Source: an uncultured Bacteroidales bacterium (lineage in GTDB: Bacteria; Bacteroidota; Bacteroidia; Bacteroidales; Paludibacteraceae). Taken from it: a DNA stretch of 64,000 bases. Position 1 is the first letter of the stretch. Each line of letters opens with the position of its first letter. A model generated the notes under the pieces. That model was not told the DNA's origin, ran no database searches, and worked only from the letters and a program-made list of their open reading frames with translations. The position numbers were made by a program, and so were the translations under genes. Positions 1 to 64,000 of this stretch are shown here, one piece after another. The stretch spans positions 1 to 64,000 of the forward strand of contig ONJT01000001.1 of the NCBI GenBank assembly GCA_900318245.1, given 5' to 3'.

Positions 1-86
1 CCTTCCCGTGTTACGGTTTCCCCGATTAGCGGGGACACCTAGCCTCCGATTGAGTACATACTCTCTCAGAAGGAGAAGAAAACGTA

Positions 87-296
87 CTAAATTTTCTTGA
101 TAGCGTCGTAAGTTTCGATCGTTTTGGTTTGGATGACGACGGAGGTGTCACCCCGTTGATAGTACTGAGACTCGTTGGTAATCGTCCGGGTCACGTTACA
201 GGAGGTGAGTACTACGCTCGCCGAAATAGCGGCGAGAAGTAAACAGCCAAGTGTGAATCCGGATGACATCCGGAATAATGAACGATGTTTTTTCAT
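87..296 (-). CDS. small lipoprotein, 69 aa, unknown function
   Basis: The 69-residue product starts MKKHRSLFRM and has a hydrophobic signal segment (about residues 14-30) ending in the lipobox LTSC at about residues 31-34, so it should be a lipid-anchored periplasmic or outer-membrane protein. The short mature part is polar, with a run of Thr, Gln and Val residues, and no domain was recognised. A longer reading frame begins at 512, but the ATG at 296 directly before the signal peptide is the better start. It lies downstream of other small minus-strand genes that resemble a mobile-element or prophage remnant. Role unknown. Confidence 0.65.
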   Translation of the reverse strand: MKKHRSLFRMSSGFTLGCLLLAAISASVVLTSCNVTRTITNESQYYQRGDTSVVIQTKTIETYDAIKKI

Positions 297-402
297 AGTG
301 GTTGCGATTTTTTTGTTCGACGAGGGACAATATAAACGACGAAACGGGGCACGTATCGCCCCGTATCGCCTAATAGCGAAAAAAATGTAAAAAAGTGCAT
401 TT

Positions 403-771
403 TTAGTCAAAATCGCCCAAAACGATGGGATAATCATCCGGATTGCGGTCGACGTGTGGATAGCCGGGGAGATAGGGCTCTGGTTGACACACTTCGATAC
501 GAATCTCTTCACGAATCTCTTGTACCACCTTCAGATATTTTGTCACGGCTTGTTCCGTCCGCCCACTTTCCCATTGCCAGCCACATTGACGACCTTGGAT
601 ACATATCCCGCGCCAAGTGACGGTTAGTTGGTATATGAGTTCGAGGGGCATGTGCTCGTTGAGCACAAAAACGTCTGCTAAGTGGCGATTACCGGTGAGG
701 TGGTTGATCTCCCACACCTCACAATGTGTACCGGATATCATTTCTCGGATTTTAATCAATTTCAATAGCAT
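403..771 (-). CDS. hypothetical protein, 122 aa
   Basis: The product is 122 residues from ATG 771, or 112 residues from an internal ATG at 741. The longer start overlaps the upstream gene by 20 bases and the shorter leaves a 10-base gap, so the start is undecided. The protein is soluble, rich in Glu, Trp and aromatic residues, and ends in an acidic tail (VLGDFD). No signal peptide, membrane segment or known motif was seen. Its position after the small HTH gene and before the lipoprotein suggests one transcript of small accessory genes. I do not recognise it. Confidence 0.55.
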   Translation of the reverse strand: MLLKLIKIREMISGTHCEVWEINHLTGNRHLADVFVLNEHMPLELIYQLTVTWRGICIQGRQCGWQWESGRTEQAVTKYLKVVQEIREEIRIEVCQPEPYLPGYPHVDRNPDDYPIVLGDFD

Positions 772-940
772 AGTGATTTACGATAATTTGTACTGCCGCA
801 GGGGGCAGGATGATTTGTTGTTTTTTTAGTTTTAGCGGTGCCAACTGCTCTCGGATGTACGGGTCTCGTAGCCACACACGAAGTGTTTGTTCGCTCACCC
901 CTGCCTTGCGAGCCAATTGGCTTTTGGTCATTGCTTTCAT
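752..940 (-). CDS. DUF4248-like small helix-turn-helix protein
   Basis: This 62-residue protein begins MKAMTKSQLARKAGVS, an HTH-like stretch (LARKAGVSEQTLRVWLRD), and ends with an ILPPAAVQIIVNHYAIEID tail. That layout matches small DUF4248-type proteins of Bacteroides, which I recall as having a short HTH followed by a PPxAV..I...F.ID tail. ATG 940 overlaps the stop of the upstream gene in an ATGA junction, which supports this start over the much longer open frame from 1219. Such genes often lie in integrated elements. DNA binding is inferred from the HTH pattern only. Confidence 0.6.
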   Translation of the reverse strand: MKAMTKSQLARKAGVSEQTLRVWLRDPYIREQLAPLKLKKQQIILPPAAVQIIVNHYAIEID

Positions 941-1236
941 TTGACGTAGATTACTTTGTTCCCCGTCGGGTTTTCCATGTGCCAGCCGTCGCGTTCTTCG
1001 GTGGTGCCGAAGCGAGCGTAGTAGTCGGCGTAGGAGAGGGTCTGGCGGCGTTTGGATTGAAAGTCCAAGATGAAGAAGTACGGGTTTCGCGCGGGGTATT
1101 TGCCGTGTGCCCGCAGCCATGTGATGATGGCGAAATGTTTCTCCGGATGCTCCAGCCATGCCTGCCGTGCCGCCTCTTTGCGGTTCGCGAATCGTTCGTC
1201 TCCGCCGATTAAAGTCCAATAAATTTCAAAGTCCAT
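937..1236 (-). CDS. hypothetical protein, 99 aa
   Basis: The 99-residue product starts MDFEIYWTLIGGDERFANRK and is rich in Trp, Tyr, His and Arg, with no signal peptide or membrane segment. The first half looks helical (KEAARQAWLEHPEKHFAIIT), and the second half includes FILDFQSKRRQTLSYADYY. The stop overlaps the start of the small HTH gene by four bases, so the two are probably translationally coupled. I do not recognise the family. Size, composition and neighbours resemble phage or conjugative-element accessory genes. Confidence 0.55.
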   Translation of the reverse strand: MDFEIYWTLIGGDERFANRKEAARQAWLEHPEKHFAIITWLRAHGKYPARNPYFFILDFQSKRRQTLSYADYYARFGTTEERDGWHMENPTGNKVIYVK

Positions 1237-1393
1237 AAAAATCCTTTCATGTCTTGTCCCGTACCTGTCGTCCCTTTCAGTCCACTGGGGATATAGGGGG
1301 ACTACAGATACAAGGACTTGAACTTTTTCTTTTTAAAAATAGGGGGTTATAGGGGGAAGAACATTTTTCTTTTTGCCTTCCCCCCATGACCCT
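1237..1393 (-). other. intergenic spacer with G-run repeats
   Basis: This spacer contains two related blocks, GGGGATATAGGGGGA near 1288 and GGGTTATAGGGGGA near 1346, separated by an AT-rich stretch. No convincing TAnnTTTG promoter box was found for the downstream minus-strand genes. The G-runs are on the non-template strand relative to those genes. Function not assigned. Confidence 0.3.
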
Positions 1394-1780
1394 TTAGTCA
1401 ATGACTTTGACGGTGAGTTTGATCTCGTCGGGTTGTTTGTCGGGATAGAGTTCGACGAAGGTCTTGACATAGCCGTTCATGACGGCGGTACGAGCCTTGA
1501 CGAGGTTCTGCTCTTTGACTTTCTCTTTGGCATTCTCACGCCATTTGACGGCTTGTTCTTGTTGGTACTTGTGGTAATCGGCAAAGTCGAAAACCTCGGT
1601 GCGCTGGAGTTGGAACTTACCAACGCCTTCCACCTCAAACTCGCCTTTGATCTCGCCTTGGGCGGCAAGAATGGCAACGGCTTCGTTGGTTGCCTCGGTG
1701 GATATTTCGTCGATACGAGCCTTGATGGCTTTTTCTTGGGTGCGTAACTCACGCAGTTCTTTTAAATTTTGTGTTTGCAT
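1394..1780 (-). CDS. coiled-coil protein, 128 aa, phage-like
   Basis: The 128-residue product starts MQTQNLKELRELRTQEKAIK. Its first ~45 residues have a heptad-like helix, followed by a short beta-rich piece (GEFEVEGVGKFQLQRTEVFD) and a Lys/Glu-rich helical end. No enzyme motif is visible. The open frame continues upstream to 1876, but that extension is made of the 79-base dispersed repeat also found near 38.0 kb, so ATG 1780 is preferred. The layout resembles small phage proteins built on a coiled coil, which is an inference. Neighbouring genes run in the same direction. Confidence 0.55.
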   Translation of the reverse strand: MQTQNLKELRELRTQEKAIKARIDEISTEATNEAVAILAAQGEIKGEFEVEGVGKFQLQRTEVFDFADYHKYQQEQAVKWRENAKEKVKEQNLVKARTAVMNGYVKTFVELYPDKQPDEIKLTVKVID

Positions 1781-1798
1781 AATGATCAAATTTTGGGC

Positions 1799-1877
1799 GC
1801 CGGATGGAGTCTGGGTCGGAGCAACGCTCCCTGCGGCTCCTTCCGTTCGAAGTGCCAAGTCAAGGCACTTCTCCATG
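1799..1877. repeat. 79-base dispersed repeat, copy 1
   Basis: This segment is the reverse complement of 38025-38103 with a single difference visible over 79 bases. It contains two small inverted repeats, AAGTGCC/GGCACTT with a 7-base loop and GGAGC/GCTCC around GTT. It ends 19 bases upstream of ATG 1780, so it forms most of that gene's upstream region. Confidence 0.85.
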
Positions 1878-1930
1878 ACGTAATTAACGAAGAATCTTTC
1901 TTGTGAAAAGGGGCCAAGTGGGCAGCTGAG

Positions 1931-2413
1931 TCAGATCTCCATGTGATGGGTCATTTCGTACTCCATGCGGGCATCGGGGTCTTGACGTTCGAGGACGAGG
2001 CCATGACGGAGAGCAGCATCGAAGCGGCGATGGGCTTCATGGGAGAGCCAGATGAGGTTGGACGCGCGATTGTCGGTGTGGTTGCCGTTCAGATGATGAC
2101 ACTCATGGTTGAAGCGACGAGGACCAACCCAAGCGATAGCAACAAGAAGATGACAATACGGATTGCCGATGAAGCCGCACATCCGAGGATAGTAGGAATG
2201 GACGTTGGGTTTGGCTTTGAAGTTCTTGACGTGGTAGCATTTGATCTGGTTCAGCCCTCTGGAAGAGAGGGAGAAGAAGATACCCATCGCGGAACAATAG
2301 AGTTTCGCGTGCCCTTGTCTTGGTACTGCGCCTACACAAAGGCGGAGTTCTGTGCCGTCTGGGAGATAGATTTTCTCCGGGGGCGTTAAGCAATTAAGAT
2401 TATTTTTAAACAT
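1931..2413 (-). CDS. HNH endonuclease-like protein
   Basis: This 160-residue protein carries an HNH signature near residues 105-130, ECHHLNGNHTDNRASNLIWL, with the paired His, central Asn and downstream His (SHEAHRRF) typical of phage and intron homing HNH nucleases. These enzymes cut DNA with a single metal ion. ATG 2413 is preferred over the TTG at 2443. The protein ends with a short acidic and His-rich tail. It heads the minus-strand run of small accessory genes, which fits a prophage or mobile-element origin. No adjacent terminase or portal gene is visible, so a packaging role cannot be argued. Confidence 0.75.
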   Translation of the reverse strand: MFKNNLNCLTPPEKIYLPDGTELRLCVGAVPRQGHAKLYCSAMGIFFSLSSRGLNQIKCYHVKNFKAKPNVHSYYPRMCGFIGNPYCHLLVAIAWVGPRRFNHECHHLNGNHTDNRASNLIWLSHEAHRRFDAALRHGLVLERQDPDARMEYEMTHHMEI

Positions 2414-2568
2414 AATGGTGTTTGGGCTGTGTTTTATCTGCAATCAACGCGATTGTCAGTTGGACAGCCTACACCCTACCCGGAAAAGGGGTTATTTTTT
2501 CGGGTAATGTTTCGGGAAAGATTTCGGGTTTAGGTGTATAAATGAGATTGATGGGTACAAAAAGAAAA

Positions 2569-2616
2569 GCGGAACACCTTGAAAATAAAGGTATTCCGCC
2601 TATGCGATTTTTTTTT
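2569..2616. terminator. hairpin terminator, probably bidirectional
   Basis: GCGGAACACCTT (2569-2580) pairs with AAGGTATTCCGC (2588-2599) with one mismatch and a 7-base loop. A nine-T run follows at 2608-2616 on the plus strand, and A/T-rich sequence follows on the minus side. It ends the restriction operon transcribed from the right. Confidence 0.65.
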
Positions 2617-2655
2617 GAAAAAAATTGTGGGTTCCCCGAAATGGAACCCGAAATA

Positions 2656-4200
2656 TTAGTCGTCGAAGGTTTGCCGAGCCGCTAAGATCTTCCTCATTTG
2701 TTCGATCGTGGACAAAGCACTCTTACTGGGCTTGCCGCTATCGATACCGGTGATATAGTTACTCTCAGCATCTACGAAATGTGATTCTACGATACGTTGC
2801 AGGCTATGTCCTTCCGGCAGTCGGATAAAATGATTATCCACCATCATTTTAAATAGTGCATAGAGATTATCCTTGCCCACTTTGCCAGACCAAGTGATTC
2901 GGCACTCAGTGCTCTTTCCTTCAAAGAGTGCGGCAAAGTCATCCGGATTACCGTCTTCGATCCATTTTACCTTGAGTAACTCTTGATAGAGGGCTATGAT
3001 ATTATAATCCGACGTTCGTTCTTTAGTAAACGTCATGAAGTCGGGTTCAAAAGGAGCGGACTCACGTTTCTCGGTGTTAGTAGGAGTTGCAGCGGGGCGC
3101 TGAGGTTTTTGCGTACCATAAAATACCTGCTTACCGACGCCACCCGGTTGAATGATATCGATTTTACCAGCTCCGATGATTTGCGTACCTATCTCTTGGT
3201 GTTCGATATAGTTGCCCTTTACAAAAATATGTCTGTCAGGACGATTGATAACCGTTCTTTCCTGTCCTTTGCCTTTCAGATATGCCAAGAACAATTCAGC
3301 CATGCGCAAAACGTCAGGTGTGGTCGGTTTCCATATCTCAGAATAGGCTTGTGATCCTTTGAATTGCGCTATACCAGCCAATTGATTATAGGCTTGTTCT
3401 TCCCGTTCATACAGTTCTTTTCTGCAATCTTGTTCGGTAGGCGGATAGAGCCGATCGTTATCTTCCAGAAGTTCGTTATTTATCTCTTTTAGGCGGAAAC
3501 GAATATATTCCTCAAAGCACGCATTGCGTAGCGCCAATGGGAAATCGCGCACAGTGACGAGCGGGATTGGTTGTTGAGCGAGATATCTACGTCTCCAATG
3601 CTCGGTGATAAGTAAGGCGTTGCAGAATTCTATAATGTCTTGCGTAATAATCTTATCTTTGAAGAACGCGGTATATACCGGCATAGTGAGAGGTTTGACG
3701 GGCACAATCGTTTTGCGCGTCATAAAGGTATAGAGTGTCTGCGATAAGGCAAAATATTCTTTTATCTCCTTGGGTTGGCAAAGCATCGTATAGTAGATAT
3801 ACGCTTCCACTTCCATCTGATCTTTGTTTCTATTTTGCGCATAAATCCTACCTGCTTCATCGTAGTACGGTATCAGATAATTAACATATCGGAGGTATGA
3901 CGCCAAGAGACGACATTCCTCTTTGAGCCGTTTCAGTTCTTTAGGAGAGGCATTCTGACCTTGTAGGTATTCGTCTAAGTGTTCCTCGATGGTATAAAGA
4001 ATATCCACGCGATAATCACGGATATGAATGGGTGTGATTAAGGCATGCAAGAAGAGGATAAAAGGCAGTGGTTCTTGGGCATGTTCTGACTGATATGCAG
4101 CAATAGCAAGGTTTTTCCAATCCACCTTTTTGACAGATGGGATAGAGCCGTTGTTGATGGCGGTAATGATGTCGTCTATGTCAAAATTTTTCTCGTTCAT
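2656..4200 (-). CDS. uncharacterised protein coupled to hsdS
   Basis: This 514-residue soluble protein is the last gene of the type I restriction operon. Its ATG overlaps the hsdS stop by four bases (4197-4200), so co-translation is likely. Residues 1-300 look almost wholly helical and rich in Leu, Tyr and Glu. About residues 330-385 are a Gly/Pro-rich linker, and the last ~120 residues form a compact helical domain ending in a short polar tail. No nuclease, helicase or methylase motif was found. The conserved coupling suggests a role with the restriction system, such as an accessory effector or control protein, but I do not recognise the family. Confidence 0.7.
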   Translation of the reverse strand: MNEKNFDIDDIITAINNGSIPSVKKVDWKNLAIAAYQSEHAQEPLPFILFLHALITPIHIRDYRVDILYTIEEHLDEYLQGQNASPKELKRLKEECRLLASYLRYVNYLIPYYDEAGRIYAQNRNKDQMEVEAYIYYTMLCQPKEIKEYFALSQTLYTFMTRKTIVPVKPLTMPVYTAFFKDKIITQDIIEFCNALLITEHWRRRYLAQQPIPLVTVRDFPLALRNACFEEYIRFRLKEINNELLEDNDRLYPPTEQDCRKELYEREEQAYNQLAGIAQFKGSQAYSEIWKPTTPDVLRMAELFLAYLKGKGQERTVINRPDRHIFVKGNYIEHQEIGTQIIGAGKIDIIQPGGVGKQVFYGTQKPQRPAATPTNTEKRESAPFEPDFMTFTKERTSDYNIIALYQELLKVKWIEDGNPDDFAALFEGKSTECRITWSGKVGKDNLYALFKMMVDNHFIRLPEGHSLQRIVESHFVDAESNYITGIDSGKPSKSALSTIEQMRKILAARQTFDD

Positions 4201-5588
4201 TTGCTTATCTTATCAATCTGTTCGAATAACTCTTCTATTTTTGCGACGATGCGTTGTTGCTCGGCTAATGGGGGGAGAGGGATGGGCAAAGTAGTAATGT
4301 ATTCTTCTTTGATATTGTTAATATTCGTTCCTTTTACTAGGTTCCGAATATGCTCACGATAATACATTCCTTTGAAAATCAGCCATAAAAATGGCACGTA
4401 TTTCACATCCTTTGCTCTAATAATTCGCAAGAAAGCACCTATTTGTGTTTTATCGTAATTTTGCCTGATCAATGCCGGTTTACCTATTACCTTTTGACTT
4501 CCCGTAGATGCCACTATGATGATATCATCTTTACGGATATTCTTCTCTAAATTTGCATATTCATCAGGAAGGAAAACATCATCATCCGCTAATACCAATT
4601 CATCGTTAACGATATTGCCTCCACGCAATATACGTACTCCTTTCGTGCGGACATCATCCTTCTTGTAAGATGTGCCACTCACCATATCAACCAAATCGCC
4701 AAGTGAACACCAACGCCAATTGTTTGGTATTTCAAAAGGAGCGTCCTCTATCTCTATCGTTTTAACATCTTCAGCATCTTCATTGGAATCTTGTGGAACT
4801 AGACGACCGGAGATGGCTTCTTGGAGGATGGATTGACGCAAGCGAGCAGGAAGAGCGGTGTTGAGTTCATCGAGTTCGGTCTGTGCCTTGCCATACTGCT
4901 CTACGATAGGCAGTAACTCCTCTAACTTAGCTACAATACGCTTCTGCTCGGCAAGAGGGGGAAGAGGGAATGGCACCTCGTTAATTGTCGAAAATTTAAT
5001 AGCACTTAAAGCAACCCCATAAGCGTTACAAAATGATTGAAAATACGGAGATGTAAAGAATCGATACGTATATTCTCGATCCAATACGCACTCAGAATAA
5101 GGAATAATTCTGAATAGGTTATTAGCCAAAACCCCATTGTATCCTCTACAAGGTAAGCCTGGACTACCATATCTAATCATTACTAAATCAGTTGACTTTA
5201 TATGATAGCGTTCACCCGGGTCTTCTATATATCTTGGAGGCTCGTTACCTTGTGTATAGTCAATAATTCTTAAAAATCTAACTTGACCATCCTTTTGTAT
5301 CTCAGATTGTTTTTCTTTATCAACTTGAATTCCTTGCAAAAAGTGGAACAAATCTTTTAATTTTATCCATCCCCAACTGCTCGGTATTTCAAAAGGAATC
5401 TCATCTTCTGCAATAGGTGTTTCGGCAAGGTCTTTCTTTTTGAGTTTGCCTTCTTTCACAAGCCGTGCTTTCTCCTCGCGGATACAGGCAAGGAGAGCAG
5501 ACGCCGGTTCGTCGTTTGGATCTTGGGGAACGAGGCGACCGGAGATGGCTTCTTGGAGGATGCTATTTCGTAATTGCTCTGCGGTCAT
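4197..5588 (-). CDS. hsdS: type I restriction enzyme specificity subunit HsdS
   Basis: The 463-residue protein has the two-fold layout of HsdS. There are two target-recognition domains, each preceded by a PFEIP..W.W segment and followed by the conserved PLPPLAEQ(K/Q)RIVAK spacer helix. The motif LRQSILQEAISGRLVPQD occurs at the start and again in the middle. It sets the DNA sequence recognised by both methylase and nuclease. The start overlaps the hsdM stop in an ATGA junction (5585-5588). The two conserved blocks are also direct DNA repeats (near 4801 and 5532), which could allow domain exchange. No second hsdS or invertase gene is visible nearby. Confidence 0.93.
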   Translation of the reverse strand: MTAEQLRNSILQEAISGRLVPQDPNDEPASALLACIREEKARLVKEGKLKKKDLAETPIAEDEIPFEIPSSWGWIKLKDLFHFLQGIQVDKEKQSEIQKDGQVRFLRIIDYTQGNEPPRYIEDPGERYHIKSTDLVMIRYGSPGLPCRGYNGVLANNLFRIIPYSECVLDREYTYRFFTSPYFQSFCNAYGVALSAIKFSTINEVPFPLPPLAEQKRIVAKLEELLPIVEQYGKAQTELDELNTALPARLRQSILQEAISGRLVPQDSNEDAEDVKTIEIEDAPFEIPNNWRWCSLGDLVDMVSGTSYKKDDVRTKGVRILRGGNIVNDELVLADDDVFLPDEYANLEKNIRKDDIIIVASTGSQKVIGKPALIRQNYDKTQIGAFLRIIRAKDVKYVPFLWLIFKGMYYREHIRNLVKGTNINNIKEEYITTLPIPLPPLAEQQRIVAKIEELFEQIDKISK

Positions 5589-7093
5589 AGTCCAAGAAGG
5601 TTTTGGAGTTTAGCAAGGGTGTTGTCTATCTGTGCATCGAGGGCTTCACGGCGTTTGTGATAGTCGGCTAACAGTTCAGCAGGCGGCAGCACTTCTTCTT
5701 CGGATTTCGGGAACTTACATTGGTCGAAATTGCAGGAGAGGTCAATGAGTTGCTGCGCCGTAAAACGACGGGATTTCTCGTCAAGGACATTGCCTTCTTC
5801 ATCGGTGGTGATAATCTCTTTGCGGTCGTTCCACCAATCGCGTATAGGTTGGCAATGCTCCAGACGCATCGGTTTGGTCTTGGAGAAATGTTTGTATCCT
5901 TCCGGCATATCCAGACGATAGAACCACACATCTTTGGTTCGGAATCCTTCTTCGGCTCCTTCCGCGGTCTCGTTATTGAAGAAGACGATATTGGTGTTGA
6001 TGCTCGTATAAGGCGCGAAGATAGAACCCGGCAGACGGATGATGGTATGCAGATTGAACTCACGCAGAAGGGCTGTCTTGATAGCTAATTTGGCACCATC
6101 CGTTCCAAAAAGGAACCCATCGGGAATAATCACACCGGCACGACCGTTAGCCAAGAGACGCTTCATGATAAGCACCATAAAAAGGTCAGCCGTTTCGGAC
6201 GAACGCATATCCGTTGGGAAATTCATCTTGACCGATGCTTCGGTACTACCACCATAAGGCGGATTCATGGCGATGACGGACACGCGGTCTTTGTTCTGGA
6301 ACGAAGAGACCGGCGTGCCGAGTGAGTCGCAATGGATGATATCGGGTTCATCGACACCATGTACCAGCAGATTGGTGATAGAGAGCAGATAGGGCAGCGG
6401 TTTCCACTCCTGACCATGCACGGAGTTCTGCCATAGTTCTTCGTCCTGCGGCGTCTTACGCTGCGCCGCCAAGTAATTGAGCGCAGAGGTGAGGAATCCA
6501 CCTGTACCGGAAGTGAAGTCGGCTACGGACTCGCCTAAACGCGGATTGAGCGTCTCGATGATGAAGTCGGTCAAGGCACGCGGCGTGTAGAACTCGCCGG
6601 CGTTTCCGGCAGACTGCAGATCCTTGAGGATGCCTTCGTAAATATCGCCGAACGTGTGACGGTCATCCACATCGGTAAAATCAATCTCATCCACGATATT
6701 GACTACCTGACGCAGCAGCACGCCGTTCTTCATATACTGGTTCAGATCCGCAAAGACCTCTTTGACAATCCAATGGGCACGCGGAGCAGACGGCATCAAC
6801 GGCAGTTTCTGGAGCGTGGGGAACAGGTTATTATTGACGAAATCGAGCAACTCATCGCCCGTAAGAGCTTTGCCGTCTTTGGTATCCGTAGCCCAGTTGC
6901 GCCAGCGGCACGGTTCGGGAATGACGGAATGGGAAGCGCCGTTGGATTTGAACTCCCACTCATCTTCCTGCGCGTCATAGACCTTGAGGAAGAAGAGCCA
7001 CGTCATCTGTTCAATACGTTGCGCGTCACCGGAGATACCGGCATCCTGACGCATCACATTCTGCAATCGTTTTACGAGATTGTTTACTGCCAT
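5585..7093 (-). CDS. hsdM: type I restriction DNA methylase HsdM
   Basis: The 502-residue protein is an N6-adenine methyltransferase. FYTP is at 168-171, the AdoMet-binding motif TSGTGGF at 194-200 and the catalytic NPPYGG at 277-282, with an N-terminal helical HsdM domain before them. It methylates the site chosen by HsdS and forms the M2S core of the complex. It begins 3 bases after hsdR ends and overlaps hsdS by 4 bases. Length and motif order are normal for the family and no defect was seen. Confidence 0.95.
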   Translation of the reverse strand: MAVNNLVKRLQNVMRQDAGISGDAQRIEQMTWLFFLKVYDAQEDEWEFKSNGASHSVIPEPCRWRNWATDTKDGKALTGDELLDFVNNNLFPTLQKLPLMPSAPRAHWIVKEVFADLNQYMKNGVLLRQVVNIVDEIDFTDVDDRHTFGDIYEGILKDLQSAGNAGEFYTPRALTDFIIETLNPRLGESVADFTSGTGGFLTSALNYLAAQRKTPQDEELWQNSVHGQEWKPLPYLLSITNLLVHGVDEPDIIHCDSLGTPVSSFQNKDRVSVIAMNPPYGGSTEASVKMNFPTDMRSSETADLFMVLIMKRLLANGRAGVIIPDGFLFGTDGAKLAIKTALLREFNLHTIIRLPGSIFAPYTSINTNIVFFNNETAEGAEEGFRTKDVWFYRLDMPEGYKHFSKTKPMRLEHCQPIRDWWNDRKEIITTDEEGNVLDEKSRRFTAQQLIDLSCNFDQCKFPKSEEEVLPPAELLADYHKRREALDAQIDNTLAKLQNLLGL

Positions 7094-7096
7094 AGA

Positions 7097-9451
7097 TTAG
7101 CTTGCTGCGTATAGTTGTTGTTCGAGTTCTTGAATAGCGGTCTGATATCCTTGCGGTCCGCCGAATAGTTTGGTAATCTTCACCGGCGTACCATATTGGG
7201 CAAATGGTTCAAGGGAAAGAATATTTCTATCTTCAAGCGAGAGCACGCCTAATTCGGCGTATTTGTCCAGCAGAGCCTCTAAAACCTCTCGCGCTTGTCC
7301 TTCGTACTTGCCGAAGTAGTTACGTTTCTTGACGTTGTTCGCCCGCTCGCGGCGCGTGAGCGGTTTCTTATCGTACGCTACGTGACAGATGATATCGAAT
7401 ATATCTGCGTTAGCTAGATTCGGATTCGAGCGGCGCACCTCTTCGATGAGGATATCGTGATTCTTGAAGTCCTCTACAATCTCTCCTTTGCGTCCTGATT
7501 CCATCCATACACGAGCAAAATCCGCGAACTTCGGGAAGCGCGTAAGGATGCCCTTGCGGGTGAAATCAAGGAAGTCGGAGATCTCCAGCGCCTGACCGTC
7601 ATCGTTGATGACATAGTATATCTCATGGAGTTTGGCGACACGTTTGCTGCCTTGAATATGAATCTTCTTCAGCGTTTCCTCATCTACCTCTTTTCCCTCT
7701 ATCTCAATCTTCTTTCGTTCGCCCGAGCCGCGTTTGCTTTGTCCAGAAGCGCCAGACTCTTTCTTCTTCATCTCAATCTCCGGTTCACCATCGAACTCAG
7801 GGTCGAAGAAAAGGCGTGTAGCATCGCGGAAATCGAGAATCTCGAAATGCCATTTGTTGATCTTGCGCTCCTTATCGATATAGATACGCGTACCGCGGCC
7901 GATCATCTGCTTGAAAAGCGTCATGGAGTTGACCTCTTTGTCAATAACGATTAGTCCGCAGGTCTTGCAGTCCACACCGGTAGAGAGCAGTTCAGACGTA
8001 GTGACGATAGTAGGATATTTCTCGCCCGGGTCGATAAAGCGGTCAAGCATCTTCTTGCCGTTAGCGTCATCAGAGGTAATACGCATGATATAGTTCGGAC
8101 TCTTTCCCATCTCTTTTGGGTTGAGTTGAACCAGCAAGTCACGCATCGTAGCAGCTTCTTCTTGGTCAGGACAAAAAACGATGGTCTTGGTATATTTGCC
8201 CATTTTCTCCAGTTTCTCCTGTATCTCCAAGGCGACAGCCACTTGGCGACGGTTGATGGTGATATGTTTGCCGAACTCCGGTCGCTCGTAGAGACGCACG
8301 GGCACATCGTTGCCTTGATTGTCTTTCTCGCCGACCTTGACGATATAGCCGTTGACATCCACATCCAGATGCACACGCGCTACGCGATACGGGGCAAGGA
8401 AGCCATCTTCGATACCTTGCTTGAGAGAGTAGGTATATATCGGTTCGTTGAAATAATCGAAGTTATCCGCATCCTCTTTGCGTTTCGGCGTAGCCGTCAG
8501 ACCGATTTGCGTGGCACTATTGAAATACTCCAGCACTTTTCGCCAAGCGGAATTCTCCTTAGCGCTTCCTCTATGACACTCGTCTATGATGATCAGGTCA
8601 AAGAAATTGGGGTCGAACTGCAGATACGGCTGTTCCTTGTCATCTTCGTAGGTAACGAGTTGCTGATAAAGCGCCATGTGGAGCTCATAGGACGAATCGA
8701 GTTCTTTTCCCTTGACCTTGGTCATGATCTTCTGAAAGGGCTTGAAATCCTGCGCCATCGTCTGGTCGATGAGGATATTGCGGTCGGCGAGGTAGAGGAT
8801 GTGATGCGCCAGTTTGGCTTCGCGCAGACGCCAAATGATTTGGAATGCTGTGAAGGTCTTACCTGTTCCCGTAGCCATGACGAGCAGTAGCCGTTTGTCG
8901 CCTCGTGCGATGGCATCAAGCGTGCGGTTGATGGCGATACGTTGGTAGTAACGCGGTTCGTGCGATAACTTGCTATAGTGGTACGGCACGTCCAGTGCTT
9001 CCTGCTGCTTCGCGTTCAGTTGTTTCTCTGCGAACCAGCGTTGTTTGAGTTGTTCGAGTGTCGGAAACTCATCCATCTCGAAATCGCGCTCCTTACCCGT
9101 TATCATATCGTGCTCGCGGAAAGCGATACCGTTAGAAGCGAACGCAAACGGAACATCCAGAATCTCGGCATACCCGATAGCTTGCTGCAGACCGGTCGTG
9201 AGGTCTTTCGTGGCAGACTTGGCCTCCACAACAGCCAGCAGGTTGTCATTGTTGAGTTGGAGCACATAGTCGGCTTTCTTGCGCGAAGCGCGCTCATACT
9301 CGCTACCAGCGGAGATGATACGACCATCCGTGAAGAAATACTCCATCCGGATCTGGTTTTTCTGCCAACCGACTTGCTCTATCGCAGGAGTGATATAGCG
9401 GAATTTGATATCCTCCTCCGTCAATGTTGCCAAATGTTGAATGTCTGCCAT
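7097..9451 (-). CDS. hsdR: type I restriction enzyme motor/nuclease subunit HsdR
   Basis: The 784-residue protein has an N-terminal PD-(D/E)xK nuclease (Asp61, then VEAK at 75-78). It is followed by an SF2 translocase with Walker A ATGTGKT (193-199), DECH (290-293) and TATPKR (319-324), and a Lys/Gly-rich linker (about 570-595) before the C-terminal domain. Length and arrangement fit the EcoEI-like HsdR group rather than the ~1000-residue EcoR124 type. It uses ATP to pull DNA and cut at a distance when the site is unmethylated. It is the first gene of the operon and has a clear promoter upstream. Confidence 0.94.
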   Translation of the reverse strand: MADIQHLATLTEEDIKFRYITPAIEQVGWQKNQIRMEYFFTDGRIISAGSEYERASRKKADYVLQLNNDNLLAVVEAKSATKDLTTGLQQAIGYAEILDVPFAFASNGIAFREHDMITGKERDFEMDEFPTLEQLKQRWFAEKQLNAKQQEALDVPYHYSKLSHEPRYYQRIAINRTLDAIARGDKRLLLVMATGTGKTFTAFQIIWRLREAKLAHHILYLADRNILIDQTMAQDFKPFQKIMTKVKGKELDSSYELHMALYQQLVTYEDDKEQPYLQFDPNFFDLIIIDECHRGSAKENSAWRKVLEYFNSATQIGLTATPKRKEDADNFDYFNEPIYTYSLKQGIEDGFLAPYRVARVHLDVDVNGYIVKVGEKDNQGNDVPVRLYERPEFGKHITINRRQVAVALEIQEKLEKMGKYTKTIVFCPDQEEAATMRDLLVQLNPKEMGKSPNYIMRITSDDANGKKMLDRFIDPGEKYPTIVTTSELLSTGVDCKTCGLIVIDKEVNSMTLFKQMIGRGTRIYIDKERKINKWHFEILDFRDATRLFFDPEFDGEPEIEMKKKESGASGQSKRGSGERKKIEIEGKEVDEETLKKIHIQGSKRVAKLHEIYYVINDDGQALEISDFLDFTRKGILTRFPKFADFARVWMESGRKGEIVEDFKNHDILIEEVRRSNPNLANADIFDIICHVAYDKKPLTRRERANNVKKRNYFGKYEGQAREVLEALLDKYAELGVLSLEDRNILSLEPFAQYGTPVKITKLFGGPQGYQTAIQELEQQLYAAS

Positions 9452-9506
9452 ATCTCAGATTTTGTTTACTTTCGTTCAATTAGTGCGACGGGGCACAAAT
9501 TTGCGT

Positions 9507-9538
9507 GCAAAGGTACTAAAATTTTCGGATATATGCAA
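9507..9538 (-). promoter_or_regulatory. Bacteroidota-type promoter of the hsdRMS operon
   Basis: On the minus strand, TTG (9538-9536) is followed after 20 bases by TACCTTTGC (9515-9507). The leader to the hsdR ATG is about 50 bases. Confidence 0.75.
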
Positions 9539-9540
9539 GG

Positions 9541-9700
9541 AAAATCAAAGGTTTTCGATGCGGACGGCGTTTTTTGTGTCTCGGTTTACTCCTTTTGGCT
9601 TGTGTTAATCTACCCTTGTGATAGACAAAGGAGAAAGTAGTGTGTACTTATTGGTATAGGATGAGTAGCTTTCAAGATGTTTACAAATTCGATACTTTCT
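9541..9700. other. spacer without recognised content
   Basis: This is the rest of the ~310-base gap between hsdR and the 33-residue gene. No supported open frame, hairpin or repeat was seen apart from the hsdR promoter on its left and the terminator on its right. Confidence 0.4.
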
Positions 9701-9701
9701 G

Positions 9702-9748
9702 TAAAAAAACAAGCCCCTAAAGCCAGATATATAACTTTTGGGGCTTGT
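9702..9748 (-). terminator. terminator of the 33-residue gene
   Basis: ACAAGCCCC (9709-9717) pairs with GGGGCTTGT (9740-9748). On the minus strand the stem is followed by a run of seven T, read from the A-run at 9703-9709. It sits 16 bases beyond the stop of the small gene. Confidence 0.75.
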
Positions 9749-9764
9749 CTCAAACTACTAAATT

Positions 9765-9866
9765 CTAATTGCGAGAATGCCAATACTCGTCATTGTTAGG
9801 GTTTAATTGGTCGCTGTGATTGTCATAATCAGCTTCTTGATGATCTCGGTCTGAATGCCAGGACAT
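9765..9866 (-). CDS. very small protein, 33 aa, free-standing gene
   Basis: The 33-residue product begins MSWHSDRDHQEADYDNHSD and ends NPNNDEYWHSRN. It is extremely polar, with many His, Asp, Asn and Tyr residues and no hydrophobic core, which suggests a metal- or nucleic-acid-contacting peptide or a disordered protein. Support for a real gene is its own promoter (9943-9974), a structured leader and a terminator right after the stop, all on the minus strand. An in-frame extension upstream to 9974 would run through the promoter and is rejected. I recall similar NPNNDxYWxSR endings in Bacteroidales small proteins, without a known function. Confidence 0.6.
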   Translation of the reverse strand: MSWHSDRDHQEADYDNHSDQLNPNNDEYWHSRN

Positions 9867-9895
9867 AATTATTATAATTTTTAAGTTAATAATAA

Positions 9896-9944
9896 GGTGC
9901 TTGCATATTAAAAAAGCACCAGATCTCATTTTGAAATCCGGTGC
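9896..9944 (-). promoter_or_regulatory. structured leader with overlapping hairpins
   Basis: The segment 9914-9920 (plus strand AAGCACC) can pair with 9896-9902 (GGTGCTT), or, less likely in RNA because it reaches into the promoter, with 9938-9944. The leader of the 33-residue gene therefore contains at least one 7-bp hairpin followed by an AT-rich stretch to the ATG. Confidence 0.4.
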
Positions 9945-9974
9945 AAAGATACAACAAAAATGTGAGGTGGACAA
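9943..9974 (-). promoter_or_regulatory. promoter of the 33-residue gene
   Basis: On the minus strand, TTG (9974-9972) is followed after 20 bases by TATCTTTGC (9951-9943). Confidence 0.7.
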
Positions 9975-9990
9975 GTTTCGGGAAAAGGGT

Positions 9991-10503
9991 TCATTTTTTA
10001 CGATGTATTTTTTTTGTTTTATAAAAGCAAGTTTGTTTTGTTCCCTTCGTTAAAATATGATGCACAAACTTTAGCTTACGAACAGCATCATTTGTAAGGT
10101 GTAGTCTTACTCCATTCGGCAAAACGTATTCATTGCCAATCACTTTACCTTCTTTCGCATATATCCGGGGCGAACCAATTTGATTTAAACCAGACAAACA
10201 TGCAAGCGGATTTTTATTGAGTTCTCTGTAAATTTTCTTAACAGAATAAAGGTCTGCGGTAAGGAATGGAGTTTCTCTATCTTTTACAAAAATTAAAGCT
10301 CCGCCGCGAGAACAATGATACCTGCTTTCTAAAGGTGTTTCTTTAGTGGTAATTGCTAAAATATCTTCGTAATTAAAAGATTTCATTTTGGTTTTGTAGT
10401 GAGTATCCGAATACTCTGAAAGGAAATCCAGATTTTGATATTCTTCATCATCATAGACAGGTATCTCAATCACCTCCTTATATGTTTCTTTAATTTGTTC
10501 CAT
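9991..10503 (-). CDS. hypothetical protein, 170 aa
   Basis: The 170-residue product starts MEQIKETYKEVIEIPVYDDE (ATG 10503; a frame from 10530 is longer but less likely). It is soluble, with an acidic N-terminal ~40 residues, a mixed alpha/beta middle and a very basic C-terminus (KTKKIHRKK). The stretch from about residue 45 (YEDILAITTKE) through LIFVKDRETPFLTADLYSVK to EYVLPNGVRLHLTNDAVRKL loosely follows the strand order of LytTR DNA-binding domains. That resemblance is weak and is only a suggestion. No neighbour in the same operon is obvious. Confidence 0.5.
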   Translation of the reverse strand: MEQIKETYKEVIEIPVYDDEEYQNLDFLSEYSDTHYKTKMKSFNYEDILAITTKETPLESRYHCSRGGALIFVKDRETPFLTADLYSVKKIYRELNKNPLACLSGLNQIGSPRIYAKEGKVIGNEYVLPNGVRLHLTNDAVRKLKFVHHILTKGTKQTCFYKTKKIHRKK

Positions 10504-10609
10504 CTTCAATATAATGAGCATAGCACCCAAAAATAAACTTGAGCCCGTCTAATGGGAACTATTCGAAAATTTCTAATAGTTGCGATTGTCGGTGTTCTTG
10601 GTGGAACTC

Positions 10610-11401
10610 TTATACGTTTATTATCTGCGGCACTTCGAGGAGTTCCATAATATCCAGCATCTTGTACCACACACCATCTATTTCACTGTGCCACGAGTTA
10701 TGAAAATGCCCATAGTACCACCGCTCCAACGGATGCCCGTCTCGCTTCAGATGCGCCAAGATAGCATCCATGGTATGCCGCTCTGCGTCACATTCTTCGA
10801 GCAAAGTCGGGTCGTTCTGCGCCCAAGAAGAGAGTCCGCCTTTCGTCTGAAATTCACAGAAAGATGGAGCGGTATGGGTCACTACAATGTCAATCTTCAA
10901 ACCCGCATCACTGATTGCGTCCAAAGAGGACGCGTCGTACTTAGGGGCTTCGTCCGGCCAGTAATAGACCTTACCAGGATGGCGAGCCATCTCTTGTTTG
11001 CGGATCTGTCGATCCACGCTGATAGCACCTCCGACGCAGAGTATCGTTCGTCCGCACGATTGGATCACCGCATAATCCGGCACGGTGCGCCAACGCTTGT
11101 GCTCAATCGCTGTATGTCCGGCGGTGTCCGTTGCAAAATACGCAGGGTCGTCATGGTTGCCGCGAACCATCGCTATCCAGCAGTTGTTCTGCGATAGACG
11201 CTTCTCAATTCGTCGAAAGACCTGCTCATACGCACCCGGTTTCTCGAATCCAAATCCGCAATCTCCGGCAACAATAACCAGCGTATCGCGCATCCCATAA
11301 CGGATACACATTTCGTACATCAGCGGCACAAACTCACCATGTATATCCCCGCAGATAACCAGTGATTTCGCTTCAGGATATGTCACCACAAACGGCTTCA
11401 T
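10610..11401 (-). CDS. calcineurin-like metallophosphoesterase
   Basis: The 263-residue protein has the dimetal phosphoesterase motif set: ICGDIHGEF (Asp19, His21), VAGDCGFG (Asp47), RGNHDD (81-85), then THTAPSF and YYGHFHNSW near the C-terminus. Such enzymes hydrolyse phosphomono- or diesters, and the substrate here is unknown. No signal peptide is present, so it should act in the cytoplasm. The ATG overlaps the stop of the nucleotidyltransferase gene by 4 bases. In this context it may act on the product or target of that enzyme, but that is inference. Confidence 0.9.
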   Translation of the reverse strand: MKPFVVTYPEAKSLVICGDIHGEFVPLMYEMCIRYGMRDTLVIVAGDCGFGFEKPGAYEQVFRRIEKRLSQNNCWIAMVRGNHDDPAYFATDTAGHTAIEHKRWRTVPDYAVIQSCGRTILCVGGAISVDRQIRKQEMARHPGKVYYWPDEAPKYDASSLDAISDAGLKIDIVVTHTAPSFCEFQTKGGLSSWAQNDPTLLEECDAERHTMDAILAHLKRDGHPLERWYYGHFHNSWHSEIDGVWYKMLDIMELLEVPQIINV

Positions 11402-12162
11402 TGTAAATATGCTCTCTTCACTACATCCAGCAATCCTTCAACGCGTTGCGCACCAAGTCCGGCTGCACGCAGAAAATTCTCATTCGGCAGTTCATCTGCT
11501 ACTCGCGTTACAAACTCCTGCATATCAACCTCCATCTCTTCCGGCAACGCATAACGCGCTCCTTCTGTCAACATCGGTGCCAAGCGGAACACATCTTTCT
11601 TATGCTTCTCTATGTCATCCGAGTCCACATCGTCCCCTTGCTCTTTGCGTGCGCACAAATCGTTATACGCTTTCGCCTTTAGACAAATCAGAGCTTCCGT
11701 ATTTGCCAAATGCAGTCCATCCTCCAACCTACTATGCTCAATCGTGTAGTGATAATAACTGTCATTCATAAGTATAGCCGACAAACTTGACAATTCATCC
11801 CCCAATGGTATAGGTTCCAAATGGGCATCATCCGGAATATCTATCACGCCTATATCACGTGCAAATAACTCAATTTGCTTTGGATATCGCTTGTCTTTGG
11901 GCTTTAGGAATCGAAAACACTCATGCTTGTCTGCCCCTCGCTGACGTTGTTCATATTCTCCGTCACGAACAAAGTTCCAAAATTCGCGACCAAACTCAGG
12001 GGATAATACCTCTACTACCAAAATAATGTCAAGATCCTTTGTGGCACGAGGAACCTGAGCATTTATATCTTCATAAATATAGCAGGCAGCACCACCAATC
12101 AAGACATAGTTGCTTGTAAACTTAGCGAACCGTTCCTTAAACAAGTCCAATCCCGTCACCAT
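11398..12162 (-). CDS. nucleotidyltransferase-like protein (AbiEii-like)
   Basis: The 254-residue protein opens with a nucleotidyltransferase core: VLIGGAACYIY (20-30, the GG motif) and ATKDLDIIL (40-48, the paired Asp). The rest is helical, with a long acidic loop (about 165-180). This arrangement resembles AbiEii/MenT-type and related minimal nucleotidyltransferases, some of which are toxins that modify tRNA ends. It overlaps the upstream regulator by 7 bases and the downstream phosphoesterase by 4, so the three are translated as a unit. The toxin role is an inference from family and order. Confidence 0.8.
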   Translation of the reverse strand: MVTGLDLFKERFAKFTSNYVLIGGAACYIYEDINAQVPRATKDLDIILVVEVLSPEFGREFWNFVRDGEYEQRQRGADKHECFRFLKPKDKRYPKQIELFARDIGVIDIPDDAHLEPIPLGDELSSLSAILMNDSYYHYTIEHSRLEDGLHLANTEALICLKAKAYNDLCARKEQGDDVDSDDIEKHKKDVFRLAPMLTEGARYALPEEMEVDMQEFVTRVADELPNENFLRAAGLGAQRVEGLLDVVKRAYLQ

Positions 12163-13127
12163 TGTTTATCTTTCATTAATTGATTTATTTCTTTATGTAC
12201 GCGTTCATCACTCGTATCGCGCAATGACAAATATAGGGATAGTACATCTACTATGTTATTGTTCCCCAGCAATTTCGGATCATATCGCCAAACCTCCACC
12301 ACATGCTCGCCAAACTCCTTATCCAAATCCCTTCCCAAGTGCTGCGCTTCCTGTTTCGAGATCGCCCAATGTCGTTCTTGCGGTTCAGCTAACATCGTCC
12401 ATTCAGCCAATGCCTCCTCGCCGCAAACATATGCATCCAATATCCTATCCGTCCGTAGTACGCGCTCTACCGGACTCTGCAGCACCGGCAACGCTTGCTC
12501 CCATAGTTCCTTGCCTTCACGGATGAACCTCATCCGTTTCTCACGCCCCGGAGTCAATTCCACGAAATGATTGTCCGCCAACCATTTCACAGCACGGTTG
12601 ATGTTCGGATACGAAACGCCCATCAACTCCGCAATAGGCTGAGCCGACATCCCGTTCAGATTCTGTTTCTGCAGATGGCAAAGCAACACCACTTGTGCCA
12701 TCACCGGCATCGGTTTGCCTTGCATATCCACCGGATTACGTAGTACGCGCAAATCCATCAGCAGCGAAGGCATGAACAACTGACGTCCCGGAACAATCGT
12801 GTTCACTCGTGCATCCACCAACCGCTTCATGTTGTACGGCTTCACTTCCGGCAACACCACAGCAGCATGCATCTCCAACGCCCTTTCCACAATCGCGCAA
12901 TGCTTCTTCAGCTGCATCGGTGTGGCATCCGCATCCTTGCAAACCATCAGACACACCTCGGCGCCCAGCAACTGACATTGCAGCAACTGATAGGCATTCG
13001 TAATAAGAATCGGTAGTGCTTGTTTTTTTGCCTTATCCAATGGATAGATCTGCACATTAGCACCCGCCATCTTCTCTATGTATTCGCTGATATTTCGCAC
13101 GTTAACATTCATTTTGCTATTTATCAT
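12156..13127 (-). CDS. winged-helix transcriptional regulator (AbiEi-like partner)
   Basis: The 323-residue protein has an N-terminal alpha/beta domain (about 1-140) and a winged-helix HTH at about 150-205. The HTH segment has GMSAQPIAELMGVSYPNINR as recognition region, then VKWLADNHFVELTPGREKRM as wing. A C-terminal helical domain follows. It is the promoter-proximal gene before a nucleotidyltransferase, the usual position of an AbiEi-type antitoxin/repressor, although in AbiEi the HTH is at the N-terminus. ATG 13127 is used; an in-frame ATG at 13112 is possible. It probably binds its own promoter. Confidence 0.75.
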   Translation of the reverse strand: MINSKMNVNVRNISEYIEKMAGANVQIYPLDKAKKQALPILITNAYQLLQCQLLGAEVCLMVCKDADATPMQLKKHCAIVERALEMHAAVVLPEVKPYNMKRLVDARVNTIVPGRQLFMPSLLMDLRVLRNPVDMQGKPMPVMAQVVLLCHLQKQNLNGMSAQPIAELMGVSYPNINRAVKWLADNHFVELTPGREKRMRFIREGKELWEQALPVLQSPVERVLRTDRILDAYVCGEEALAEWTMLAEPQERHWAISKQEAQHLGRDLDKEFGEHVVEVWRYDPKLLGNNNIVDVLSLYLSLRDTSDERVHKEINQLMKDKQW

Positions 13128-13154
13128 ACATTAATTATAAATTGCAAATCCGCT

Positions 13155-13187
13155 GCAAAGATACACAAAAAATCTGAATCCTGCAAA
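13155..13187 (-). promoter_or_regulatory. promoter of the regulator / nucleotidyltransferase operon
   Basis: Minus-strand TTTG (13187-13184), 20 bases, then TATCTTTGC (13163-13155). It lies just beyond the 3' end of the barrel gene, with no visible terminator between them. Confidence 0.75.
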
Positions 13188-13236
13188 TATTTTTATGAAA
13201 TTTTTCAGATTTTCTGATTTTCAAGTATTATTCGGC

Positions 13237-15426
13237 TTATTTTGTACCACTCAAGATACCATTTTCTTTGTCCTCATTGTTGATACGTTTCCCATTTTCG
13301 CGGCGTTGTGTACCGAAATCGAGGTTGCAATGGAAGTTGAGAATGAGCATCTGACGGAAATCCCGCATCTCGGCGTGCTGTGTGTTCGGAGCAAGAGCGG
13401 AGAGGTCTTTGGTCTCGATGCTGTAGCCCTTGACGGAGAAGGGGTTCATCAGCATCGCACGGAAGCCCCATTTGTCGGCGTTGTAACCAAGACCGATATG
13501 ATGGTAGAACTCGCCGTACTCCAGCGTCTCGCCCCAGAGGTTATTGCTGCGCGTGGTCACTTCACCGAAGAACTGCCAACCCTTGTACATGCCCATGATA
13601 CTGGCGCGGACGCCCGGATTGAAATGCTTGTGCGTATAGGAATTGCCAAGGCTCACATAGTAATTGGCAAACGGCGCGACGGTGAAGATCAGTTTGTTTT
13701 GCAACAAGCGCACTTGCACACTCGGAGCCACTTGCAGACGATGAAAACCGCGGTGGTTGGCGTATGTGCGTACGGCGTAAGTTTGCCCGTCAATCAGCTG
13801 CTCAAAGGTCTCATCCATAATCGGTTTGTGGTCGTAAGAGTAGTTCGCCCATAGGTTCAGATTGACGTGTTTGGACTGCCACGAAAGCTGCATCTCATTG
13901 GCAACAAACATAACCGGTTTCAAGTCCGGATTACCTTGCCGGATTTGGTATTTGTCTATCTGTTGCGCCACGTCCGACATAGCAGATAGCGAAGGTTGGT
14001 AGCCGGAGACATAACCTTTGTATTTCCAGAACACACCTTTTCCGAAGTCATAACTCAGCGTCAGTTGCGGACGGGCAATCCAGTTCGACTGTTTCTGTCC
14101 GGCTTGCTCGATATACGTGTGCATGGCACCGATACCCACAGCATAGGAAAACTGCTTGACGCGTTGCTGCACTTCCGCAAAAGCGTAGGTCTCGGCGGTG
14201 GTCATCGAGACATTTACCATTTCTAATCTCCCTGCGGTCGAACGATCTGCTTCGCCGTATGGGTCATTTACCATTTTCTCATTTATTCCCGAAGCATATC
14301 TGTTTTCAACCCATTGCTGATTGTGGCGTACACCGACCGTCAGGGCGATGTTCTCCCAATCCTTTTCATAGATAGCTTCGCCGATGAGTGAGTATTTGTT
14401 GCCTCTGACGCGAGAGGTTACGTCGGTCGTATCGGCAACCGTTTCGCCCAGTGGTGTTTGCTCAAAACGGCGGTCATTGCTACTGTTGATATACGTACCC
14501 ACAAGGTCGAAATACAAGTGGTGGTCGTTCGGCAGATTATGCTCGTAATAGATGTCCAACGAGGGTGAAATGGACCTGCTGCTTTCGTGGTCGTGGATGG
14601 CAAAACTGTCCGTGGCTTGGTAGAGACGCGAATCACGGTTGGTCTTGGAATGCGGCGTAAACTTCATGAAATCGCGCAAGGCTATCTGGAGCATGTTTTT
14701 CTCGCCGTTCGTCCAGTTATAAGTCAAGCCGATGTTCATCGGATTCATCTTGAAACGTGTCGGTTCACCCACTTCGCGATTCTCAATCGTGCCTGTACTG
14801 AAATTGTACGTCTCTGAATTTGTGCGCGTCCAATAAACGTCACGCGGCGAGTAGTGCGTCATGAGGCTGAACGACGATTTGCCGAAGTTCACCTTGCCCG
14901 CCAGATGATACTCTCCCCAACCGGGCATGGTCACACCGTTGGACGCGTTGAGCATCAGATTGCCGCCCGTGTCGCGGTGTTTGACGATGTAGTTGATGAC
15001 AGCCGCCGCGCCGTTATAACGCACGCCCGGCTGGTCGTGGTACTCGATGCGGATGACATCTTTCGGGTTGATTGCCATGACCTCGGAATTGCTTGCCTTG
15101 ATGCCGTTGATACGCAACTGCACGTCTTGGTTCGCGAGGGTCTTGACGGTGTTGTCTGCAGGGTTCACCACGATACGCGGAATCTGCAAGTTCTGCAGCA
15201 GCGACATGCCGTCGTGCGAGGCCTTGCGTTGCTCGCGATTGGGAAGAAGGACTTGTTTGTCCGCCTTCTGGATGACGCTCTGCGCCTCCACCGTCACTTC
15301 GGCTAATTTGAACATGGATGTGTCCATCCGTAAGGTGTCGTTGCTGTTCGTTTGTGCGCCTGTTTGCGCGTTCATTGACACGGCGCAAACCATCGCCGCT
15401 GCCAATACGAAATACTTTGTTTGCAT
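13237..15426 (-). CDS. outer-membrane beta-barrel protein, TonB-receptor-like
   Basis: The 729-residue protein starts with a signal peptide (MQTKYFVLAAAMVCAVSMNA), then a plug-like domain (VTVEAQSV at about 45, later DVQLRINGIKASNSEVMAIN and VIRIEYHDQPGVRY). A long barrel follows, with alternating aromatic strands to the end. It matches the OMP_b-brl_3 / TonB-dependent receptor-like group in Bacteroidota and probably moves or binds a ligand at the outer membrane. A CarboxypepD_reg-type N-terminal domain was not seen. It follows a small lipoprotein gene by 26 bases, so the two are probably co-expressed. No SusD-like partner is present. Confidence 0.8.
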   Translation of the reverse strand: MQTKYFVLAAAMVCAVSMNAQTGAQTNSNDTLRMDTSMFKLAEVTVEAQSVIQKADKQVLLPNREQRKASHDGMSLLQNLQIPRIVVNPADNTVKTLANQDVQLRINGIKASNSEVMAINPKDVIRIEYHDQPGVRYNGAAAVINYIVKHRDTGGNLMLNASNGVTMPGWGEYHLAGKVNFGKSSFSLMTHYSPRDVYWTRTNSETYNFSTGTIENREVGEPTRFKMNPMNIGLTYNWTNGEKNMLQIALRDFMKFTPHSKTNRDSRLYQATDSFAIHDHESSRSISPSLDIYYEHNLPNDHHLYFDLVGTYINSSNDRRFEQTPLGETVADTTDVTSRVRGNKYSLIGEAIYEKDWENIALTVGVRHNQQWVENRYASGINEKMVNDPYGEADRSTAGRLEMVNVSMTTAETYAFAEVQQRVKQFSYAVGIGAMHTYIEQAGQKQSNWIARPQLTLSYDFGKGVFWKYKGYVSGYQPSLSAMSDVAQQIDKYQIRQGNPDLKPVMFVANEMQLSWQSKHVNLNLWANYSYDHKPIMDETFEQLIDGQTYAVRTYANHRGFHRLQVAPSVQVRLLQNKLIFTVAPFANYYVSLGNSYTHKHFNPGVRASIMGMYKGWQFFGEVTTRSNNLWGETLEYGEFYHHIGLGYNADKWGFRAMLMNPFSVKGYSIETKDLSALAPNTQHAEMRDFRQMLILNFHCNLDFGTQRRENGKRINNEDKENGILSGTK

Positions 15427-15452
15427 ATTATTATATATTATAAGGTGATACA

Positions 15453-15854
15453 TTACCGTTCGCCGCCGAAGACTCCATGCGGAAAGATGTCTCTCAACAT
15501 AAGCAGATCATCGGATTTGACCCATTCCGCCTTGCCGTCGTAACTGCAATCAATGATGCTGTCGCAATGTTCGGTCATCAGCAGATGAATGATACGTTGG
15601 TCCAGATTGCCGTTTGCCTTGCGGAAAGTGTACTTAACGGCCACATATTTACACATTTGCCCTTGCCATTCACGCAAACACTTGCGCTGAATACCATTGA
15701 CAAAAACCAGTTTTTCGCCCTCTTGCAGTCCACCGCCTTTGATGTAGCAATGTGCCGCAATACGGATGTTCCATTGTTCACTTCCGGGCATACACCCGCT
15801 CATCGAAAGTACTGCTGCGAGTACCAATCCGATAATAAAAATTTTCTTTGTCAT
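15453..15854 (-). CDS. lipoprotein, 133 aa, unknown
   Basis: The protein starts MTKKIFIIGLVLAAVLSMSG with lipobox SMSGC, giving a lipid-anchored mature part of about 112 residues with several Cys (CMPG, AHCYIK, KCLREW, MCKY, EHCD, IDCSYD). It is upstream of and close to the outer-membrane barrel gene and has its own promoter, so it may be a periplasmic or surface partner. The longer open frame to 15917 crosses the promoter region and is rejected. No domain recognised. Confidence 0.65.
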   Translation of the reverse strand: MTKKIFIIGLVLAAVLSMSGCMPGSEQWNIRIAAHCYIKGGGLQEGEKLVFVNGIQRKCLREWQGQMCKYVAVKYTFRKANGNLDQRIIHLLMTEHCDSIIDCSYDGKAEWVKSDDLLMLRDIFPHGVFGGER

Positions 15855-15894
15855 AATAGTGTTTTTTGAGTTGTTAAACGTTTCAAATTTTGCT

Positions 15895-15928
15895 GCAAAG
15901 TTACTACAAAAACCCATTTATATCCAAA
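15895..15928 (-). promoter_or_regulatory. promoter of lipoprotein and barrel genes
   Basis: Minus-strand TTTG (15928-15925) followed after about 21 bases by TAACTTTGC (15903-15895). Confidence 0.65.
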
Positions 15929-16062
15929 TTCCGCGATTTATATTTGCCTATTGTAAATTACTGAAATATAGCACTTTAAGAAAATAAAAAATTATATATG
16001 GACGTGTGAGGTTTATATAAATCACCGACCAGAGACAAAAAACGCACAAAATCGCCTTCTCT
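15929..16062. other. divergent intergenic spacer
   Basis: AT-rich DNA between two divergent promoters. Part of it (around 15957-16007, ACTGAAATATAGCAC ... TTATATATGGACG) is a diverged copy of sequence at about 20474-20520. Nothing else was identified. Confidence 0.35.
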
Positions 16063-16141
16063 CTTGCATATGTCAAAAAAAAGCAGTACCTTTGCAGCTG
16101 ATTACTGACGAAATTTGTAAAAATAAGTAATTTTCGTCAGT
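16063..16141 (+). promoter_or_regulatory. promoter plus 5' hairpin before the YhcG gene
   Basis: CTTG (16063-16066), 20 bases, TACCTTTGC (16087-16095). A perfect 10-bp hairpin, ACTGACGAAA (16104-16113) with TTTCGTCAGT (16132-16141), follows at the expected 5' end of the RNA and could protect the transcript. Confidence 0.7.
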
Positions 16142-16264
16142 AGAAATGAATGGCACTATGATAAATCGAGAATCCTATCTGTCGCAACCGTTTTGCAATA
16201 TGGGAAGCAACGGTGTAACATGCCCTCAGCGAACAACGCCAACTGATGGAAAAAATAGAATACT

Positions 16265-16318
16265 CGTCCCTCTCCGAGCGGTGCTTTCGAGCACTCCGGG
16301 AAAGGAGAAAAACAAATA
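16265..16318 (+). repeat. hairpin repeat upstream of the YhcG gene, copy 1
   Basis: About 52 bases shared, at roughly 80 percent by eye, with 17529-17580. The core is a hairpin GTGCT-TTCG-AGCAC followed by an A-rich stretch. Each copy lies just upstream of a start codon. Confidence 0.65.
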
Positions 16319-16336
16319 TGAAACAAAATCCAGTTT

Positions 16337-17521
16337 ATGGCAGACAAAATAGTAAATATACAAGCCTCAACACATGTAGAAAAGGATTTTCAGCAGGTGC
16401 ATAATATTGTCGTTTTCCATCGTTCTGAAGTGGCTCGGAAAGTGAATACCGAGATGCTGCAAATGGCTTGGGAAATCGGACAATATATTTCAACTTGTAT
16501 CAAGTCTGCCGGTTGGGGAGCTAAGGTGGTAGATGAACTATCGGAATACCTGCAGCAGCAAGAACCCGGTTCCAGAGGATTTGGAAGGCGCAACTTGTAT
16601 AACATGGTGACTTTCTATGACAAATACAGCACGCCGGAGTTCTCTGAGATAGCCAAATCTTTAACCAACAGTCTTTTCGTGCAACGCAAAGCGAAATCAG
16701 AATTTGTGCAAATGCCGTCTGCACAAATGGCGGATTCGGAAATTGTGCAGATGCCGTCTGCACAAATAGAATTCGCTCCATTACCATCAATCCTTACCAT
16801 CACCACTTTCTCTAACCATTTGGAGATACTCAACCGCACACATAGCTACCAAGAGGCTGTTTTCTATATGCTCTATGCCGCTCAGCAGCAGTTGACAACT
16901 AATGAGTTACGACGCTCTATTGTCTCACAGACTTACGGCAGTATTATGAGCAAAGAGAAACAGTTCACACCTGCAATGCTGTCGCAATACCCGGGCGCAT
17001 CGTTCATGTTGAAGGACAGACTGATTCTTGATTTCCTGAACCTACCGCAAAACTTCATAGAACCCCAGTTGCACGAAGGAATTCTGAAACACATGCGGGA
17101 TTTTATCTTGGAACTGGGCAAAGACTACGTATTCATCGGTAGCGAGTATCCCGTTAAGGTCGGAGGCAGTACAAAACGCATAGACTTGCTCTTTTATAAC
17201 CGAGCGTTGCATTGCTTAGCGGCAATAGAACTGAAATCGGTGGATTTCCAAGCTGAGTTTATCAGTAAAATGGACATGTATCTGGAGGCGTTAGACAGAG
17301 ATGTAAAGAAGGCAGACGAGAACCCAAGTATAGGTATTATCCTATGCCCTTCGATAGACAAAACGATGGCAGAATACACATTGAGCCGTTCACTCAGCCC
17401 GACGATGGTGTCGGAATACCAACGCAAACTCATCCCTCGCGACGTCCTTGTCAAATCATTACACGACTATTGCCGTTTCTTAGATCAAGAAATAAACAAC
17501 AATATGATTGATCAAGAATAA
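16337..17521 (+). CDS. YhcG / DUF1016 family PD-(D/E)xK nuclease
   Basis: The 394-residue protein has the DUF1016 N-terminal helical domain (about 15-180; EIGQYISTCI, WGAKVVDELS, GFGRRNLYNM) and the C-terminal PD-(D/E)xK nuclease core, KRIDLLFYNRALHCLAAIELK (about 280-300). Family members are often near restriction systems and are proposed to cut DNA. Between the domains the motif FVQMPSAQM is repeated as IVQMPSAQI, encoded by a ~30-base tandem repeat near 16707-16770. The gene stands between two copies of a hairpin repeat. Activity is inferred from the family. Confidence 0.88.
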   Translation: MADKIVNIQASTHVEKDFQQVHNIVVFHRSEVARKVNTEMLQMAWEIGQYISTCIKSAGWGAKVVDELSEYLQQQEPGSRGFGRRNLYNMVTFYDKYSTPEFSEIAKSLTNSLFVQRKAKSEFVQMPSAQMADSEIVQMPSAQIEFAPLPSILTITTFSNHLEILNRTHSYQEAVFYMLYAAQQQLTTNELRRSIVSQTYGSIMSKEKQFTPAMLSQYPGASFMLKDRLILDFLNLPQNFIEPQLHEGILKHMRDFILELGKDYVFIGSEYPVKVGGSTKRIDLLFYNRALHCLAAIELKSVDFQAEFISKMDMYLEALDRDVKKADENPSIGIILCPSIDKTMAEYTLSRSLSPTMVSEYQRKLIPRDVLVKSLHDYCRFLDQEINNNMIDQE

Positions 17522-17528
17522 AATAAAT

Positions 17529-17580
17529 CGTCCCTCTCAGAGCGGTGCTTTCGGGCACTCTATGAAAAGAAAAAATAACA
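17529..17580 (+). repeat. hairpin repeat, copy 2
   Basis: Related to 16265-16318, with the core GTGC-TTTCGG-GCAC. It fills the gap between the YhcG stop and the next start codon. Confidence 0.65.
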
Positions 17581-17589
17581 TAGATTCAT

Positions 17590-18273
17590 ATGCAAATGAT
17601 CGATATTTTAAAACAATTTAAAGGAGTTGTTGACATACCCACCGAAAAGGAGAAATTGGATTCTCTTGATGAACAATTTCGCTTAATGGCTAAAGAACTG
17701 CTTTATGGTGGCTACTTTCTTATTGAGGGAGAAAAGCGTATATATTTAGACAATATAGAGTTTTACTATCATGAGGAAATGGCAGATGGATTGAAAGATC
17801 CTATAATGTACCATACTAATGAAAATGAAGGAAAGGGGAAAGATATTCCATATTTCGAATTAGGAAGGCTTAATCTTCATGTTTCCGGTGTTGATGTTAC
17901 ATTTGAGAATCCTGATAAACACTATCGCGCTTCTTTCCTAATTCGAGGTTTTCATATCGGCTGTAGTGCATATGATCCTCATGCATATGATTCTCATTCT
18001 ACGCATGTTTATTCTGAAATGCTTTATATGGGAGTACCATTAGGCAAATCTATTGAGATTAAATGGGTGAATGAAAAACAACCTGAAAAAGATACTTATA
18101 TTCCAAAAGGTGAGTGGAGACAGAATGTGGCAGAGTACGAATATAAAGAAGGAAAATATTCTAAAATTGAGTGCAACGAGAAGAATTTTGATTCAGACAA
18201 GTATTTTCGCTATTCCGGTCATGTGTTCAAGAAATGCCCGAGAAAATGGCGATTTAAGAAATATGATATATAA
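17590..18273 (+). CDS. uncharacterised protein, possible alkyladenine-glycosylase-like fold
   Basis: The 227-residue soluble protein has the segments RLMAKELLYGGYFLIEGEKR, IEFYYHE, DPIMYHT, GRLNLHVSGVDVTF and RASFLIRGF, in the order and spacing expected of methylpurine-DNA glycosylases (a catalytic Glu in a tyrosine-rich strand, a His/Gly segment, then an LIRA-like strand). The resemblance is by eye only, and the C-terminal 70 residues differ and are Lys-rich. If correct it would remove damaged or modified bases. A terminator follows directly. The hairpin repeat just before the ATG suggests co-transcription with the YhcG gene. Confidence 0.6.
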   Translation: MQMIDILKQFKGVVDIPTEKEKLDSLDEQFRLMAKELLYGGYFLIEGEKRIYLDNIEFYYHEEMADGLKDPIMYHTNENEGKGKDIPYFELGRLNLHVSGVDVTFENPDKHYRASFLIRGFHIGCSAYDPHAYDSHSTHVYSEMLYMGVPLGKSIEIKWVNEKQPEKDTYIPKGEWRQNVAEYEYKEGKYSKIECNEKNFDSDKYFRYSGHVFKKCPRKWRFKKYDI

Positions 18274-18277
18274 AATT

Positions 18278-18302
18278 AGAGGACATAAGTCCTCTTTTTT
18301 AT
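18278..18302 (+). terminator. intrinsic terminator
   Basis: GAGGAC (18279-18284), loop ATAA, GTCCTC (18289-18294), then eight T-rich bases. A textbook stem-loop with U-tract after the stop at 18273. Confidence 0.85.
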
Positions 18303-18348
18303 TGTTAATATCTGTTTCAAAACTTTTAACAATTTTTAACGGAAAAAA

Positions 18349-18381
18349 TTCTGTTTTCCGCGAAAAAACATATACCTTTGC
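18349..18381 (+). promoter_or_regulatory. promoter of the metalloprotease operon
   Basis: TACCTTTGC at 18373-18381 with only a weak -33 element (TTCTG at 18349-18353). The upstream part overlaps the hairpin GGAAAA/TTTTCC (18341-18359). Confidence 0.6.
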
Positions 18382-18414
18382 CGAAAAAGTTATTAACTTA
18401 AATTGCAAAGATAT

Positions 18415-19215
18415 ATGAATTTAAATCCAGTAATTATTCAACGCAAAAATTTGCGGTTAAAATTGTGGGATGACGTTCGTCCTATGAACGATGAACAGGT
18501 TAAAGCAGAGTTGATCTACATGAAGTATGGTTTCTTTGATGAAAGTGGTTTTAATCTTCCGATAGAGCCAGACACAACGCCCAAACTCTTTCATCTTTGT
18601 CAGGCAGTCAGGGAACGGCTGAATGTACATGAAAAGGTCGTATTTCAACTGGACAGCCGCGTACGTATCCAAGGTGGCTGTATTGTTTCCGGCAACGACC
18701 AATATCCGAGTATTATTCACATGTCTTCCGGAGCTGTGAATACGCTGTCTGAAGATGAGTTGAGTGTTCTTATTGGTCACGAATTAGGACATCTTATCAA
18801 TAAAGATGGAATTGTAAGTTTCTATTTCAACTTGAAATATAAGAAAGGCGGAGCACCCAAGAAAATCGCTCATCGGTTTAATGTGTATCGTCTCCTTTCC
18901 GAATTGGAAGCAGACCGATATGCGTATCTTGCGTGTGGTGACTTGGATACTTGTATCTCGTATGAATATAAAAGAATTGGCGGCATCGACATCAAAAAGT
19001 TTGGAGTGCCTGCAAATCAATTTATTGAGGGGAATCACAAACGCGTGCAAATGTTTTTCGATAGGGGACAAATAGGGAGCAATACACATCCTTATGATGC
19101 GATTAGAACGGAGGCTTTGCATATTTTTGCTACTTCAAAGAACTCTCATGAATTAAGTTCGCGGATGTACCCGCTTGTGTATTACATTGATAAGTATGCA
19201 AACGAAATAATTTAG
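18415..19215 (+). CDS. M48-type zinc metalloprotease-like protein, cytoplasmic
   Basis: The 266-residue protein has the zinc-site motif HELGH (122-126) and the downstream ELEAD (163-167), the third-ligand signature of M48/Ste24-type peptidases. Unlike HtpX or Ste24 it has no transmembrane segments or signal peptide, so it should be a soluble cytosolic enzyme. ATG 18415 is chosen over the TTG at 18403. It is the first gene of a group with a deiminase-like gene 11 bases downstream and a 63-residue gene. The domain placement suggests a regulated protease, but the substrate is unknown. Confidence 0.8.
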   Translation: MNLNPVIIQRKNLRLKLWDDVRPMNDEQVKAELIYMKYGFFDESGFNLPIEPDTTPKLFHLCQAVRERLNVHEKVVFQLDSRVRIQGGCIVSGNDQYPSIIHMSSGAVNTLSEDELSVLIGHELGHLINKDGIVSFYFNLKYKKGGAPKKIAHRFNVYRLLSELEADRYAYLACGDLDTCISYEYKRIGGIDIKKFGVPANQFIEGNHKRVQMFFDRGQIGSNTHPYDAIRTEALHIFATSKNSHELSSRMYPLVYYIDKYANEII

Positions 19216-19226
19216 GAGGGCACATT

Positions 19227-20042
19227 ATGACTAATATCGTTTGTTTTTCGCAACATCTGACCGCATATAAATGTTGGTCTAAGTTATCAGCTGCTCTCGC
19301 TCGTCAGCAAGTGGATTATGCCCTTCTTCCAAATACCAAGGATATATGGATGCGGGACTTTATGCCCGTGCAATGTACGCCGGATTATTTTGTGGCATAT
19401 CGTTATGATCCAGACTACCTTTGCGGGCAATCTCAGTACATAACTGATTGGAAGCACGTGATTGCGCCAAGTCGCCTTCCGCATGTCAATTCCGAACTTA
19501 TTCTCGATGGTGGGAATGTGATTATGTGCGGTAACAAAGTAATCTTGACAGAGAAGGTCTTCCTAGAGAACCCTTCTTTGCTACCGATGCAACTTATTTC
19601 ACGTTTGGACAAAGCATTTCAAACCGAAACGGTTATTATTCCTTGGGATCGCCATGAGCCATATGGTCATGCAGATGGAATGGTGCGTTATATAGGAAAC
19701 GGCAAAGTGTTACTTACCAATTATTACGACTTTGACAAGGGACTTCGCAAAAGACTACTTGACGCACTTCAACCTCATTTTGATGTAGTTGAGCTGCACT
19801 ATGACACACCAAGACCGCACAAATGGAACTGGGCATACATCAACTACCTGTTGACAGACGGCAAACTATTTCTTCCACGGCTTAATGTCCCCGAGGATGA
19901 ACAGGCTTGCGCACAAATCGGTTCTGCTTTAGGTGTCCCAAGTGAACATATTGAATTAGTGGATATCACAGGCGTATTAAAAAACGGAGGCGGACTAAAT
20001 TGTATTTCATGGAATGTATCATTATACGATTCAATACTATGA
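19227..20042 (+). CDS. agmatine / peptidyl-arginine deiminase-like protein
   Basis: The 271-residue protein has the PAD_porph/agmatine deiminase active-site elements: DIWMRDF (39-45), LDGGN (93-97), YGHADGM (146-152) and a Cys at 259 in GGGLNCISWN. All four catalytic positions (Asp, His, Asp, Cys) are present, so activity on an arginine or agmatine group is likely. It is shorter than typical agmatine deiminases (about 340-370 residues) and lacks a signal peptide, which argues against the secreted Porphyromonas PAD. It lies between a soluble metalloprotease and a small gene and is coupled to the latter. Confidence 0.85.
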   Translation: MTNIVCFSQHLTAYKCWSKLSAALARQQVDYALLPNTKDIWMRDFMPVQCTPDYFVAYRYDPDYLCGQSQYITDWKHVIAPSRLPHVNSELILDGGNVIMCGNKVILTEKVFLENPSLLPMQLISRLDKAFQTETVIIPWDRHEPYGHADGMVRYIGNGKVLLTNYYDFDKGLRKRLLDALQPHFDVVELHYDTPRPHKWNWAYINYLLTDGKLFLPRLNVPEDEQACAQIGSALGVPSEHIELVDITGVLKNGGGLNCISWNVSLYDSIL

Positions 20043-20230
20043 CCGATAATTTAACTTCCGATATGCATGCGGAGTTTACAATAGACACAGAGACAGAACT
20101 CAAACACAAAGCCGGTTGTGTATGGAAACTCCTAAGTTCTCATTATACTCAAGCCCAATTAGCAAGGTATTGTGCGCTTTATGGTATCACTATCGAGCAG
20201 GCACTGCAATGGAAGAAGTATTGGATATAA
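20039..20230 (+). CDS. small protein, 63 aa, coupled to the deiminase
   Basis: The ATG overlaps the deiminase stop in an ATGA junction. The 63-residue product starts MTDNLTSDMHAEFTIDTETE and continues with a helical segment (WKLLSSHYTQAQLARYCALY) and a C-terminal WKKYWI. The pattern SSHYTQAQLARYCALYGI resembles an HTH core, but the rest is too short to be sure. It could be a regulator or immunity-like partner of the two enzymes before it. Family not recognised. Confidence 0.6.
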   Translation: MTDNLTSDMHAEFTIDTETELKHKAGCVWKLLSSHYTQAQLARYCALYGITIEQALQWKKYWI

Positions 20231-20526
20231 TTATGCCATATTTGATAGTGGCGCGAGAGTGGCTTGAGAGTGGCTGATTGACAGCTACAATTTGGCGAGG
20301 GGAACAACACGCCTAAATCTTAATAATCGGAAACTTTTGAGGGACGAAAAGATGCGATTTTCGGAGTGCTATCGTCCCGTAGGTGTGCCGTAGGTGTCTC
20401 GTGCGTGGCAGGTACGCCTGTCGTGCGGGGCGGAATCTTAATAATCGGAAACTTTATATATGCGGCTTCTAAACTATTGAAATACAGCACGTTCGTAGAA
20501 GAAAAGTTTATATATGGGCGTTTTGC
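20231..20526 (+). repeat. spacer with direct repeats
   Basis: AATCTTAATAATCGGAAACT occurs twice, at about 20317 and 20434. Between and before them are shorter echoes: GAGAGTGGCT twice near 20260 and CGTAGGTGT twice near 20370. The last 50 bases resemble 15957-16007. No gene is supported here. Confidence 0.6.
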
Positions 20527-20559
20527 TTTGCATAATTCGTAAAAAAGCAGTATCTTTGC
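20527..20559 (+). promoter_or_regulatory. promoter of the TPR lipoprotein gene
   Basis: TTTG (20527-20530), 20 bases, TATCTTTGC (20551-20559). Confidence 0.75.
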
Positions 20560-20579
20560 AGAAAATTTCAAGTAAGCAG

Positions 20580-22250
20580 ATGAAAAGCAAGTTCTTAATA
20601 GGATTGATAGGGGCAATGGCTCTTTGCCTCATGAGTGCGTGCGCTAACGGGGACGTGCAGCGCGTACAAAAAGCGGAAGAGTTACTGACCGTGAACAGGG
20701 ATTCGGCAATGGCGATATTGCGCGAAGTGGTACGTCCTGACCAATTGCCGGAAGAATCGAAAGCCCTGTATTGGTTCTGCGTGGCAGACATACGCGCCAA
20801 TACCATGCAATCGCTATCCGAAGACTCCATGATCTGTTGGGCTGCGCAGTATTTCCGCGACAGGTGGCTGCAAGACGGCAAGTACGAGGATTATATGATG
20901 AAGGCGGGCATGGAGGAGGCTTTTTATTGGTGGTGGAATGATGAAAAAGAAAAGGCACAACAAGTGTTACAACGCCAACAGCAATATGCCGCGGAGATAG
21001 CAGAGAAGAAAGGCGAACATATCTGGGAAGTGATTTTGCTTCGTATATCTGCTGAACTGGCCATGCGTGATTATGATTATGAGCACGTGCGCGATTACAC
21101 GGAAGCACTCGTCCGTCTCGGTGACGAGAAAGCAATCCATCTGGACGAAGTGGCGCGTGTCTATAACGGTATGGCGATTACGTATTTCTATTTGGGCGAA
21201 TACGACAAAATGGAGGAGAGTTTTGAGAAAGCGATTGCACATACTTCGGATTCCGCATTTATTGTCAATGTGGTACGCCGTAATTATGCCGATCTGTTAG
21301 GTGAAATCGGGCAGACCGACCGCGCAATACACATGCACGAGGAACTGGCTGCTATCTATCGGGAAGGGGAGAGTTGGCTATTGGTGGAAAGCCTTTATTC
21401 CTTGTCGCGTTTGTGGCTCAACAAGGGCGATAAACAGCGTGCCGACCGCTATATGCGAGAGGCGGAAGAACTGTTTGAAACTTACCGTGCAACTATTTCT
21501 TCGCCATCCGCAGAAGCGGGTTTGTTGGCGCATCGGCAAGTGCTGAACTATGCGCTGCACGGCAACTATCAGATGATGCCTTTAGCCACGTATAACAACC
21601 AATGGCAGGAAAACGATTATATCCGTTACCGCGTGGCAGAAGCCAAAGAGCGTTCCATGAGTGACTTGCGCGAACAAGTGCTGCGACAGAAGTTGGCAAA
21701 GCAGCGGCAAACGGTACTCCTCGTTGGACTTGTGTGCGTGGTCTTGGGCTTATGCCTGTTGCTTGTCTATCTGTACCGCCGCCGTCAACGGTTGCTTTTG
21801 GAGAAAGAGGAAGAAATAGAGACCCTGCGTAATATGTTGGTGTCAGCAGATAAACCGGCCGATAAGGAAAGTGTGCGCAAACTGATGTTGCTGCAATTGG
21901 GTGTCATCAAAACGATTGCAGGGACCCCCACCGAGGCCAACCAACAACTGCTTGCACGCCTCATGGCGTTGAATGAGGAAACCGCCAATGCCCTCATCGA
22001 CTGGTCAAGCATTTACCAAACCATCGATCTTGTTTATGACGGTTTCTATACACGTCTTGTGCAGAAATATGGAAATGTGTTGAACGAAAAGGAACTGCAA
22101 CTTTGTTGTTTGCTCAAAGCCGATTTCTCCACCAAGGAGATCAACATGCTCACTCGTCAAAGTCTCCAAACCATCTACCAACGTAAGACCCAAGTCCGTC
22201 AGAAACTCAATCTCGCCGAAGCCGAAGACATCATAACGGCTATATTATAA
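20580..22250 (+). CDS. TPR lipoprotein with transmembrane segment and LuxR-like C-terminus
   Basis: The 556-residue protein starts with a signal and lipobox (LMSAC, Cys21). About 350 residues of TPR-like helices follow, then a transmembrane helix at about 378-398 followed by RRRQ, a short coiled coil, and a C-terminal helical domain. That domain ends LNEKELQLCCLLKADFSTKE then INMLTRQSLQTIYQRKTQVR, which is like a LuxR/GerE HTH. This layout is common in Bacteroidales, where it is thought to link envelope sensing to regulation. The internal start at 20580 is chosen because it begins the signal peptide. A strong promoter precedes it. Confidence 0.8.
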   Translation: MKSKFLIGLIGAMALCLMSACANGDVQRVQKAEELLTVNRDSAMAILREVVRPDQLPEESKALYWFCVADIRANTMQSLSEDSMICWAAQYFRDRWLQDGKYEDYMMKAGMEEAFYWWWNDEKEKAQQVLQRQQQYAAEIAEKKGEHIWEVILLRISAELAMRDYDYEHVRDYTEALVRLGDEKAIHLDEVARVYNGMAITYFYLGEYDKMEESFEKAIAHTSDSAFIVNVVRRNYADLLGEIGQTDRAIHMHEELAAIYREGESWLLVESLYSLSRLWLNKGDKQRADRYMREAEELFETYRATISSPSAEAGLLAHRQVLNYALHGNYQMMPLATYNNQWQENDYIRYRVAEAKERSMSDLREQVLRQKLAKQRQTVLLVGLVCVVLGLCLLLVYLYRRRQRLLLEKEEEIETLRNMLVSADKPADKESVRKLMLLQLGVIKTIAGTPTEANQQLLARLMALNEETANALIDWSSIYQTIDLVYDGFYTRLVQKYGNVLNEKELQLCCLLKADFSTKEINMLTRQSLQTIYQRKTQVRQKLNLAEAEDIITAIL

Positions 22251-22320
22251 GAAGATTTATTCTCCGCCGCTTTGCTTTGTCGATTATCTCGCTCCGCTCA
22301 GATTTTTTCCTTTAAATAAA

Positions 22321-22353
22321 TTTGCGTATGTGGGATTTTTTGTGTACCTTTGC
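22321..22353 (+). promoter_or_regulatory. promoter of the beta-helix pair
   Basis: TTTG (22321-22324), 20 bases, TACCTTTGC (22345-22353). The spacer contains the shared element GTATGTGGGATTTTTTGTG, also found before 24916 and, in variant form, before 42193. Confidence 0.8.
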
Positions 22354-22450
22354 AGCCGTAAAAAATGGCACGATAATTGTTGTGTATAGTTGATTTCTTT
22401 AATGTGCCTTGGAAAGGCAAGGGTTCGGCCCGATAATATTCCACGAGTAT

Positions 22451-22855
22451 ATGAGAAAACTGATTTTAATGTTCCTGCTGGTGTGCGCCGGGATGGTGCA
22501 GGCAGAAGAGTACGCGTACTTGGTATTCACCAATACGGAAGGTACGCAGACGGCCCTGACGGTGACCAATCTGACGATCACGGTCAATGGTGCGCAGTTA
22601 GACGTGACGAATGACGACGGCACGGTGAATTTCTCGTTGACCGAACTGGCATCGATGCAGTTCCGTACGGAAGGCGGTGAATTGGCAGCCGTAGAGAACG
22701 TGCTGGACGGAGACGCTCCGGTGCGCGTGTTCAGCATCTTAGGCACCTCTCTCGGTGAGTTCGAGAACCTGGTACAGGCAGCAAGCAGCCTCACGCACGG
22801 CGTGTATATCATCACCGATGGTAAACGCTCCGTGAAAATCAATATTCAGAAATGA
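22451..22855 (+). CDS. secreted protein, 134 aa, with T9SS-like C-terminal segment
   Basis: The product has a signal peptide (MRKLILMFLLVCAGMVQA) and a ~115-residue mature part. The first half (AYLVFTNTEGTQTALTVTNL) is beta-rich. The end, HGVYIITDGKRSVKINIQK, resembles a type IX secretion sorting segment (GVYIv...K..vKi). ATG 22451 begins the signal peptide. Its stop overlaps the MKGG start of the next frame, so the two genes are co-translated. A role as small partner or anchor of the beta-helix protein is inferred. Confidence 0.7.
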   Translation: MRKLILMFLLVCAGMVQAEEYAYLVFTNTEGTQTALTVTNLTITVNGAQLDVTNDDGTVNFSLTELASMQFRTEGGELAAVENVLDGDAPVRVFSILGTSLGEFENLVQAASSLTHGVYIITDGKRSVKINIQK

Positions 22856-22869
22856 AAGGAGGAACGGAT

Positions 22870-24867
22870 ATGAGAAAGATAGGATTAGTGATTAGCGGAT
22901 TAGCGATTAGCGGTTTGCTATGCGCTCAGACCCTGAATGTAGAGGTGGGCAACGTGCTATACCAGTTCCCTGCGGAGCAGACGTCCCTCATGCCGTACGA
23001 CAACGGCACGACCCTAACGGTCATGGAGAAGGTCTTCACGCTCAGCGACGTGACGGCGATGTATGTCGATGATACGAAAGTGACGGACAGTTCGGTGAAG
23101 GTCGTTTATAGCGACGCAAGTGCGGCTATCACGGTAGCCGGAAATATCGCCAAAGACCTGACGATCACTTCTTCCGGCGCACACGTGAGCATCGTGCAGA
23201 GTAGCGACCTGGCGAGTGAGATCACCTATACGCTCTCCGGCGCTTCGAGCGATGGCGGTTTCTACACCGAAGGCAGTTACAAAGCCACCGTCGAACTGAA
23301 TAACCTGACGTTGACCAACGTGTCGGCTGTTTATTCCGGTGCGGCGATCCATGTGCAGAATAACAAGCGTATCAAGATCAAACCGCTCAACGGCACCACC
23401 AACACCCTCGTGGATGCCACGAACGGCAAGCAGAAGGGTTGTCTGTACGTGCAGGGACATATCGAGTTCGCGCAGAAAGGTACGCTTAACGTCACCGGTA
23501 ATGTGAAGCACGGTATCAAAGCCGGTGAGTATTTCCAGATCAAGAACTCCACCATCAATGTGCTTGGAGCTGTTGGCGACGGTATCAACTGCGAGCAGTT
23601 CTTCCTCATGGAGAGCGGCACGATTAACATCAGTGGCATCGCGGACGACGGCATCCAATGCGACATCGAAGATCCGGAGACTGGTTCGACCGGTGAGACG
23701 ACTGACCACGAAGATGAAGACTCCGGTAATATGTATATCAGCGGCGGTACGATCAACATCGCCGTGACGGGTATTGCCTGCAAAGGTATCAAAGCAGAAG
23801 GAAATATCGCCATCAGCGACGGTACCATCACCGTCACCACTTCCGGAAATGGCAAATGGGACACGGATGATCTGGAGACCAAAGCTTCGTCTTGTATCAA
23901 CAGCGATGCGAATATCACCATCAGCGGCGGAACGCTCAACTTGACCTCCACCGGTTCGGGTGGTAAGGGTATCAAGTGCGACAGCCTGCTGACCATCGAC
24001 GGTGGTACGATCGTTATCGCGACGAGCGGCGGCCTGTACTACAACAACGGCACAACGGAGAACCTCAACTACACCGGTAATACGGACAATGTCAGCAGCG
24101 ACTATTACTCCTCGCCGAAGGGAATCCGCGCGGGTACAAAGACCGAATCCGGCAGTGGATGGAACGTGACCTACACATATGCCGGTGGTATCATCATCAA
24201 CGGCGGAAAGATCGTCGTCAGCACAGCCGGTCGTAACGGCGAAGGTATTGAGAGTAAGAATACCCTCATCATCAACAACGGCGAGGTCGTAGTCAATGCC
24301 TACGACGATGCCATCAATGCGGCTTCGGACCTCACTGTCAACGGTGGTCTCATCTATGCCCGCGCGACGAATAACGACGGTATCGACGCTAATGGAAACG
24401 TCTATATCAAAGGCGGTATCGTCTATGCGATCGCTGCTAACTCGCCCGAGGTGGCAATCGATGCCAACACGGAAGAAGGCAAGAAACTCTATATCTCCGG
24501 CGGTACGATCGTGGCGGTAGGTAACCTCGAGTCCGGAGCGAGCATCACCGGCGGTACCTGCAAACAGACCACATCCTGGACAGCTAACACTTGGCACGCG
24601 CTCTATAACGGCGGTGAGTTAATCTTCGTCTTCAAGACTCCCAATAAGTCCAATTCCGGCGGTGGCGGTTACGGCCCGGGCGGTGGCGGTAGCAGCCAGA
24701 AACTGGTTGTATATACCTCCTCGACACCGACGCTCAAGTCCGGAGTAACGGCCGGAGGAACGGAAGTGCTGGAAGGCCTCGGTTATTATCCAGCTACAGC
24801 CACAGGCGGTTCGAACGTCTCGCTCTCCAACTACAGCAGCTCCGGTGGCGGTCCCGGCGGATGGTAA
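22870..24867 (+). CDS. Cthe_2159-type beta-helix protein, carbohydrate-binding
   Basis: The product is about 665 residues, with signal peptide MRKIGLVISGLAISGLLCA. Start 22870 is preferred because AGGAGG lies just upstream; an in-frame ATG at 22852 overlaps that site. Many short repeats such as ISGGTINI, GDGINCE and KGIKCDS form a right-handed parallel beta-helix, the pattern of the DUF4353/Cthe_2159 family known to bind pectin-like polysaccharides. A Gly-rich linker (GGGGYGPGGGG) precedes a short C-terminal domain. It is expected to be extracellular or surface-bound, and the substrate is unknown. Confidence 0.82.
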   Translation: MRKIGLVISGLAISGLLCAQTLNVEVGNVLYQFPAEQTSLMPYDNGTTLTVMEKVFTLSDVTAMYVDDTKVTDSSVKVVYSDASAAITVAGNIAKDLTITSSGAHVSIVQSSDLASEITYTLSGASSDGGFYTEGSYKATVELNNLTLTNVSAVYSGAAIHVQNNKRIKIKPLNGTTNTLVDATNGKQKGCLYVQGHIEFAQKGTLNVTGNVKHGIKAGEYFQIKNSTINVLGAVGDGINCEQFFLMESGTINISGIADDGIQCDIEDPETGSTGETTDHEDEDSGNMYISGGTINIAVTGIACKGIKAEGNIAISDGTITVTTSGNGKWDTDDLETKASSCINSDANITISGGTLNLTSTGSGGKGIKCDSLLTIDGGTIVIATSGGLYYNNGTTENLNYTGNTDNVSSDYYSSPKGIRAGTKTESGSGWNVTYTYAGGIIINGGKIVVSTAGRNGEGIESKNTLIINNGEVVVNAYDDAINAASDLTVNGGLIYARATNNDGIDANGNVYIKGGIVYAIAANSPEVAIDANTEEGKKLYISGGTIVAVGNLESGASITGGTCKQTTSWTANTWHALYNGGELIFVFKTPNKSNSGGGGYGPGGGGSSQKLVVYTSSTPTLKSGVTAGGTEVLEGLGYYPATATGGSNVSLSNYSSSGGGPGGW

Positions 24868-24892
24868 AAAATCACAAAAATCCTGCGTACAC

Positions 24893-24924
24893 TTGCGTAT
24901 GTGGGATTTTTTGTGTACCTTTGC
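24893..24924 (+). promoter_or_regulatory. promoter of the small ORF and RluA-type gene
   Basis: TTG (24893-24895), 20 bases, TACCTTTGC (24916-24924). CACAAAAATCC (24873-24883) can pair with GGGATTTTTTGTG (24903-24915), so the promoter overlaps a terminator-like fold of the preceding gene. Confidence 0.75.
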
Positions 24925-24958
24925 GCCGCAATGTTGCGCTAACCTAACATAGACGAAA

Positions 24959-25030
24959 ATGGAAAACCGAAAACTCACACTGACGGAAGGAATCAAACAT
25001 ATGTTGTTGAACGATCATGTGAAGAAATAA
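24959..25030 (+). CDS. possible 23-residue small ORF
   Basis: ATG 24959 to TAA 25030 encodes MENRKLTLTEGIKHMLLNDH followed by three more residues. It is the first start codon after a strong promoter and ends one base before the ATG of the RluA-type gene. It could be a leader peptide that couples translation to the next gene, or a small protein in its own right. Support is positional only. Confidence 0.45.
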   Translation: MENRKLTLTEGIKHMLLNDHVKK

Positions 25031-25031
25031 T

Positions 25032-26288
25032 ATGTCTGCCGGCCTCCAAGCAGCTACTGCGGACATAATCAATAAGGTACACGCGTATATGCGCGAGCAC
25101 CCGGAGAGTGAACTGCATACCTGCGGTAAGATGTTCGGCGTGCTGTTGTATGAAGGCGGTTATCTTGCAGCCTTCTCGGCCAAACTCGATGGCTCGTATC
25201 TCCACGAAGGATTTGTGCCACCTGTGTATGCGATGACGGAAGAACCCGTCGGCCACAGCAAAGAGGAGTCGCGGCGCTTGCAGCGCTTGCTCTTTGCCAA
25301 CTACAACTTTGTCAACGGCAAAGGCGAATCGAAGAACCTGCTGGAGATCTTTAAAGACGAAAAGCCCATCGTTCCTGCCGACGAGTGGTTCGTTGATAAA
25401 GGTGAAAGGTTAAAGGTGAAAGGTGAAAGGACTCCGACTCCCCCATCGGGGGCTGGCGAGTGCTGCGCGCCGAAGTTGCTGCAATATGCCCTGACGCACG
25501 GTCTCAAACCGCTGCAACTGGCGGAGTTCTGGGTAGGTGCTCCGTCTGAGACGGAGATTCGGCAAGAAGGAGTCTATTATGCGCCTTGTTCCGGCCGATG
25601 TGTGCCCATTTTGAAGCACATGACGCAAGGGCTGGAGGACTTAAAGATTGAAGGAGTGAGGGGGTTAAAGAGTGAAGGTTTCTTGAAGCCCGAAATTCTT
25701 TTTGAGGACGGCTACCTCATGGTGGTTAACAAACCCGCCGGATTGCTTTCTGTTCCCGGTAAGACCGACGAACCCTCTGCAGAAACGCTGTTACACGCCA
25801 AGCCCGTGCATCGTCTGGATCAAGACACTTCCGGACTTCTGGTATTAGCCAAAACGCCTGAAGTCTATAAGACCTTGCAGGCCTATTTTCAGCGCCGAGA
25901 TATCCTCAAGCGGTACGAAGCCGTTTGTAAGCCAAATCTTCAATCTTCAATCTCCAATCTTCAATCAGAAGGGCAAATCGATTTGCCCCTTCTGCCAAAT
26001 CCCTATGACCGGCCGCGACAGATGGTAGATTTTGAACACGGCAAACCCGCTATCACGCGCTATCATATCCGTGAACGACGCCCCGACGGTACGTTGCTCG
26101 TGGATTTCTTTCCGCTCACCGGTCGTACTCACCAGCTCCGCGTCCATGCCGCTCATCCCGAAGGACTGAACGCACCTATCGTAGGCGATCGTCTATACGG
26201 TCAGGCCGCAGAACGGCTCATGCTCCACGCCGCGGAGATCCGCTTCCTTCACCCCGTCACGCACCAAGAGATGCATTTTTGCTTGTAA
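25032..26288 (+). CDS. RluA-type pseudouridine synthase with repeat inserts
   Basis: The 418-residue protein has the RluA catalytic motif HRLDQDTSG (about 259-267) and, near the C-terminus, FPLTGRTHQLRVHAAHPEG, both standard for RluA-type 23S/tRNA pseudouridine synthases. The N-terminal ~200 residues are an accessory region. Three in-frame low-complexity stretches are present (about 122-133 KGERLKVKGER, about 204-216 LKIEGVRGLKSEG, about 300-313 PNLQSSISNLQSEG), encoded by simple-repeat DNA at 25398-25430, 25641-25680 and 25935-25970. The catalytic core is otherwise intact. Confidence 0.88.
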   Translation: MSAGLQAATADIINKVHAYMREHPESELHTCGKMFGVLLYEGGYLAAFSAKLDGSYLHEGFVPPVYAMTEEPVGHSKEESRRLQRLLFANYNFVNGKGESKNLLEIFKDEKPIVPADEWFVDKGERLKVKGERTPTPPSGAGECCAPKLLQYALTHGLKPLQLAEFWVGAPSETEIRQEGVYYAPCSGRCVPILKHMTQGLEDLKIEGVRGLKSEGFLKPEILFEDGYLMVVNKPAGLLSVPGKTDEPSAETLLHAKPVHRLDQDTSGLLVLAKTPEVYKTLQAYFQRRDILKRYEAVCKPNLQSSISNLQSEGQIDLPLLPNPYDRPRQMVDFEHGKPAITRYHIRERRPDGTLLVDFFPLTGRTHQLRVHAAHPEGLNAPIVGDRLYGQAAERLMLHAAEIRFLHPVTHQEMHFCL

Positions 26289-26314
26289 TATAAACCCACT
26301 AAATAACCCCAATC

Positions 26315-28297
26315 ATGAAACGCCTATCTTTCCTATTGATGCTTTCGCTGCTGATGCTGGCCTGCACCAAGCAGCAAGTGCCTTCTCCCGACAAGAGCCT
26401 GCAAGTCTTTTTCCGTCTGACAGAAGACGGTGCGCCGCAGTATAGCGTGACGCAAGACGGCATGACGGTGCTGGACTGGTCGCAGCTGGGGCTGGTGAGC
26501 GCCGACCAAGACTTGACACGCGGTTTCAAACTCCTGCGTACAACTACCTCGTCCTTTCAAGAGACTTGGGAGACGGTCTGGGGCGAAGAGCGCACGATTA
26601 CGGATAACCATCGCGAGTTGAAGGTGTCTCTTCAACACCTTTCCGGCCTGCGCATGGATATCATCTTCTGTGCCTTCAACGACGGTTTTGCTTTCCGCTA
26701 TGCTTTTCCTGAGGCGAGCGACCAGTCACTCGTCATCACGGATGAGGCGACCGAATACCGCTTTGCAGCGAACCATGAGGCATGGTCGATTCCTTGGCGC
26801 ACGGAGTATTACGAAGGGCTGTGGACCAAAGCGCCGCTGAGCGAGAAGGTAGATACGCTTTGTTCGCCTATCACCATCGAACGTGCGGATGGCGGATATG
26901 CTTTTGTGCACGAAGCGGCATTGACGGATTATCCGGCGCAGAACCTATACATGCAAGATGGCGCTTTGCGCACCTACCTCACGCCTTGGCTGGAAGACGG
27001 AAAGCCGACGCCCATCAAGGCCTATGTAACCCTGCCTTTCGCTACGCCTTGGCGCATGGTAATCTTGACGCGCGATCTGAAGGCCATGGTGGCGAGCCGT
27101 ATCATGCTGAACCTCAACGAACCCTGCCGCATCGAAGATACCTCCTGGATTCGACCGATGAAGTTCATCGGCATATGGTGGGGCATGCACATGAAATCCA
27201 TGACGTGGGAGCAAGGCCCGATACATGGTGCTACGACGGAGAACATGGCGCGATATCTGCGTTTCGCGAAGGACCATAACATCCAAGCCGTGCTCGCCGA
27301 AGGATGGAACAAAGGTTGGGAAGATTGGCAGCATTTCTCCTTTACCGAACCCTACGACGATTGGGATATGGACTACCTCAGCCGCTTGGCCGACAGCCTG
27401 GGCGTGCAGATTATCGGTCATAACGAGACCGGTGGAAACGCAGCCGATTATGAGGACGTGTTGGACGAAGCCTACGCCTACCATCAGGCGCATGGCATTC
27501 ATGCCATCAAGACCGGTTATGTGGCGCCGATTATCCGCACGAAGGATGGGCTGCAATGGAACAAAGGCCAATCGGGTGTGCGCCATTACCGCAAGGTGAT
27601 TGAGACGGCTGCGAAATACCATATAGCGATTGATAACCACGAACCTGTGATGCCGACGGGTCTGCAACGCACGTACCCGAACCTCATGTCGCAGGAAGGC
27701 GTGCGTGGACAAGAATGGAATGCATGGAGTCAGGATGGCGGAAGTCCGTGCGAACATGTGACGGTGTTGCCCTTCACGCGTATCATGGCCGGACCTGTTG
27801 ATTATACACCGGGTGTGTTTGCCTTCGAGAATCCCGTCATGCCGGGCACGTGTGTGCACTCGACCTTAGCCAACCAGTTAGGTCTGTTCGTCTGCTTCTA
27901 TAGCCCGTTGCAGATGGCCTGCGACCTGCCTGAGAACTACCTCAAGCACCCCGAGGCCTTCCGTTTCATCGAAGAAGTACCTTGCGACTGGGAGCGCTCG
28001 GAACTCGTGGATGGTAGGATAGGGGACTTCTGTATCTTCGCTCGTCAGGAGCGGGGAACGGCGCGATGGTTCATAGGCGGTATCAACGATGAGCAAGAGC
28101 GTGAAGTGACCATTCCGCTTTCGATGCTCAAGCCGGACAAGACCTATCGCGCGCATATCTGGCACGACAGCGATGATGCCGATTGGCAAACAAATCCGTA
28201 CGGCCTCGTGATCGAGCAACGCGAAATCACCTCCATTGACACCCTTCGTCTCCGCATGGCTTCCGGCGGAGGATTGGCAATAGCGATAGAGGAATAG
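26315..28297 (+). CDS. GH97 family alpha-glucosidase-like lipoprotein
   Basis: The 660-residue protein starts with a lipoprotein signal (lipobox LMLAC) and has the GH97 order. An N-terminal beta-sandwich is followed by a (beta/alpha)8 barrel with GWNKGWEDW, IIGHNETGG and IDNHEPVMPTGLQRTYPNLM, then a C-terminal beta domain. The HNET and HEPV...PTG segments correspond to the HHET and HEAV.PTG stretches of SusB-type inverting alpha-glucosidases, so that subgroup is likely. It should act in the periplasm or at the surface on alpha-linked oligosaccharides. It stands alone, without a SusC/D pair. Confidence 0.9.
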   Translation: MKRLSFLLMLSLLMLACTKQQVPSPDKSLQVFFRLTEDGAPQYSVTQDGMTVLDWSQLGLVSADQDLTRGFKLLRTTTSSFQETWETVWGEERTITDNHRELKVSLQHLSGLRMDIIFCAFNDGFAFRYAFPEASDQSLVITDEATEYRFAANHEAWSIPWRTEYYEGLWTKAPLSEKVDTLCSPITIERADGGYAFVHEAALTDYPAQNLYMQDGALRTYLTPWLEDGKPTPIKAYVTLPFATPWRMVILTRDLKAMVASRIMLNLNEPCRIEDTSWIRPMKFIGIWWGMHMKSMTWEQGPIHGATTENMARYLRFAKDHNIQAVLAEGWNKGWEDWQHFSFTEPYDDWDMDYLSRLADSLGVQIIGHNETGGNAADYEDVLDEAYAYHQAHGIHAIKTGYVAPIIRTKDGLQWNKGQSGVRHYRKVIETAAKYHIAIDNHEPVMPTGLQRTYPNLMSQEGVRGQEWNAWSQDGGSPCEHVTVLPFTRIMAGPVDYTPGVFAFENPVMPGTCVHSTLANQLGLFVCFYSPLQMACDLPENYLKHPEAFRFIEEVPCDWERSELVDGRIGDFCIFARQERGTARWFIGGINDEQEREVTIPLSMLKPDKTYRAHIWHDSDDADWQTNPYGLVIEQREITSIDTLRLRMASGGGLAIAIEE

Positions 28298-28318
28298 TGC
28301 AAAAACGATTTTTTTGCA
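28298..28318 (+). terminator. A/T-rich hairpin after the GH97 gene
   Basis: TGCAAAAA (28298-28305) pairs with TTTTTGCA (28311-28318) around CGATT. Confidence 0.5.
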
Positions 28319-28324
28319 TAAAAA

Positions 28325-28357
28325 TTTGCACATGTCAAAAAAAAGCAGTACCTTTGC
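28325..28357 (+). promoter_or_regulatory. promoter of yceD-rpmF
   Basis: TTTG (28325-28328), 20 bases, TACCTTTGC (28349-28357). The stretch CATGTCAAAAAAAAGCAG is nearly identical to that before 16087, so the two promoters are close copies. Confidence 0.8.
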
Positions 28358-28373
28358 AGCCGATTTTGCACCT

Positions 28374-28823
28374 ATGAGCGAGCAGAACCACTATATCGTC
28401 GATCTGAAACGTCTGCCTATTGGCACGCATCTATTTGATTTTCAGTTAGATAGCGATTTCTTTGCTTCTCTTGAGAAGTCGGAAATCCTGAGCGGCGAAG
28501 TGGCAGCAAAAGCGGTGCTAAATCTCCGGGAGGAGGATTATCAGCTCAACATCGCGGTTCAGGGAACTGTCTTTGTTGTGTGTGACAGATGCCTCGATCC
28601 CATGCCCCTTGACATAAACGACGAACAAGAGATCTGGTCGGCTGAAGAAGACGATGAGCAATCATCAACCACCAATCACCAATTAGACCTTTCTTGGCTC
28701 GCCTATGAAATAGTAAGTATCAATATTCCGATCGTGCACAGTCACCAACCGGGTGAATGCAATAAGCAAATGGAACTTCTCCTCCAGGATCACCTTTGTG
28801 CCGAACCGGATCCCGAAGAATGA
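28374..28823 (+). CDS. YceD / DUF177 family protein
   Basis: The 149-residue protein matches the DUF177 family, which precedes rpmF in many bacteria and is linked to 23S rRNA accumulation. Features are VVCDRCLDPM (Cys pair), a Glu/Asp-rich middle (EEDDEQSSTTNHQLDLSW) and HQPGECNKQM near the end. ATG 28374 is just downstream of the promoter. The SSTTNHQLD stretch is encoded by the CAATCATCAA-type repeat (28659-28685), another in-frame insertion. The next gene is rpmF, as expected. Confidence 0.85.
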   Translation: MSEQNHYIVDLKRLPIGTHLFDFQLDSDFFASLEKSEILSGEVAAKAVLNLREEDYQLNIAVQGTVFVVCDRCLDPMPLDINDEQEIWSAEEDDEQSSTTNHQLDLSWLAYEIVSINIPIVHSHQPGECNKQMELLLQDHLCAEPDPEE

Positions 28824-28836
28824 TATTTATATCATT

Positions 28837-28864
28837 AATCGTGCCCGAAAGGGCTAAGACGATT
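28837..28864 (+). repeat. hairpin between yceD and rpmF
   Basis: AATCGT (28837-28842) and GCCC (28843-28846) pair with GGGC (28851-28854) and ACGATT (28859-28864) around a GAAA tetraloop. No U-tract follows, so it is more likely a processing or stability element than a terminator. The AATCGTGCCC start recurs near 40735 and 40769. Confidence 0.6.
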
Positions 28865-28929
28865 GATAACAGATAGAATAAACGTATTGTACAATAATTA
28901 ATCCCTCCCACCGGCGTGGAGGAGCCGAG

Positions 28930-28960
28930 CATTTTGTTCGGCAAAACGCCGAACAAAATG
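28930..28960 (+). promoter_or_regulatory. 13-bp hairpin enclosing the rpmF start codon
   Basis: CATTTTGTTCGGC (28930-28942) pairs perfectly with GCCGAACAAAATG (28948-28960) around AAAAC. The ATG of rpmF (28958-28960) is the last triplet of the stem, so folding would hide the start codon. Confidence 0.8.
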
Positions 28961-29140
28961 GCACATCCTAAAAGAAGACAATCGCACACCCGCCAAGCGA
29001 AACGTCGTACCCATGACGTAGTGAAGGCTCCGACACTGGCTACATGCCCGAATTGTGGCGCACTTCACATCTACCACACTGTTTGCCCTTCTTGTGGCTA
29101 CTACCGTGGCAAATTGGCAATCGAGAAAGCAGAGGCTTAA
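28958..29140 (+). CDS. rpmF: 50S ribosomal protein L32
   Basis: The 60-residue protein starts MAHPKRRQSHTRQAKRRTHD and has the zinc ribbon CPNCG ... CPSCG. Both are standard for L32, which sits in the 50S subunit near the peptidyl-transferase region. A longer frame from 28916 exists, but the MAHPKRR start is conserved. The start codon lies in a 13-bp hairpin, which suggests translational control. Confidence 0.95.
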   Translation: MAHPKRRQSHTRQAKRRTHDVVKAPTLATCPNCGALHIYHTVCPSCGYYRGKLAIEKAEA

Positions 29141-29147
29141 TCGTTGA

Positions 29148-29247
29148 AGGTGCTAACGCATAAGCTCTGAGTGAATAACTCGGAGCTTTCGTTGCACCTA
29201 ATTATTAAACGCGTGCGTGAGCACGCATGTGACCCGTGAGGGCCACT
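29148..29247 (+). promoter_or_regulatory. three-hairpin stretch between rpmF and the next gene
   Basis: First, a 52-base hairpin: AGGTGC/GCACCT and AACG/CGTT outside (29148-29199), with AGCTCTGAGT (29163-29172) pairing ACTCGGAGCT (29178-29187) inside. Then GCGTGC-GTGA-GCACGC (29211-29226), then a short GTGACCC/GGGCCAC fold (29230-29247). No promoter box was seen, so these may be processing or attenuation elements. Confidence 0.55.
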
Positions 29248-29278
29248 TTGGAAAAAATCATTTAAAAGTATTAAGAAC

Positions 29279-30286
29279 ATGTTTGACAATCATTCCAACA
29301 ATGAATCGGAGCGCAGACCTCGTCCGCGTTTCCACAGAGACGGAGAGCAAGCTCGTCCGCGTTTTCAGCGTGAAGGCGAACATCAGCCCCGTCCTCGTTT
29401 CCAACGCGAAGGTGACGAACAACGTCCGCGCTTTCATCAAGACGGCGAGCGCCGTCCGAGTCGTCCGTTTGGCGAACGTCGCCCCTCTTTCGGTGGCAAA
29501 CCCAAACGTAACAACGGACTCTATTCCGAACGTAAACAACAGAACTATCGTCAGCAGCACGAAGACCCGACGAAGCCGATTCGTCTGAATAAATTCCTGG
29601 CAAACGCCGGTATCTGTTCCCGTCGTGAAGCCGATGATTTTATCCAGGCAGGAGTCATCACCGTTAACGGCCAAGTGGTTGATAATCTGGGTGTTAAGGT
29701 GCTTCCGACCGATGAGGTACGTTTCCATGACCAACCCGTTCGCCGTGAACGTAAGGTCTATATCCTGCTTAATAAACCCAAGAACACCGTCACCACTACC
29801 GATGACCCGCAAGAGCGTCATACGGTGATCGATATCGTTCGTTCGGCTTGTGCCGAGCGTATCTATCCGGTAGGTCGTCTGGACCGTAACACGACCGGTG
29901 TGCTGCTGCTCACCAACGACGGAGACTTGGCAGCCAAACTGACCCATCCGAAGTTCCATAAGAAGAAGATCTATGCCGTCACGCTCGACAAAGAGTTGGA
30001 CGAAGTAGATGAGGCCATCGTTCGCGCCGGTGTCGTATTGGACGACGAGCGTATCATCCCCGATGCCCTGGAGTTCCCGAAAGGCGACCGCAAGCATATC
30101 GGTCTGGAGATCCACTCCGGTCAGAACCGCGTCGTACGCCGTATCTTCGAGAAAGTAGGGTATAAGGTAGTCAACCTTGATCGCGTCTCTTTTGCCGGTT
30201 TGACCAAGAAAAACGTAGGTCGCGGCAAATGGCGTTTCCTTACACCGAAGGAAGTAGCCTTCCTTCAAATGGGCAATTTTGATTAA
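29279..30286 (+). CDS. RsuA/RluB-type pseudouridine synthase with repeated Arg-rich N-terminus
   Basis: The 335-residue protein has an S4 RNA-binding domain (about 102-150, IRLNKFLANAGICSRREADD) and the catalytic motif VGRLDRNTTG (about 197-206) of RsuA/RluB/RluF synthases. The first ~95 residues are a basic, disordered, repeated segment (RPRFHRDGEQ, RPRFQREGE, RPRFQREGDE, RPRFHQDGE), a common Bacteroidota extension thought to bind RNA. It modifies a uridine in rRNA, and the exact position is not predictable here. Confidence 0.9.
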   Translation: MFDNHSNNESERRPRPRFHRDGEQARPRFQREGEHQPRPRFQREGDEQRPRFHQDGERRPSRPFGERRPSFGGKPKRNNGLYSERKQQNYRQQHEDPTKPIRLNKFLANAGICSRREADDFIQAGVITVNGQVVDNLGVKVLPTDEVRFHDQPVRRERKVYILLNKPKNTVTTTDDPQERHTVIDIVRSACAERIYPVGRLDRNTTGVLLLTNDGDLAAKLTHPKFHKKKIYAVTLDKELDEVDEAIVRAGVVLDDERIIPDALEFPKGDRKHIGLEIHSGQNRVVRRIFEKVGYKVVNLDRVSFAGLTKKNVGRGKWRFLTPKEVAFLQMGNFD

Positions 30287-30313
30287 CAATCATCAATCAG
30301 CAATCATCAATTG
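30287..30313 (+). repeat. CAATCATCAA-type repeat forming the spacer and TTG start
   Basis: The spacer reads CAATCATCAATCAGCAATCA followed by TCAATTG. Its last three bases are the likely TTG start of the MMPL gene. It belongs to the same repeat type as 28659-28685 and 41778-41806. Confidence 0.75.
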
Positions 30314-33300
30314 AAACGTTCGTTTCACTACATATTATTCGCCATCACGGTTGCGCTGTCAATCGTAGCCGGCATCATGATGTTCCATGTGAACGTCAAT
30401 GCCGACATGACGAAATACCTGCCGGATAACTCGCAGATGAAGCGGGGCTTGGAGATCGTAACCTCTGAGTTCGGTTCTTCAGCCCAGATGTCCGGAGCGG
30501 ACGTGCATGTGATGTTCGAAGGGGTGCGTCCCAAAGAGATTCCGGGTATCCGAACGCTCTTGGAGGCCTATCCCGACGTGCAGAGCGTCACCTATCGCTA
30601 TTCGAACGACAGCACGCACACCGTCTTTGATCTCGACGTGCCGAAATCCGTTGATCAAAAGGAGTTGGGCAAGCAGATCAGCACCCGTTTCGGTGGCAAC
30701 TGCGTAGTGGAAACCAGCCAAGACGGTGCGACGCCGCCGATGTCGGTGATGATTATCGCGGCGGTGATGATCATGTTGGTGCTTTTCGTCATGGCGCAAG
30801 CGTGGTTTGAACCCATCGTCATCCTCGTGACAGCCTTGCTGGCGATTGTGCTGAACATGGGTACGAACGCTTTGCTGCCTTCTGTATCCATCACGACGAA
30901 CTTCATCGGTTCTATCCTGCAGGCCGTGCTCTCGCTCGACTACTGCATCGTGCTGCTGAACCGGTATCGTCAGGAGCAAGATGAGCATACCGATCGCCGA
31001 ACGGCTGTCATCGCCGCTAATAGGGCTATTCGCAAAGCCGCACCATCCATCCTCTCGTCGGCCTTCACGACTGTCGTAGGACTGCTGATGCTCTGTTTCA
31101 TGCGTCTGAAGATAGGCGCGGACATGGGTATCGTGCTGGCCAAGGGTGTTGTATGTTCGCTGATCTGTACCTTCACCGCCATGCCGGCACTGATGCTGCT
31201 CTTCCGCCGAACGATCAACGCTACGGCGAAGAATGCGTACGTCCCGCCGACGGACGGAATGGCGCAATTCATCTCACGGCATAAACTGCCGATGGCCATC
31301 GGAGGGGTCCTGCTTTTTTTCATCTCGTGGTTCTTTGCCGGCCGTACTACGATCTTCTTCTCTGCGGAAGCTGAGTCGCAGATAGAGAAGGTCTTCCCGG
31401 CGCCGAATCCCTTTGTGCTCGTGTATGACACCCGGGATGAAGACTCGGTCTATAGCCTTGTGGATAACCTCATGGCGCAACCGGGTATTCAGTCTGTGAT
31501 CTCGTACCCGACGCTGATGAGTCAACCTCTCACGCCGAAGGAGATGACCAACCACGTGCGGAGTCTGATGATCAACTTCAAGGACATGATGCCGGAAGGC
31601 GCCACCGTTCCTCCCGAGGCACTCGATGTGCTGACGCCGGAAATGGTGCAGATCGTCTATTACATGCGATCCAAAGACTCGACGGAAGCGAAATACACTT
31701 TCCCCGTCATCGCGCGCTTCCTGCATTCGCATGTAGCATCCAATCCGCTCTTCTCGGCCTATCTGGACGAGGAGATGAAGTCGCAGATAGCGCTTCTGCA
31801 GACGATGCTCGACGTCCCGAAAGTGGAAGAAAAACCCAAGCCGCAACCCAAGCACGATACGCTATCCGTCAAGGAGGAGGAAGAGGTAGAACCGCTTCGC
31901 CGCGAGACGATAGCGCCCCTCACGCCTGACCCCATAACCGCTAATCCCATCCCCGTCGATACGCTGGAGATTCCGGAGATAGACATCGACCGTATCGCGA
32001 TAGTGCCGTTTATCGAGCGCCTTAATACCGTGCAGACTTCGGCTATCACGCTCGAGATGCGCAAACTGACGGACACCTTGGCGATTCGTTTGCCGATGTC
32101 GGTGAACGAGATGTCGATCTTCATTGGTTCGACCCAAATGCAGACGCGTCTTGTGTATGGTTATGCCCCCGGGCATGTGAAGAAGATGACGCCGCTGGAG
32201 TACGTCCACTTGCTGGTCGATGACCTGTTCAAACGCCCCGGTCTGGCGGGAATGATTTCCGAGGAACAGCGTACCCAGTTAGGCCAACGTGCCCACCTGA
32301 TGGACCTGGCGAACGCGAACGCTTCGCTCACGCCTTCGGATATGAACATTCTGCTGCGTGCTTTCGGCCTCGACGGTTTCTCGGACGAAGAACTGATGGC
32401 GATTGCCTATCCGCCGAAGAAAGAAGAATCCATCATCCCGGTGGGTACACCCGAAGAAATTGTCAACTCGCTGGCTGTTATCCAGTCTGCTCTGCATAGT
32501 ACTGACACGGCCCGTGCCATTGATGCCGAGGCATATAACCGCTCGCAGCAAGCGCTCAAAGCCGCCAACCGCCATCATGGTCCTACGCGCGCCGATCTGC
32601 AGGCTGAACTGTTCACCGAACTTGTCTTTGGCGGCAAAGAATACACGGCCGAAGAGATGGCTGCCAAACTGGCGCGGTTGATGAAACTGTCGAACGTGAA
32701 GTCCGATCTTGTGACAGCATCGCAGATGTCGCTCTTATACGACTACTACGGATCGACCAACAGCCGTTGTGACACGCTTCGTCTGGGCTTTGGTTCGCTG
32801 TTGACCTACCTCTGCGACACACTCGTATACGATCCGCGTCTGGCGGATATCTTACCCGATACGATTCAACTCCAGGCAAAGGATATCCATCAGCAGATTG
32901 CCGATGGGCTGGGGCAGTTGCGCAAAGAGAACTACTCCTTGCTCGTTGTCCTCTCGTCCTTGCCACCTGAGTCGCCTGAGACCTATGACTTCGTAGATAC
33001 GCTCACGGCCCTTGCTGACGCACGGATGCCGCACGAGCACTACTATGTCGGGGAATCCGTCATGTACGCCGAGATGCGCGGGGGGTTCGATCATGAGATG
33101 GAAGTCGTCACATGGCTCACCATCCTCTCGATCTTCCTCATCGTTGCCCTCACGTTCCGCTCGGTCATCGTGCCGACGATCCTCGTGCTCACTGTCATGA
33201 CGGCCGTTTATGTCAATGTGGTCGTAGCAGGAATCGTCTCGGGGCAGATGTTATACCTCGCGTACCTCATCGTGCAAGCCATCCTCATGGGAGCGACCAT

Positions 33301-33646
33301 CGACTACGGTATCCTCTTTGCGAACTACTACCGCGAGAGTCGTAGGACGATGTTACCCGTCGATGCCGTCTGTGCGGCGTACAGAGGTTCAATACGAACG
33401 ATTCTTACCTCGGGTCTCATCATGGTGATTGGCCCTGGAGCGATGGCGCTGGCTATCGACGACCTGATGATCAGTAATATCGTAGGCTGTCTGGCGGTAG
33501 GTGCCTTCATGGCCATCGTCCTTACCCTCACTGTCCTGCCTGCCGTCCTTGTGGCGCTCGATAAATGGGTCGTTTACGGCAAACAAAACCGCTATACTGG
33601 CAAAGAAAACCAAGAAACTGTTAATGAGCGAAAATCAAACATTTGA
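30311..33646 (+). CDS. MMPL/RND-family exporter, 1111 aa
   Basis: The protein has one N-terminal helix (about 5-25), a periplasmic loop, a first membrane block (about 145-300, plus a helix near 328-347), a ~600-residue soluble part, and a second membrane block (about 950-1090). The internal duplication and helix pattern fit MMPL/RND proteins that export lipids or related hydrophobic molecules. The middle insert includes a Pro/Glu-rich stretch (about 510-560), unusual in length. There is no ATG before the first helix, so TTG 30311 is used. It overlaps the next gene by 23 bases. Confidence 0.82.
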   Translation: MKRSFHYILFAITVALSIVAGIMMFHVNVNADMTKYLPDNSQMKRGLEIVTSEFGSSAQMSGADVHVMFEGVRPKEIPGIRTLLEAYPDVQSVTYRYSNDSTHTVFDLDVPKSVDQKELGKQISTRFGGNCVVETSQDGATPPMSVMIIAAVMIMLVLFVMAQAWFEPIVILVTALLAIVLNMGTNALLPSVSITTNFIGSILQAVLSLDYCIVLLNRYRQEQDEHTDRRTAVIAANRAIRKAAPSILSSAFTTVVGLLMLCFMRLKIGADMGIVLAKGVVCSLICTFTAMPALMLLFRRTINATAKNAYVPPTDGMAQFISRHKLPMAIGGVLLFFISWFFAGRTTIFFSAEAESQIEKVFPAPNPFVLVYDTRDEDSVYSLVDNLMAQPGIQSVISYPTLMSQPLTPKEMTNHVRSLMINFKDMMPEGATVPPEALDVLTPEMVQIVYYMRSKDSTEAKYTFPVIARFLHSHVASNPLFSAYLDEEMKSQIALLQTMLDVPKVEEKPKPQPKHDTLSVKEEEEVEPLRRETIAPLTPDPITANPIPVDTLEIPEIDIDRIAIVPFIERLNTVQTSAITLEMRKLTDTLAIRLPMSVNEMSIFIGSTQMQTRLVYGYAPGHVKKMTPLEYVHLLVDDLFKRPGLAGMISEEQRTQLGQRAHLMDLANANASLTPSDMNILLRAFGLDGFSDEELMAIAYPPKKEESIIPVGTPEEIVNSLAVIQSALHSTDTARAIDAEAYNRSQQALKAANRHHGPTRADLQAELFTELVFGGKEYTAEEMAAKLARLMKLSNVKSDLVTASQMSLLYDYYGSTNSRCDTLRLGFGSLLTYLCDTLVYDPRLADILPDTIQLQAKDIHQQIADGLGQLRKENYSLLVVLSSLPPESPETYDFVDTLTALADARMPHEHYYVGESVMYAEMRGGFDHEMEVVTWLTILSIFLIVALTFRSVIVPTILVLTVMTAVYVNVVVAGIVSGQMLYLAYLIVQAILMGATIDYGILFANYYRESRRTMLPVDAVCAAYRGSIRTILTSGLIMVIGPGAMALAIDDLMISNIVGCLAVGAFMAIVLTLTVLPAVLVALDKWVVYGKQNRYTGKENQETVNERKSNI

Positions 33647-34475
33647 TACGGTCATCACGCCGCGCGACAAACTGCTGGCGGTTGATTGGAAGGAACTGTG
33701 GCGCTATCGCGACATGTTCATCCTCTTTGTGCTGCGTGCTTTCCGCGTGGCATACAAGCAGACCATCCTTGGTCCGCTATGGTTTATCATCACGCCGGTG
33801 CTCTCCGTGATTGTCTACGTGACGGTTTTCGGCGGCATCGCGAACATCCCGACAGACGGTGTTCCGCCAATCCTGTTCTACTTGCTCGGCATCTCCGTCT
33901 GGGGCTATTTCGCTTCGTGCGTCAGCGCCACGTCTAACTCCTTCGTGACGAATGCCGACATCTTCGGAAAAGTCTATTTCCCGCGAATCATCATGCCGCT
34001 GGTGGCTGTGACAACCAACCTCTTGTCGCTGGCTATCCAACTGGCGATTTTCGCGGTGTTCTATATCTATTATGTGGCAACCGGTACAGAACTCGTCATC
34101 CATTGGCAGATCGTTCTCTTCCCCGTCCTCATCCTCCTGCTGGCGCTGATGGCGGTGGGCTTCGGAATGATCTTCTCGTCTATGACAACCAAGTACCGCG
34201 ACCTGCAGATTATGCTGGCGAAGATCATCTCGCTCTGGGTGTATGTCACGCCGGTGATCTACCCCTTAAGCATGGTGACCAATCCCAAACTGCATCTGGC
34301 GATGAGTCTCAACCCCGTCACGCCGGTGATGGAGGCTATCAAGTACTCGCTGCTCGGTCAAGGTCAGTTCTCCTGGCTATGGCTCGGCTATAGCGCTGCC
34401 ATCACGCTGGTATTATTAATCTTCGGCCTTATGCTATTCAATAAGGTGCAGAAATCTTTCATGGACACGGTATGA
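33624..34475 (+). CDS. ABC-2 type permease, Wzm-like (first of two)
   Basis: The 283-residue protein has six predicted helices and the ABC2_membrane pattern (LGPLWFIITPVLSVIVYVTV, TTKYRDLQIMLA, WVYVTPVIYPLS). This is the permease of ABC-dependent polysaccharide export, where it moves a lipid-linked glycan across the inner membrane. ATG 33624 overlaps the exporter gene upstream. A closely similar permease follows with a 4-base overlap. No ATPase gene is adjacent; the only Wzt-like ATPase in the window is at 45156. Confidence 0.85.
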   Translation: MSENQTFDTVITPRDKLLAVDWKELWRYRDMFILFVLRAFRVAYKQTILGPLWFIITPVLSVIVYVTVFGGIANIPTDGVPPILFYLLGISVWGYFASCVSATSNSFVTNADIFGKVYFPRIIMPLVAVTTNLLSLAIQLAIFAVFYIYYVATGTELVIHWQIVLFPVLILLLALMAVGFGMIFSSMTTKYRDLQIMLAKIISLWVYVTPVIYPLSMVTNPKLHLAMSLNPVTPVMEAIKYSLLGQGQFSWLWLGYSAAITLVLLIFGLMLFNKVQKSFMDTV

Positions 34476-35326
34476 CGCAAGATAAACAATATTGGACGAC
34501 GGAGATCTCTCCCAATACTTTCTCAAGAGGTTTGGGATTGAGAGAATTATGGGCGAAGAAGTACCTGATTTGGCTGTTTATCAAGCGTGATATCACGGTG
34601 CAGTTCAAGCAGACCATCTTCGGTATGGGCTGGTACTTCATCTCGCCGCTCTTCACGATGTTTATGTATATCGTGGTGTTCGGACGTGTGGCCGGTATCC
34701 CGACGGACGACATACCGCAGCCGGTGTTCTATCTCTCCGGTATCTGCCTCTGGGAGTATTTCGCGGAGTGCCTCACGGCTGTCTCAGGAACGTTCCAGAC
34801 GAACGCCAACCTCTTCGGTAAGGTCTACTTCCCGCGACTCGTATCACCTGTTTCGGTAGTGGTCTCGAAGATGTTCCGCTTCTCGCTGCAACTCGCGACC
34901 TTTATTATCGTCTATCTCTTCTTTGTCTTCAAAGGTGTGGACCTGCACCCGAACTGGTACATCCTCCTTTTCCCGGTGCTCATATTCTTGATTCAATGCC
35001 TCGCTTTGGGCCTTGGTCTGATCATCTCGTCGCTTACGACCAAATACCGCGACCTGACGAACTTCTTCGGCGTGTTTGTCTCCCTCTGGATGTACGCTAC
35101 GCCGATCGTCTATCCGCTCAGTTATGTCACGAATCCGACGCTGCATAAGATCATGCTCCTCAATCCCATGACGGCTATCATCGAGACCTTCAAATACGGC
35201 GCCTACGGAGCCGGACAATTCTCGTGGAGCGCCCTTGGTTTCAGTGCGCTTGTTACTTTTGTGCTGCTCTTCATCGGCATCGCGATGTTCAACCGCAAGC
35301 AGAAGTTCTTCATCGACACCATCTAA
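34472..35326 (+). CDS. ABC-2 type permease, Wzm-like (second of two)
   Basis: The 284-residue protein is plainly homologous to the previous one (FKQTIFGMGWYFISPLFTMF, TTKYRDLTNFFG, WMYATPIVYPLS) and has the same helix layout. The ATG overlaps the first gene's stop by 4 bases, so the two may assemble as a heterodimer rather than the usual homodimer. Both end with a KxFxDT(V/I) tail. The ATPase partner is probably the Wzt-like protein encoded about 10 kb away. Confidence 0.85.
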   Translation: MTQDKQYWTTEISPNTFSRGLGLRELWAKKYLIWLFIKRDITVQFKQTIFGMGWYFISPLFTMFMYIVVFGRVAGIPTDDIPQPVFYLSGICLWEYFAECLTAVSGTFQTNANLFGKVYFPRLVSPVSVVVSKMFRFSLQLATFIIVYLFFVFKGVDLHPNWYILLFPVLIFLIQCLALGLGLIISSLTTKYRDLTNFFGVFVSLWMYATPIVYPLSYVTNPTLHKIMLLNPMTAIIETFKYGAYGAGQFSWSALGFSALVTFVLLFIGIAMFNRKQKFFIDTI

Positions 35327-35353
35327 AATCTGCAATCTTAAATCTTCAATATT
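35327..35353 (+). repeat. AATCTTCAAT-type repeat spacer
   Basis: AATCTGCAATCTTAAATCTT and CAATATT fill the gap before yifB. It is the same repeat type as 25935-25970 inside the RluA-type gene. Confidence 0.65.
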
Positions 35354-35356
35354 TTT

Positions 35357-36937
35357 ATGCTAATAAAAATCCATTCCGCAGCTCCCGTCGGTATCGAAGC
35401 CGTTCCCGTGACAATCGAAGTTCACTCCGTTCCGGGATTTGACTTCACGCTCGTCGGCTTGCCGGATAACGCGGTGAAAGAGTCCCACGAACGTATCGTC
35501 GCCGCGCTGACGGTGAATAACCAGGAGACCCTTCGTCGGTCCTATACCATCAATATGGCCCCGGCGGACATCAAAAAAGAAGGTGCAGCGTTCGACCTGC
35601 CGCTGGCAGTTGGCATGCTTGCCGGTGCGGAAAAACTGAAGACGAAAGAACTGGCGAACTATATGATTATGGGCGAATTATCGCTCGATGGTTCGCTCCA
35701 GCCTATTCGCGGCGCGCTACCCATTGCGCTTTGTGCACGCAAGGAAGGCTTCAAAGGACTCATCCTTCCCGCCGCAAACGCAGATGAAGCTGCCGTAGTG
35801 GATGGCCTTGAGGTATACGGACTCAACGACTTGATGGAGGTCATCCATTTCCTGAACGGCGAACCCAAAGATGAACTCAATCCGGACGATAAGTTCGAAC
35901 CGACGCGTATTGATACACAGGCTTTGTTCGACGAACTGGCATTTCCCGCCGATCTGGATTTCTCAGACGTGCGTGGCCAATTCAAAGTGCGCCGGGCCGT
36001 TGAGATAGCTGCCGCAGGAGGACATAACATGATTATGGTCGGCCCTCCGGGAGCCGGTAAGTCGATGATTGCCAAGCGCATCCCGTCTATCCTGCCGCCG
36101 CTCACACTTGAAGAAGCACTCGAGACCACAAAGATCCATTCCATCGCCGGTCTGACCAACAAACGCCAAGGGGCACGCGGATCGCTCATCGTGCAGCGTC
36201 CGTTCCGCTCGCCCCACCATACTATCACCGACGTCGCCCTTGTCGGCGGAGGAACCAATCCCCATCCCGGAGAGATTTCCCTCGCCCATAACGGTGTGCT
36301 CTTCCTCGACGAACTTCCCGAGTACAAACGCTCGGCGCTGGAAGTTATGCGTCAACCGCTTGAGGATCGCAAAATCACCGTCTCTCGTGCCAAAGATACC
36401 GTCGAATACCCGGCGTCGTTCATGCTTGTGGCTGCGATGAACCCCTGTCCTTGCGGACATTACGGAGAGAACAATCCTGCGCACCCCTGTACCTGTACTC
36501 CTGCGCAAGTGCATCGTTACTTATCGAAGATAAGTGGTCCGCTCCTCGACCGTATTGACATCCAGTGTGAGATAGAAGCGGTGCCGTACGACCAACTGCG
36601 CGATACTCAACCCGCCGAATCCTCTGCCGCGATGCGCGAACGCGTCCTCAAGGCGCGCGCCATCCAGAATGAACGGTTCAAACATAGCCGCCTCGTGCAT
36701 TGCAACGCCATGATGAATTCGAAGATGGTCCGCCAGTACTGCGCGTTGGACGAAGAATGCGATAAACTCTTGGAGTTTACGATGGCCAAACTGGGCCTTT
36801 CCGCACGTGCGTACGATCGTATCTTAAAGGTCGCTCGAACTATTGCCGACATCGAAGGTGTGCCTGATATTAAGAAAAATCATCTGCTCGAAGCGATTTC
36901 TTATCGCTCCCTCGACCGAAGTACCTGGGCCGGTTAA
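35357..36937 (+). CDS. yifB: YifB family Mg-chelatase-like AAA ATPase
   Basis: The 526-residue protein matches YifB/ComM. It has a Lon-like N-terminal domain ([20 protein letters not shown]), Walker [10 protein letters not shown] (about 229-237), a Mg-chelatase subunit-ChlI core with FLDELPEY as Walker B region, a zinc-type [17 protein letters not shown] stretch, and the C-terminal helical domain. In other bacteria ComM acts as a branch-migration helicase in recombination. It overlaps the next gene by one base (TAATG). Confidence 0.93.
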
Positions 36938-37920
36938 TGACGCAGATTCTCCAATATAACCAAATCGATCGGCAGCAATGGACGGAGTTGGTGCAGACGA
37001 GTGAGACGGGAACATGGTTTCAGTCTCCCGAAGCCTATGACTTCTTTGCTTCCATGCCGACGCTGCTCGAGCCTTTTGTCTATGGGGTAGAGAAGGATAA
37101 CCGACTCTGTGCTGTGTGTGTAGGCTATGTGACCAAAGAGCGCAATCCTATCCGCCAGTTCTTCACTCGCCGTGCCATCATTACAGGCGGCCCTTGCCTT
37201 GCAGACAATTGTACGAAAGAGGACGTATCACTCCTCCTTTCACCTTTCACCTTTCACCTTTCACCTCGGAGCAACGCTCCGATATACATTGAGACGCGCA
37301 ATTTCAACGACTACGCGCGTTGGAAATCCGCTTTTGAGGCAGCAGGCTTTGCCTATAAACCTCACCTCAATTTCCACGTCGATCCGGCTGTCAATAAGCT
37401 GAGCGACAACCGCAAGCGCCAACTCAAGAAGTCCGATGCGATTTCTGAACCTGCTCGTAGCGAATCCGAGATTCAGGAGTGGTATCGTGTCCTTGCGGAA
37501 CTATACCGCACGAAAGTAAAAACGCCCCTCTGGCCCATTGATTTCTTCTTGTCTGCTTTCCGTCAGAATGTCGCTCAATTCCTCTTGGTCAAGCATGAAG
37601 GAAAAGTCATCGGCGGCAGCATGGTCGTGGCTGACGAACGTACCGTCTATGAGTGGTTTGAGTGCGGACTCAATACCCAATTTAAGGACCAATATCCTTC
37701 TGTTTTAGCGACCAATTCCGGTATCCAACTGGCGCACAAAACCAACCGCTCCCGTTATGACATGATGGGCGCCGGTGAACCCGGCGTACCCTACGGCGTC
37801 CGCGATTTCAAGTCCGAATTCGGTGGCACCCTCGTCGAGCATGGCCGCTTCCTCCTCATCTGCCAACCCCTCCTTTACCGCCTCGGCTCCCTCGCCATCT
37901 CCCTCATCAAGCGAAGCTAA
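36937..37920 (+). CDS. FemAB/GNAT-like acyltransferase with repeat insert
   Basis: The 327-residue protein has the double-GNAT layout of FemAB-like transferases: an N-terminal half (WTELVQTSETGTWFQSPEAY), then a second half with LLVKHEGKVIGGSMVVADER, YEWFECGL and GAGEPGVPYGVRDFKSEFGG. It probably transfers an acyl or aminoacyl group, with unknown acceptor. Residues about 100-111 (LLLSPFTFHLSP) come from a CCTTTCA-type tandem repeat (37236-37269), inserted in frame and followed by the palindrome CGGAGCAACGCTCCG. Confidence 0.75.
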   Translation: MTQILQYNQIDRQQWTELVQTSETGTWFQSPEAYDFFASMPTLLEPFVYGVEKDNRLCAVCVGYVTKERNPIRQFFTRRAIITGGPCLADNCTKEDVSLLLSPFTFHLSPRSNAPIYIETRNFNDYARWKSAFEAAGFAYKPHLNFHVDPAVNKLSDNRKRQLKKSDAISEPARSESEIQEWYRVLAELYRTKVKTPLWPIDFFLSAFRQNVAQFLLVKHEGKVIGGSMVVADERTVYEWFECGLNTQFKDQYPSVLATNSGIQLAHKTNRSRYDMMGAGEPGVPYGVRDFKSEFGGTLVEHGRFLLICQPLLYRLGSLAISLIKRS

Positions 37921-37961
37921 CTGCAGGTGTCGCCCTTGCGGTCCGTATGTTTGTTGTTTAC

Positions 37962-38177
37962 GCCGGATAATATCCGGCATGAGGTTTCTTTTTGGGCTAT
38001 TAGTGGGGGCTTTGTTCATTTTGCCATGGAGAAGTGCCTTGACTTGGCACTTCGAACGGAAGGAGCCGCGGGGAGCGTTGCTCCGACCCAGACTCCATCC
38101 GGCTCTAGGATTACGTCCCCTTTAAGGAGCGTCAGCTCCGCTATCTATTTTGTCCATTCCGTCGCATGTTATGCGAC
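37962..38177 (+). terminator. terminator hairpins downstream of the yifB / FemAB pair
   Basis: GCCGGAT (37962-37968) pairs with ATCCGGC (37972-37978). Further on, GTCGCAT (38161-38167) pairs perfectly with ATGCGAC (38171-38177) and is followed by six T. The second is the stronger terminator. Confidence 0.65.
38025..38103. repeat. 79-base dispersed repeat, copy 2
   Basis: Identical to 1799-1877 (inverted) except one base. It contains AAGTGCC/GGCACTT and GGAGC/GCTCC hairpins. Confidence 0.85.
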
Positions 38178-38222
38178 ATTTTTTGCAAAAAATCCCCAAT
38201 TATTTGCGTATATCATTTTTTG

Positions 38223-38330
38223 CCGTGACACTTTGACACTTTGACGGTTTTAATTTTTGTTCATGTCGCTGTGTCGCTGTTGTCGCTTTTATTTTATCGA
38301 GGCAAAGTGGCAAAGTGACAAAATTATTTC
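38223..38330. repeat. short tandem-like repeats before the RNA gene
   Basis: TGACACTTTGACACTTTGAC on the left and GGCAAAGTGGCAAAGTGAC on the right are roughly inverted to each other, with GTCGCTGTGTCGCTGTTGTC between them. No gene is present. Confidence 0.55.
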
Positions 38331-38354
38331 AGTTTTGTCAGGTGAAAAAAAAAC

Positions 38355-38371
38355 TATTTTTGGTATTTTTG
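38355..38371 (+). promoter_or_regulatory. promoter boxes before structured RNA A
   Basis: Two copies of TATTTTTG (38355-38362 and 38364-38371), each an exact TAnnTTTG match. TTTTG at 38333-38337 is a possible -33 element. Confidence 0.5.
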
Positions 38372-38372
38372 C

Positions 38373-38494
38373 CCTTTGAATGATTTAACTCACAGAGTTG
38401 TGAGCTTGGGTGGTATTAACTATCCGAAAGCTTGTTTTCGAGGAGTTATTATCGCTTAAGCACACAGGGAATCTCATTCCAAATCATTTAAAGG
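38373..38494 (+). ncRNA. structured RNA A (new family candidate)
   Basis: This 122-base segment is closed by CCTTTGAATGATTT (38373-38386) pairing with AAATCATTTAAAGG (38481-38494), 13 of 14. Inside are hairpin 1, CTCAC/GTGAG (38389-38404). A long arm 2 runs about 38405-38460 with CTT/AAG, TAACT/AGTTA and an apical CGAAA/TTTCG (38425-38440). Hairpin 3 is GGAAT-CTC-ATTCC (38468-38480). A T-rich tract follows. The same layout occurs in three segments near 44.4-45.1 kb, and arm 2 shares GAAAGCTTGTTTTCG with RNA C. No supported open frame crosses it. Function unknown. Confidence 0.65.
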
Positions 38495-38604
38495 TTATTT
38501 TTTATATATTTTTCTTTTTAATAACGTTTTCGCCCTGTCGTTTACCTGTCAATTACCTTCCATTTACGGGGTAATCCTAGACTTTAGTCCTTATCATCGC
38601 GGGA

Positions 38605-39489
38605 TCATGTTAATTCCTTCACCAGCTCATCGCTGATGTTGTTCCCAATTTGTTGACACACGTCCTGACTCCAACGTTGGGCCATAGCGATTCGAGCCGA
38701 TTGGTCATCGATGCCATGGAGTTTGGCATAGATGTAACCGGCATTGAAATTATCTCCGGCTCCGACTGTACTGACGGTATCGATTTGAGCAACGGGATAG
38801 GTCTCACTACCATCTGGAGTGTAAACGCGAATGGATCGTGCTCCATCCGTTAGAATGAGCGTGGAGCAAAGCGAACGAACGCGTTTGTAGATAGCGTCAG
38901 CGTCCTGTAAACCAAAGAGATAGTCGAAGTCCTCCATCGAACCACGAACGACAGTCGCCAATCGCATATTCTCTTCGATATTTGGCAGGATCTGCGGTAG
39001 TTCAGCGATATGATTCTTACGGAAGTTGACGTCATAATAGAGCCATGCTCCGGCTTCGTGAGCTTCTGTTAGGAGTTTGCGTGTGACAGGACGAATGACG
39101 GGATTGATGGCAAAGAACGAGCCAAAAAGAACGATGTCGTCGGAGGTTATTTGTGGCAGAGGGATATCTAACAAGTCCCTCTTGTGATCCTTATAAAACT
39201 CATACTGCGCATCGTTGTGTTCGTCGAGAAAGGCCAAAGAAAGGTGCGACTTGGTGTTCGGATGGCGACAGACAAATTCGTCCGAGACACCGTTTTTGCG
39301 CAGGAAATCGCAAATCATATCTCCGATATGGTCACTTCCCGTTTGGGTGATCATCGCGCATGGCACACCGGCACGTCCCAGCGACACGATGCTGTTGAAC
39401 GTCGATCCTCCTGGGACGGCTTTTTGAGGCTGGTCATTCTTGAACAAGATATCCAGTACCGTTTCTCCTATTCCGATGACGCGTGGCAT
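38605..39489 (-). CDS. PfkB family carbohydrate kinase
   Basis: The 294-residue protein has the PfkB/ribokinase signatures: GETVLDILF and PGGSTFN near the start, and the catalytic TVGAGDNFNAGYI near the C-terminus. It probably phosphorylates a sugar such as fructose using ATP. It is preceded by the Bcp gene with a 6-base gap and shares its promoter. The family normally has about 300 residues, so it is full length. Confidence 0.85.
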   Translation of the reverse strand: MPRVIGIGETVLDILFKNDQPQKAVPGGSTFNSIVSLGRAGVPCAMITQTGSDHIGDMICDFLRKNGVSDEFVCRHPNTKSHLSLAFLDEHNDAQYEFYKDHKRDLLDIPLPQITSDDIVLFGSFFAINPVIRPVTRKLLTEAHEAGAWLYYDVNFRKNHIAELPQILPNIEENMRLATVVRGSMEDFDYLFGLQDADAIYKRVRSLCSTLILTDGARSIRVYTPDGSETYPVAQIDTVSTVGAGDNFNAGYIYAKLHGIDDQSARIAMAQRWSQDVCQQIGNNISDELVKELT

Positions 39490-39495
39490 TTGTGC

Positions 39496-39939
39496 TTATA
39501 AAATCTGTGCGCTATGATTCTTAGTGTCGACCTTTTCGATAATCCGCTCAAGGATGCCTTCCGCATTGAAAACAAAGGTTTTGCGGAGTGTTCCCATAGA
39601 CACTTTGCCGTAGTTTTTCTTCTCACCCCACGCGCCAAAGGCTTGCAGCATCTCCGTCGTAGGATCACTCAGCAGCGGGAAAGGCAAGTCGTATTTCTCT
39701 TTGAACTTGATATGCGAGGCCTGACTGTCCTTGCTCACACCAAACACCTGATAACCCTGCGCAAGGAAGGCATGGTAGTTGTCGCGAATGTTGCATGCTT
39801 CAGCCGTACATCCCGGAGTCGAGTCCTTTGGATAGAAGTAAATAACGGTTTTCTTACCGATGAGGTCTTTGTCCGTGACCATTTTGCCGGTTTCGTCTGC
39901 TGCCGCAAAACTCGGCATCTTGTCTCCAACTTGTAACAT
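39496..39939 (-). CDS. bcp: thiol peroxidase Bcp / peroxiredoxin
   Basis: The 147-residue protein has the AhpC/TSA fold with the peroxidatic Cys in YFYPKDSTPGCTAEAC (both Cys present, as in the BCP group with an intramolecular resolving Cys). It reduces peroxides with thioredoxin. ATG 39939 is chosen over a longer frame to 39987 that enters the promoter. It is the first gene of an operon with the sugar kinase. Confidence 0.92.
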   Translation of the reverse strand: MLQVGDKMPSFAAADETGKMVTDKDLIGKKTVIYFYPKDSTPGCTAEACNIRDNYHAFLAQGYQVFGVSKDSQASHIKFKEKYDLPFPLLSDPTTEMLQAFGAWGEKKNYGKVSMGTLRKTFVFNAEGILERIIEKVDTKNHSAQIL

Positions 39940-39963
39940 AATTATCTTTATTAGAATTTCGCG

Positions 39964-39995
39964 GCAAAGGTAGTGAAAAAATTGCATATATCAAA
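39964..39995 (-). promoter_or_regulatory. promoter of bcp and the sugar kinase gene
   Basis: Minus-strand TTTG (39995-39992), 19 bases, TACCTTTGC (39972-39964). Confidence 0.8.
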
Positions 39996-40117
39996 AAAAT
40001 AGTTAAAATTTAATCGTAATACTTGTGTATTTAGAAAATTTCAACTAATTTTGCAGCAATTTCTGTCCTGCGTCGGCAATAAAGTGGAGTACATTACAAC
40101 TTTTTGACAAGCAAAAC

Positions 40118-40149
40118 TTGCATATGTCATTTTTTTATCATACCTTTGC
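40118..40149 (+). promoter_or_regulatory. promoter of the rubrerythrin gene
   Basis: TTG (40118-40120), 20 bases, TACCTTTGC (40141-40149). Confidence 0.8.
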
Positions 40150-40186
40150 GGCGGAAAATTGTTTAACCCTATAAAACTTAATCATT

Positions 40187-40729
40187 ATGAAAGACTTAAA
40201 AGGAACAAAAACCGAACGCAACCTCATGGAGGCTTTTGCCGGTGAATCACAAGCTCGTAACAAGTACACCTTCTTCGCTTCCAAAGCAAAGAAAGACGGT
40301 TACGTACAGATCAGCAAGATTTTCGAGGAGACTGCTGCTAACGAGAAAGAGCATGCAGAACTCTGGTACAAATACCTCAACGGAGGCAAAATCAGCGATA
40401 CCGCTGCCAACCTCGCAGACGCTGCTGCAGGTGAAAATGCCGAGTGGACGGACATGTATGCTCGCATGGCTGCCGAGGCTCGTGCAGAAGGATTCGATGA
40501 GATTGCCGAGAAGTTCGAACAAGTGGGTGCTATCGAGAAACACCACGAAGAACGTTACCGCAAACTGCTGAAGAACATCGAGGATAAAGTTGTCTTCTCT
40601 CGCGAAGGCGATTGCATCTGGCAGTGCTCCAACTGTGGCCATATCGTAGTCGGCAAAGCTGCACCCGAAGAGTGCCCCGTTTGCCACCACGCCCAAGCTT
40701 ATTTCCAGTTATTGGCTGAGAACTATTGA
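40187..40729 (+). CDS. rbr: rubrerythrin
   Basis: The 180-residue protein has a ferritin-like diiron domain ([33 protein letters not shown]) and a C-terminal rubredoxin-like site with CSNC and CPVC. Rubrerythrin reduces hydrogen peroxide in anaerobes. It has its own strong promoter and fits the oxidative-stress block here. The last residues and following bases are duplicated (see 40714-40778). Confidence 0.95.
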
Positions 40730-40778
40730 AAATAAATCGTGCCCTTGTGGCTAAGAACTATTAAAAAAAATCGTGCCC
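40714..40778 (+). repeat. 31-base tandem duplication at the rubrerythrin 3' end
   Basis: GGCTGAGAACTATTGAAAAT continuing to ATCGTGCCC at 40744 recurs as GGCTAAGAACTATTAAAAAA continuing to ATCGTGCCC at 40778. The first copy includes the gene's last codons and stop. Confidence 0.75.
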
Positions 40779-40789
40779 AGCCATAGTGA

Positions 40790-41011
40790 ATGGCAAATAT
40801 AACGAAGATACTTTTTATATGTCACGGTAACATCTGCCGCTCACCGATGGCTGAGTTCATCATGAAGCACTTGGTGGCGCAAGCAGGTCGTGCCTCCGAC
40901 TTTGAGATAGCATCAGCAGCTGTGTCCACGGAGGAAATAGGCAACGATATCTATCCTCCGGCTAAGCGAATGTTAGCTGCGAAAAATGTGCCGTTTGAGC
41001 ATCGTGCCTAA
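40790..41011 (+). pseudogene. truncated low-molecular-weight protein tyrosine phosphatase
   Basis: The 73-residue product holds the phosphatase loop CHGNICRSP near its start and the first ~70 residues of the fold, then stops. The family is about 150 residues and needs a C-terminal Asp-Pro-Tyr general-acid loop, which is absent. The rest is not found in another frame, because the fRMsr gene begins 10 bases later. It is probably a remnant left by deletion, although a short P-loop protein could still be made. Confidence 0.75.
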
Positions 41012-41021
41012 TCAGTTGAAA

Positions 41022-41483
41022 ATGAACAAAATCGAGAAATACCAATCCCTGCTCCCGCAGATCGAATCGCTAATCTCCGGAGAATCAGATCCGATTGCCA
41101 ACATGGCGAACGTGGCAGCAGTCCTGCACGACGCTTTCGGCTTTTGGTGGACAGGGTTCTATCGCATAGAAGGGCAACAACTGGTCTTGGGTCCGTTCCA
41201 AGGTCCTATCGCGTGTACGCGCATTCCGTATGGTAAAGGTGTCTGCGGCACAGCTTGGCAACGCGCCGAAACCGTCATCGTGCCTAACGTCCATGACTTC
41301 CCCGGACATATTGCGTGTTCCTCCGCTTCCAACAGCGAAATCGTCGTTCCAGTCATCCGTAACAACCAAGTCATCGCTGTCCTTGACATCGACAGCAAGG
41401 ACTTCAACACCTTCGATGAGACGGACCAACTCTATTTGGAACAAATTGTAAAGATGTTGCAGCATATTTTGTCCATAAAATAG
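41022..41483 (+). CDS. msrC: free methionine-(R)-sulfoxide reductase (GAF domain)
   Basis: The 153-residue GAF protein has the fRMsr cysteines in ACTRIPYGKGVCG and HIACSSASNSEIVVPV, matching the E. coli pattern. It reduces free methionine-R-sulfoxide. ATG 41022 is chosen because the family starts with a short helix (MNKIEKYQSLLPQIE) before the GAF core; a longer frame starts in the truncated phosphatase. It is part of the stress block with superoxide dismutase next. Confidence 0.9.
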   Translation: MNKIEKYQSLLPQIESLISGESDPIANMANVAAVLHDAFGFWWTGFYRIEGQQLVLGPFQGPIACTRIPYGKGVCGTAWQRAETVIVPNVHDFPGHIACSSASNSEIVVPVIRNNQVIAVLDIDSKDFNTFDETDQLYLEQIVKMLQHILSIK

Positions 41484-41510
41484 TATTAACCCATTAAACT
41501 CATAATCATT

Positions 41511-42116
41511 ATGTTACCACTTCTATTCACCCTCATTTCATTGCCGTACGCCCCCAACGCGTTGGAGCCGGTAATTAGTCAGGAAACGATTGAGTATCAC
41601 CACGGTAAGCACCTGCAGACCTACGTTGATAACCTCAATAAACTTGTTGTCGGAACGGAATTCGAGTCCATGCCGTTGGAGGAGATTGTTGCGAAGTCGC
41701 AAGGTGGCATTTTTAACAATGCCGGACAGATCTTGAACCACAATCTGTACTTCCTCCAGTTCAAGCCTTACACCATTGATCAATCATCAATCATCAATGA
41801 CCAATTGCCGATAATAAAGGCAATTGTCCGTGATTTCGGTTCGTTCGAAGCCTTCAAAGCGGAGCTTGAACAGAAAGGTACCACGCTCTTCGGTTCTGGA
41901 TGGGTATGGCTTGCCGCAGACAAGGATGGCAAACTTGTCATCACCCAAGAACCCAATGCCGGTAACCCCGTCACCAAAGGGCTAAAACCCCTGCTGACGA
42001 TGGACGTCTGGGAGCACGCTTATTACATCGACTATCGCAATCGTCGTGCTGCTCATCTCCAATCCCTCTGGCAGATCATCAATTGGGACGAAATCAATCG
42101 CCGTTACACTGAATAA
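41511..42116 (+). CDS. sodB: Fe/Mn superoxide dismutase with repeat insert
   Basis: The 201-residue enzyme has the metal ligands in EYHHGKH, LNHNLYF and DVWEHAYY. It converts superoxide to oxygen and peroxide. Around residues 90-99 the stretch DQSSIINDQL is encoded by a TCAATCATCAA-type repeat (41778-41806), placed in the loop after the second ligand helix where length often varies. The N-terminus has a few hydrophobic residues (MLPLLFTLIS), but not a convincing signal peptide. Confidence 0.92.
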   Translation: MLPLLFTLISLPYAPNALEPVISQETIEYHHGKHLQTYVDNLNKLVVGTEFESMPLEEIVAKSQGGIFNNAGQILNHNLYFLQFKPYTIDQSSIINDQLPIIKAIVRDFGSFEAFKAELEQKGTTLFGSGWVWLAADKDGKLVITQEPNAGNPVTKGLKPLLTMDVWEHAYYIDYRNRRAAHLQSLWQIINWDEINRRYTE

Positions 42117-42158
42117 TCCCCGATTTTCGCTACAAAATCAACATTTTTGAAAGAATTT

Positions 42159-42201
42159 CCCATATATATTTGCGTATATGGGATTTTTTGTATACCTTTG
42201 C
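42159..42201 (+). promoter_or_regulatory. combined terminator / promoter element
   Basis: CCCATATA (42159-42166) pairs with TATATGGG (42175-42182) and is followed by six T, a terminator for sodB. The same bases hold TTTG (42169-42172), and TACCTTTGC (42193-42201) lies 20 bases later as promoter for the next gene. Confidence 0.7.
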
Positions 42202-42288
42202 CGCCGCAAATCTTGTGTGCGTATATGCACATACATTGCATACGTACGTACGAGCAAACACCGCAAATAACAACAAACCCAACGCGCA

Positions 42289-43770
42289 ATGAACAATCAG
42301 GATATCGATTTTAGCAATCTCTCCGCTTATCGGGAAGGAAACCAATTGGAGGCAAAGAAAGCCACCATAGGGTTGCCGAATTCCATCTGGGAGACGTACT
42401 CATCGTTTGCAAACACAGACGGTGGGTTGATCCTGCTGGGTGTGGAAGAGGCGAAGGATCATGCGTTGCATGCGGTGCATCTGGACGATCCGGAAGCACT
42501 GATTCGGGATTTCTGGAACACCATCAACAATCCGCAGAAAGTGAGCCTGAACATCCTGACGGACAGCATGGTGCGGACGCAAGAGGTGGACGGAGAGACG
42601 ATTATCGTCATCGAGGTGCCACGTGCTGAGCGTGAGTTGCGACCCATCTACGTGGGCCTGGATCCCATCAAGGGTACGTTCCGTCGCAATCATGAAGGCG
42701 ACTACCATTGTACGCGTGAACAGGTGTCGGCTATGTTCCGTGATGCGGCACAGGTGAGCATCGACAAGAAAGTGCTGACGGAGACGGATAAGTCGGTGTT
42801 CTGCCAGGATAGCATCAATGATTACCGGATTCTATTCAATGCCAAACATCCGAACCATGCGTGGACGAAACTGGATGATGAGCTATTCCTGCGTCGGATC
42901 GGTGCGATGGGTGTGGATACGGAGACGAAGACAGTGCATCCTACGATTGCGGGACTGCTGATGTTCGGCTATGAATATGAGATTGTGCGTGAGTTCTCGC
43001 AGTATTTCCTGGATTATCAGGAGCGGATGGATCCGTCGATTCGCTGGACGCACCGTGTGATCTCGTCGTCCGGGGACTGGAGCGGTAACCTGTTCGACTT
43101 CTATTTCCGGATCATCAACCGGCTGACGAGTGATCTGCCGGTGCCGTTTAAGTTGGTGAATAATGAGCGGGACGACGATACGCCATTGCATGAGACGGTG
43201 CGTGAGGCGCTGCTGAATGCGTTGGTGCATGCGGACTATTATGGTCGCATGGGAACGGTGATCATCAAGAGTCCGGAGACGCTGTCGTTTGCCAATCCGG
43301 GAGATATGCGTATCAGTCTGGCTATGGCGATGGAGGGAGGCTTCTCCGATCCACGTAACGCAACGCTAATGAAGATGTTCGGGATGATTGGGGTAGGTGA
43401 GCGTGCCGGAAGTGGCGTGCCGAATATCATCGCGACATGGGAGAACGAGACGCAGCATCGTCCGTTGTACAAGATTATGTACTCCCCGGAACGTGTGATG
43501 TGTACGATTTTTGTCGCTGGTTCCGGCGATAAACCGGTGATAAATGAGGTTTCCAGCGATAAATCCGGCGATAAAGTGGCAAAATCCGGCGATAAACGAC
43601 AGGTTATATTGGCATATCTGGCTCAACATCCGAATTCAAGGAACGCCGAGATTGCAGCAGAACTAGGTTTGAGTGTGTCACAAACGCGTGATTATTTGAA
43701 CGGACTGGTGGCTGCCGGATTGGTGGAAGAGTCAGGGGCTAATAAGAACCGGAAGTATAGTGTGAAGTAA
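42289..43770 (+). CDS. Schlafen/AlbA_2-type ATP-binding regulator
   Basis: The 493-residue protein has the AlbA_2/Schlafen N-terminal domain (EGNQLEAKKATIGLPNSIWE, ANTDGGLILLGVEE), a HATPase-like segment (REALLNALVHADYYGRMGTV, GERAGSGVPNI) and a C-terminal winged helix (NAEIAAELGLSVSQTRDYLN). Family members are regulators or nucleic-acid-binding proteins. A low-complexity linker around residues 408-436 repeats SGDK, encoded by GGCGATAAA-type units. It has its own promoter. The leader includes the palindromic ACGTACGTACG. Confidence 0.85.
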   Translation: MNNQDIDFSNLSAYREGNQLEAKKATIGLPNSIWETYSSFANTDGGLILLGVEEAKDHALHAVHLDDPEALIRDFWNTINNPQKVSLNILTDSMVRTQEVDGETIIVIEVPRAERELRPIYVGLDPIKGTFRRNHEGDYHCTREQVSAMFRDAAQVSIDKKVLTETDKSVFCQDSINDYRILFNAKHPNHAWTKLDDELFLRRIGAMGVDTETKTVHPTIAGLLMFGYEYEIVREFSQYFLDYQERMDPSIRWTHRVISSSGDWSGNLFDFYFRIINRLTSDLPVPFKLVNNERDDDTPLHETVREALLNALVHADYYGRMGTVIIKSPETLSFANPGDMRISLAMAMEGGFSDPRNATLMKMFGMIGVGERAGSGVPNIIATWENETQHRPLYKIMYSPERVMCTIFVAGSGDKPVINEVSSDKSGDKVAKSGDKRQVILAYLAQHPNSRNAEIAAELGLSVSQTRDYLNGLVAAGLVEESGANKNRKYSVK

Positions 43771-43930
43771 TTCTTTTCTTTCAAAACCTGGCAGAAAACG
43801 AGGATTTTAAAATTAAACATGAAAGATAAAAGACAAAAAATCCATCGTAACTCCCTGTAAATAAGCGGTGATCGTTCTCGTTTGGAAACCAAAGAAAAGA
43901 AAAAGAAAAACAAAAGTTAGACAAAGATAA

Positions 43931-44374
43931 ATGGACAAAACCACCATCCATATGGTCCCGGAGCCCCGCAAGACGGAACTCGTCAACGCGTGTTTCCCCA
44001 TCATCGGAGCTATCTTCGAGGTGTACAAAACCCTGGGCCCCGGACTCCCTGAGTACATCTACCAGGAAGCGCTCCTCAACGAGCTGAACCGCACCGGACT
44101 GCCCACCCATAAGGAACTCGAGTACCATCCGATGTACAAGGGCCAACCGCTCCAGGCCTTCCTCAAGATGGATTTTGTTGTGGAGACATCCATCGGCAAT
44201 GTCATCATCGAGTGCAAGGCTCTGACCCAACTGACGGAGAAGGAGCATTACCAGACGTTCGGTTACCTCCGCGGTACCGGTTATACGGCTGCGCTTCTCG
44301 TCAATTTTGGCACCAGCCCCAAGGTCCAACTGGAGCGGTTCCACAACAACCATGGTCAGATAGAAGTGTTCTAA
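43931..44374 (+). CDS. GxxExxY family protein
   Basis: The 147-residue protein has the family signature in GLPEYIYQEAL and the later VIIECKAL, the PD-(D/E)xK-like pair shared by GxxExxY (PDDEXK_3) proteins. The family is widespread in Bacteroidota as small stand-alone genes; its role is unknown, with a nuclease-like fold expected. The CDS uses more C-rich codons than its neighbours, which suggests transfer. It ends only 44 bases before the 3' end of RNA B, in a region with three structured RNAs. Confidence 0.85.
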   Translation: MDKTTIHMVPEPRKTELVNACFPIIGAIFEVYKTLGPGLPEYIYQEALLNELNRTGLPTHKELEYHPMYKGQPLQAFLKMDFVVETSIGNVIIECKALTQLTEKEHYQTFGYLRGTGYTAALLVNFGTSPKVQLERFHNNHGQIEVF

Positions 44375-44417
44375 TCTGCCCCGTAAAGATCTTTGAATTA
44401 TTGTAACCAAAAAAGTC

Positions 44418-44544
44418 GGAATCAACAGTTGCCGTTAGCAACTCCGGCATGATTACTCCTCATTCTCCTCGTGAGCAAGTCTCCCGGATAGACTGATGAC
44501 TAATCCTGCCCAGCCGATGCGATACTTCGCTGCTTGTTGATTCC
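44418..44544 (-). ncRNA. structured RNA B (same architecture as A, C, D)
   Basis: Minus-strand 127-base segment closed by a perfect 10-bp stem, GGAATCAACA with TGTTGATTCC (plus-strand ends 44418-44427 and 44535-44544). Inside are hairpin GCGA/TCGC (44519-44530), a long arm with GGC/GCC, GATTA/TAATC (44451-44455 with 44501-44505) and AGTCT/AGACT (44478-44494), and hairpin AGTTGC/GCAACT (44427-44443). It ends ACTTTTTTGGTTAC, like RNA D. No open frame is supported. Confidence 0.6.
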
Positions 44545-44673
44545 TCTCAAAAAACTGTACAAAAAAACGTTGCATTGCATTTCACTTCAAAAAAGTTTGC
44601 CCACGCATTCTTTTACTACCGCAGTGATTATGCTTAAAAAATTTTTTGGCATTTTTTGATCTTTTTTTTGTAA

Positions 44674-44887
44674 AGCAGCAGTTTCCGCTATGTCATTGAA
44701 TATTTTTTGGCTTTTTTGTCATTAGATAGCAATGACATCTCGGATGTGAGGATTTATTAGTAGCGGATTATTGAAAGCTTGTTTTCGGATAAGACGATAG
44801 TAATAAATACTTGAAGGTACTGCAAGTACTATTGCTATCTAATGCTTTTTTTATAGTTTTTTTGATTATCTAAATAAAACTGCTGCT
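44674..44887 (+). ncRNA. outer, interrupted copy of a D-like RNA
   Basis: AGCAGCAGTTT (44674-44684) pairs perfectly with AAACTGCTGCT (44877-44887) and the flanks match those of RNA D almost base for base: TTTTTTGGCATTTTTTGATC upstream and GCTGCCTTTTTTGGTTACCT downstream. The interior is replaced by RNA C with its own T-rich flanks. It looks like an RNA gene split by insertion of a related one. Confidence 0.5.
44720..44844 (+). ncRNA. structured RNA C
   Basis: This 125-base segment has a perfect 14-bp closing stem CATTAGATAGCAAT/ATTGCTATCTAATG. Hairpin 1 is ACATC-TCG-GATGT (44735-44747). Arm 2 begins ATTTATTA (44752-44759) with TAATAAAT (44801-44808) and carries an apical GAAA/TTTC around GCTTGT (44773-44786). 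Hairpin 3 is GTACT-GCA-AGTAC (44817-44829). A run of seven T follows. TATTTTTTG at 44701-44709 is ten bases upstream of the stem, the same distance as in RNA A. Confidence 0.65.
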
Positions 44888-44987
44888 GCCTTTTTTGGTT
44901 ACCTAGAAATAAAACGTATTGTAGCTACAAAAAGAAGTTCACACTATGCCTTGAATTTTTTTGGCATTTTTTGATCTTTTTTTGGAA

Positions 44988-45110
44988 AGCAGTCGAGAGG
45001 TTCGTGAAAGGAACCTGTCGAAATGGACGATAATTGGTTAGCAATGGAAGCTCGCTTACGCTTGGAACCAAGTATCGTACATTAGGGTTGATTTATCAAC
45101 CTGGACTGCT
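44988..45110 (+). ncRNA. structured RNA D
   Basis: This 123-base segment is closed by AGCAGTC/GACTGCT (44988-44994 with 45104-45110). Hairpin 1 is AGGTTC/GAACCT with an outer CGA/TCG (44994-45020). Arm 2 has ACGATA/TATCGT (45027-45078) and TTGGTT/AACCAA (45034-45071) with an AAGC/GCTT tip. Hairpin 3 is GGTTGAT-TT-ATCAACC (45086-45101). The tail GCCTTTTTTTTGGTTAC is U-rich. No open frame is supported. Confidence 0.65.
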
Positions 45111-45155
45111 GCCTTTTTTTGGTTACCTAAAATAGAATAAAACTAAAACGAATAT

Positions 45156-46418
45156 ATGAATACAGCGATTGAATTTGAACATGTGAGCAAGCAGTACAGA
45201 CTTGGTCTGGTATCAACCAAGACTCTGTCACATGACATAAGAAGATTTTGGATAACGAATGTTCTTGGGAAAGAAGATCCGTATCTCAAAATCGGCGAGA
45301 CGAACGACAGAGCGTCCAAAGGCACCTCCGAATACGTCTGGGCCCTCCGCGACATCGACTTCAAGGTCGAGCAAGGCGACGTCGTCGGCATCATCGGCAA
45401 GAACGGTGCCGGCAAATCCACTTTGCTCAAACTCCTCTCCCGCGTCACAGGCCCTACCACCGGCACTATCCGTGCCCATGGTCGTATAGGTTCGCTCCTT
45501 GAAGTCGGCACCGGCTTCCATGGCGAGATGACCGGTCGTGAGAATATCTTCATGAACGGAGCTATCCTGGGCATGAGCCGCGCAGAGATCCAGTCCAAGC
45601 TCGATGAGATCATTGACTTCTCCGGCTGCGAACGGTATATCGACACCCCTGTGAAGCGTTATTCCTCCGGTATGACTGTCCGTCTGGGCTTCGCCGTAGC
45701 TGCTTTCCTCGAACCCGAGATCCTCGTCGTGGACGAAGTCCTCGCCGTCGGCGATGCCGAGTTCCAAAAGAAAGCCATCGGCAAGATGAAAGACGTCTCC
45801 CAAGGCCAAGGCCGCACCGTCCTCTTCGTTAGTCATAATATGGCAAGTATAAGACAGTTGTGTACAACAGGAGTATTGCTGGATAAAGGAACGGTTATCT
45901 ATCGTGATAACGATATCAACAAGGTTGTTGACAAATATCTGGAGGAGTCGTACAAGCAGGACGACAAGATCATCAACAATGTGACGGAGTGTGCTCCGTA
46001 CGTTCACTTGCACAAGGTGACTGTGAACGGCAAGGAGATGAATCCGATTATCATCAACGAGGATAATACGGATGTGGAGATTTGTATAGAGGGCGAATTG
46101 GATATGGATGTGAACTTGGCATTTGAGTTGCGACTGAAAGATACGAAGGAGACTCCATTGGCATTCTACAGCCCGAATCATTATACAGGAACGACAGAGG
46201 TGATTAAGAAGGGCAAGTTTGAGATTAAGCGAACGGTTCACATCCCGAAGGAGTTTAATCAAGGAGATTATATATGCAGTCTGTATTTGACTGATCCGGG
46301 CAAGGCATATCACTGCCAGATGGAGAATGCGATGCGACTGAGTTATGAAGGTTTCCGCATGGAAACGGGTCATGTGTTTAATTACCAAGTTGGAAACGGA
46401 TTGTTGTTCTTGCGATAA
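45156..46418 (+). CDS. wzt: ABC transporter ATPase with Wzt-type C-terminal domain
   Basis: The 420-residue protein has Walker A GKNGAGKST (about 82-90), signature YSSGMTVRLG and Walker B ILVVDEVLAVGD, followed by a ~150-residue beta-rich C-terminal domain as in Wzt proteins that recognise the glycan end. It powers export of a lipid-linked polysaccharide. It begins the long polysaccharide operon. The permease partners are probably the two Wzm-like proteins encoded near 33.6-35.3 kb. Confidence 0.92.
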   Translation: MNTAIEFEHVSKQYRLGLVSTKTLSHDIRRFWITNVLGKEDPYLKIGETNDRASKGTSEYVWALRDIDFKVEQGDVVGIIGKNGAGKSTLLKLLSRVTGPTTGTIRAHGRIGSLLEVGTGFHGEMTGRENIFMNGAILGMSRAEIQSKLDEIIDFSGCERYIDTPVKRYSSGMTVRLGFAVAAFLEPEILVVDEVLAVGDAEFQKKAIGKMKDVSQGQGRTVLFVSHNMASIRQLCTTGVLLDKGTVIYRDNDINKVVDKYLEESYKQDDKIINNVTECAPYVHLHKVTVNGKEMNPIIINEDNTDVEICIEGELDMDVNLAFELRLKDTKETPLAFYSPNHYTGTTEVIKKGKFEIKRTVHIPKEFNQGDYICSLYLTDPGKAYHCQMENAMRLSYEGFRMETGHVFNYQVGNGLLFLR

Positions 46419-46432
46419 AAGAAAAGAAAGCG

Positions 46433-47272
46433 ATGAGTCAGAAGATCTTTATCACATACGCAAATGAGAAGTTCGCGCTATCTGAGAAGCAGCTGCTGAT
46501 AGAGGCGAGAGCGTTGGGTATATTCGACAAATGTATCGGATATACGCCGAATGATTTGCCGGAGTTTGTGAAGGCTAATCCGCTGATGGCTTTTGCAAGA
46601 GGTGGAGGTTATTGGTGCTGGAAGCCGTATGTGATATGGAAGACGCTGCAAGAGTATCCGAAGGCGATTGTGGTATATGCGGATGCCGGATGTATATTGC
46701 AGAAAGGGAAAGAATGGGATGAATGGTTTGAGATGATGGATAGTTGCGATACGCTGCTGCAACATTATCGGGAGGATGTGTATTACGGATGGGAAGAGCT
46801 GTATCCGGGAGTTAAGGTAAGCGCGTCGCTGAACAGATGGGCAAAGAAGTCGGCGCTGGATTACTATGACGGATGCTTTAAGGATAAGAAATGGTATGAG
46901 CAGCCATCGCTATGGGCAGGGTTTGTGATTGCAAAAGGGAAGAGTGAAGTGATAAAGGAGTGGTTTGAGATGAGTATGCTTCATCCGGAGTTGTTTTATG
47001 ACCTGTATGCCGCAGAAAAATATGTACAAGAAGAGAGTTATATTGCGCACCGGCATGATCAGAGTGTGCTGTCGGCAATTGCATATATGGGTGTAGAGAA
47101 GGGATGGAAGGTTAAGATACTGCCGGAAGTGTCAGAGAGCAGAACCGATGCAGCTGTTGTTACAGCAAGAAGAGTTGTGAGAGAAGTGTCGGCATGGAGT
47201 AAGATACAAAGTGCCATAGAGTCACTGTTAGGCGAGAAACTATATAGAACGTTACACCCCAAAAAGAAATAA
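46433..47272 (+). CDS. putative glycosyltransferase, family not recognised
   Basis: The 279-residue protein includes ARGGGYWCWKPYVIWKTLQE and a possible metal/nucleotide motif VVYADAGC (about residues 81-88), resembling uncharacterised transferases found in polysaccharide clusters. No signal peptide or transmembrane helix is visible. It follows the ABC ATPase by 14 bases and precedes a GT2 gene by 4. Function inferred from context. Confidence 0.65.
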   Translation: MSQKIFITYANEKFALSEKQLLIEARALGIFDKCIGYTPNDLPEFVKANPLMAFARGGGYWCWKPYVIWKTLQEYPKAIVVYADAGCILQKGKEWDEWFEMMDSCDTLLQHYREDVYYGWEELYPGVKVSASLNRWAKKSALDYYDGCFKDKKWYEQPSLWAGFVIAKGKSEVIKEWFEMSMLHPELFYDLYAAEKYVQEESYIAHRHDQSVLSAIAYMGVEKGWKVKILPEVSESRTDAAVVTARRVVREVSAWSKIQSAIESLLGEKLYRTLHPKKK

Positions 47273-47276
47273 GAGG

Positions 47277-48095
47277 ATGAAACTTTCGATAATAACAATA
47301 AACTACAACAATGCTGACGGACTCCGTAAGACGATGGAGTCTGTGTTTGCTCAGACATGTAAGGAGTTTGAGTATATCGTCGTAGATGGTGCTTCTACTG
47401 ATGGTTCTGTAGATGTGATACGAGCATCTGCCTTACAAGCAGAGGGTCTAACCTTTACATGGATAAGTGAGAAGGATAGTGGCATCTATAATGCAATGAA
47501 TAAGGGGTTGAAGATGAGCCATGGGGAGTATACGCTGATGCTGAATAGCGGGGATTATTTAGTAGATGAGCATGTGATAGAGCGGATAATGCCTGAGTTG
47601 GATGGGACGGATATAGTGCAAGGTAATAATATTGAGGAGCGGGCTAATGGTGTTTATCGAAACAGAGGATATGGTAAATCGGATATTGACTTTTTTGATG
47701 TGATGAAAGGGCAGTTTTTACACCAGTCATCATTTTGTAGGAGGGAGTTATTTGACAAGTTCGGATATTTTGATGAAAGTTATAGGATAGCAGCAGATAC
47801 AAAGTTCTTTATGATTTGTTTGGGACGAAATGATGCTACTTTTAAATATGTAGATATAGATGTTACTAATTATGATTTGACAGGTATTAGTGCTGATCTA
47901 TCTGATAAATGGGTATTCTGCCGCAAAAATGAGTTTAATCGTATTATAAAAGAGGTATTTTCTGTTCGTACATTTAAATTTATGCTTGAAAATGATAATA
48001 AAGTTCGATTATACAATGATCTACATGCTCATAAATGGATATGGTATTTAACGATGATTGTTGCGCATATTAATAATTGGTTTTATAAGAAATGA
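47277..48095 (+). CDS. GT2 family glycosyltransferase
   Basis: The 272-residue protein has the GT2 start (LSIITINYNNADGLRKTMES), VVDGASTDGSVDVI, and a later LMLNSGDYL in the DxD region, as in WcaA-like sugar transferases. The acceptor and sugar are unknown. The stop overlaps the next start by 4 bases. Confidence 0.88.
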   Translation: MKLSIITINYNNADGLRKTMESVFAQTCKEFEYIVVDGASTDGSVDVIRASALQAEGLTFTWISEKDSGIYNAMNKGLKMSHGEYTLMLNSGDYLVDEHVIERIMPELDGTDIVQGNNIEERANGVYRNRGYGKSDIDFFDVMKGQFLHQSSFCRRELFDKFGYFDESYRIAADTKFFMICLGRNDATFKYVDIDVTNYDLTGISADLSDKWVFCRKNEFNRIIKEVFSVRTFKFMLENDNKVRLYNDLHAHKWIWYLTMIVAHINNWFYKK

Positions 48096-48730
48096 GCATG
48101 ATTCACAAATATTTTGAAGTATTGTCTTCCATCAACTGGTGGCAGACATGGTCGTTATATCGACGTGTGATTAAACCTCGTAGCAGCAGTATACGTGTGC
48201 TCAATAGATCGAATATTAAGATTGCCTCTTTTGCAGCTATTGAGATGGCCGAACGTGCATCCTTTGAGATTAATCGACAAGATTATATCAAAACACATGA
48301 ACGAAGTACGCTTTATTTGGGAGATAATGCGCAATTGAAGATTAATGGTCACTTTACGATGCATGGACATTCGTCGATTCTTATACACAAAGACGCAGTG
48401 TTGGAGATAGGAAACAATACTTATTTGAACGGAGGGTCTATTGATTGTTCATACGGTATATCTATTGGATGCGATTGTGCGATAGCAGATGGTGTGCGAA
48501 TTATGGACAATTCATGGCATACTGCGCATTCGCTCGCAGGGGGGGGCATAACGAAAATCGGCAACAAAGTATGGATCGCTACAGGAGCAATGATTTTACC
48601 CGGCATCACGATTGGTGACGGGGCGATTGTTGCTGCCGGTGCAGTTGTGACAAAAGATGTGGCTGCACGATGCATGGTAGCAGGAGTACCGGCAAAGGTA
48701 GTGAAAGAAAATGTAGAATGGAAGCATTGA
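48092..48730 (+). CDS. hexapeptide-repeat acyltransferase
   Basis: The 212-residue protein has the left-handed beta-helix repeat pattern (IGNKVWIATGAMILPGITIG, GAIVAAGAVVTKDV, VAGVPAKVV) of O-acetyltransferases acting on sugars. The active-site His is probably in SWHTAHS. The start overlaps the preceding glycosyltransferase by 4 bases. Confidence 0.88.
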   Translation: MSMIHKYFEVLSSINWWQTWSLYRRVIKPRSSSIRVLNRSNIKIASFAAIEMAERASFEINRQDYIKTHERSTLYLGDNAQLKINGHFTMHGHSSILIHKDAVLEIGNNTYLNGGSIDCSYGISIGCDCAIADGVRIMDNSWHTAHSLAGGGITKIGNKVWIATGAMILPGITIGDGAIVAAGAVVTKDVAARCMVAGVPAKVVKENVEWKH

Positions 48731-48731
48731 G

Positions 48732-49658
48732 ATGATAAGTGTTGTAATACCGCTATATAACAAAGAGAAGAGCATCACGATGACGCTCGAATCGGTATTG
48801 GCGCAAACCTATACGGATTATGAGGTGGTAGTTGTGGACGATGGAAGCACAGATTCTTCAGCAGAGGTGGTGCGATCAATGATGGCGAAATCGAATAAGA
48901 TACGACTTATTCAGAAGCCCAATGGAGGAGTTTGCTCCGCACGGAACCGTGGAATCATAGAGGCGAAAGGTTACTATATCGCGCTGTTGGATGGTGATGA
49001 TATTTGGGATAAAGATTTTCTGATGGAACAAGTGCTACTTATCCATGATTTCCCGGAGGCTGTGATGTGGGGTATTAACTTTGCAGAAACAAGAAAGGGG
49101 AAAATCGTACGTAAAGTTGCAACGGCATTGCCGGATGGATATAGAGGATATGTGGAGCATTATTTTGAGATGCCGAAACGTGTATCTGATTTGTTTTGCT
49201 CGAGCAGTGTAGTGATTCGGAGAGATGTGTTCGATAAGGTAGGGATGTTTGATGAGCGGATCAAATATGCGGAAGATAGCGATATGTGGTTCCGGATTAT
49301 CGCAACGGAGAAGGTGGCATTCTACGACAAGTATATGGTCTTTTACCAATGGGATGCTGAGAATAGAGCGATGCAGAGGAAGAGAGATTTGAGGTATTTT
49401 TTACCGTACTATGTGGGTAAATATCGCAATCCGATGTTTAAAAAGAATGCAGCGTTTTATAGATGGATCAATCGTTGGGCTGCAAATATATTTCGGAGAT
49501 ATTATTTCGACGGAGATAGTAACGACCGGAAAGAAGCGAAAGTTGCTATGAAGGATATCGATTATGCAATTGTTCCCTTTAAGTACCGATTGCTCTTTAA
49601 GTGGCCGTATGGTATAGCGAAAGTGTTGGATAAGTTAGATAAGATGTATCACAAATGA
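48732..49658 (+). CDS. GT2 family glycosyltransferase (paralogue 1)
   Basis: The 308-residue protein starts MISVVIPLYNKEKSITMTLE, with VVVDDGSTDSS and ALLDGDDIWDKDF (DxD). Its first ~115 bases differ from those of the next gene at only a few positions, whereas the later parts diverge, which points to recent conversion or duplication of the 5' end. It probably adds one sugar of the repeat unit. Confidence 0.9.
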   Translation: MISVVIPLYNKEKSITMTLESVLAQTYTDYEVVVVDDGSTDSSAEVVRSMMAKSNKIRLIQKPNGGVCSARNRGIIEAKGYYIALLDGDDIWDKDFLMEQVLLIHDFPEAVMWGINFAETRKGKIVRKVATALPDGYRGYVEHYFEMPKRVSDLFCSSSVVIRRDVFDKVGMFDERIKYAEDSDMWFRIIATEKVAFYDKYMVFYQWDAENRAMQRKRDLRYFLPYYVGKYRNPMFKKNAAFYRWINRWAANIFRRYYFDGDSNDRKEAKVAMKDIDYAIVPFKYRLLFKWPYGIAKVLDKLDKMYHK

Positions 49659-50530
49659 TAAGTGTTGTAATACCGCTATATAACAAAGAGAAGAGCATCA
49701 CGACGACGCTCGAATCGGTATTGGCGCAAACCTATACGGATTATGAGGTGGTAGTTGTGGATGATGGATCGACGGACAATAGCGCGAATATAGTCCGCAA
49801 ATTGGTAAATGAGAAGATCCGGCTCATTAGTCAACCCAATGGAGGTGTTTCTGCTGCGCGAAATACGGGTATTATGTCAGCCAATGGAGAGTATGTGGCA
49901 TTCTTGGACGGAGATGATATTTGGGATAAGGATTTTTTGAAGGAGTTGGTTGCGCTGATTGAAGAATATCCAGGTAGGAGTATATATGGATTAGGAATAG
50001 CTTGCATACGAGGAAATCAGATTCCAAAGTGCAAAGAGGAAGAATACTACAGAGGCGATATTCATTGGGACTGGACAGTAATTGTTCCATCCGGAAGTAG
50101 TGCATGTGTAAGAAGACAAGATGCAATCGATGTCGGGATGTTCGATACGAGAATGACACATGGGGAAGATATGGATATGTGGTGGAGATTGGTGCTGAAG
50201 AACGGTGGTGCATGTTACTCAAAGTCTTATGCATATTATCGGTTAGATGCAGAGAATCGGGCAATGCATAGGGTGGTACCACTCGAGAAACATATTCCAT
50301 ACTATATGGATAAATATGCTGAGGCTCGTGCAGCTAATGCGCAGTTCCGCAAGTATTGCGATGAGAATATGGTATTTCGGTTATACCCCTATTTGTTCGA
50401 TAAAAGATATAAGAATGAAGCCCGTAAGATTGCACGTAAATTGGATTATAGTCAAATGAAATGGTCTATGCACTTTAGAATGTGCTTCCCCCGATTGTAT
50501 AACTTCTTTCAGAAACACAAATTATTATGA
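49655..50530 (+). CDS. GT2 family glycosyltransferase (paralogue 2)
   Basis: The 291-residue protein has the same N-terminus as the upstream paralogue (MISVVIPLYNKEKSITTTLE), VDDGSTDNS and AFLDGDDIWDKDF. The remainder is clearly different in sequence, so acceptor or donor specificity may differ. Overlaps of 4 bases occur at both ends. Confidence 0.9.
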   Translation: MISVVIPLYNKEKSITTTLESVLAQTYTDYEVVVVDDGSTDNSANIVRKLVNEKIRLISQPNGGVSAARNTGIMSANGEYVAFLDGDDIWDKDFLKELVALIEEYPGRSIYGLGIACIRGNQIPKCKEEEYYRGDIHWDWTVIVPSGSSACVRRQDAIDVGMFDTRMTHGEDMDMWWRLVLKNGGACYSKSYAYYRLDAENRAMHRVVPLEKHIPYYMDKYAEARAANAQFRKYCDENMVFRLYPYLFDKRYKNEARKIARKLDYSQMKWSMHFRMCFPRLYNFFQKHKLL

Positions 50531-51969
50531 TATTCAAACATGAAATACTAACCCCGGTACGAAACTCTATCGCGAACTATCCCGATAGAAATGCCTTCTA
50601 CATCGGTGGCACGTACTATACCTATCGTCAGTTTGCAGAGCGCGTGTCCGCTATACGAGGCGAGATACGCAAAGCGACCAAGAACGAACAAATCTGGGGA
50701 TTGTCGCTGCATGATAATCTGAATACTTATGCGTCTATCTTTGCGCTATGGATGGAAGGAAAAGCCTATGTGCCGCTGCATCCGTCGTGGCCGGAAGATC
50801 GTATTGAGTCTATCAAACAGCAAGTGGGATGTTCGAACGTATTGGATACATGCGATGCTCCGTTCACAGCGATGGATTTGGATAACTGGGCAGAAGCCTC
50901 CGAAGATGATTTAGCATACATCCTCTTCACCTCCGGTAGCACCGGAGTGCCGAAAGGGGTACAACTGACGCGACGCAACTTAGCCGCTTTCATGGATTCG
51001 TTCTGGAAGACCGGCATCGACATCACTCCGGACGACCGGTGCATGCAAGTCTTTGACTTGACGTTCGATGTCTCGGTGCAGTCCTACCTTGTGGCACTGA
51101 CACGCGGCGCATGCGTCTATACCGTGCCGTACGGACAGGTGAAGTACCTCTATGCTGCATCGCTGATCCAGGAGCAAAGCATCACGTTCGGTGCGATGGC
51201 ACCATCCATGCTGACGTACCTGCGTCCGTACTTCGAGGAGTTCGACGCATCCAGCATGAAAGCGTGCATCCTCACGGCTGAGGCTTGTCCGGTGGACCTG
51301 ATGGAAGCGTGGTACGGTTGCGCGAAGAACACGGAGATATACGATTTCTATGGTCCCACGGAAGCAACCATCTATTGCACCTATTATAAGCTGACTCGTG
51401 GAGGAGAAAACCTGAGTCTCAATGGAATTATCTCCATCGGCAAACCCTTGGCGAACGTGCAGGCCATCATCATTCGCGAAGATGGTTCGTTGGTGGAAGG
51501 ACAAGAGAAAGGCGAACTCTGCGTGGCGGGAGATCAAGTCACTCCGGGCTATTGGAAGAACGAGGAGAAGAACAGCAGTTCGTTCTTTGTGCGGGACGGA
51601 GTGCGGTACTACCATACGGGAGACTTGTGCTACTGGCATGAGAGCGGGAACATCATGTATTCCGGACGCATCGACCAACAAGCGAAGATCCAGGGATTCC
51701 GTGTGGAGCTTGGGGAGATAGAGCATCATGCACGTACGTTCTACCAGAATGAGCGCCGCGTGATAGCGATTGCGTTCCAGAATGCGCAGAACCTTACGGA
51801 GATTGCGCTGTTTGTAGAAACGCAGCAGGAGGATAGCAAAGAATTGATTGCTTATCTCCGCTCGAAGATGCCGAGTTACATGATACCGTCACGGATTATT
51901 TATGAACCGAGTTTCCCGCTGAACAAAAGCGAGAAAGTAGATAGGAACGCTTTAAAACAAAAACTATAA
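50527..51969 (+). CDS. amino-acid (or acyl) adenylating enzyme, DltA-like
   Basis: The 480-residue AMP-binding enzyme has the P-loop LFTSGSTGVPKG (about 135-146), YDFYGPTEATIYCTY, YHTGDLCY and the C-terminal Lys region NKSEKVDRNALKQKL. It is similar to the adenylation domains of NRPS and to DltA, which activate an amino acid for loading on a carrier protein. The carrier gene follows with a 1-base overlap (TAATG). The activated substrate is not predictable by eye. Confidence 0.9.
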   Translation: MIFKHEILTPVRNSIANYPDRNAFYIGGTYYTYRQFAERVSAIRGEIRKATKNEQIWGLSLHDNLNTYASIFALWMEGKAYVPLHPSWPEDRIESIKQQVGCSNVLDTCDAPFTAMDLDNWAEASEDDLAYILFTSGSTGVPKGVQLTRRNLAAFMDSFWKTGIDITPDDRCMQVFDLTFDVSVQSYLVALTRGACVYTVPYGQVKYLYAASLIQEQSITFGAMAPSMLTYLRPYFEEFDASSMKACILTAEACPVDLMEAWYGCAKNTEIYDFYGPTEATIYCTYYKLTRGGENLSLNGIISIGKPLANVQAIIIREDGSLVEGQEKGELCVAGDQVTPGYWKNEEKNSSSFFVRDGVRYYHTGDLCYWHESGNIMYSGRIDQQAKIQGFRVELGEIEHHARTFYQNERRVIAIAFQNAQNLTEIALFVETQQEDSKELIAYLRSKMPSYMIPSRIIYEPSFPLNKSEKVDRNALKQKL

Positions 51970-52211
51970 TGGAAAGAGAACAATTAGTTGCCGAAGTTCA
52001 AGAACTCGCAAGAGAGGTGTTTGAGAAACCGAATTTGGTTATCTGCGACACCATGAGTGCTGCTGATGTGGACACATGGACCAGTCTGAACTTTATGAAA
52101 TTCCTCACCGCAGTTGAAGATAAATACGGCTTCAAATTCAAGATGATGGAGCTGCTTCAATTGCGTAGCATGGGTGCAGTAATTGATGCAACGCTTAAAC
52201 ATATCGCATAA
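51969..52211 (+). CDS. acyl/peptidyl carrier protein (first)
   Basis: The 80-residue helical protein has the carrier-protein layout; Ser39 in TWTSLNFMKFL is the likely phosphopantetheine site (TSL in place of the usual DSL). It is paired with the adenylating enzyme upstream and a GNAT-type transferase downstream, each by a 1-base overlap. Confidence 0.85.
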   Translation: MEREQLVAEVQELAREVFEKPNLVICDTMSAADVDTWTSLNFMKFLTAVEDKYGFKFKMMELLQLRSMGAVIDATLKHIA

Positions 52212-53254
52212 TGCCTGATCTGAAATTATATACGGTAGCACAACTGCGCGAATGGATAGAGAATAGTCATGCAACGGAAGGACTGTCGGAAAAGATAATC
52301 GCACCGCATCGTGCATATGCCATCATTCATAATCCTTATGTAAAAGATGCTGATCCGGTGGTTGCGGCTATCTTTTTGGATGGAGAGAATGTGGCCTATA
52401 CCACTGCCTTTCCGGAGAAGATTAATGACAAACGCTATTGGTGGTTCTCGACTCTATGGTGTGATCCCAAGCATCGCGGCAATGGGTATGGACTAATTGT
52501 TATTGGTAGTCTTGTAGAGGTGTATGGTGCAGAATACTGTCTCGATAGATGGGGCGCAGAAGATACGGTAGAGATATTTGCATACTTTGGTCATAAGGCG
52601 ACCTATACGCATCGCTATGCATTAGGAAGCAAAATAGACAGGAGCACACCAAAAGGCAAAATCGTTGCTTTTGTCCGTGCTGCACAGAAATGCTTGCACC
52701 GATTGATAGAGCGTCCGGCAAAGCGAGAGGATTATACGTTGAGTTATGTACCCCTTATGGATGAGCGCACGTACGCATTTATGCGCGCGCATAAAGGTGG
52801 AGACTTTATATTACGGACACAAGAGACATTGAATTGGGTGTTGCGATATCCGTTCTCCTATTCAGCACCATTGGCAGAACGAATAGATAAAACGTTGCCG
52901 ATATTTAAGGCCGAGACTCCGCATACAGAATTGTTTGCTGTGCAGGTTCGGGATAGGGATGAGTTGATAGGTTTCTATATGATGAAGCAAAATGCGGATG
53001 TGCTACATATCTTATATTTGTATTACGATGATGCACAAAAGACAAAGGTATTCGCTTCGATTCGAGATCATGTGAAACGGATAAAGGTAGAGCAGTGTGT
53101 AACAGAGGATAAAGATTTTGCAGATTATTTGAAGAAAGAGATATATTTCCCGAAGCATAGTGTACAAAAGATATCCTTCTCAGTGCCGGAAGGGATGGAG
53201 TTGCCAAAGGAAGGGCAAATGCAATACGGTGATGGAGATGGTTTTACTGCGTGA
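52211..53254 (+). CDS. GNAT-type acyltransferase
   Basis: The 347-residue protein has a GNAT acetyl-CoA-type motif (STLWCDPKHRGNGYGLIVIG) in its N-terminal half and a second ~170-residue part. Next to an adenylating enzyme and carrier protein it probably takes the activated acyl or aminoacyl group and places it on a sugar or lipid. The acceptor is unknown. Confidence 0.7.
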   Translation: MPDLKLYTVAQLREWIENSHATEGLSEKIIAPHRAYAIIHNPYVKDADPVVAAIFLDGENVAYTTAFPEKINDKRYWWFSTLWCDPKHRGNGYGLIVIGSLVEVYGAEYCLDRWGAEDTVEIFAYFGHKATYTHRYALGSKIDRSTPKGKIVAFVRAAQKCLHRLIERPAKREDYTLSYVPLMDERTYAFMRAHKGGDFILRTQETLNWVLRYPFSYSAPLAERIDKTLPIFKAETPHTELFAVQVRDRDELIGFYMMKQNADVLHILYLYYDDAQKTKVFASIRDHVKRIKVEQCVTEDKDFADYLKKEIYFPKHSVQKISFSVPEGMELPKEGQMQYGDGDGFTA

Positions 53255-53281
53255 AAATGTATGATGTTTAATATATGATGC

Positions 53282-54415
53282 ATGCTGACACGAAAAGAGT
53301 TATATAATATGTTCGGATGGCGGACGAAACGCCATTTGGTGGTGATCGAATCGGATGACTGGGGAACGATACGTATGCCTTCGAGGGAGGTATATGAGGA
53401 GTTTATGCATAGAGGCATACGCGTAGATCGAGATCCGTATTGCCGATACGACGGATTGGCAACGAAGCATGATTTGGAGAACTTGTTTGAGGTACTGCAA
53501 TCAGTGATAGATAAGAATGGTCATCCGGCAGTAATAACCGCAAATACGCTATCTGCTAATCCCGTATTTGATAAGATTAAAGAGAGTGATTTTACGCAAT
53601 ACTATTTCGAACCATTCACGGAGACATTGAAACGCGACGCAGCGCATGCAGATGCATTCGAGATGTGGCAACAAGGCATGGCTGCGGGAGTATTTCATCC
53701 GCAGAGTCATGGAAGGGAACATTTATACGTGAAGAAATGGTTGCAGACTTTGCGAAATGGAGATAAGGTAACACGTTCCGCTTTTGATTTAGGAACATGG
53801 GGCTTGACAAATTTGGTAGATCCTTCTATCAATGGCTATTATATGGGGGCATTCAATTCGGAGGAAGATGCGGATGTTCGGGATTTTGAAGCAATCATCG
53901 ATGATGCGCTGCGGATGTTCAAGGATATCTTCGGATTTGAGAGTAAGTCATTTACTCCGACTACTTATACATGGAGTCCGAAAATAGAGCCGTGTTTGGT
54001 AACACATGGGGTGAAGTATATTCAGAGTACCTTCCAACAGAAAGTGCCGATGGGAGACGATAAAGGTGTGAAATGGTTGTATAGGGGATTCCAGGGAACT
54101 AGAACGAAAGCAGGGTTGATACGCACATGTAGGAATTGTTTCTGGGAGCCATCCACAAAGCCGGATTATGATTATTTCAGCGACTGCATGAAGCGTATAG
54201 AGATTGCATTTAAGTGGGGCAAGGCAGCGAATATCTGTGCACATCGATTGAACTTCATCGGTTCGATAGATAGTAAGAATACGGATAGGAACTTGCCGGA
54301 ATTTAAGCGATTGCTTCAAGAGATAGTAAAACGTTGGCCGGATGTGGAGTTTGTTACGTCAGATCAATTAGGAGAAATTATTGAAAATTCGAATCAGCAT
54401 TTATGGAGGTTATAG
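53282..54415 (+). CDS. polysaccharide deacetylase-like protein (NodB fold)
   Basis: The 377-residue protein has NodB-type motifs, IESDDWG near the start and FHPQSHGREH (about 138-147), the metal-binding Asp and His pair. It likely removes an acetyl or acyl group from a sugar during or after assembly. It overlaps the next gene by 13 bases. Confidence 0.75.
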   Translation: MLTRKELYNMFGWRTKRHLVVIESDDWGTIRMPSREVYEEFMHRGIRVDRDPYCRYDGLATKHDLENLFEVLQSVIDKNGHPAVITANTLSANPVFDKIKESDFTQYYFEPFTETLKRDAAHADAFEMWQQGMAAGVFHPQSHGREHLYVKKWLQTLRNGDKVTRSAFDLGTWGLTNLVDPSINGYYMGAFNSEEDADVRDFEAIIDDALRMFKDIFGFESKSFTPTTYTWSPKIEPCLVTHGVKYIQSTFQQKVPMGDDKGVKWLYRGFQGTRTKAGLIRTCRNCFWEPSTKPDYDYFSDCMKRIEIAFKWGKAANICAHRLNFIGSIDSKNTDRNLPEFKRLLQEIVKRWPDVEFVTSDQLGEIIENSNQHLWRL

Positions 54416-55533
54416 GGAAATATATTGATTTACTCAAAAACGCGATATGGGGCACGGATATGCAAGTAGATGTGCAGCCGGAGGAAGTATTGCAGATAGT
54501 TCAGTTATCAGCCTTTCAAGGAACAGGACCATTGGTATTTGACCAGTTGCTAAAACAGAAGGATGTGGAGATTCCCGCTGCTTTGCGCATGCAAATGAAG
54601 CAACAGTGCATGATGAGTATGATGCAGCAGAGCACGATGATGCCTATATTAGGTCAAGCTTGGAAAGCGTTCGAGAAAGCAGAAATACATCCGGTGTTGT
54701 TGAAGGGCTTTGCTTTAGCGCAACATTATCCGCAACAGCATTTGAGGCAGTGGGGTGATATAGATCTGTATGTTGGGCAGAAACAATATCACGATGCATG
54801 TGCCGTTTTGCGCGAAGCCTTCCCAGAAGCTAAGCATCCGAAAGAGGAGTTTGAGTTTTTAAAACACTATAATTTCGTATTCGGCGATACTGTCCTTGAG
54901 ATGCATCGTATCAGTATGGATTTTCATCATCCGCGCGACAGACGGTATTATGAGGGATTGGAAGATAAGTATTTAACAAAAGACGGTCCGTCGTTTGAAC
55001 TCAATGAGATAAGGATCACCACACCGGATGAGACATTCAATGTGTTCTTCACCTTCTTGCATGCATGGCATCATTTTATGGAAACCGGCATGAACATGAA
55101 GCAAGTATGCGATGTCGCTGTATTGCTGCATGCAAAACATGATGTGATAGACAGAGTACAGCTCAAAGAGATGCTGACGAAGCTGCATCTAATGGAAGTA
55201 TGGCAGTTGTTGATGTATATCATAGTGCAGTATCTTGGTCTATCGCAGGCAGAGGCACCATTCTATAATGAAGGATGCAAGGATAGATCAGAATTGCTTT
55301 TTGAACGTATATTGAAAGAAGGCTCATCTCGCCAGGCTGAGAAACTCAATGCAGATGGCGCATCGTATCTGAAACGTAAGTGGCTGACGCTACAATCGCG
55401 CATGGCAGATAGTCGGATGGTCAAACCGTATGCACCAAAATACGCAAGGCATACGGCGATAAGTGATATACTACATGGTATAGAGCGAACGATAAAGGGT
55501 AGTGAAAAAGCATATAATGTAGAATGCGTATGA
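54403..55533 (+). CDS. nucleotidyltransferase family protein (NTP_transf_5-like)
   Basis: The 376-residue protein has VLLKGFALAQHY and WGDIDLYVG, as in the NTP_transf_5 family often found in polysaccharide and NRPS-like clusters. Its role is not established. The start overlaps the deacetylase gene and the end overlaps the next glycosyltransferase by 10 bases. Confidence 0.75.
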   Translation: MEVIGKYIDLLKNAIWGTDMQVDVQPEEVLQIVQLSAFQGTGPLVFDQLLKQKDVEIPAALRMQMKQQCMMSMMQQSTMMPILGQAWKAFEKAEIHPVLLKGFALAQHYPQQHLRQWGDIDLYVGQKQYHDACAVLREAFPEAKHPKEEFEFLKHYNFVFGDTVLEMHRISMDFHHPRDRRYYEGLEDKYLTKDGPSFELNEIRITTPDETFNVFFTFLHAWHHFMETGMNMKQVCDVAVLLHAKHDVIDRVQLKEMLTKLHLMEVWQLLMYIIVQYLGLSQAEAPFYNEGCKDRSELLFERILKEGSSRQAEKLNADGASYLKRKWLTLQSRMADSRMVKPYAPKYARHTAISDILHGIERTIKGSEKAYNVECV

Positions 55534-56492
55534 TAGATTTATCGGTAATAATACCGGTATATAATGTTGAGAGGTATTTAGCAAAGTGTCTCGATTCGGT
55601 GCTTGCAGATAATGCATTCACCGGACAGGTAGTGTGCGTGAATGATGGGAGTACAGATAACAGTTTGAATATATTGGAGCAGTATGCGAAGAACTATTCG
55701 AATGTAGAGATTATCATGCAACAAAATGCTGGATTAAGTGCCGCACGCAATGCGGGAATCAAAGCAGCGAAAGGAGAATATGTGTGCTTCTTAGATAGCG
55801 ATGACTACTGGGAACCAAACGTCCTAAATGGGCTATTGGAGCAGATTGAACGTGATAAGTTGGATGTGTTGCGGTTCAAGTATCAGAACGTGAATGAGAA
55901 GTATGAGGTGTTCAATCCCAATAAGAGTGATCCTTATCGTAATGATAATCACTCAGCGGATGTAACGGATGGCGTAACATTCCTAAATACGCGATTTGGT
56001 ACAGCTTGTTACGCGGTGATGTTCATTGTTCGCCGCGAATTGTTAGAGGGATGTATCTTTACCCCTGGTATTTACTTTGAAGACACTGATTGGACACCGA
56101 GGATGCTAGTGAAAGCCAATCGTGTAGCAAGTACGGATAAGATCGTATATAATTATTTGGTGCGAGAAGGAAGTATCACGAAAGCAGTAGAGCGAGGGAA
56201 ACAGAAGAAGGTGCTGGACGATAAGATGCGATTGATAGACGCTTTACAGAAACAAGCCAGTGCGTTGCAAAAGCAAGGGAAAGACAATGCTTGGTTTGGA
56301 CGGATGATAGCGGCTAATGTGATAAGTATAATCGGGATATTGAGTACGGACTTTTATGGAGAGAGAAAGAGTTATCTTGCGCAACTGAGAGAGAGGAATA
56401 TTTATCCCTTGCAATCGACAGTGTCAAAAGCAAGACTGATTAATTTTTCTCCCAGAATAGCCGTTGAATTGTTGCACCTTAAAAACGGATGA
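55524..56492 (+). CDS. GT2 family glycosyltransferase
   Basis: The 322-residue protein has [30 protein letters not shown] and [13 protein letters not shown]. It is a typical WcaA-like enzyme, and the C-terminal ~90 residues include a short basic helix. ATG 55524 or 55530 could be the start. It probably adds one sugar. Confidence 0.88.
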
Positions 56493-57037
56493 TTATGAGC
56501 AAATTGATTCGAAAAATCTTAGAGTATTTGCGCGGAGAACCGCAACATATAGAGAAATTGTACAAACGCGGTTTGAAAGTCGGCAAAAATTTCCATCGAA
56601 TGGGTGGAGTGATTATCGATCCAAGTCATTGCTATCATATCACCATCGGTGATAACGTAACGCTTGCTCCGCGTGTACATATCCTTGCGCATGATTCGAG
56701 TACTATGATGTTTCTAGGAAAGACACGCGCGGCGAACGTTACGATAGGGAATAATGTGTTTGTTGGAGCCGGTTCGATTATTTTGCCGGGTGTGCATATT
56801 GGGAATAGGGTGATAATAGGTGCGGGAAGTGTTGTGACTAAAGATATACCAGATAATTCGGTTGCTGTAGGTAATCCCGCAAAAGTAATTTGTGATATAG
56901 ATACGTATTTAGTGAAAGAGAAGACAATGATGAAGGCTGAGAATACATTTGCGGGATTGGATTATGATAATACGGATGATATAAATAAAGCAGTTGCTGC
57001 AGCTATTAAATACGGAGAAATTTTTGTGGGAGGATAG
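56489..57037 (+). CDS. hexapeptide-repeat acyltransferase
   Basis: The 182-residue protein has beta-helix repeats ([47 protein letters not shown]), a sugar O-acetyltransferase type. ATG 56489 or 56495 could be the start; the earlier one overlaps the glycosyltransferase stop. Confidence 0.88.
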
Positions 57038-57044
57038 ATAAACC

Positions 57045-58487
57045 ATGCTTTTCAACACGATAGAATTTGTGATATTTTTGCCGATAGTATTTGCTATCTA
57101 CTGGCTATTAAGCAAGAAGTTGAAACTACAAAATTTGTTTGTAGTTCTTGCGTCATATATGTTCTACGCGTGGTGGGATTGGAGATTCCTAATCATTCTA
57201 TTTGGCATGAGTTTCCTTTCGTGGGGAGCAGGATGGCTGATTAGTCGAGAAAAATACACCTTTAACTTCAAACCTCTAACTATACAGCGAGTATTGATGA
57301 TAGGCAATGTTATCATTGATATTGGCATTCTTGCGGTATTTAAATACTACAACTTCTTCGTAAGCAGTTTTGCAGATCTATTTGGTTTGCAGAACTCGAT
57401 ACATTCTCTAAAGATTGTGCTACCGTTAGGTATCTCGTTCTTTACATTCCAAGCTATATCCTATGTGGTAGATGTTTATAAGCGTAAGATAGAACCGACC
57501 AATCTTATTGATTGCCTATTCTATATCGGTTTCTTTCCGAAGTTATTAGCTGGACCGATTGAGCGTCCGACAAATTTCATTCCGCAGATACAGAAACCTC
57601 GTGTGTTTGAATACGGCTTGGCTGTTGATGGCATGCGGCAGATATTATGGGGAGCTTTTAAAAAGATTGTTGTAGCTGATAATTGCGCGATATACGTGAA
57701 TCAGGTATGGGGTGATTATGCGAACCAGAGTGGTAGCACCTTGCTACTTGCAGCCATTTTTTACACGATTCAGATCTATGGTGACTTCTCCGGCTATAGC
57801 GATATGGCGATTGGTACGGCGAAATTACTCGGCTTCCGCTTCCGAGATAACTTCCTCTTCCCGTACTTTAGTCGGAATGTAGCGGAATTCTGGAGGAGGT
57901 GGCATATATCGCTTAATACTTGGTTCGTAGACTACGTTTATGTTCCACTGGGAGGAAGTCGTAATGGTAAATGGATAACCATCCGTAATACCTTTGTAAT
58001 CTTCTTGTTGTCAGGATTATGGCATGGGGCGAATTGGACGTATGTGGCATGGGGACTGTATCATGCATTGCTGTTTGTGCCGCTGATAATGATGGGTGCA
58101 ACGAAGAAATATAAGGACACGGCTACATGGCAACATATTCCGCAGATGCTACTGACATTTGCATTAGTCGTTATCGGCTGGATTATCTTCAGATCGGAAA
58201 CAATTGACCAAGCGTGGGAGATAATGTGTAGAATATGCAGCATTAGTGTGCTTACAGTTCCATATCTAATGACCCGAACCTACTATATACCGATTGTGAT
58301 ATGGATAGGTATCATGATGCTGGTAGAATGGTATGATAGACGAACGGAGCATGGATTACGTACGGTGTCTGGATTGTATAAGAAGGCGGTAAGTATATGT
58401 TTTTATTTAGCGCTATTCATTTGTGTGGAATATTATTTCTTTCGCTCGATAGGGCATGCAACCGGTTTTATTTATTTTCAGTTCTAA
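57045..58487 (+). CDS. MBOAT family O-acyltransferase (first)
   Basis: The 480-residue membrane protein has about ten helices and MBOAT motifs, FWRRWHISLNTWFVDYVYVP and the catalytic His in SGLWHGANWTYVAWGLYH. It moves an acyl group across the membrane to an external polysaccharide, like DltB or AlgI. An SGNH-type gene follows 6 bases later, the usual partner arrangement. Confidence 0.92.
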   Translation: MLFNTIEFVIFLPIVFAIYWLLSKKLKLQNLFVVLASYMFYAWWDWRFLIILFGMSFLSWGAGWLISREKYTFNFKPLTIQRVLMIGNVIIDIGILAVFKYYNFFVSSFADLFGLQNSIHSLKIVLPLGISFFTFQAISYVVDVYKRKIEPTNLIDCLFYIGFFPKLLAGPIERPTNFIPQIQKPRVFEYGLAVDGMRQILWGAFKKIVVADNCAIYVNQVWGDYANQSGSTLLLAAIFYTIQIYGDFSGYSDMAIGTAKLLGFRFRDNFLFPYFSRNVAEFWRRWHISLNTWFVDYVYVPLGGSRNGKWITIRNTFVIFLLSGLWHGANWTYVAWGLYHALLFVPLIMMGATKKYKDTATWQHIPQMLLTFALVVIGWIIFRSETIDQAWEIMCRICSISVLTVPYLMTRTYYIPIVIWIGIMMLVEWYDRRTEHGLRTVSGLYKKAVSICFYLALFICVEYYFFRSIGHATGFIYFQF

Positions 58488-58493
58488 GACGCA

Positions 58494-59420
58494 ATGAGGA
58501 AATTTATACGAAATATATTGATAGTTGGAGGTATCGCCTTAGGATGCACGGCTGCACTATGGCGATACATGGCATTGTATGAAAATTATTATACGCAGAT
58601 GTCGCATGAGGTAAATGTGAGTCAACAGATCGCAAGGTTAGATACGTTACAGGGCCCAAAGATCCTGATTATAGGTGGTAGCGGATGCGGTTTCGGTATT
58701 TGTTCTCCGATGTTGGAAACGCACTATGGGATGCATATAAGCAATACGGGCACGCATGCCGGGTTGGGATTGCGATTGCAGGTGAAATTATTTAGGAAAT
58801 ACATAGAGGAAGGAGATGTGGTGCTGGTTATTCCGGAATATGCCCAATTCACGAAGCAGTACCTTGGTGATGAAACGGCTTTGCGTATTCTGACAAGTAC
58901 GTGTAGGGAAGGATATAAGCAGTTCTCGGTATTACAACAGTTGTATTTATTTGCATTTGTACCGAGTGCATTTGAAGATGCACGAAAGGCCGCGGATGGT
59001 AGTTATCTGGATATGAATTCGCCATACGTGAAGAAGGCTCTGAATATATATGGCGATGTGGAGCGGTATGAGAGCCGCCAACATAAAGAGGCCGGATGGG
59101 AACCGCAGCATGTAGAAGGAGACATCTGGAGTTCGCCATTTCGGATGCTGAAGGACTTGAAAGAGTATTGTACATCGAAAGGAGCACAGTTATACATATA
59201 CCCTCCGGCATATAGAGACAAGGCTTATGATTTAAATAGGGAAAAAATTGATGAAATTTGGAGGCGCTTAGAGCAATCCGGATTGCCAATAGTAAGTCAG
59301 CCGGATGAGTATATGACACCTGATTCGTTGTGCTATGATACGGATTATCACTTGACGTATGAGGGAGTGATTTGGCGAACAAAGAAGTTGATGAATGATT
59401 TGGATGCATTAGGCTTATGA
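58494..59420 (+). CDS. SGNH/DltD-like protein with N-terminal anchor
   Basis: The 308-residue protein has one N-terminal transmembrane helix, then IIGGSGCGFGICSPMLE (Ser region) and DTDYHLTYEG with the catalytic-type Asp and His. It likely works with the adjacent MBOAT protein in transferring acyl groups to a glycan. The stop overlaps the next start by 4 bases. Confidence 0.78.
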   Translation: MRKFIRNILIVGGIALGCTAALWRYMALYENYYTQMSHEVNVSQQIARLDTLQGPKILIIGGSGCGFGICSPMLETHYGMHISNTGTHAGLGLRLQVKLFRKYIEEGDVVLVIPEYAQFTKQYLGDETALRILTSTCREGYKQFSVLQQLYLFAFVPSAFEDARKAADGSYLDMNSPYVKKALNIYGDVERYESRQHKEAGWEPQHVEGDIWSSPFRMLKDLKEYCTSKGAQLYIYPPAYRDKAYDLNREKIDEIWRRLEQSGLPIVSQPDEYMTPDSLCYDTDYHLTYEGVIWRTKKLMNDLDALGL

Positions 59421-60142
59421 AACGATTGGATATAAAAGCAATATTGTTGTGCATTTCGCTCCTATTTAATGTACTCATCCTGATAGGGGTAGTTTATGTA
59501 TGTTGTATCAAAACGGACTATTTGTACCGACTAAGCGCGTATATTAATCATCAACCTAAAATGCCTACCGGATATGACAATGAGTGCGTAGTGAGTTGGA
59601 ATAACTGCATTGAGAAACTGAATATGCAAGCCGACGTGGTGTTCTTTGGTAATTCGATTACTGCTATGGGAAATTTCCAAGAAGCATTTCCGACTGTTAG
59701 ATCTATCAATATGGGATATATGGGGGATGATACGAAAGGGATGCTTCGCAGAGTGAATGCCATAAAGTCTGTACAACCGAAAAAAGTTTTTTTGATGGCA
59801 GGAATCAATGGATTAATGGAGCAAACAGAAGAGGAATTTGAACGTCGATATACGATATTGGTAGATTCGATTCGCTCATCCGTGCCGGAGGCTAAGATCT
59901 ATCTCGAGAGTATATTACCGATCCGATCGTTATGTTACGAGCGCGATAATACTAAAATAAGTAAGACAAATGCTATTATTAAACACGTCGCGGAAGAACG
60001 TGGATTAACGTATGTGGATTTGTATAGTTTATATATCTCAGATGGTGCTTTACCGGCAGATATGACATTCGACGGGATACATTTAAGAAAGGAAGCATAT
60101 TGTTTATGGTATGAGACAATTGATGAGTATATTATGGATTAA
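59417..60142 (+). CDS. SGNH/GDSL-type esterase-like protein
   Basis: The 241-residue protein has an N-terminal hydrophobic segment followed by VVFFGNSITAMG (block I Ser), MAGINGL (block III) and FDGIHLR (catalytic Asp/His). It is probably periplasmic or membrane-anchored. It may act as acyltransferase partner or esterase for acyl groups on the glycan. Confidence 0.85.
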   Translation: MKRLDIKAILLCISLLFNVLILIGVVYVCCIKTDYLYRLSAYINHQPKMPTGYDNECVVSWNNCIEKLNMQADVVFFGNSITAMGNFQEAFPTVRSINMGYMGDDTKGMLRRVNAIKSVQPKKVFLMAGINGLMEQTEEEFERRYTILVDSIRSSVPEAKIYLESILPIRSLCYERDNTKISKTNAIIKHVAEERGLTYVDLYSLYISDGALPADMTFDGIHLRKEAYCLWYETIDEYIMD

Positions 60143-60153
60143 AAAATAGAAAT

Positions 60154-60891
60154 ATGATTCCGAAAATTATTCATTATACTTGGCTTGGAGGGAGTCCCTT
60201 ACCGGAGTTAGCAGAGTTGTGTATTGCTAGTTGGAAGAAGTATATGCCGGATTGGGAATATATGCGTTGGAATGAGACGAACTTTGATATATCCTCCGCT
60301 CCTCTATACGTCCGTCAGGCATACGAGGCTCGCAAATATGCCTTCGTCTCGGACTATGTCCGTCTGTGGGCATTGGAACAGTATGGTGGCTTGTATATGG
60401 ATGTGGACTTTATGGTTTTTCGTCCGTTTGATAATCTGATGGACAAGTATCCTGCTTTTGCCGGCTACGAAGGCTCCAAACGTCAACCGGTGATGCAAGG
60501 TGTTATCGCCTCAGAGCCGCATGGAGCGTGGGTGCGGGATATGCTCTCTACCTACAAAACGCGTCCGTTTGTAAAGCCTGACGGAAGGTTAGACATGACG
60601 CCGAATACGTCGTTCTTCTCTGATAGATTAGAATCTCAAGGATTCATTCCTGATGGAAAAGAAAAAGATGTTCTTGTAAACGGAGAGTTCTTTTTGCATG
60701 TGATGCCGGTATGGGCATTTTGCCCTGTACTCACAACAGGAGAGGATGTGCGGACGGCTGAGACGTATTGTGAACACATGGGGGAGAGTAGTTGGAGTAC
60801 AAATAGGGGTTGGAAATCGAAGTTGATGCGGTTATTCAGTCCTGCAATGCGGACGAAGTTAATCAAACTCAAACGGAGGATTATTGGATAG
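60154..60891 (+). CDS. GT32-type glycosyltransferase
   Basis: The 245-residue protein has IPKIIHYTWLGG, FVSDYVRLWALEQYGG and LYMDVDFMVF, the DxD-containing block of the GT32 (OCH1/capsular mannosyltransferase-like) family. It probably adds a sugar to the repeat unit. It overlaps the next gene by 8 bases. Confidence 0.88.
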   Translation: MIPKIIHYTWLGGSPLPELAELCIASWKKYMPDWEYMRWNETNFDISSAPLYVRQAYEARKYAFVSDYVRLWALEQYGGLYMDVDFMVFRPFDNLMDKYPAFAGYEGSKRQPVMQGVIASEPHGAWVRDMLSTYKTRPFVKPDGRLDMTPNTSFFSDRLESQGFIPDGKEKDVLVNGEFFLHVMPVWAFCPVLTTGEDVRTAETYCEHMGESSWSTNRGWKSKLMRLFSPAMRTKLIKLKRRIIG

Positions 60892-62641
60892 AGTTTTTGT
60901 CGAGTTGATAGATTTTAAACAAATAAAACGACTACTCAAGCAAGATAATTCGAACTTGCCGGAGATGAAGGTGGCGCTGTTGGGAGATACGGCTACGCAG
61001 TTCTTGGCTACGGCTATTAAGGGTGTGGGCGTAGAGAGAGGATATAACATCAACCTCTTCGAGGCAGAGTACAACCAAGTGGAACGGCAAGTGCTGGATC
61101 CGACTTCGGATTTGCATGCCTTTGGCGCGAAATATACTGTCGTCTTCCAATCGACGCATAAATTGCTGGAGCAATACTCGCTTAATGAGTTAACGAATGA
61201 AAGAGTTAACGAGTTAATAAGCGGGAGACTGAACTTCATCCGCACCTTATGCGAAACCATAGAAGGCAAGATAATCTACTTCAATTATCCGGAGATAGAT
61301 GATACGGTGTTTGGACAGTACGCGAACCGGACGGAGTTGTCGTTCACATGGCAGATCCGGCAGTTGAATTGTGATTTGATGCGGTTGACGCAGGAGTATC
61401 CGAACCTATACATTTGCGACATCGCGGCATTGCAGAACCAGTTCGGACGCGAGTGGATGTTCGATAGTTCGGTGTATGTGAGCACAGAAATGGTGCTGTC
61501 GCTGGACGCGCTGTCGTATGTGGGCAGTCGCGTGATGGATATCATCTGCGCGATTGAAGGAAAATTCAAGAAATGCCTGATACTGGACTTGGACAACACC
61601 GTGTGGGGTGGAGTCGTAGGCGATGACGGATGGGAGAACATCCAAGTGGGACACGGACTCGGTATCGGCAAAGCGTACACCGAGTTCCAGGAGTGGGTGA
61701 AGAAACTGAAGAATCGTGGTATCATCATTGCCGTTTGCAGCAAGAACGATGAGGACAAGGCGAAGGAGCCGTTTGAGAAGAACCCGGAGATGGTGCTGCG
61801 GCTGGATGATATAGCGGTGTTTGTGGCGAACTGGGAGAACAAAGCCGACAACATCTGGACGATTCAGCAGATACTGAATATCGGCTTCGATAGCATGGTG
61901 TTCCTCGATGACAACCCGTTTGAGCGCAACATGGTGCGGGAGAACGTGCCGGGAGTGTGTGTGCCGGAGTTGCCGGAAGATCCTGGGAATTATTTGGAGT
62001 ATCTGTACTCGCTCAACTTGTTCGAAACGGCATCGTACAGTGCCGGAGACAAGGACAGGACGAAGCAGTATCAGACGGAGGCAAAGCGTGTGCAAGCGGC
62101 ACAGAAGTTCACCAACGAAGCGGATTTCTTGAAGAGTCTGGACATGGTGTCGGTGGTGGATGGATTCACGCCTTTTAACACACCACGTGTGGCGCAGTTG
62201 AGTCAGCGGAGCAACCAGTTTAACCTGCGGACGGTGCGTTATACGGACGGAGAGATTGCTGCGTTGGGTGCGTCAGACAAGCATGTGTGTCTATCGTTCA
62301 CGCTGGAGGATAAATTCGGTGATAATGGATTGATCTGCGTGATTATCATGGAGAAACGGGATGCGAAGACGCTGTTCGTGGATACATGGTTCATGAGTTG
62401 TCGGGTGCTCAAACGCGGCATGGAGAACTTCACGCTGAACACGATGGTGGAGTACGCCAAGGAGCATGGATTTGAGCGGATTGTAGGCGAGTATATCCCG
62501 ACGCTGAAGAACGGAATGGTGAAGGAGCATTACACGAATCTTGGGTTCAAGGCAAAAGGGGAGAACTTGTACGAGTTGGATGTTCGTACATACGAGCCGC
62601 GAGAGTGTTATGTCGTTAAACGTTCATCCGTCAACCATTAA
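60884..62641 (+). CDS. FkbH-type HAD-superfamily enzyme
   Basis: The 585-residue protein has the HAD motif ILDLDNTVWGG (about 232-243) and the FkbH layout, an N-terminal domain followed by a HAD phosphatase-like domain and a GNAT-like C-terminus. In antibiotic pathways FkbH makes glyceryl-ACP from 1,3-bisphosphoglycerate. A carrier protein gene follows, so glyceryl loading is plausible here. No ATG is available; TTG at 60884 or 60905 could be the start. Residues about 100-115 contain SLNELTNERVNELIS from repeat DNA (61180-61225). Confidence 0.88.
   Translation: MDRVFVELIDFKQIKRLLKQDNSNLPEMKVALLGDTATQFLATAIKGVGVERGYNINLFEAEYNQVERQVLDPTSDLHAFGAKYTVVFQSTHKLLEQYSLNELTNERVNELISGRLNFIRTLCETIEGKIIYFNYPEIDDTVFGQYANRTELSFTWQIRQLNCDLMRLTQEYPNLYICDIAALQNQFGREWMFDSSVYVSTEMVLSLDALSYVGSRVMDIICAIEGKFKKCLILDLDNTVWGGVVGDDGWENIQVGHGLGIGKAYTEFQEWVKKLKNRGIIIAVCSKNDEDKAKEPFEKNPEMVLRLDDIAVFVANWENKADNIWTIQQILNIGFDSMVFLDDNPFERNMVRENVPGVCVPELPEDPGNYLEYLYSLNLFETASYSAGDKDRTKQYQTEAKRVQAAQKFTNEADFLKSLDMVSVVDGFTPFNTPRVAQLSQRSNQFNLRTVRYTDGEIAALGASDKHVCLSFTLEDKFGDNGLICVIIMEKRDAKTLFVDTWFMSCRVLKRGMENFTLNTMVEYAKEHGFERIVGEYIPTLKNGMVKEHYTNLGFKAKGENLYELDVRTYEPRECYVVKRSSVNH
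61180..61225 (+). repeat. GAGTTAACGA-type repeat inside the FkbH gene
   Basis: GCTTAATGAGTTAACGAATG followed by AAAGAGTTAACGAGTTAATA. The outer bases CGCTTA/TAAGCG are also inverted. It is in frame and encodes LNELTNERVNELI. Confidence 0.75.
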
Positions 62642-62653
62642 CCGTTATATCGT

Positions 62654-62890
62654 ATGGAAAAATCGCAGATATTGGATGAGGTGCAAGCAATCTTCCGTGA
62701 TGTGCTGGACAACGAGGATATTGTATTGGCAAGCGAAACCACTGCTGACGACATCGAGGAGTGGGACAGTCTGACCCATATCCAATTGATTGTGGCAATT
62801 GAGAAGCATTTCAAGATTCGTTTCACTTCTCGCGAGATTCTCTCCTGGCAAAATGTGGGGCAATTAATCGATAGCATAGCCGCGAAATGA
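62654..62890 (+). CDS. acyl carrier protein (second)
   Basis: The 78-residue protein has the standard DSL site with Ser39 in EEWDSLTHIQ and a helical ACP layout. It is paired with the FkbH-type enzyme upstream and overlaps the next gene in an ATGA junction. Confidence 0.92.
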   Translation: MEKSQILDEVQAIFRDVLDNEDIVLASETTADDIEEWDSLTHIQLIVAIEKHFKIRFTSREILSWQNVGQLIDSIAAK

Positions 62891-64000
62891 TTTTTAATAG
62901 TCTGACATTTCTGCTGTTCTTCATTGCGGTTTTCCTCATCTATTGGTTCCTGCTGAAGAACACGACAAGAGGACAAAACATCTTCTTGCTGCTTGCCAGT
63001 TATTTCTTCTATGGCTATGCCGATTGGAAGATGTTGCCGCTGCTGATTGTGGCGACACTCATCTTCTATTATCTCGGCAAAGCGATTGCCGGAGCGAAGA
63101 GTGAGAAACAAGGCTATTGGCTCACTTTTGTCGGTGTCGCATTGGGTGTCGGAACGTTGCTGTACTTTAAGTATTTCAACTTCTTCATAGAGTCCTTTGC
63201 TTCGCTCTTTAATGCAGTCGGACTGCATGCGAACTTGCATACGTTCAACATCATCATGCCCTTGGGTATATCGTTCTTTACGTTCCGATTGCTCAGTTAC
63301 ATCATCGATATCTATCGAGGCAAGGGACAACCTACGGATGATATCATCGCCTTTGGCACGTATGTAGCATTCTTCCCCTGCATCTTGTCGGGACCTATTG
63401 ATAGACCTTCTTTCATTAAGCAATTACAAGCGAAGCGCGAGTTTAGTTATGACCAGGCTGTAGATGGATGTCGACAGATCCTATGGGGCTTGTTCAAGAA
63501 ACTAGTGGTTGCAGACACATGCGCTATCTATGTGGATCGTGTATGGGGCGATATTGCTCATCAAAATGGAAGCACATTGATTTTTGCCGCGATTCTCTAT
63601 AGTTTCCAGATGTACGCAGACTTCTCCGGATATAGCGATATGGCAATAGGTGTGGGTAAGTTGATAGGTTTTAAGATAGCCGATAACTTCAAGACTCCAT
63701 TCTTCGCACTCAATATCTCAGACTATTGGCGCAGATGGCATATTACGCTGACATCCTGGTTAACAGACTATGTATTCATGCCGTTGAATATCAAGTTCCG
63801 CGATTGGGACAACTGGGGTATGATACTGGCTATTATTATCAATATGGTGTTAGTTGGTCTATGGCATGGCGCCAACTGGACATTTGCGGCATTCGGATTG
63901 TACCATGGTTTGCTGTTTGTGCCGCTAATCTTATCCGGTTCGTTCATGAAGAAATCTAAACTGCAGACTAACAGACTTGGACTACCGATACTGAAAGATT
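62887..64000 (+). CDS. MBOAT family O-acyltransferase (second, cut by window end)
   Basis: The frame opens at ATG 62887, overlapping the carrier gene stop, and stays open to the window end (371 codons visible). It has the MBOAT pattern with many helices, YWRRWHITLTSWLTDYVFMP and the catalytic-type His in VGLWHGANWTFAAFGLYH. It is related to, but distinct from, the first MBOAT protein. It probably transfers a second acyl group, perhaps the one loaded on the adjacent carrier. Confidence 0.88.
   Translation, partial: MIFNSLTFLLFFIAVFLIYWFLLKNTTRGQNIFLLLASYFFYGYADWKMLPLLIVATLIFYYLGKAIAGAKSEKQGYWLTFVGVALGVGTLLYFKYFNFFIESFASLFNAVGLHANLHTFNIIMPLGISFFTFRLLSYIIDIYRGKGQPTDDIIAFGTYVAFFPCILSGPIDRPSFIKQLQAKREFSYDQAVDGCRQILWGLFKKLVVADTCAIYVDRVWGDIAHQNGSTLIFAAILYSFQMYADFSGYSDMAIGVGKLIGFKIADNFKTPFFALNISDYWRRWHITLTSWLTDYVFMPLNIKFRDWDNWGMILAIIINMVLVGLWHGANWTFAAFGLYHGLLFVPLILSGSFMKKSKLQTNRLGLPILKD

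What the first reader, a model, noticed from the sequence alone, without database searches (positions are those of the whole stretch)
44418..45110. Array of structured RNAs with one shared architecture next to a polysaccharide operon
Three segments here (44418-44544 on the minus strand, 44720-44844, 44988-45110) and one at 38373-38494 have nearly equal length (127, 125, 123, 122 nt). All have the same plan: a closing stem, hairpin, long interrupted arm, hairpin, closing stem, U-tract. The stem sequences are different in each copy while pairing is kept, which is the signature of covariation rather than of a DNA repeat with fixed ends. No open frame explains them. I do not recognise the family. 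Pairing was read by eye; promoters are T-rich and only partly match the local consensus.
Basis: partly seen in the sequence, partly recalled or inferred. Interest (0 to 1): 0.88.

Follow-up and report, generated by a model that had tools for sequence, protein, structure and literature searches.

The report
Mobile RNA-like elements with shared fold
The segments appear to belong to a large family, not found in the RNA library searched, of about 170-base mobile DNA elements in gut bacteria; the copies share little sequence but fold into the same four-armed shape, so they seem to be held together mainly by structure.

Summary
All four segments fold into one architecture: closing stem, short hairpin, long arm, short hairpin, closing stem (a four-way junction). 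A covariance model of the family matches three of them well (one of the three was in its training set); the fourth (44988-45110) only marginally.

It is not a local array tied to the polysaccharide operon. I count about 39 copies in this genome; 26 of 40 genomes of the genus (own included; Paludibacteraceae, many from ruminants) have matches. Pairing is kept by massive covariation, with a sense-strand bias: G-U 328 against A-C 51 cells, where composition alone would give 828 against 505. Rfam has no match.

The copies also behave like mobile elements. Near-identical copies sit at unrelated places, with similarity limited to about 170 bp; a pair lies within a ribosomal-protein operon; occupancy of a site changes between close relatives; one copy is nested in another. 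T-rich, direct-repeat-like boxes flank them; the upstream box holds a perfect -7-type promoter box in 18 of 112.

Best reading: a small RNA gene that spreads like ERIC, BOX or MITE elements but is defined by RNA shape. Transcript, mobilising enzyme and host function are unknown. Relatives directly follow tRNA-Ser(CGA) in some other Bacteroidales families.

The parts
38373..38496 (+). copy E4 of the four-way-junction element
   Evidence: fold z -6.4; R2 87.1 bits, E 2.5e-17 (this copy is among the 48 sequences of R2)
38351..38372 (+). T-rich upstream box of E4, with TATTTTTG (-7-box-like) at -18 and -9
   Evidence: read; position scan
38497..38516 (+). T-rich downstream box of E4
   Evidence: read
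44414..44546 (-). copy E1, GC-richer, head-to-head with E2
   Evidence: fold z -4.1; R2 38.9 bits, E 4.6e-6; not used in any model
44639..44684 (+). left part of an older, interrupted copy: T-rich box and 5' side of its closing stem (AGCAGCAGTTT)
   Evidence: 44639-44673 is 91% identical to 44954-44988; outer stem
44720..44846 (+). copy E2, nested inside the older copy
   Evidence: fold z -5.4; R2 96.0 bits, E 2.2e-19 (this copy was in the seed of R1)
44880..44911 (+). right part of the older copy: 3' side of its closing stem and TTTTTTGGTTACCTA box
44954..44987 (+). T-rich upstream box of E3 (TTTTTTGGCATTTTTTGATC...)
   Evidence: pattern found twice in the window, mean 0.01 expected
44988..45110 (+). 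copy E3, divergent member
   Evidence: fold z -5.5; R2 16.4 bits, E 0.0042 in a 901-base search with filters off; not at E<=1
45111..45130 (+). T-rich downstream box of E3 (TTTTTTTGGTTACCTA)

Best explanation
Each segment is a copy of a dispersed, non-autonomous mobile element of about 170 bp. It consists of a T-rich upstream box that in part of the copies matches the -7 promoter box, a strand that folds into a four-way junction of about 127 nt, and a T-rich downstream box that could serve as a terminator tract. Shown: the fold, its conservation with a sense-strand bias, dispersal in near-identical copies to unrelated sites, presence or absence at the same site between relatives, nesting, and direct-repeat-like flanks. 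Inferred: the element is transcribed from its own upstream box; the folded RNA (less likely the folded single DNA strand) is what a trans-acting enzyme recognises, so selection keeps the shape while the stem sequence drifts step by step; new copies land in intergenic, T-rich places. Where a copy sits in an operon it would add a stable RNA structure to the transcript, as is described for ERIC and BOX.
For: Covariation over 55 pairs and 48 sequences: score 0.644, against 0.213 for shuffles and 0.11-0.16 for slid pairings; all 55 pairs have changes on both sides. Strand bias in 114 copies: G-U 328 against A-C 51 cells; with the 3' letters of each pair shuffled, composition gives 828 against 505, so G-U is kept at 40% and A-C at 10% of expectation. 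Sense strand more stable than antisense in 113 of 114; the junction appears in 89 of 114 unconstrained folds against 12 of 2280 shuffles (the 114 were picked by a structure model). Stepwise compensation: close pairs differ mostly by single changes, double changes accumulate with divergence. Dispersal: in 242 pairs with core identity of at least 72% and unrelated far flanks, similarity falls to background beyond about -25 and +24. Presence/absence: G035 and G000 carry a head-to-head pair between rpoA and rplQ; the 28 other loci of the 30 read lack it, including G026, 98.5% identical to G035 over 1421 bp there. Flank pairs within a copy are more alike than shuffled pairs: 9.04 against 7.84, sd 0.14. 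Perfect TAnnTTTG at -19 to -14 in 18 of 112, against 2.5 expected; with one mismatch 59 against 28. Nesting.
Against: No transcript has been seen. The -33 box is rarely present (full promoter pattern in 4 of 114 upstream stretches), and a T-rich flank of shared ancestry can mimic a -7 box. Part of the strand bias is composition: the sense strand holds 24% G and 15% C, which also helps its stability; a folded DNA strand could tolerate G-T too. No mobilising enzyme was identified; Y1 transposase, the RAYT/IS200 type, was not found in this genome (92% complete) and by eye does not follow copy number. At the rpoA-rplQ site the whole spacer differs between G035 and G026, up to the first codons of rplQ, so homologous replacement could have moved the pair. 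The empty sites seen are not clean insertions with a target duplication. At two sites (rpoA-rplQ in G000 and G035; a dusB-like gene's 3' spacer in G002 and G003) two species hold copies of very different sequence in the same orientation, which could mean repeated insertion or an old resident that drifts fast. The simple frame caller put 6 of 51 copies inside a frame, and one more lies across a 423-aa frame.
Confidence: 0.58

Rival explanations
1. A paralogous family of trans-acting regulatory RNAs, each with its own promoter and terminator, that multiplied because the host uses them; mobility is a by-product.
For: Sense-strand fold, conserved apical tip (AAR-YUUR-YUU) as a possible protein or RNA contact, -7-like box upstream, T-tract downstream, matches in 26 of 40 genus genomes.
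Against: R2 matches swing from 0 to 34 per genome within one genus; near-identical copies at unrelated places; a pair sits within a ribosomal-protein operon; FopS, the known Bacteroides family of this kind, has a single-stranded 5' part and one terminator hairpin (PMC11697453, passages).
Confidence: 0.15
2. A DNA-level element: the folded single DNA strand is the substrate of a recombinase, as in integron attC sites or IS200/IS605 ends; the RNA is irrelevant.
For: Recognition by structure with little sequence is what attC sites show (recalled); direct-repeat-like flanks; 3-nt hairpin loops; inner pairs of the closing stem without G-U (none listed at columns 9-13).
Against: G-U kept far above A-C relative to composition in arm and 3' hairpin fits RNA better, though G-T in DNA is not excluded; no Y1 transposase found in this genome; genes between neighbouring copies look like housekeeping genes, not cassettes, by eye; integron integrases were not searched.
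Confidence: 0.16
3. A SINE-like retroposon: the RNA is reverse-transcribed in trans and inserted at T-rich sites through its U-rich tail, giving direct repeats.
For: Unit with promoter-like and U-rich ends, flank pairs matched within copies, relatives directly after tRNA-Ser(CGA), recent dispersal.
Against: The flanks are shared between paralogs, so they are at least partly carried along rather than taken from the target; no empty site with one copy of the repeat was shown; reverse transcriptases were not searched.
Confidence: 0.1

Closest known systems
ERIC / IRU / RU-1 (enterobacterial 127-bp repeats) and other bacterial MITE-like small interspersed repeats (RUP, BOX, Correia/NEMIS, YPAL)
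   Same: Small (about 100-200 bp), intergenic, dispersed, transcripts predicted to be highly base-paired, found in operons (PMC2229807, PMC3049150, PMC2267715; passages only).
   Different: Those families were found and modelled by sequence (HMMs); most form stem-loops (ERIC is predicted as a single long stem-loop in PMC2267715) and most carry terminal inverted repeats (PMC2229807). Here sequence is conserved mainly at the tip and one hairpin pair, the shape is a four-way junction, and the flanks are direct-repeat-like T-rich boxes.
REP / BIME elements with RAYT transposases
   Same: Intergenic, folded, close neighbours often in inverted pairs.
   Different: REPs are short single hairpins with sequence conservation and a Y1 transposase (recalled); no Y1 transposase was found in this genome.
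FopS sRNA family of Bacteroides
   Same: Multi-copy non-coding family in Bacteroidales, similar length (recalled), RNA level.
   Different: Single-stranded 5' seed plus one terminator hairpin, said to be deposited in Rfam (PMC11697453, passages); our copies match no Rfam family.
HMP2 palindromic candidate structured RNAs (for example HMP2_4205, 132 bp, Bacteroidetes)
   Same: Length, phylum and presence of the structure on both strands; could be relatives.
   Different: HMP2_4205 is described near TPR genes in human microbiomes and predicted to be a terminator; structures are in a figure that is not held, so identity could not be tested (PMC8040213, passages).

Membership tests
MITE-like small interspersed repeat (ERIC/RUP/BOX kind) | under 200 bp, many dispersed, mostly intergenic copies | tested here: met
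   about 39 copies in this genome (list), unit about 170 bp, 45 of 51 copies not inside a frame by a simple caller
MITE-like small interspersed repeat (ERIC/RUP/BOX kind) | conserved sequence with terminal inverted repeats | tested here: not met
   no column of the closing stem above 0.86 bits over the whole family; the closing stem is inverted but its sequence is free, except within subfamilies
MITE-like small interspersed repeat (ERIC/RUP/BOX kind) | target-site duplication on insertion | tested here: inconclusive
   flanks alike within copies but shared between paralogs; empty sites not clean
REP/BIME with RAYT | Y1 transposase in carrier genomes | tested here: not met
   none at E<=0.001 in this genome (92% complete); 16 of 40 genomes have a match, by eye unrelated to copy number
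Rfam family (any of 4227) | score above gathering threshold | tested here: not met
   window: none; seven loci with distant relatives: tRNAs only; six loci at E<=2: two matches, both outside the elements
FopS sRNA | single-stranded 5' seed and terminator hairpin; Rfam match | tested here: not met
   four-way junction instead of seed plus hairpin; no Rfam match
SINE-like retroposon | RNA intermediate and reverse transcriptase dependence | not tested
   no reverse transcriptase search was made; needs experiment
integron attC site | integrase-dependent single-strand recombination with cassette arrays | tested here: inconclusive
   neighbouring genes look like housekeeping genes by eye, not cassettes; integrases not searched

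The most novel reading that the evidence does not exclude
A class of mobile element whose identity is carried by RNA shape more than by sequence: a self-contained four-way-junction RNA gene, related to a junction RNA that trails tRNA-Ser(CGA) in several Bacteroidales families, that copies itself through an RNA intermediate into T-rich intergenic sites, a bacterial counterpart of SINEs.
Probability: 0.12. Interest if true: 0.93.

Novelty: new variant of a known kind. Interest (0 to 1): 0.7.

Why it matters
Small mobile repeats of bacteria are usually known by sequence; families that keep mainly a shape would be hard to find by sequence-based repeat searches. This one has up to 34 model matches per genome in the sample, can sit within a ribosomal-protein operon, and its pairing is under strong selection with a sense-strand bias, which poses a testable question: is the RNA or the folded DNA strand the moving or acting form? 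The tRNA-Ser(CGA)-linked relatives offer a possible origin. Similar hidden families may exist in other uncultured lineages.

Tried and rejected
Local polysaccharide-operon regulator: rejected, copies lie beside many kinds of genes. FopS-like sRNA: different structure. RAYT/Y1 transposase partner: no association by eye. Phage or plasmid origin: no blastn match of two queries in the phage collection and of one query in the plasmid collection; the single IMG/VR pattern hit lies inside a phage coding region and is not recognised by R2. Of the 39 pattern-hit loci (38 from genomes, one viral) 26 were rescanned with R2; 20 hold a match and six (L188, L189, L192, L211, L212, L224) do not and are taken as chance. 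Concerted copying of stem arms: not supported, changes look stepwise. A descriptor scan of the contig was too noisy to use alone (513 hits). The first MAFFT alignment of seven segments gave only 11 pairs and was replaced by model-based alignments.

Rows dropped and limits of the counts: of 127 rows in A9, three antisense duplicates and ten identical rows were dropped before the 114-copy counts; searches use the 112 with long enough flanks, one search likewise only copies with 80 bases on both sides. A8 still contains one antisense row. A8 and A9 were fitted to a model structure, which leans pair counts towards it; slid and shuffled controls and the alignment-free test were set against this, but the 114 were themselves picked by the model. 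Searches of more than 40 genomes score only part of the candidates (11 per genome), so 5 of 295 genomes in the order is a lower bound; it includes the own genome and one of the same genus.

Print searches listed no description of this family that I recognised; only open-licence PMC papers are held, so this is weak evidence of novelty. PMC11697453, PMC8040213, PMC3049150, PMC2267715 and PMC2229807 were seen as passages only.

Full report
Observation. The z-scores are -4.1 (44410-44548 minus), -5.4 (44718-44848), -5.5 (44984-45115) and -6.4 (38370-38497), with none of 200 shuffles as stable in any case. No Rfam family matches in the window.

Search for relatives. A blastn search of this genome with the second segment found two partial relatives on the same contig, and reading around them gave more. 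A first model, R1, from four copies (the copy at 44720 among them) found copies over many contigs of this genome and in 26 of 61 genomes of the genus, own included. A second model, R2, was built from 48 R1 matches (the copy at 38373 among them) with a structure obtained from summed pairing probabilities. R2 gives 43 matches in this genome at E <= 0.1, of which seven are antisense shadows of other matches. From I compiled 39 distinct places, some of them weak (E above 1e-4), the divergent copy at 44988 included (list). itself did not list the copies at 44414, 44988 and 102736. 26 of 40 genomes of the genus, own included, have matches at E <= 1e-4, with 0 to 34 matches each, which may include shadows. 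Named records whose pattern hits R2 confirms are Paludibacteraceae, Bacteroidales or Bacteroidia MAGs, many from ruminants and one from pig. Several of them are the same DNA as loci of the unnamed genus genomes: L114 of G018 equals L210, a record titled Paludibacteraceae. The name of the window's own organism was not shown.

Structure is conserved, sequence much less. On 48 sequences and 55 pairs, 83.1% of cells are paired, all 55 pairs show changes on both sides, and the covariation score is 0.644, against 0.213 (sd 0.009) for shuffles and 0.11-0.16 for slid pairings. In 114 distinct copies no closing-stem column exceeds 0.86 bits. The conserved positions are the C-G pair closing the 5' hairpin, the apical tip (AAR, YUUR, YUU) and a few bases beside it; within subfamilies sequence is similar (340 pairs with core identity of at least 72%). 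G-U pairs outnumber A-C oppositions 50 to 18 in the closing stem, 19 to 4 and 38 to 2 in the 5' and 3' hairpins, 181 to 18 in the arm and 40 to 9 in the tip. The sense strand is richer in G (24%) than in C (15%), and with the 3' letters of each pair shuffled one expects 828 G-U and 505 A-C cells; observed are 328 and 51, so G-U is kept at 40% and A-C at 10% of expectation. The bias is therefore real but smaller than the raw ratio, and weakest in the closing stem. Without any alignment, the sense strand is more stable than the antisense in 113 of 114, and the junction appears in 89 of 114 sense folds, 70 antisense folds and 12 of 2280 shuffles; the copies had been chosen by a structure model, and composition helps the sense strand. 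Closely related copies differ mainly by single G-U or mismatch steps, and double changes accumulate with distance, as expected for ordinary compensatory evolution.

They disperse. Among 242 pairs of copies with core identity of at least 72% and unrelated far flanks, flank identity is at background (about 0.25-0.3) beyond roughly -25 and +24, so the unit is about 170 bp. Examples are C10:5390 and C7:16459 of this genome, 94% identical, and copies in G305 and this genome, 98% identical. Of 51 copies, a simple frame caller put six inside a frame of at least 80 aa and the rest between frames, with no clear preference for the direction of the neighbours; a seventh, the weak copy at L003:1216-1340, lies across a 423-aa frame on the other strand. 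A head-to-head pair lies in a ribosomal-protein operon of this genome between infA-like and rpmJ-like frames, where G035 has a spacer of about 30 bases (gene names by eye from translations). Between rpoA and rplQ this genome and G035 carry a pair, while the other 28 of the 30 loci read do not. G026 is 98.5% identical to G035 over 1421 bp there and lacks it. The whole spacer and the first codons of rplQ differ between those two, so replacement by homologous recombination is possible. The pairs of G000 and G035 at that site, and single copies of G002 and G003 beside a dusB-like gene, have the same place and orientation but very different sequence: repeated insertion or fast drift of an old resident.

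Nesting and pairing. The copy at 44720 lies inside the outer stem and outer T-rich boxes of an older copy resembling that at 44988. Outer stems of this kind are more frequent than in mismatched flanks: 7 against 1.3 of 112 at score 10. One of the seven, L111, looks like inverted promoters rather than nesting. Neighbours less than 500 nt apart in this genome are divergent four times, tandem three times and never convergent. In the tables of other genomes, which are capped lists, I read eight divergent, two tandem and no convergent pair below 500 nt; one convergent neighbour lies just beyond, 547 nt apart across rplQ in G035.

Flanks. T-rich boxes of about 17-20 nt lie on both sides of most copies, and the two boxes of one copy resemble each other more than boxes of different copies: mean local score 9.04 against 7.84 (sd 0.14, 112 copies). 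The upstream box carries a perfect TAnnTTTG at -19 to -14 in 18 of 112, against 2.5 (sd 1.5) in shuffles, and with one mismatch in 59 against 28 (sd 4.2). The downstream box shows a weaker excess, 9 against 2.5 and 54 against 41, the latter within the shuffled range. TAnnTTTG is the Bacteroidota -7 box (recalled). At that place transcription would begin near the base of the closing stem. The -33 box is usually missing: the full pattern occurs in 4 of 114 upstream stretches. Copies share ancestry, so these excesses are not independent events.

Relatives beyond the genus. In 295 genomes of the order, R2 hit three outside the genus: G127, G271 and G306 (lower bound). In G127 and G306 the copy starts directly at the 3' end of tRNA-Ser(CGA). 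A targeted look at loci with tRNA-Ser in 45 genomes of the order (31 with a match, 30 loci read) gave 16 loci with tRNA-Ser(CGA). Two of these are followed by an R2 match (L233 E 3e-8, L238 E 5e-4), and a third, L235, has the same shape by eye but no R2 match; the other 13 have, by eye, a plain hairpin or nothing obvious. In L233 a second junction, about 500 bp on, is preceded by a copy of the tRNA 3' end. G271 has at least seven copies with other flanks. Whether the tRNA-linked form is ancestral cannot be said.

What was not found. Y1 transposases were not found in this genome; 16 of 40 genus genomes have a match, by eye unrelated to copy number. There was no match in the phage and plasmid collections for the queries sent, and Rfam gives only tRNAs in seven loci with distant relatives. 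No search for reverse transcriptases, integrases or other transposases was made.

Reading. The finding is a real and large family. It works most likely as a small mobile element of the ERIC/BOX/MITE kind that carries an RNA gene and is recognised by the shape of that RNA. By membership it fails one defining feature of the kind, conserved sequence with terminal inverted repeats, so I call it a new variant. The bolder reading, a SINE-like element moving through RNA, is not excluded but nothing shows it.

Noticed in passing
L233:1590-2216 (G098): Between two junction copies after tRNA-Ser(CGA) lies a tandem array of about 54-bp units (GGTCGCGAAGAATGAGCAATCCCTCTCC...); the second junction copy is preceded by a duplicate of the tRNA 3' end.
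   Followed up: partly
L156:1423-1491 (G026) and L157:3115-3183 (G035): The rpoA-rplQ spacer of G026 is 98.5% identical to a different stretch of the same operon region in G035, as if intergenic spacers are themselves exchanged in this clade.
   Followed up: no
window 48732-48845 and 49655-49768: Two neighbouring glycosyltransferase-like genes begin with 114 bases that are 98% identical, a recent duplication or gene conversion at the 5' end.
   Followed up: no
L111:1458-1668: This weak member is enclosed by a 23-bp inverted repeat that contains promoter-like boxes (TACCTTTGCA); it may be another kind of element.
   Followed up: no
L003:1216-1340 minus (contig C38, about 102732-102856): A weak, divergent copy lies antisense within the 3' part of a 423-aa open frame, so the element may be translated there.
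   Followed up: partly
L075 and L105, directly upstream of the junction: The T-rich upstream box is replaced by the same unrelated stretch (GTGCCCACTTGGCGG) next to intact junctions in two different genomes.
   Followed up: no
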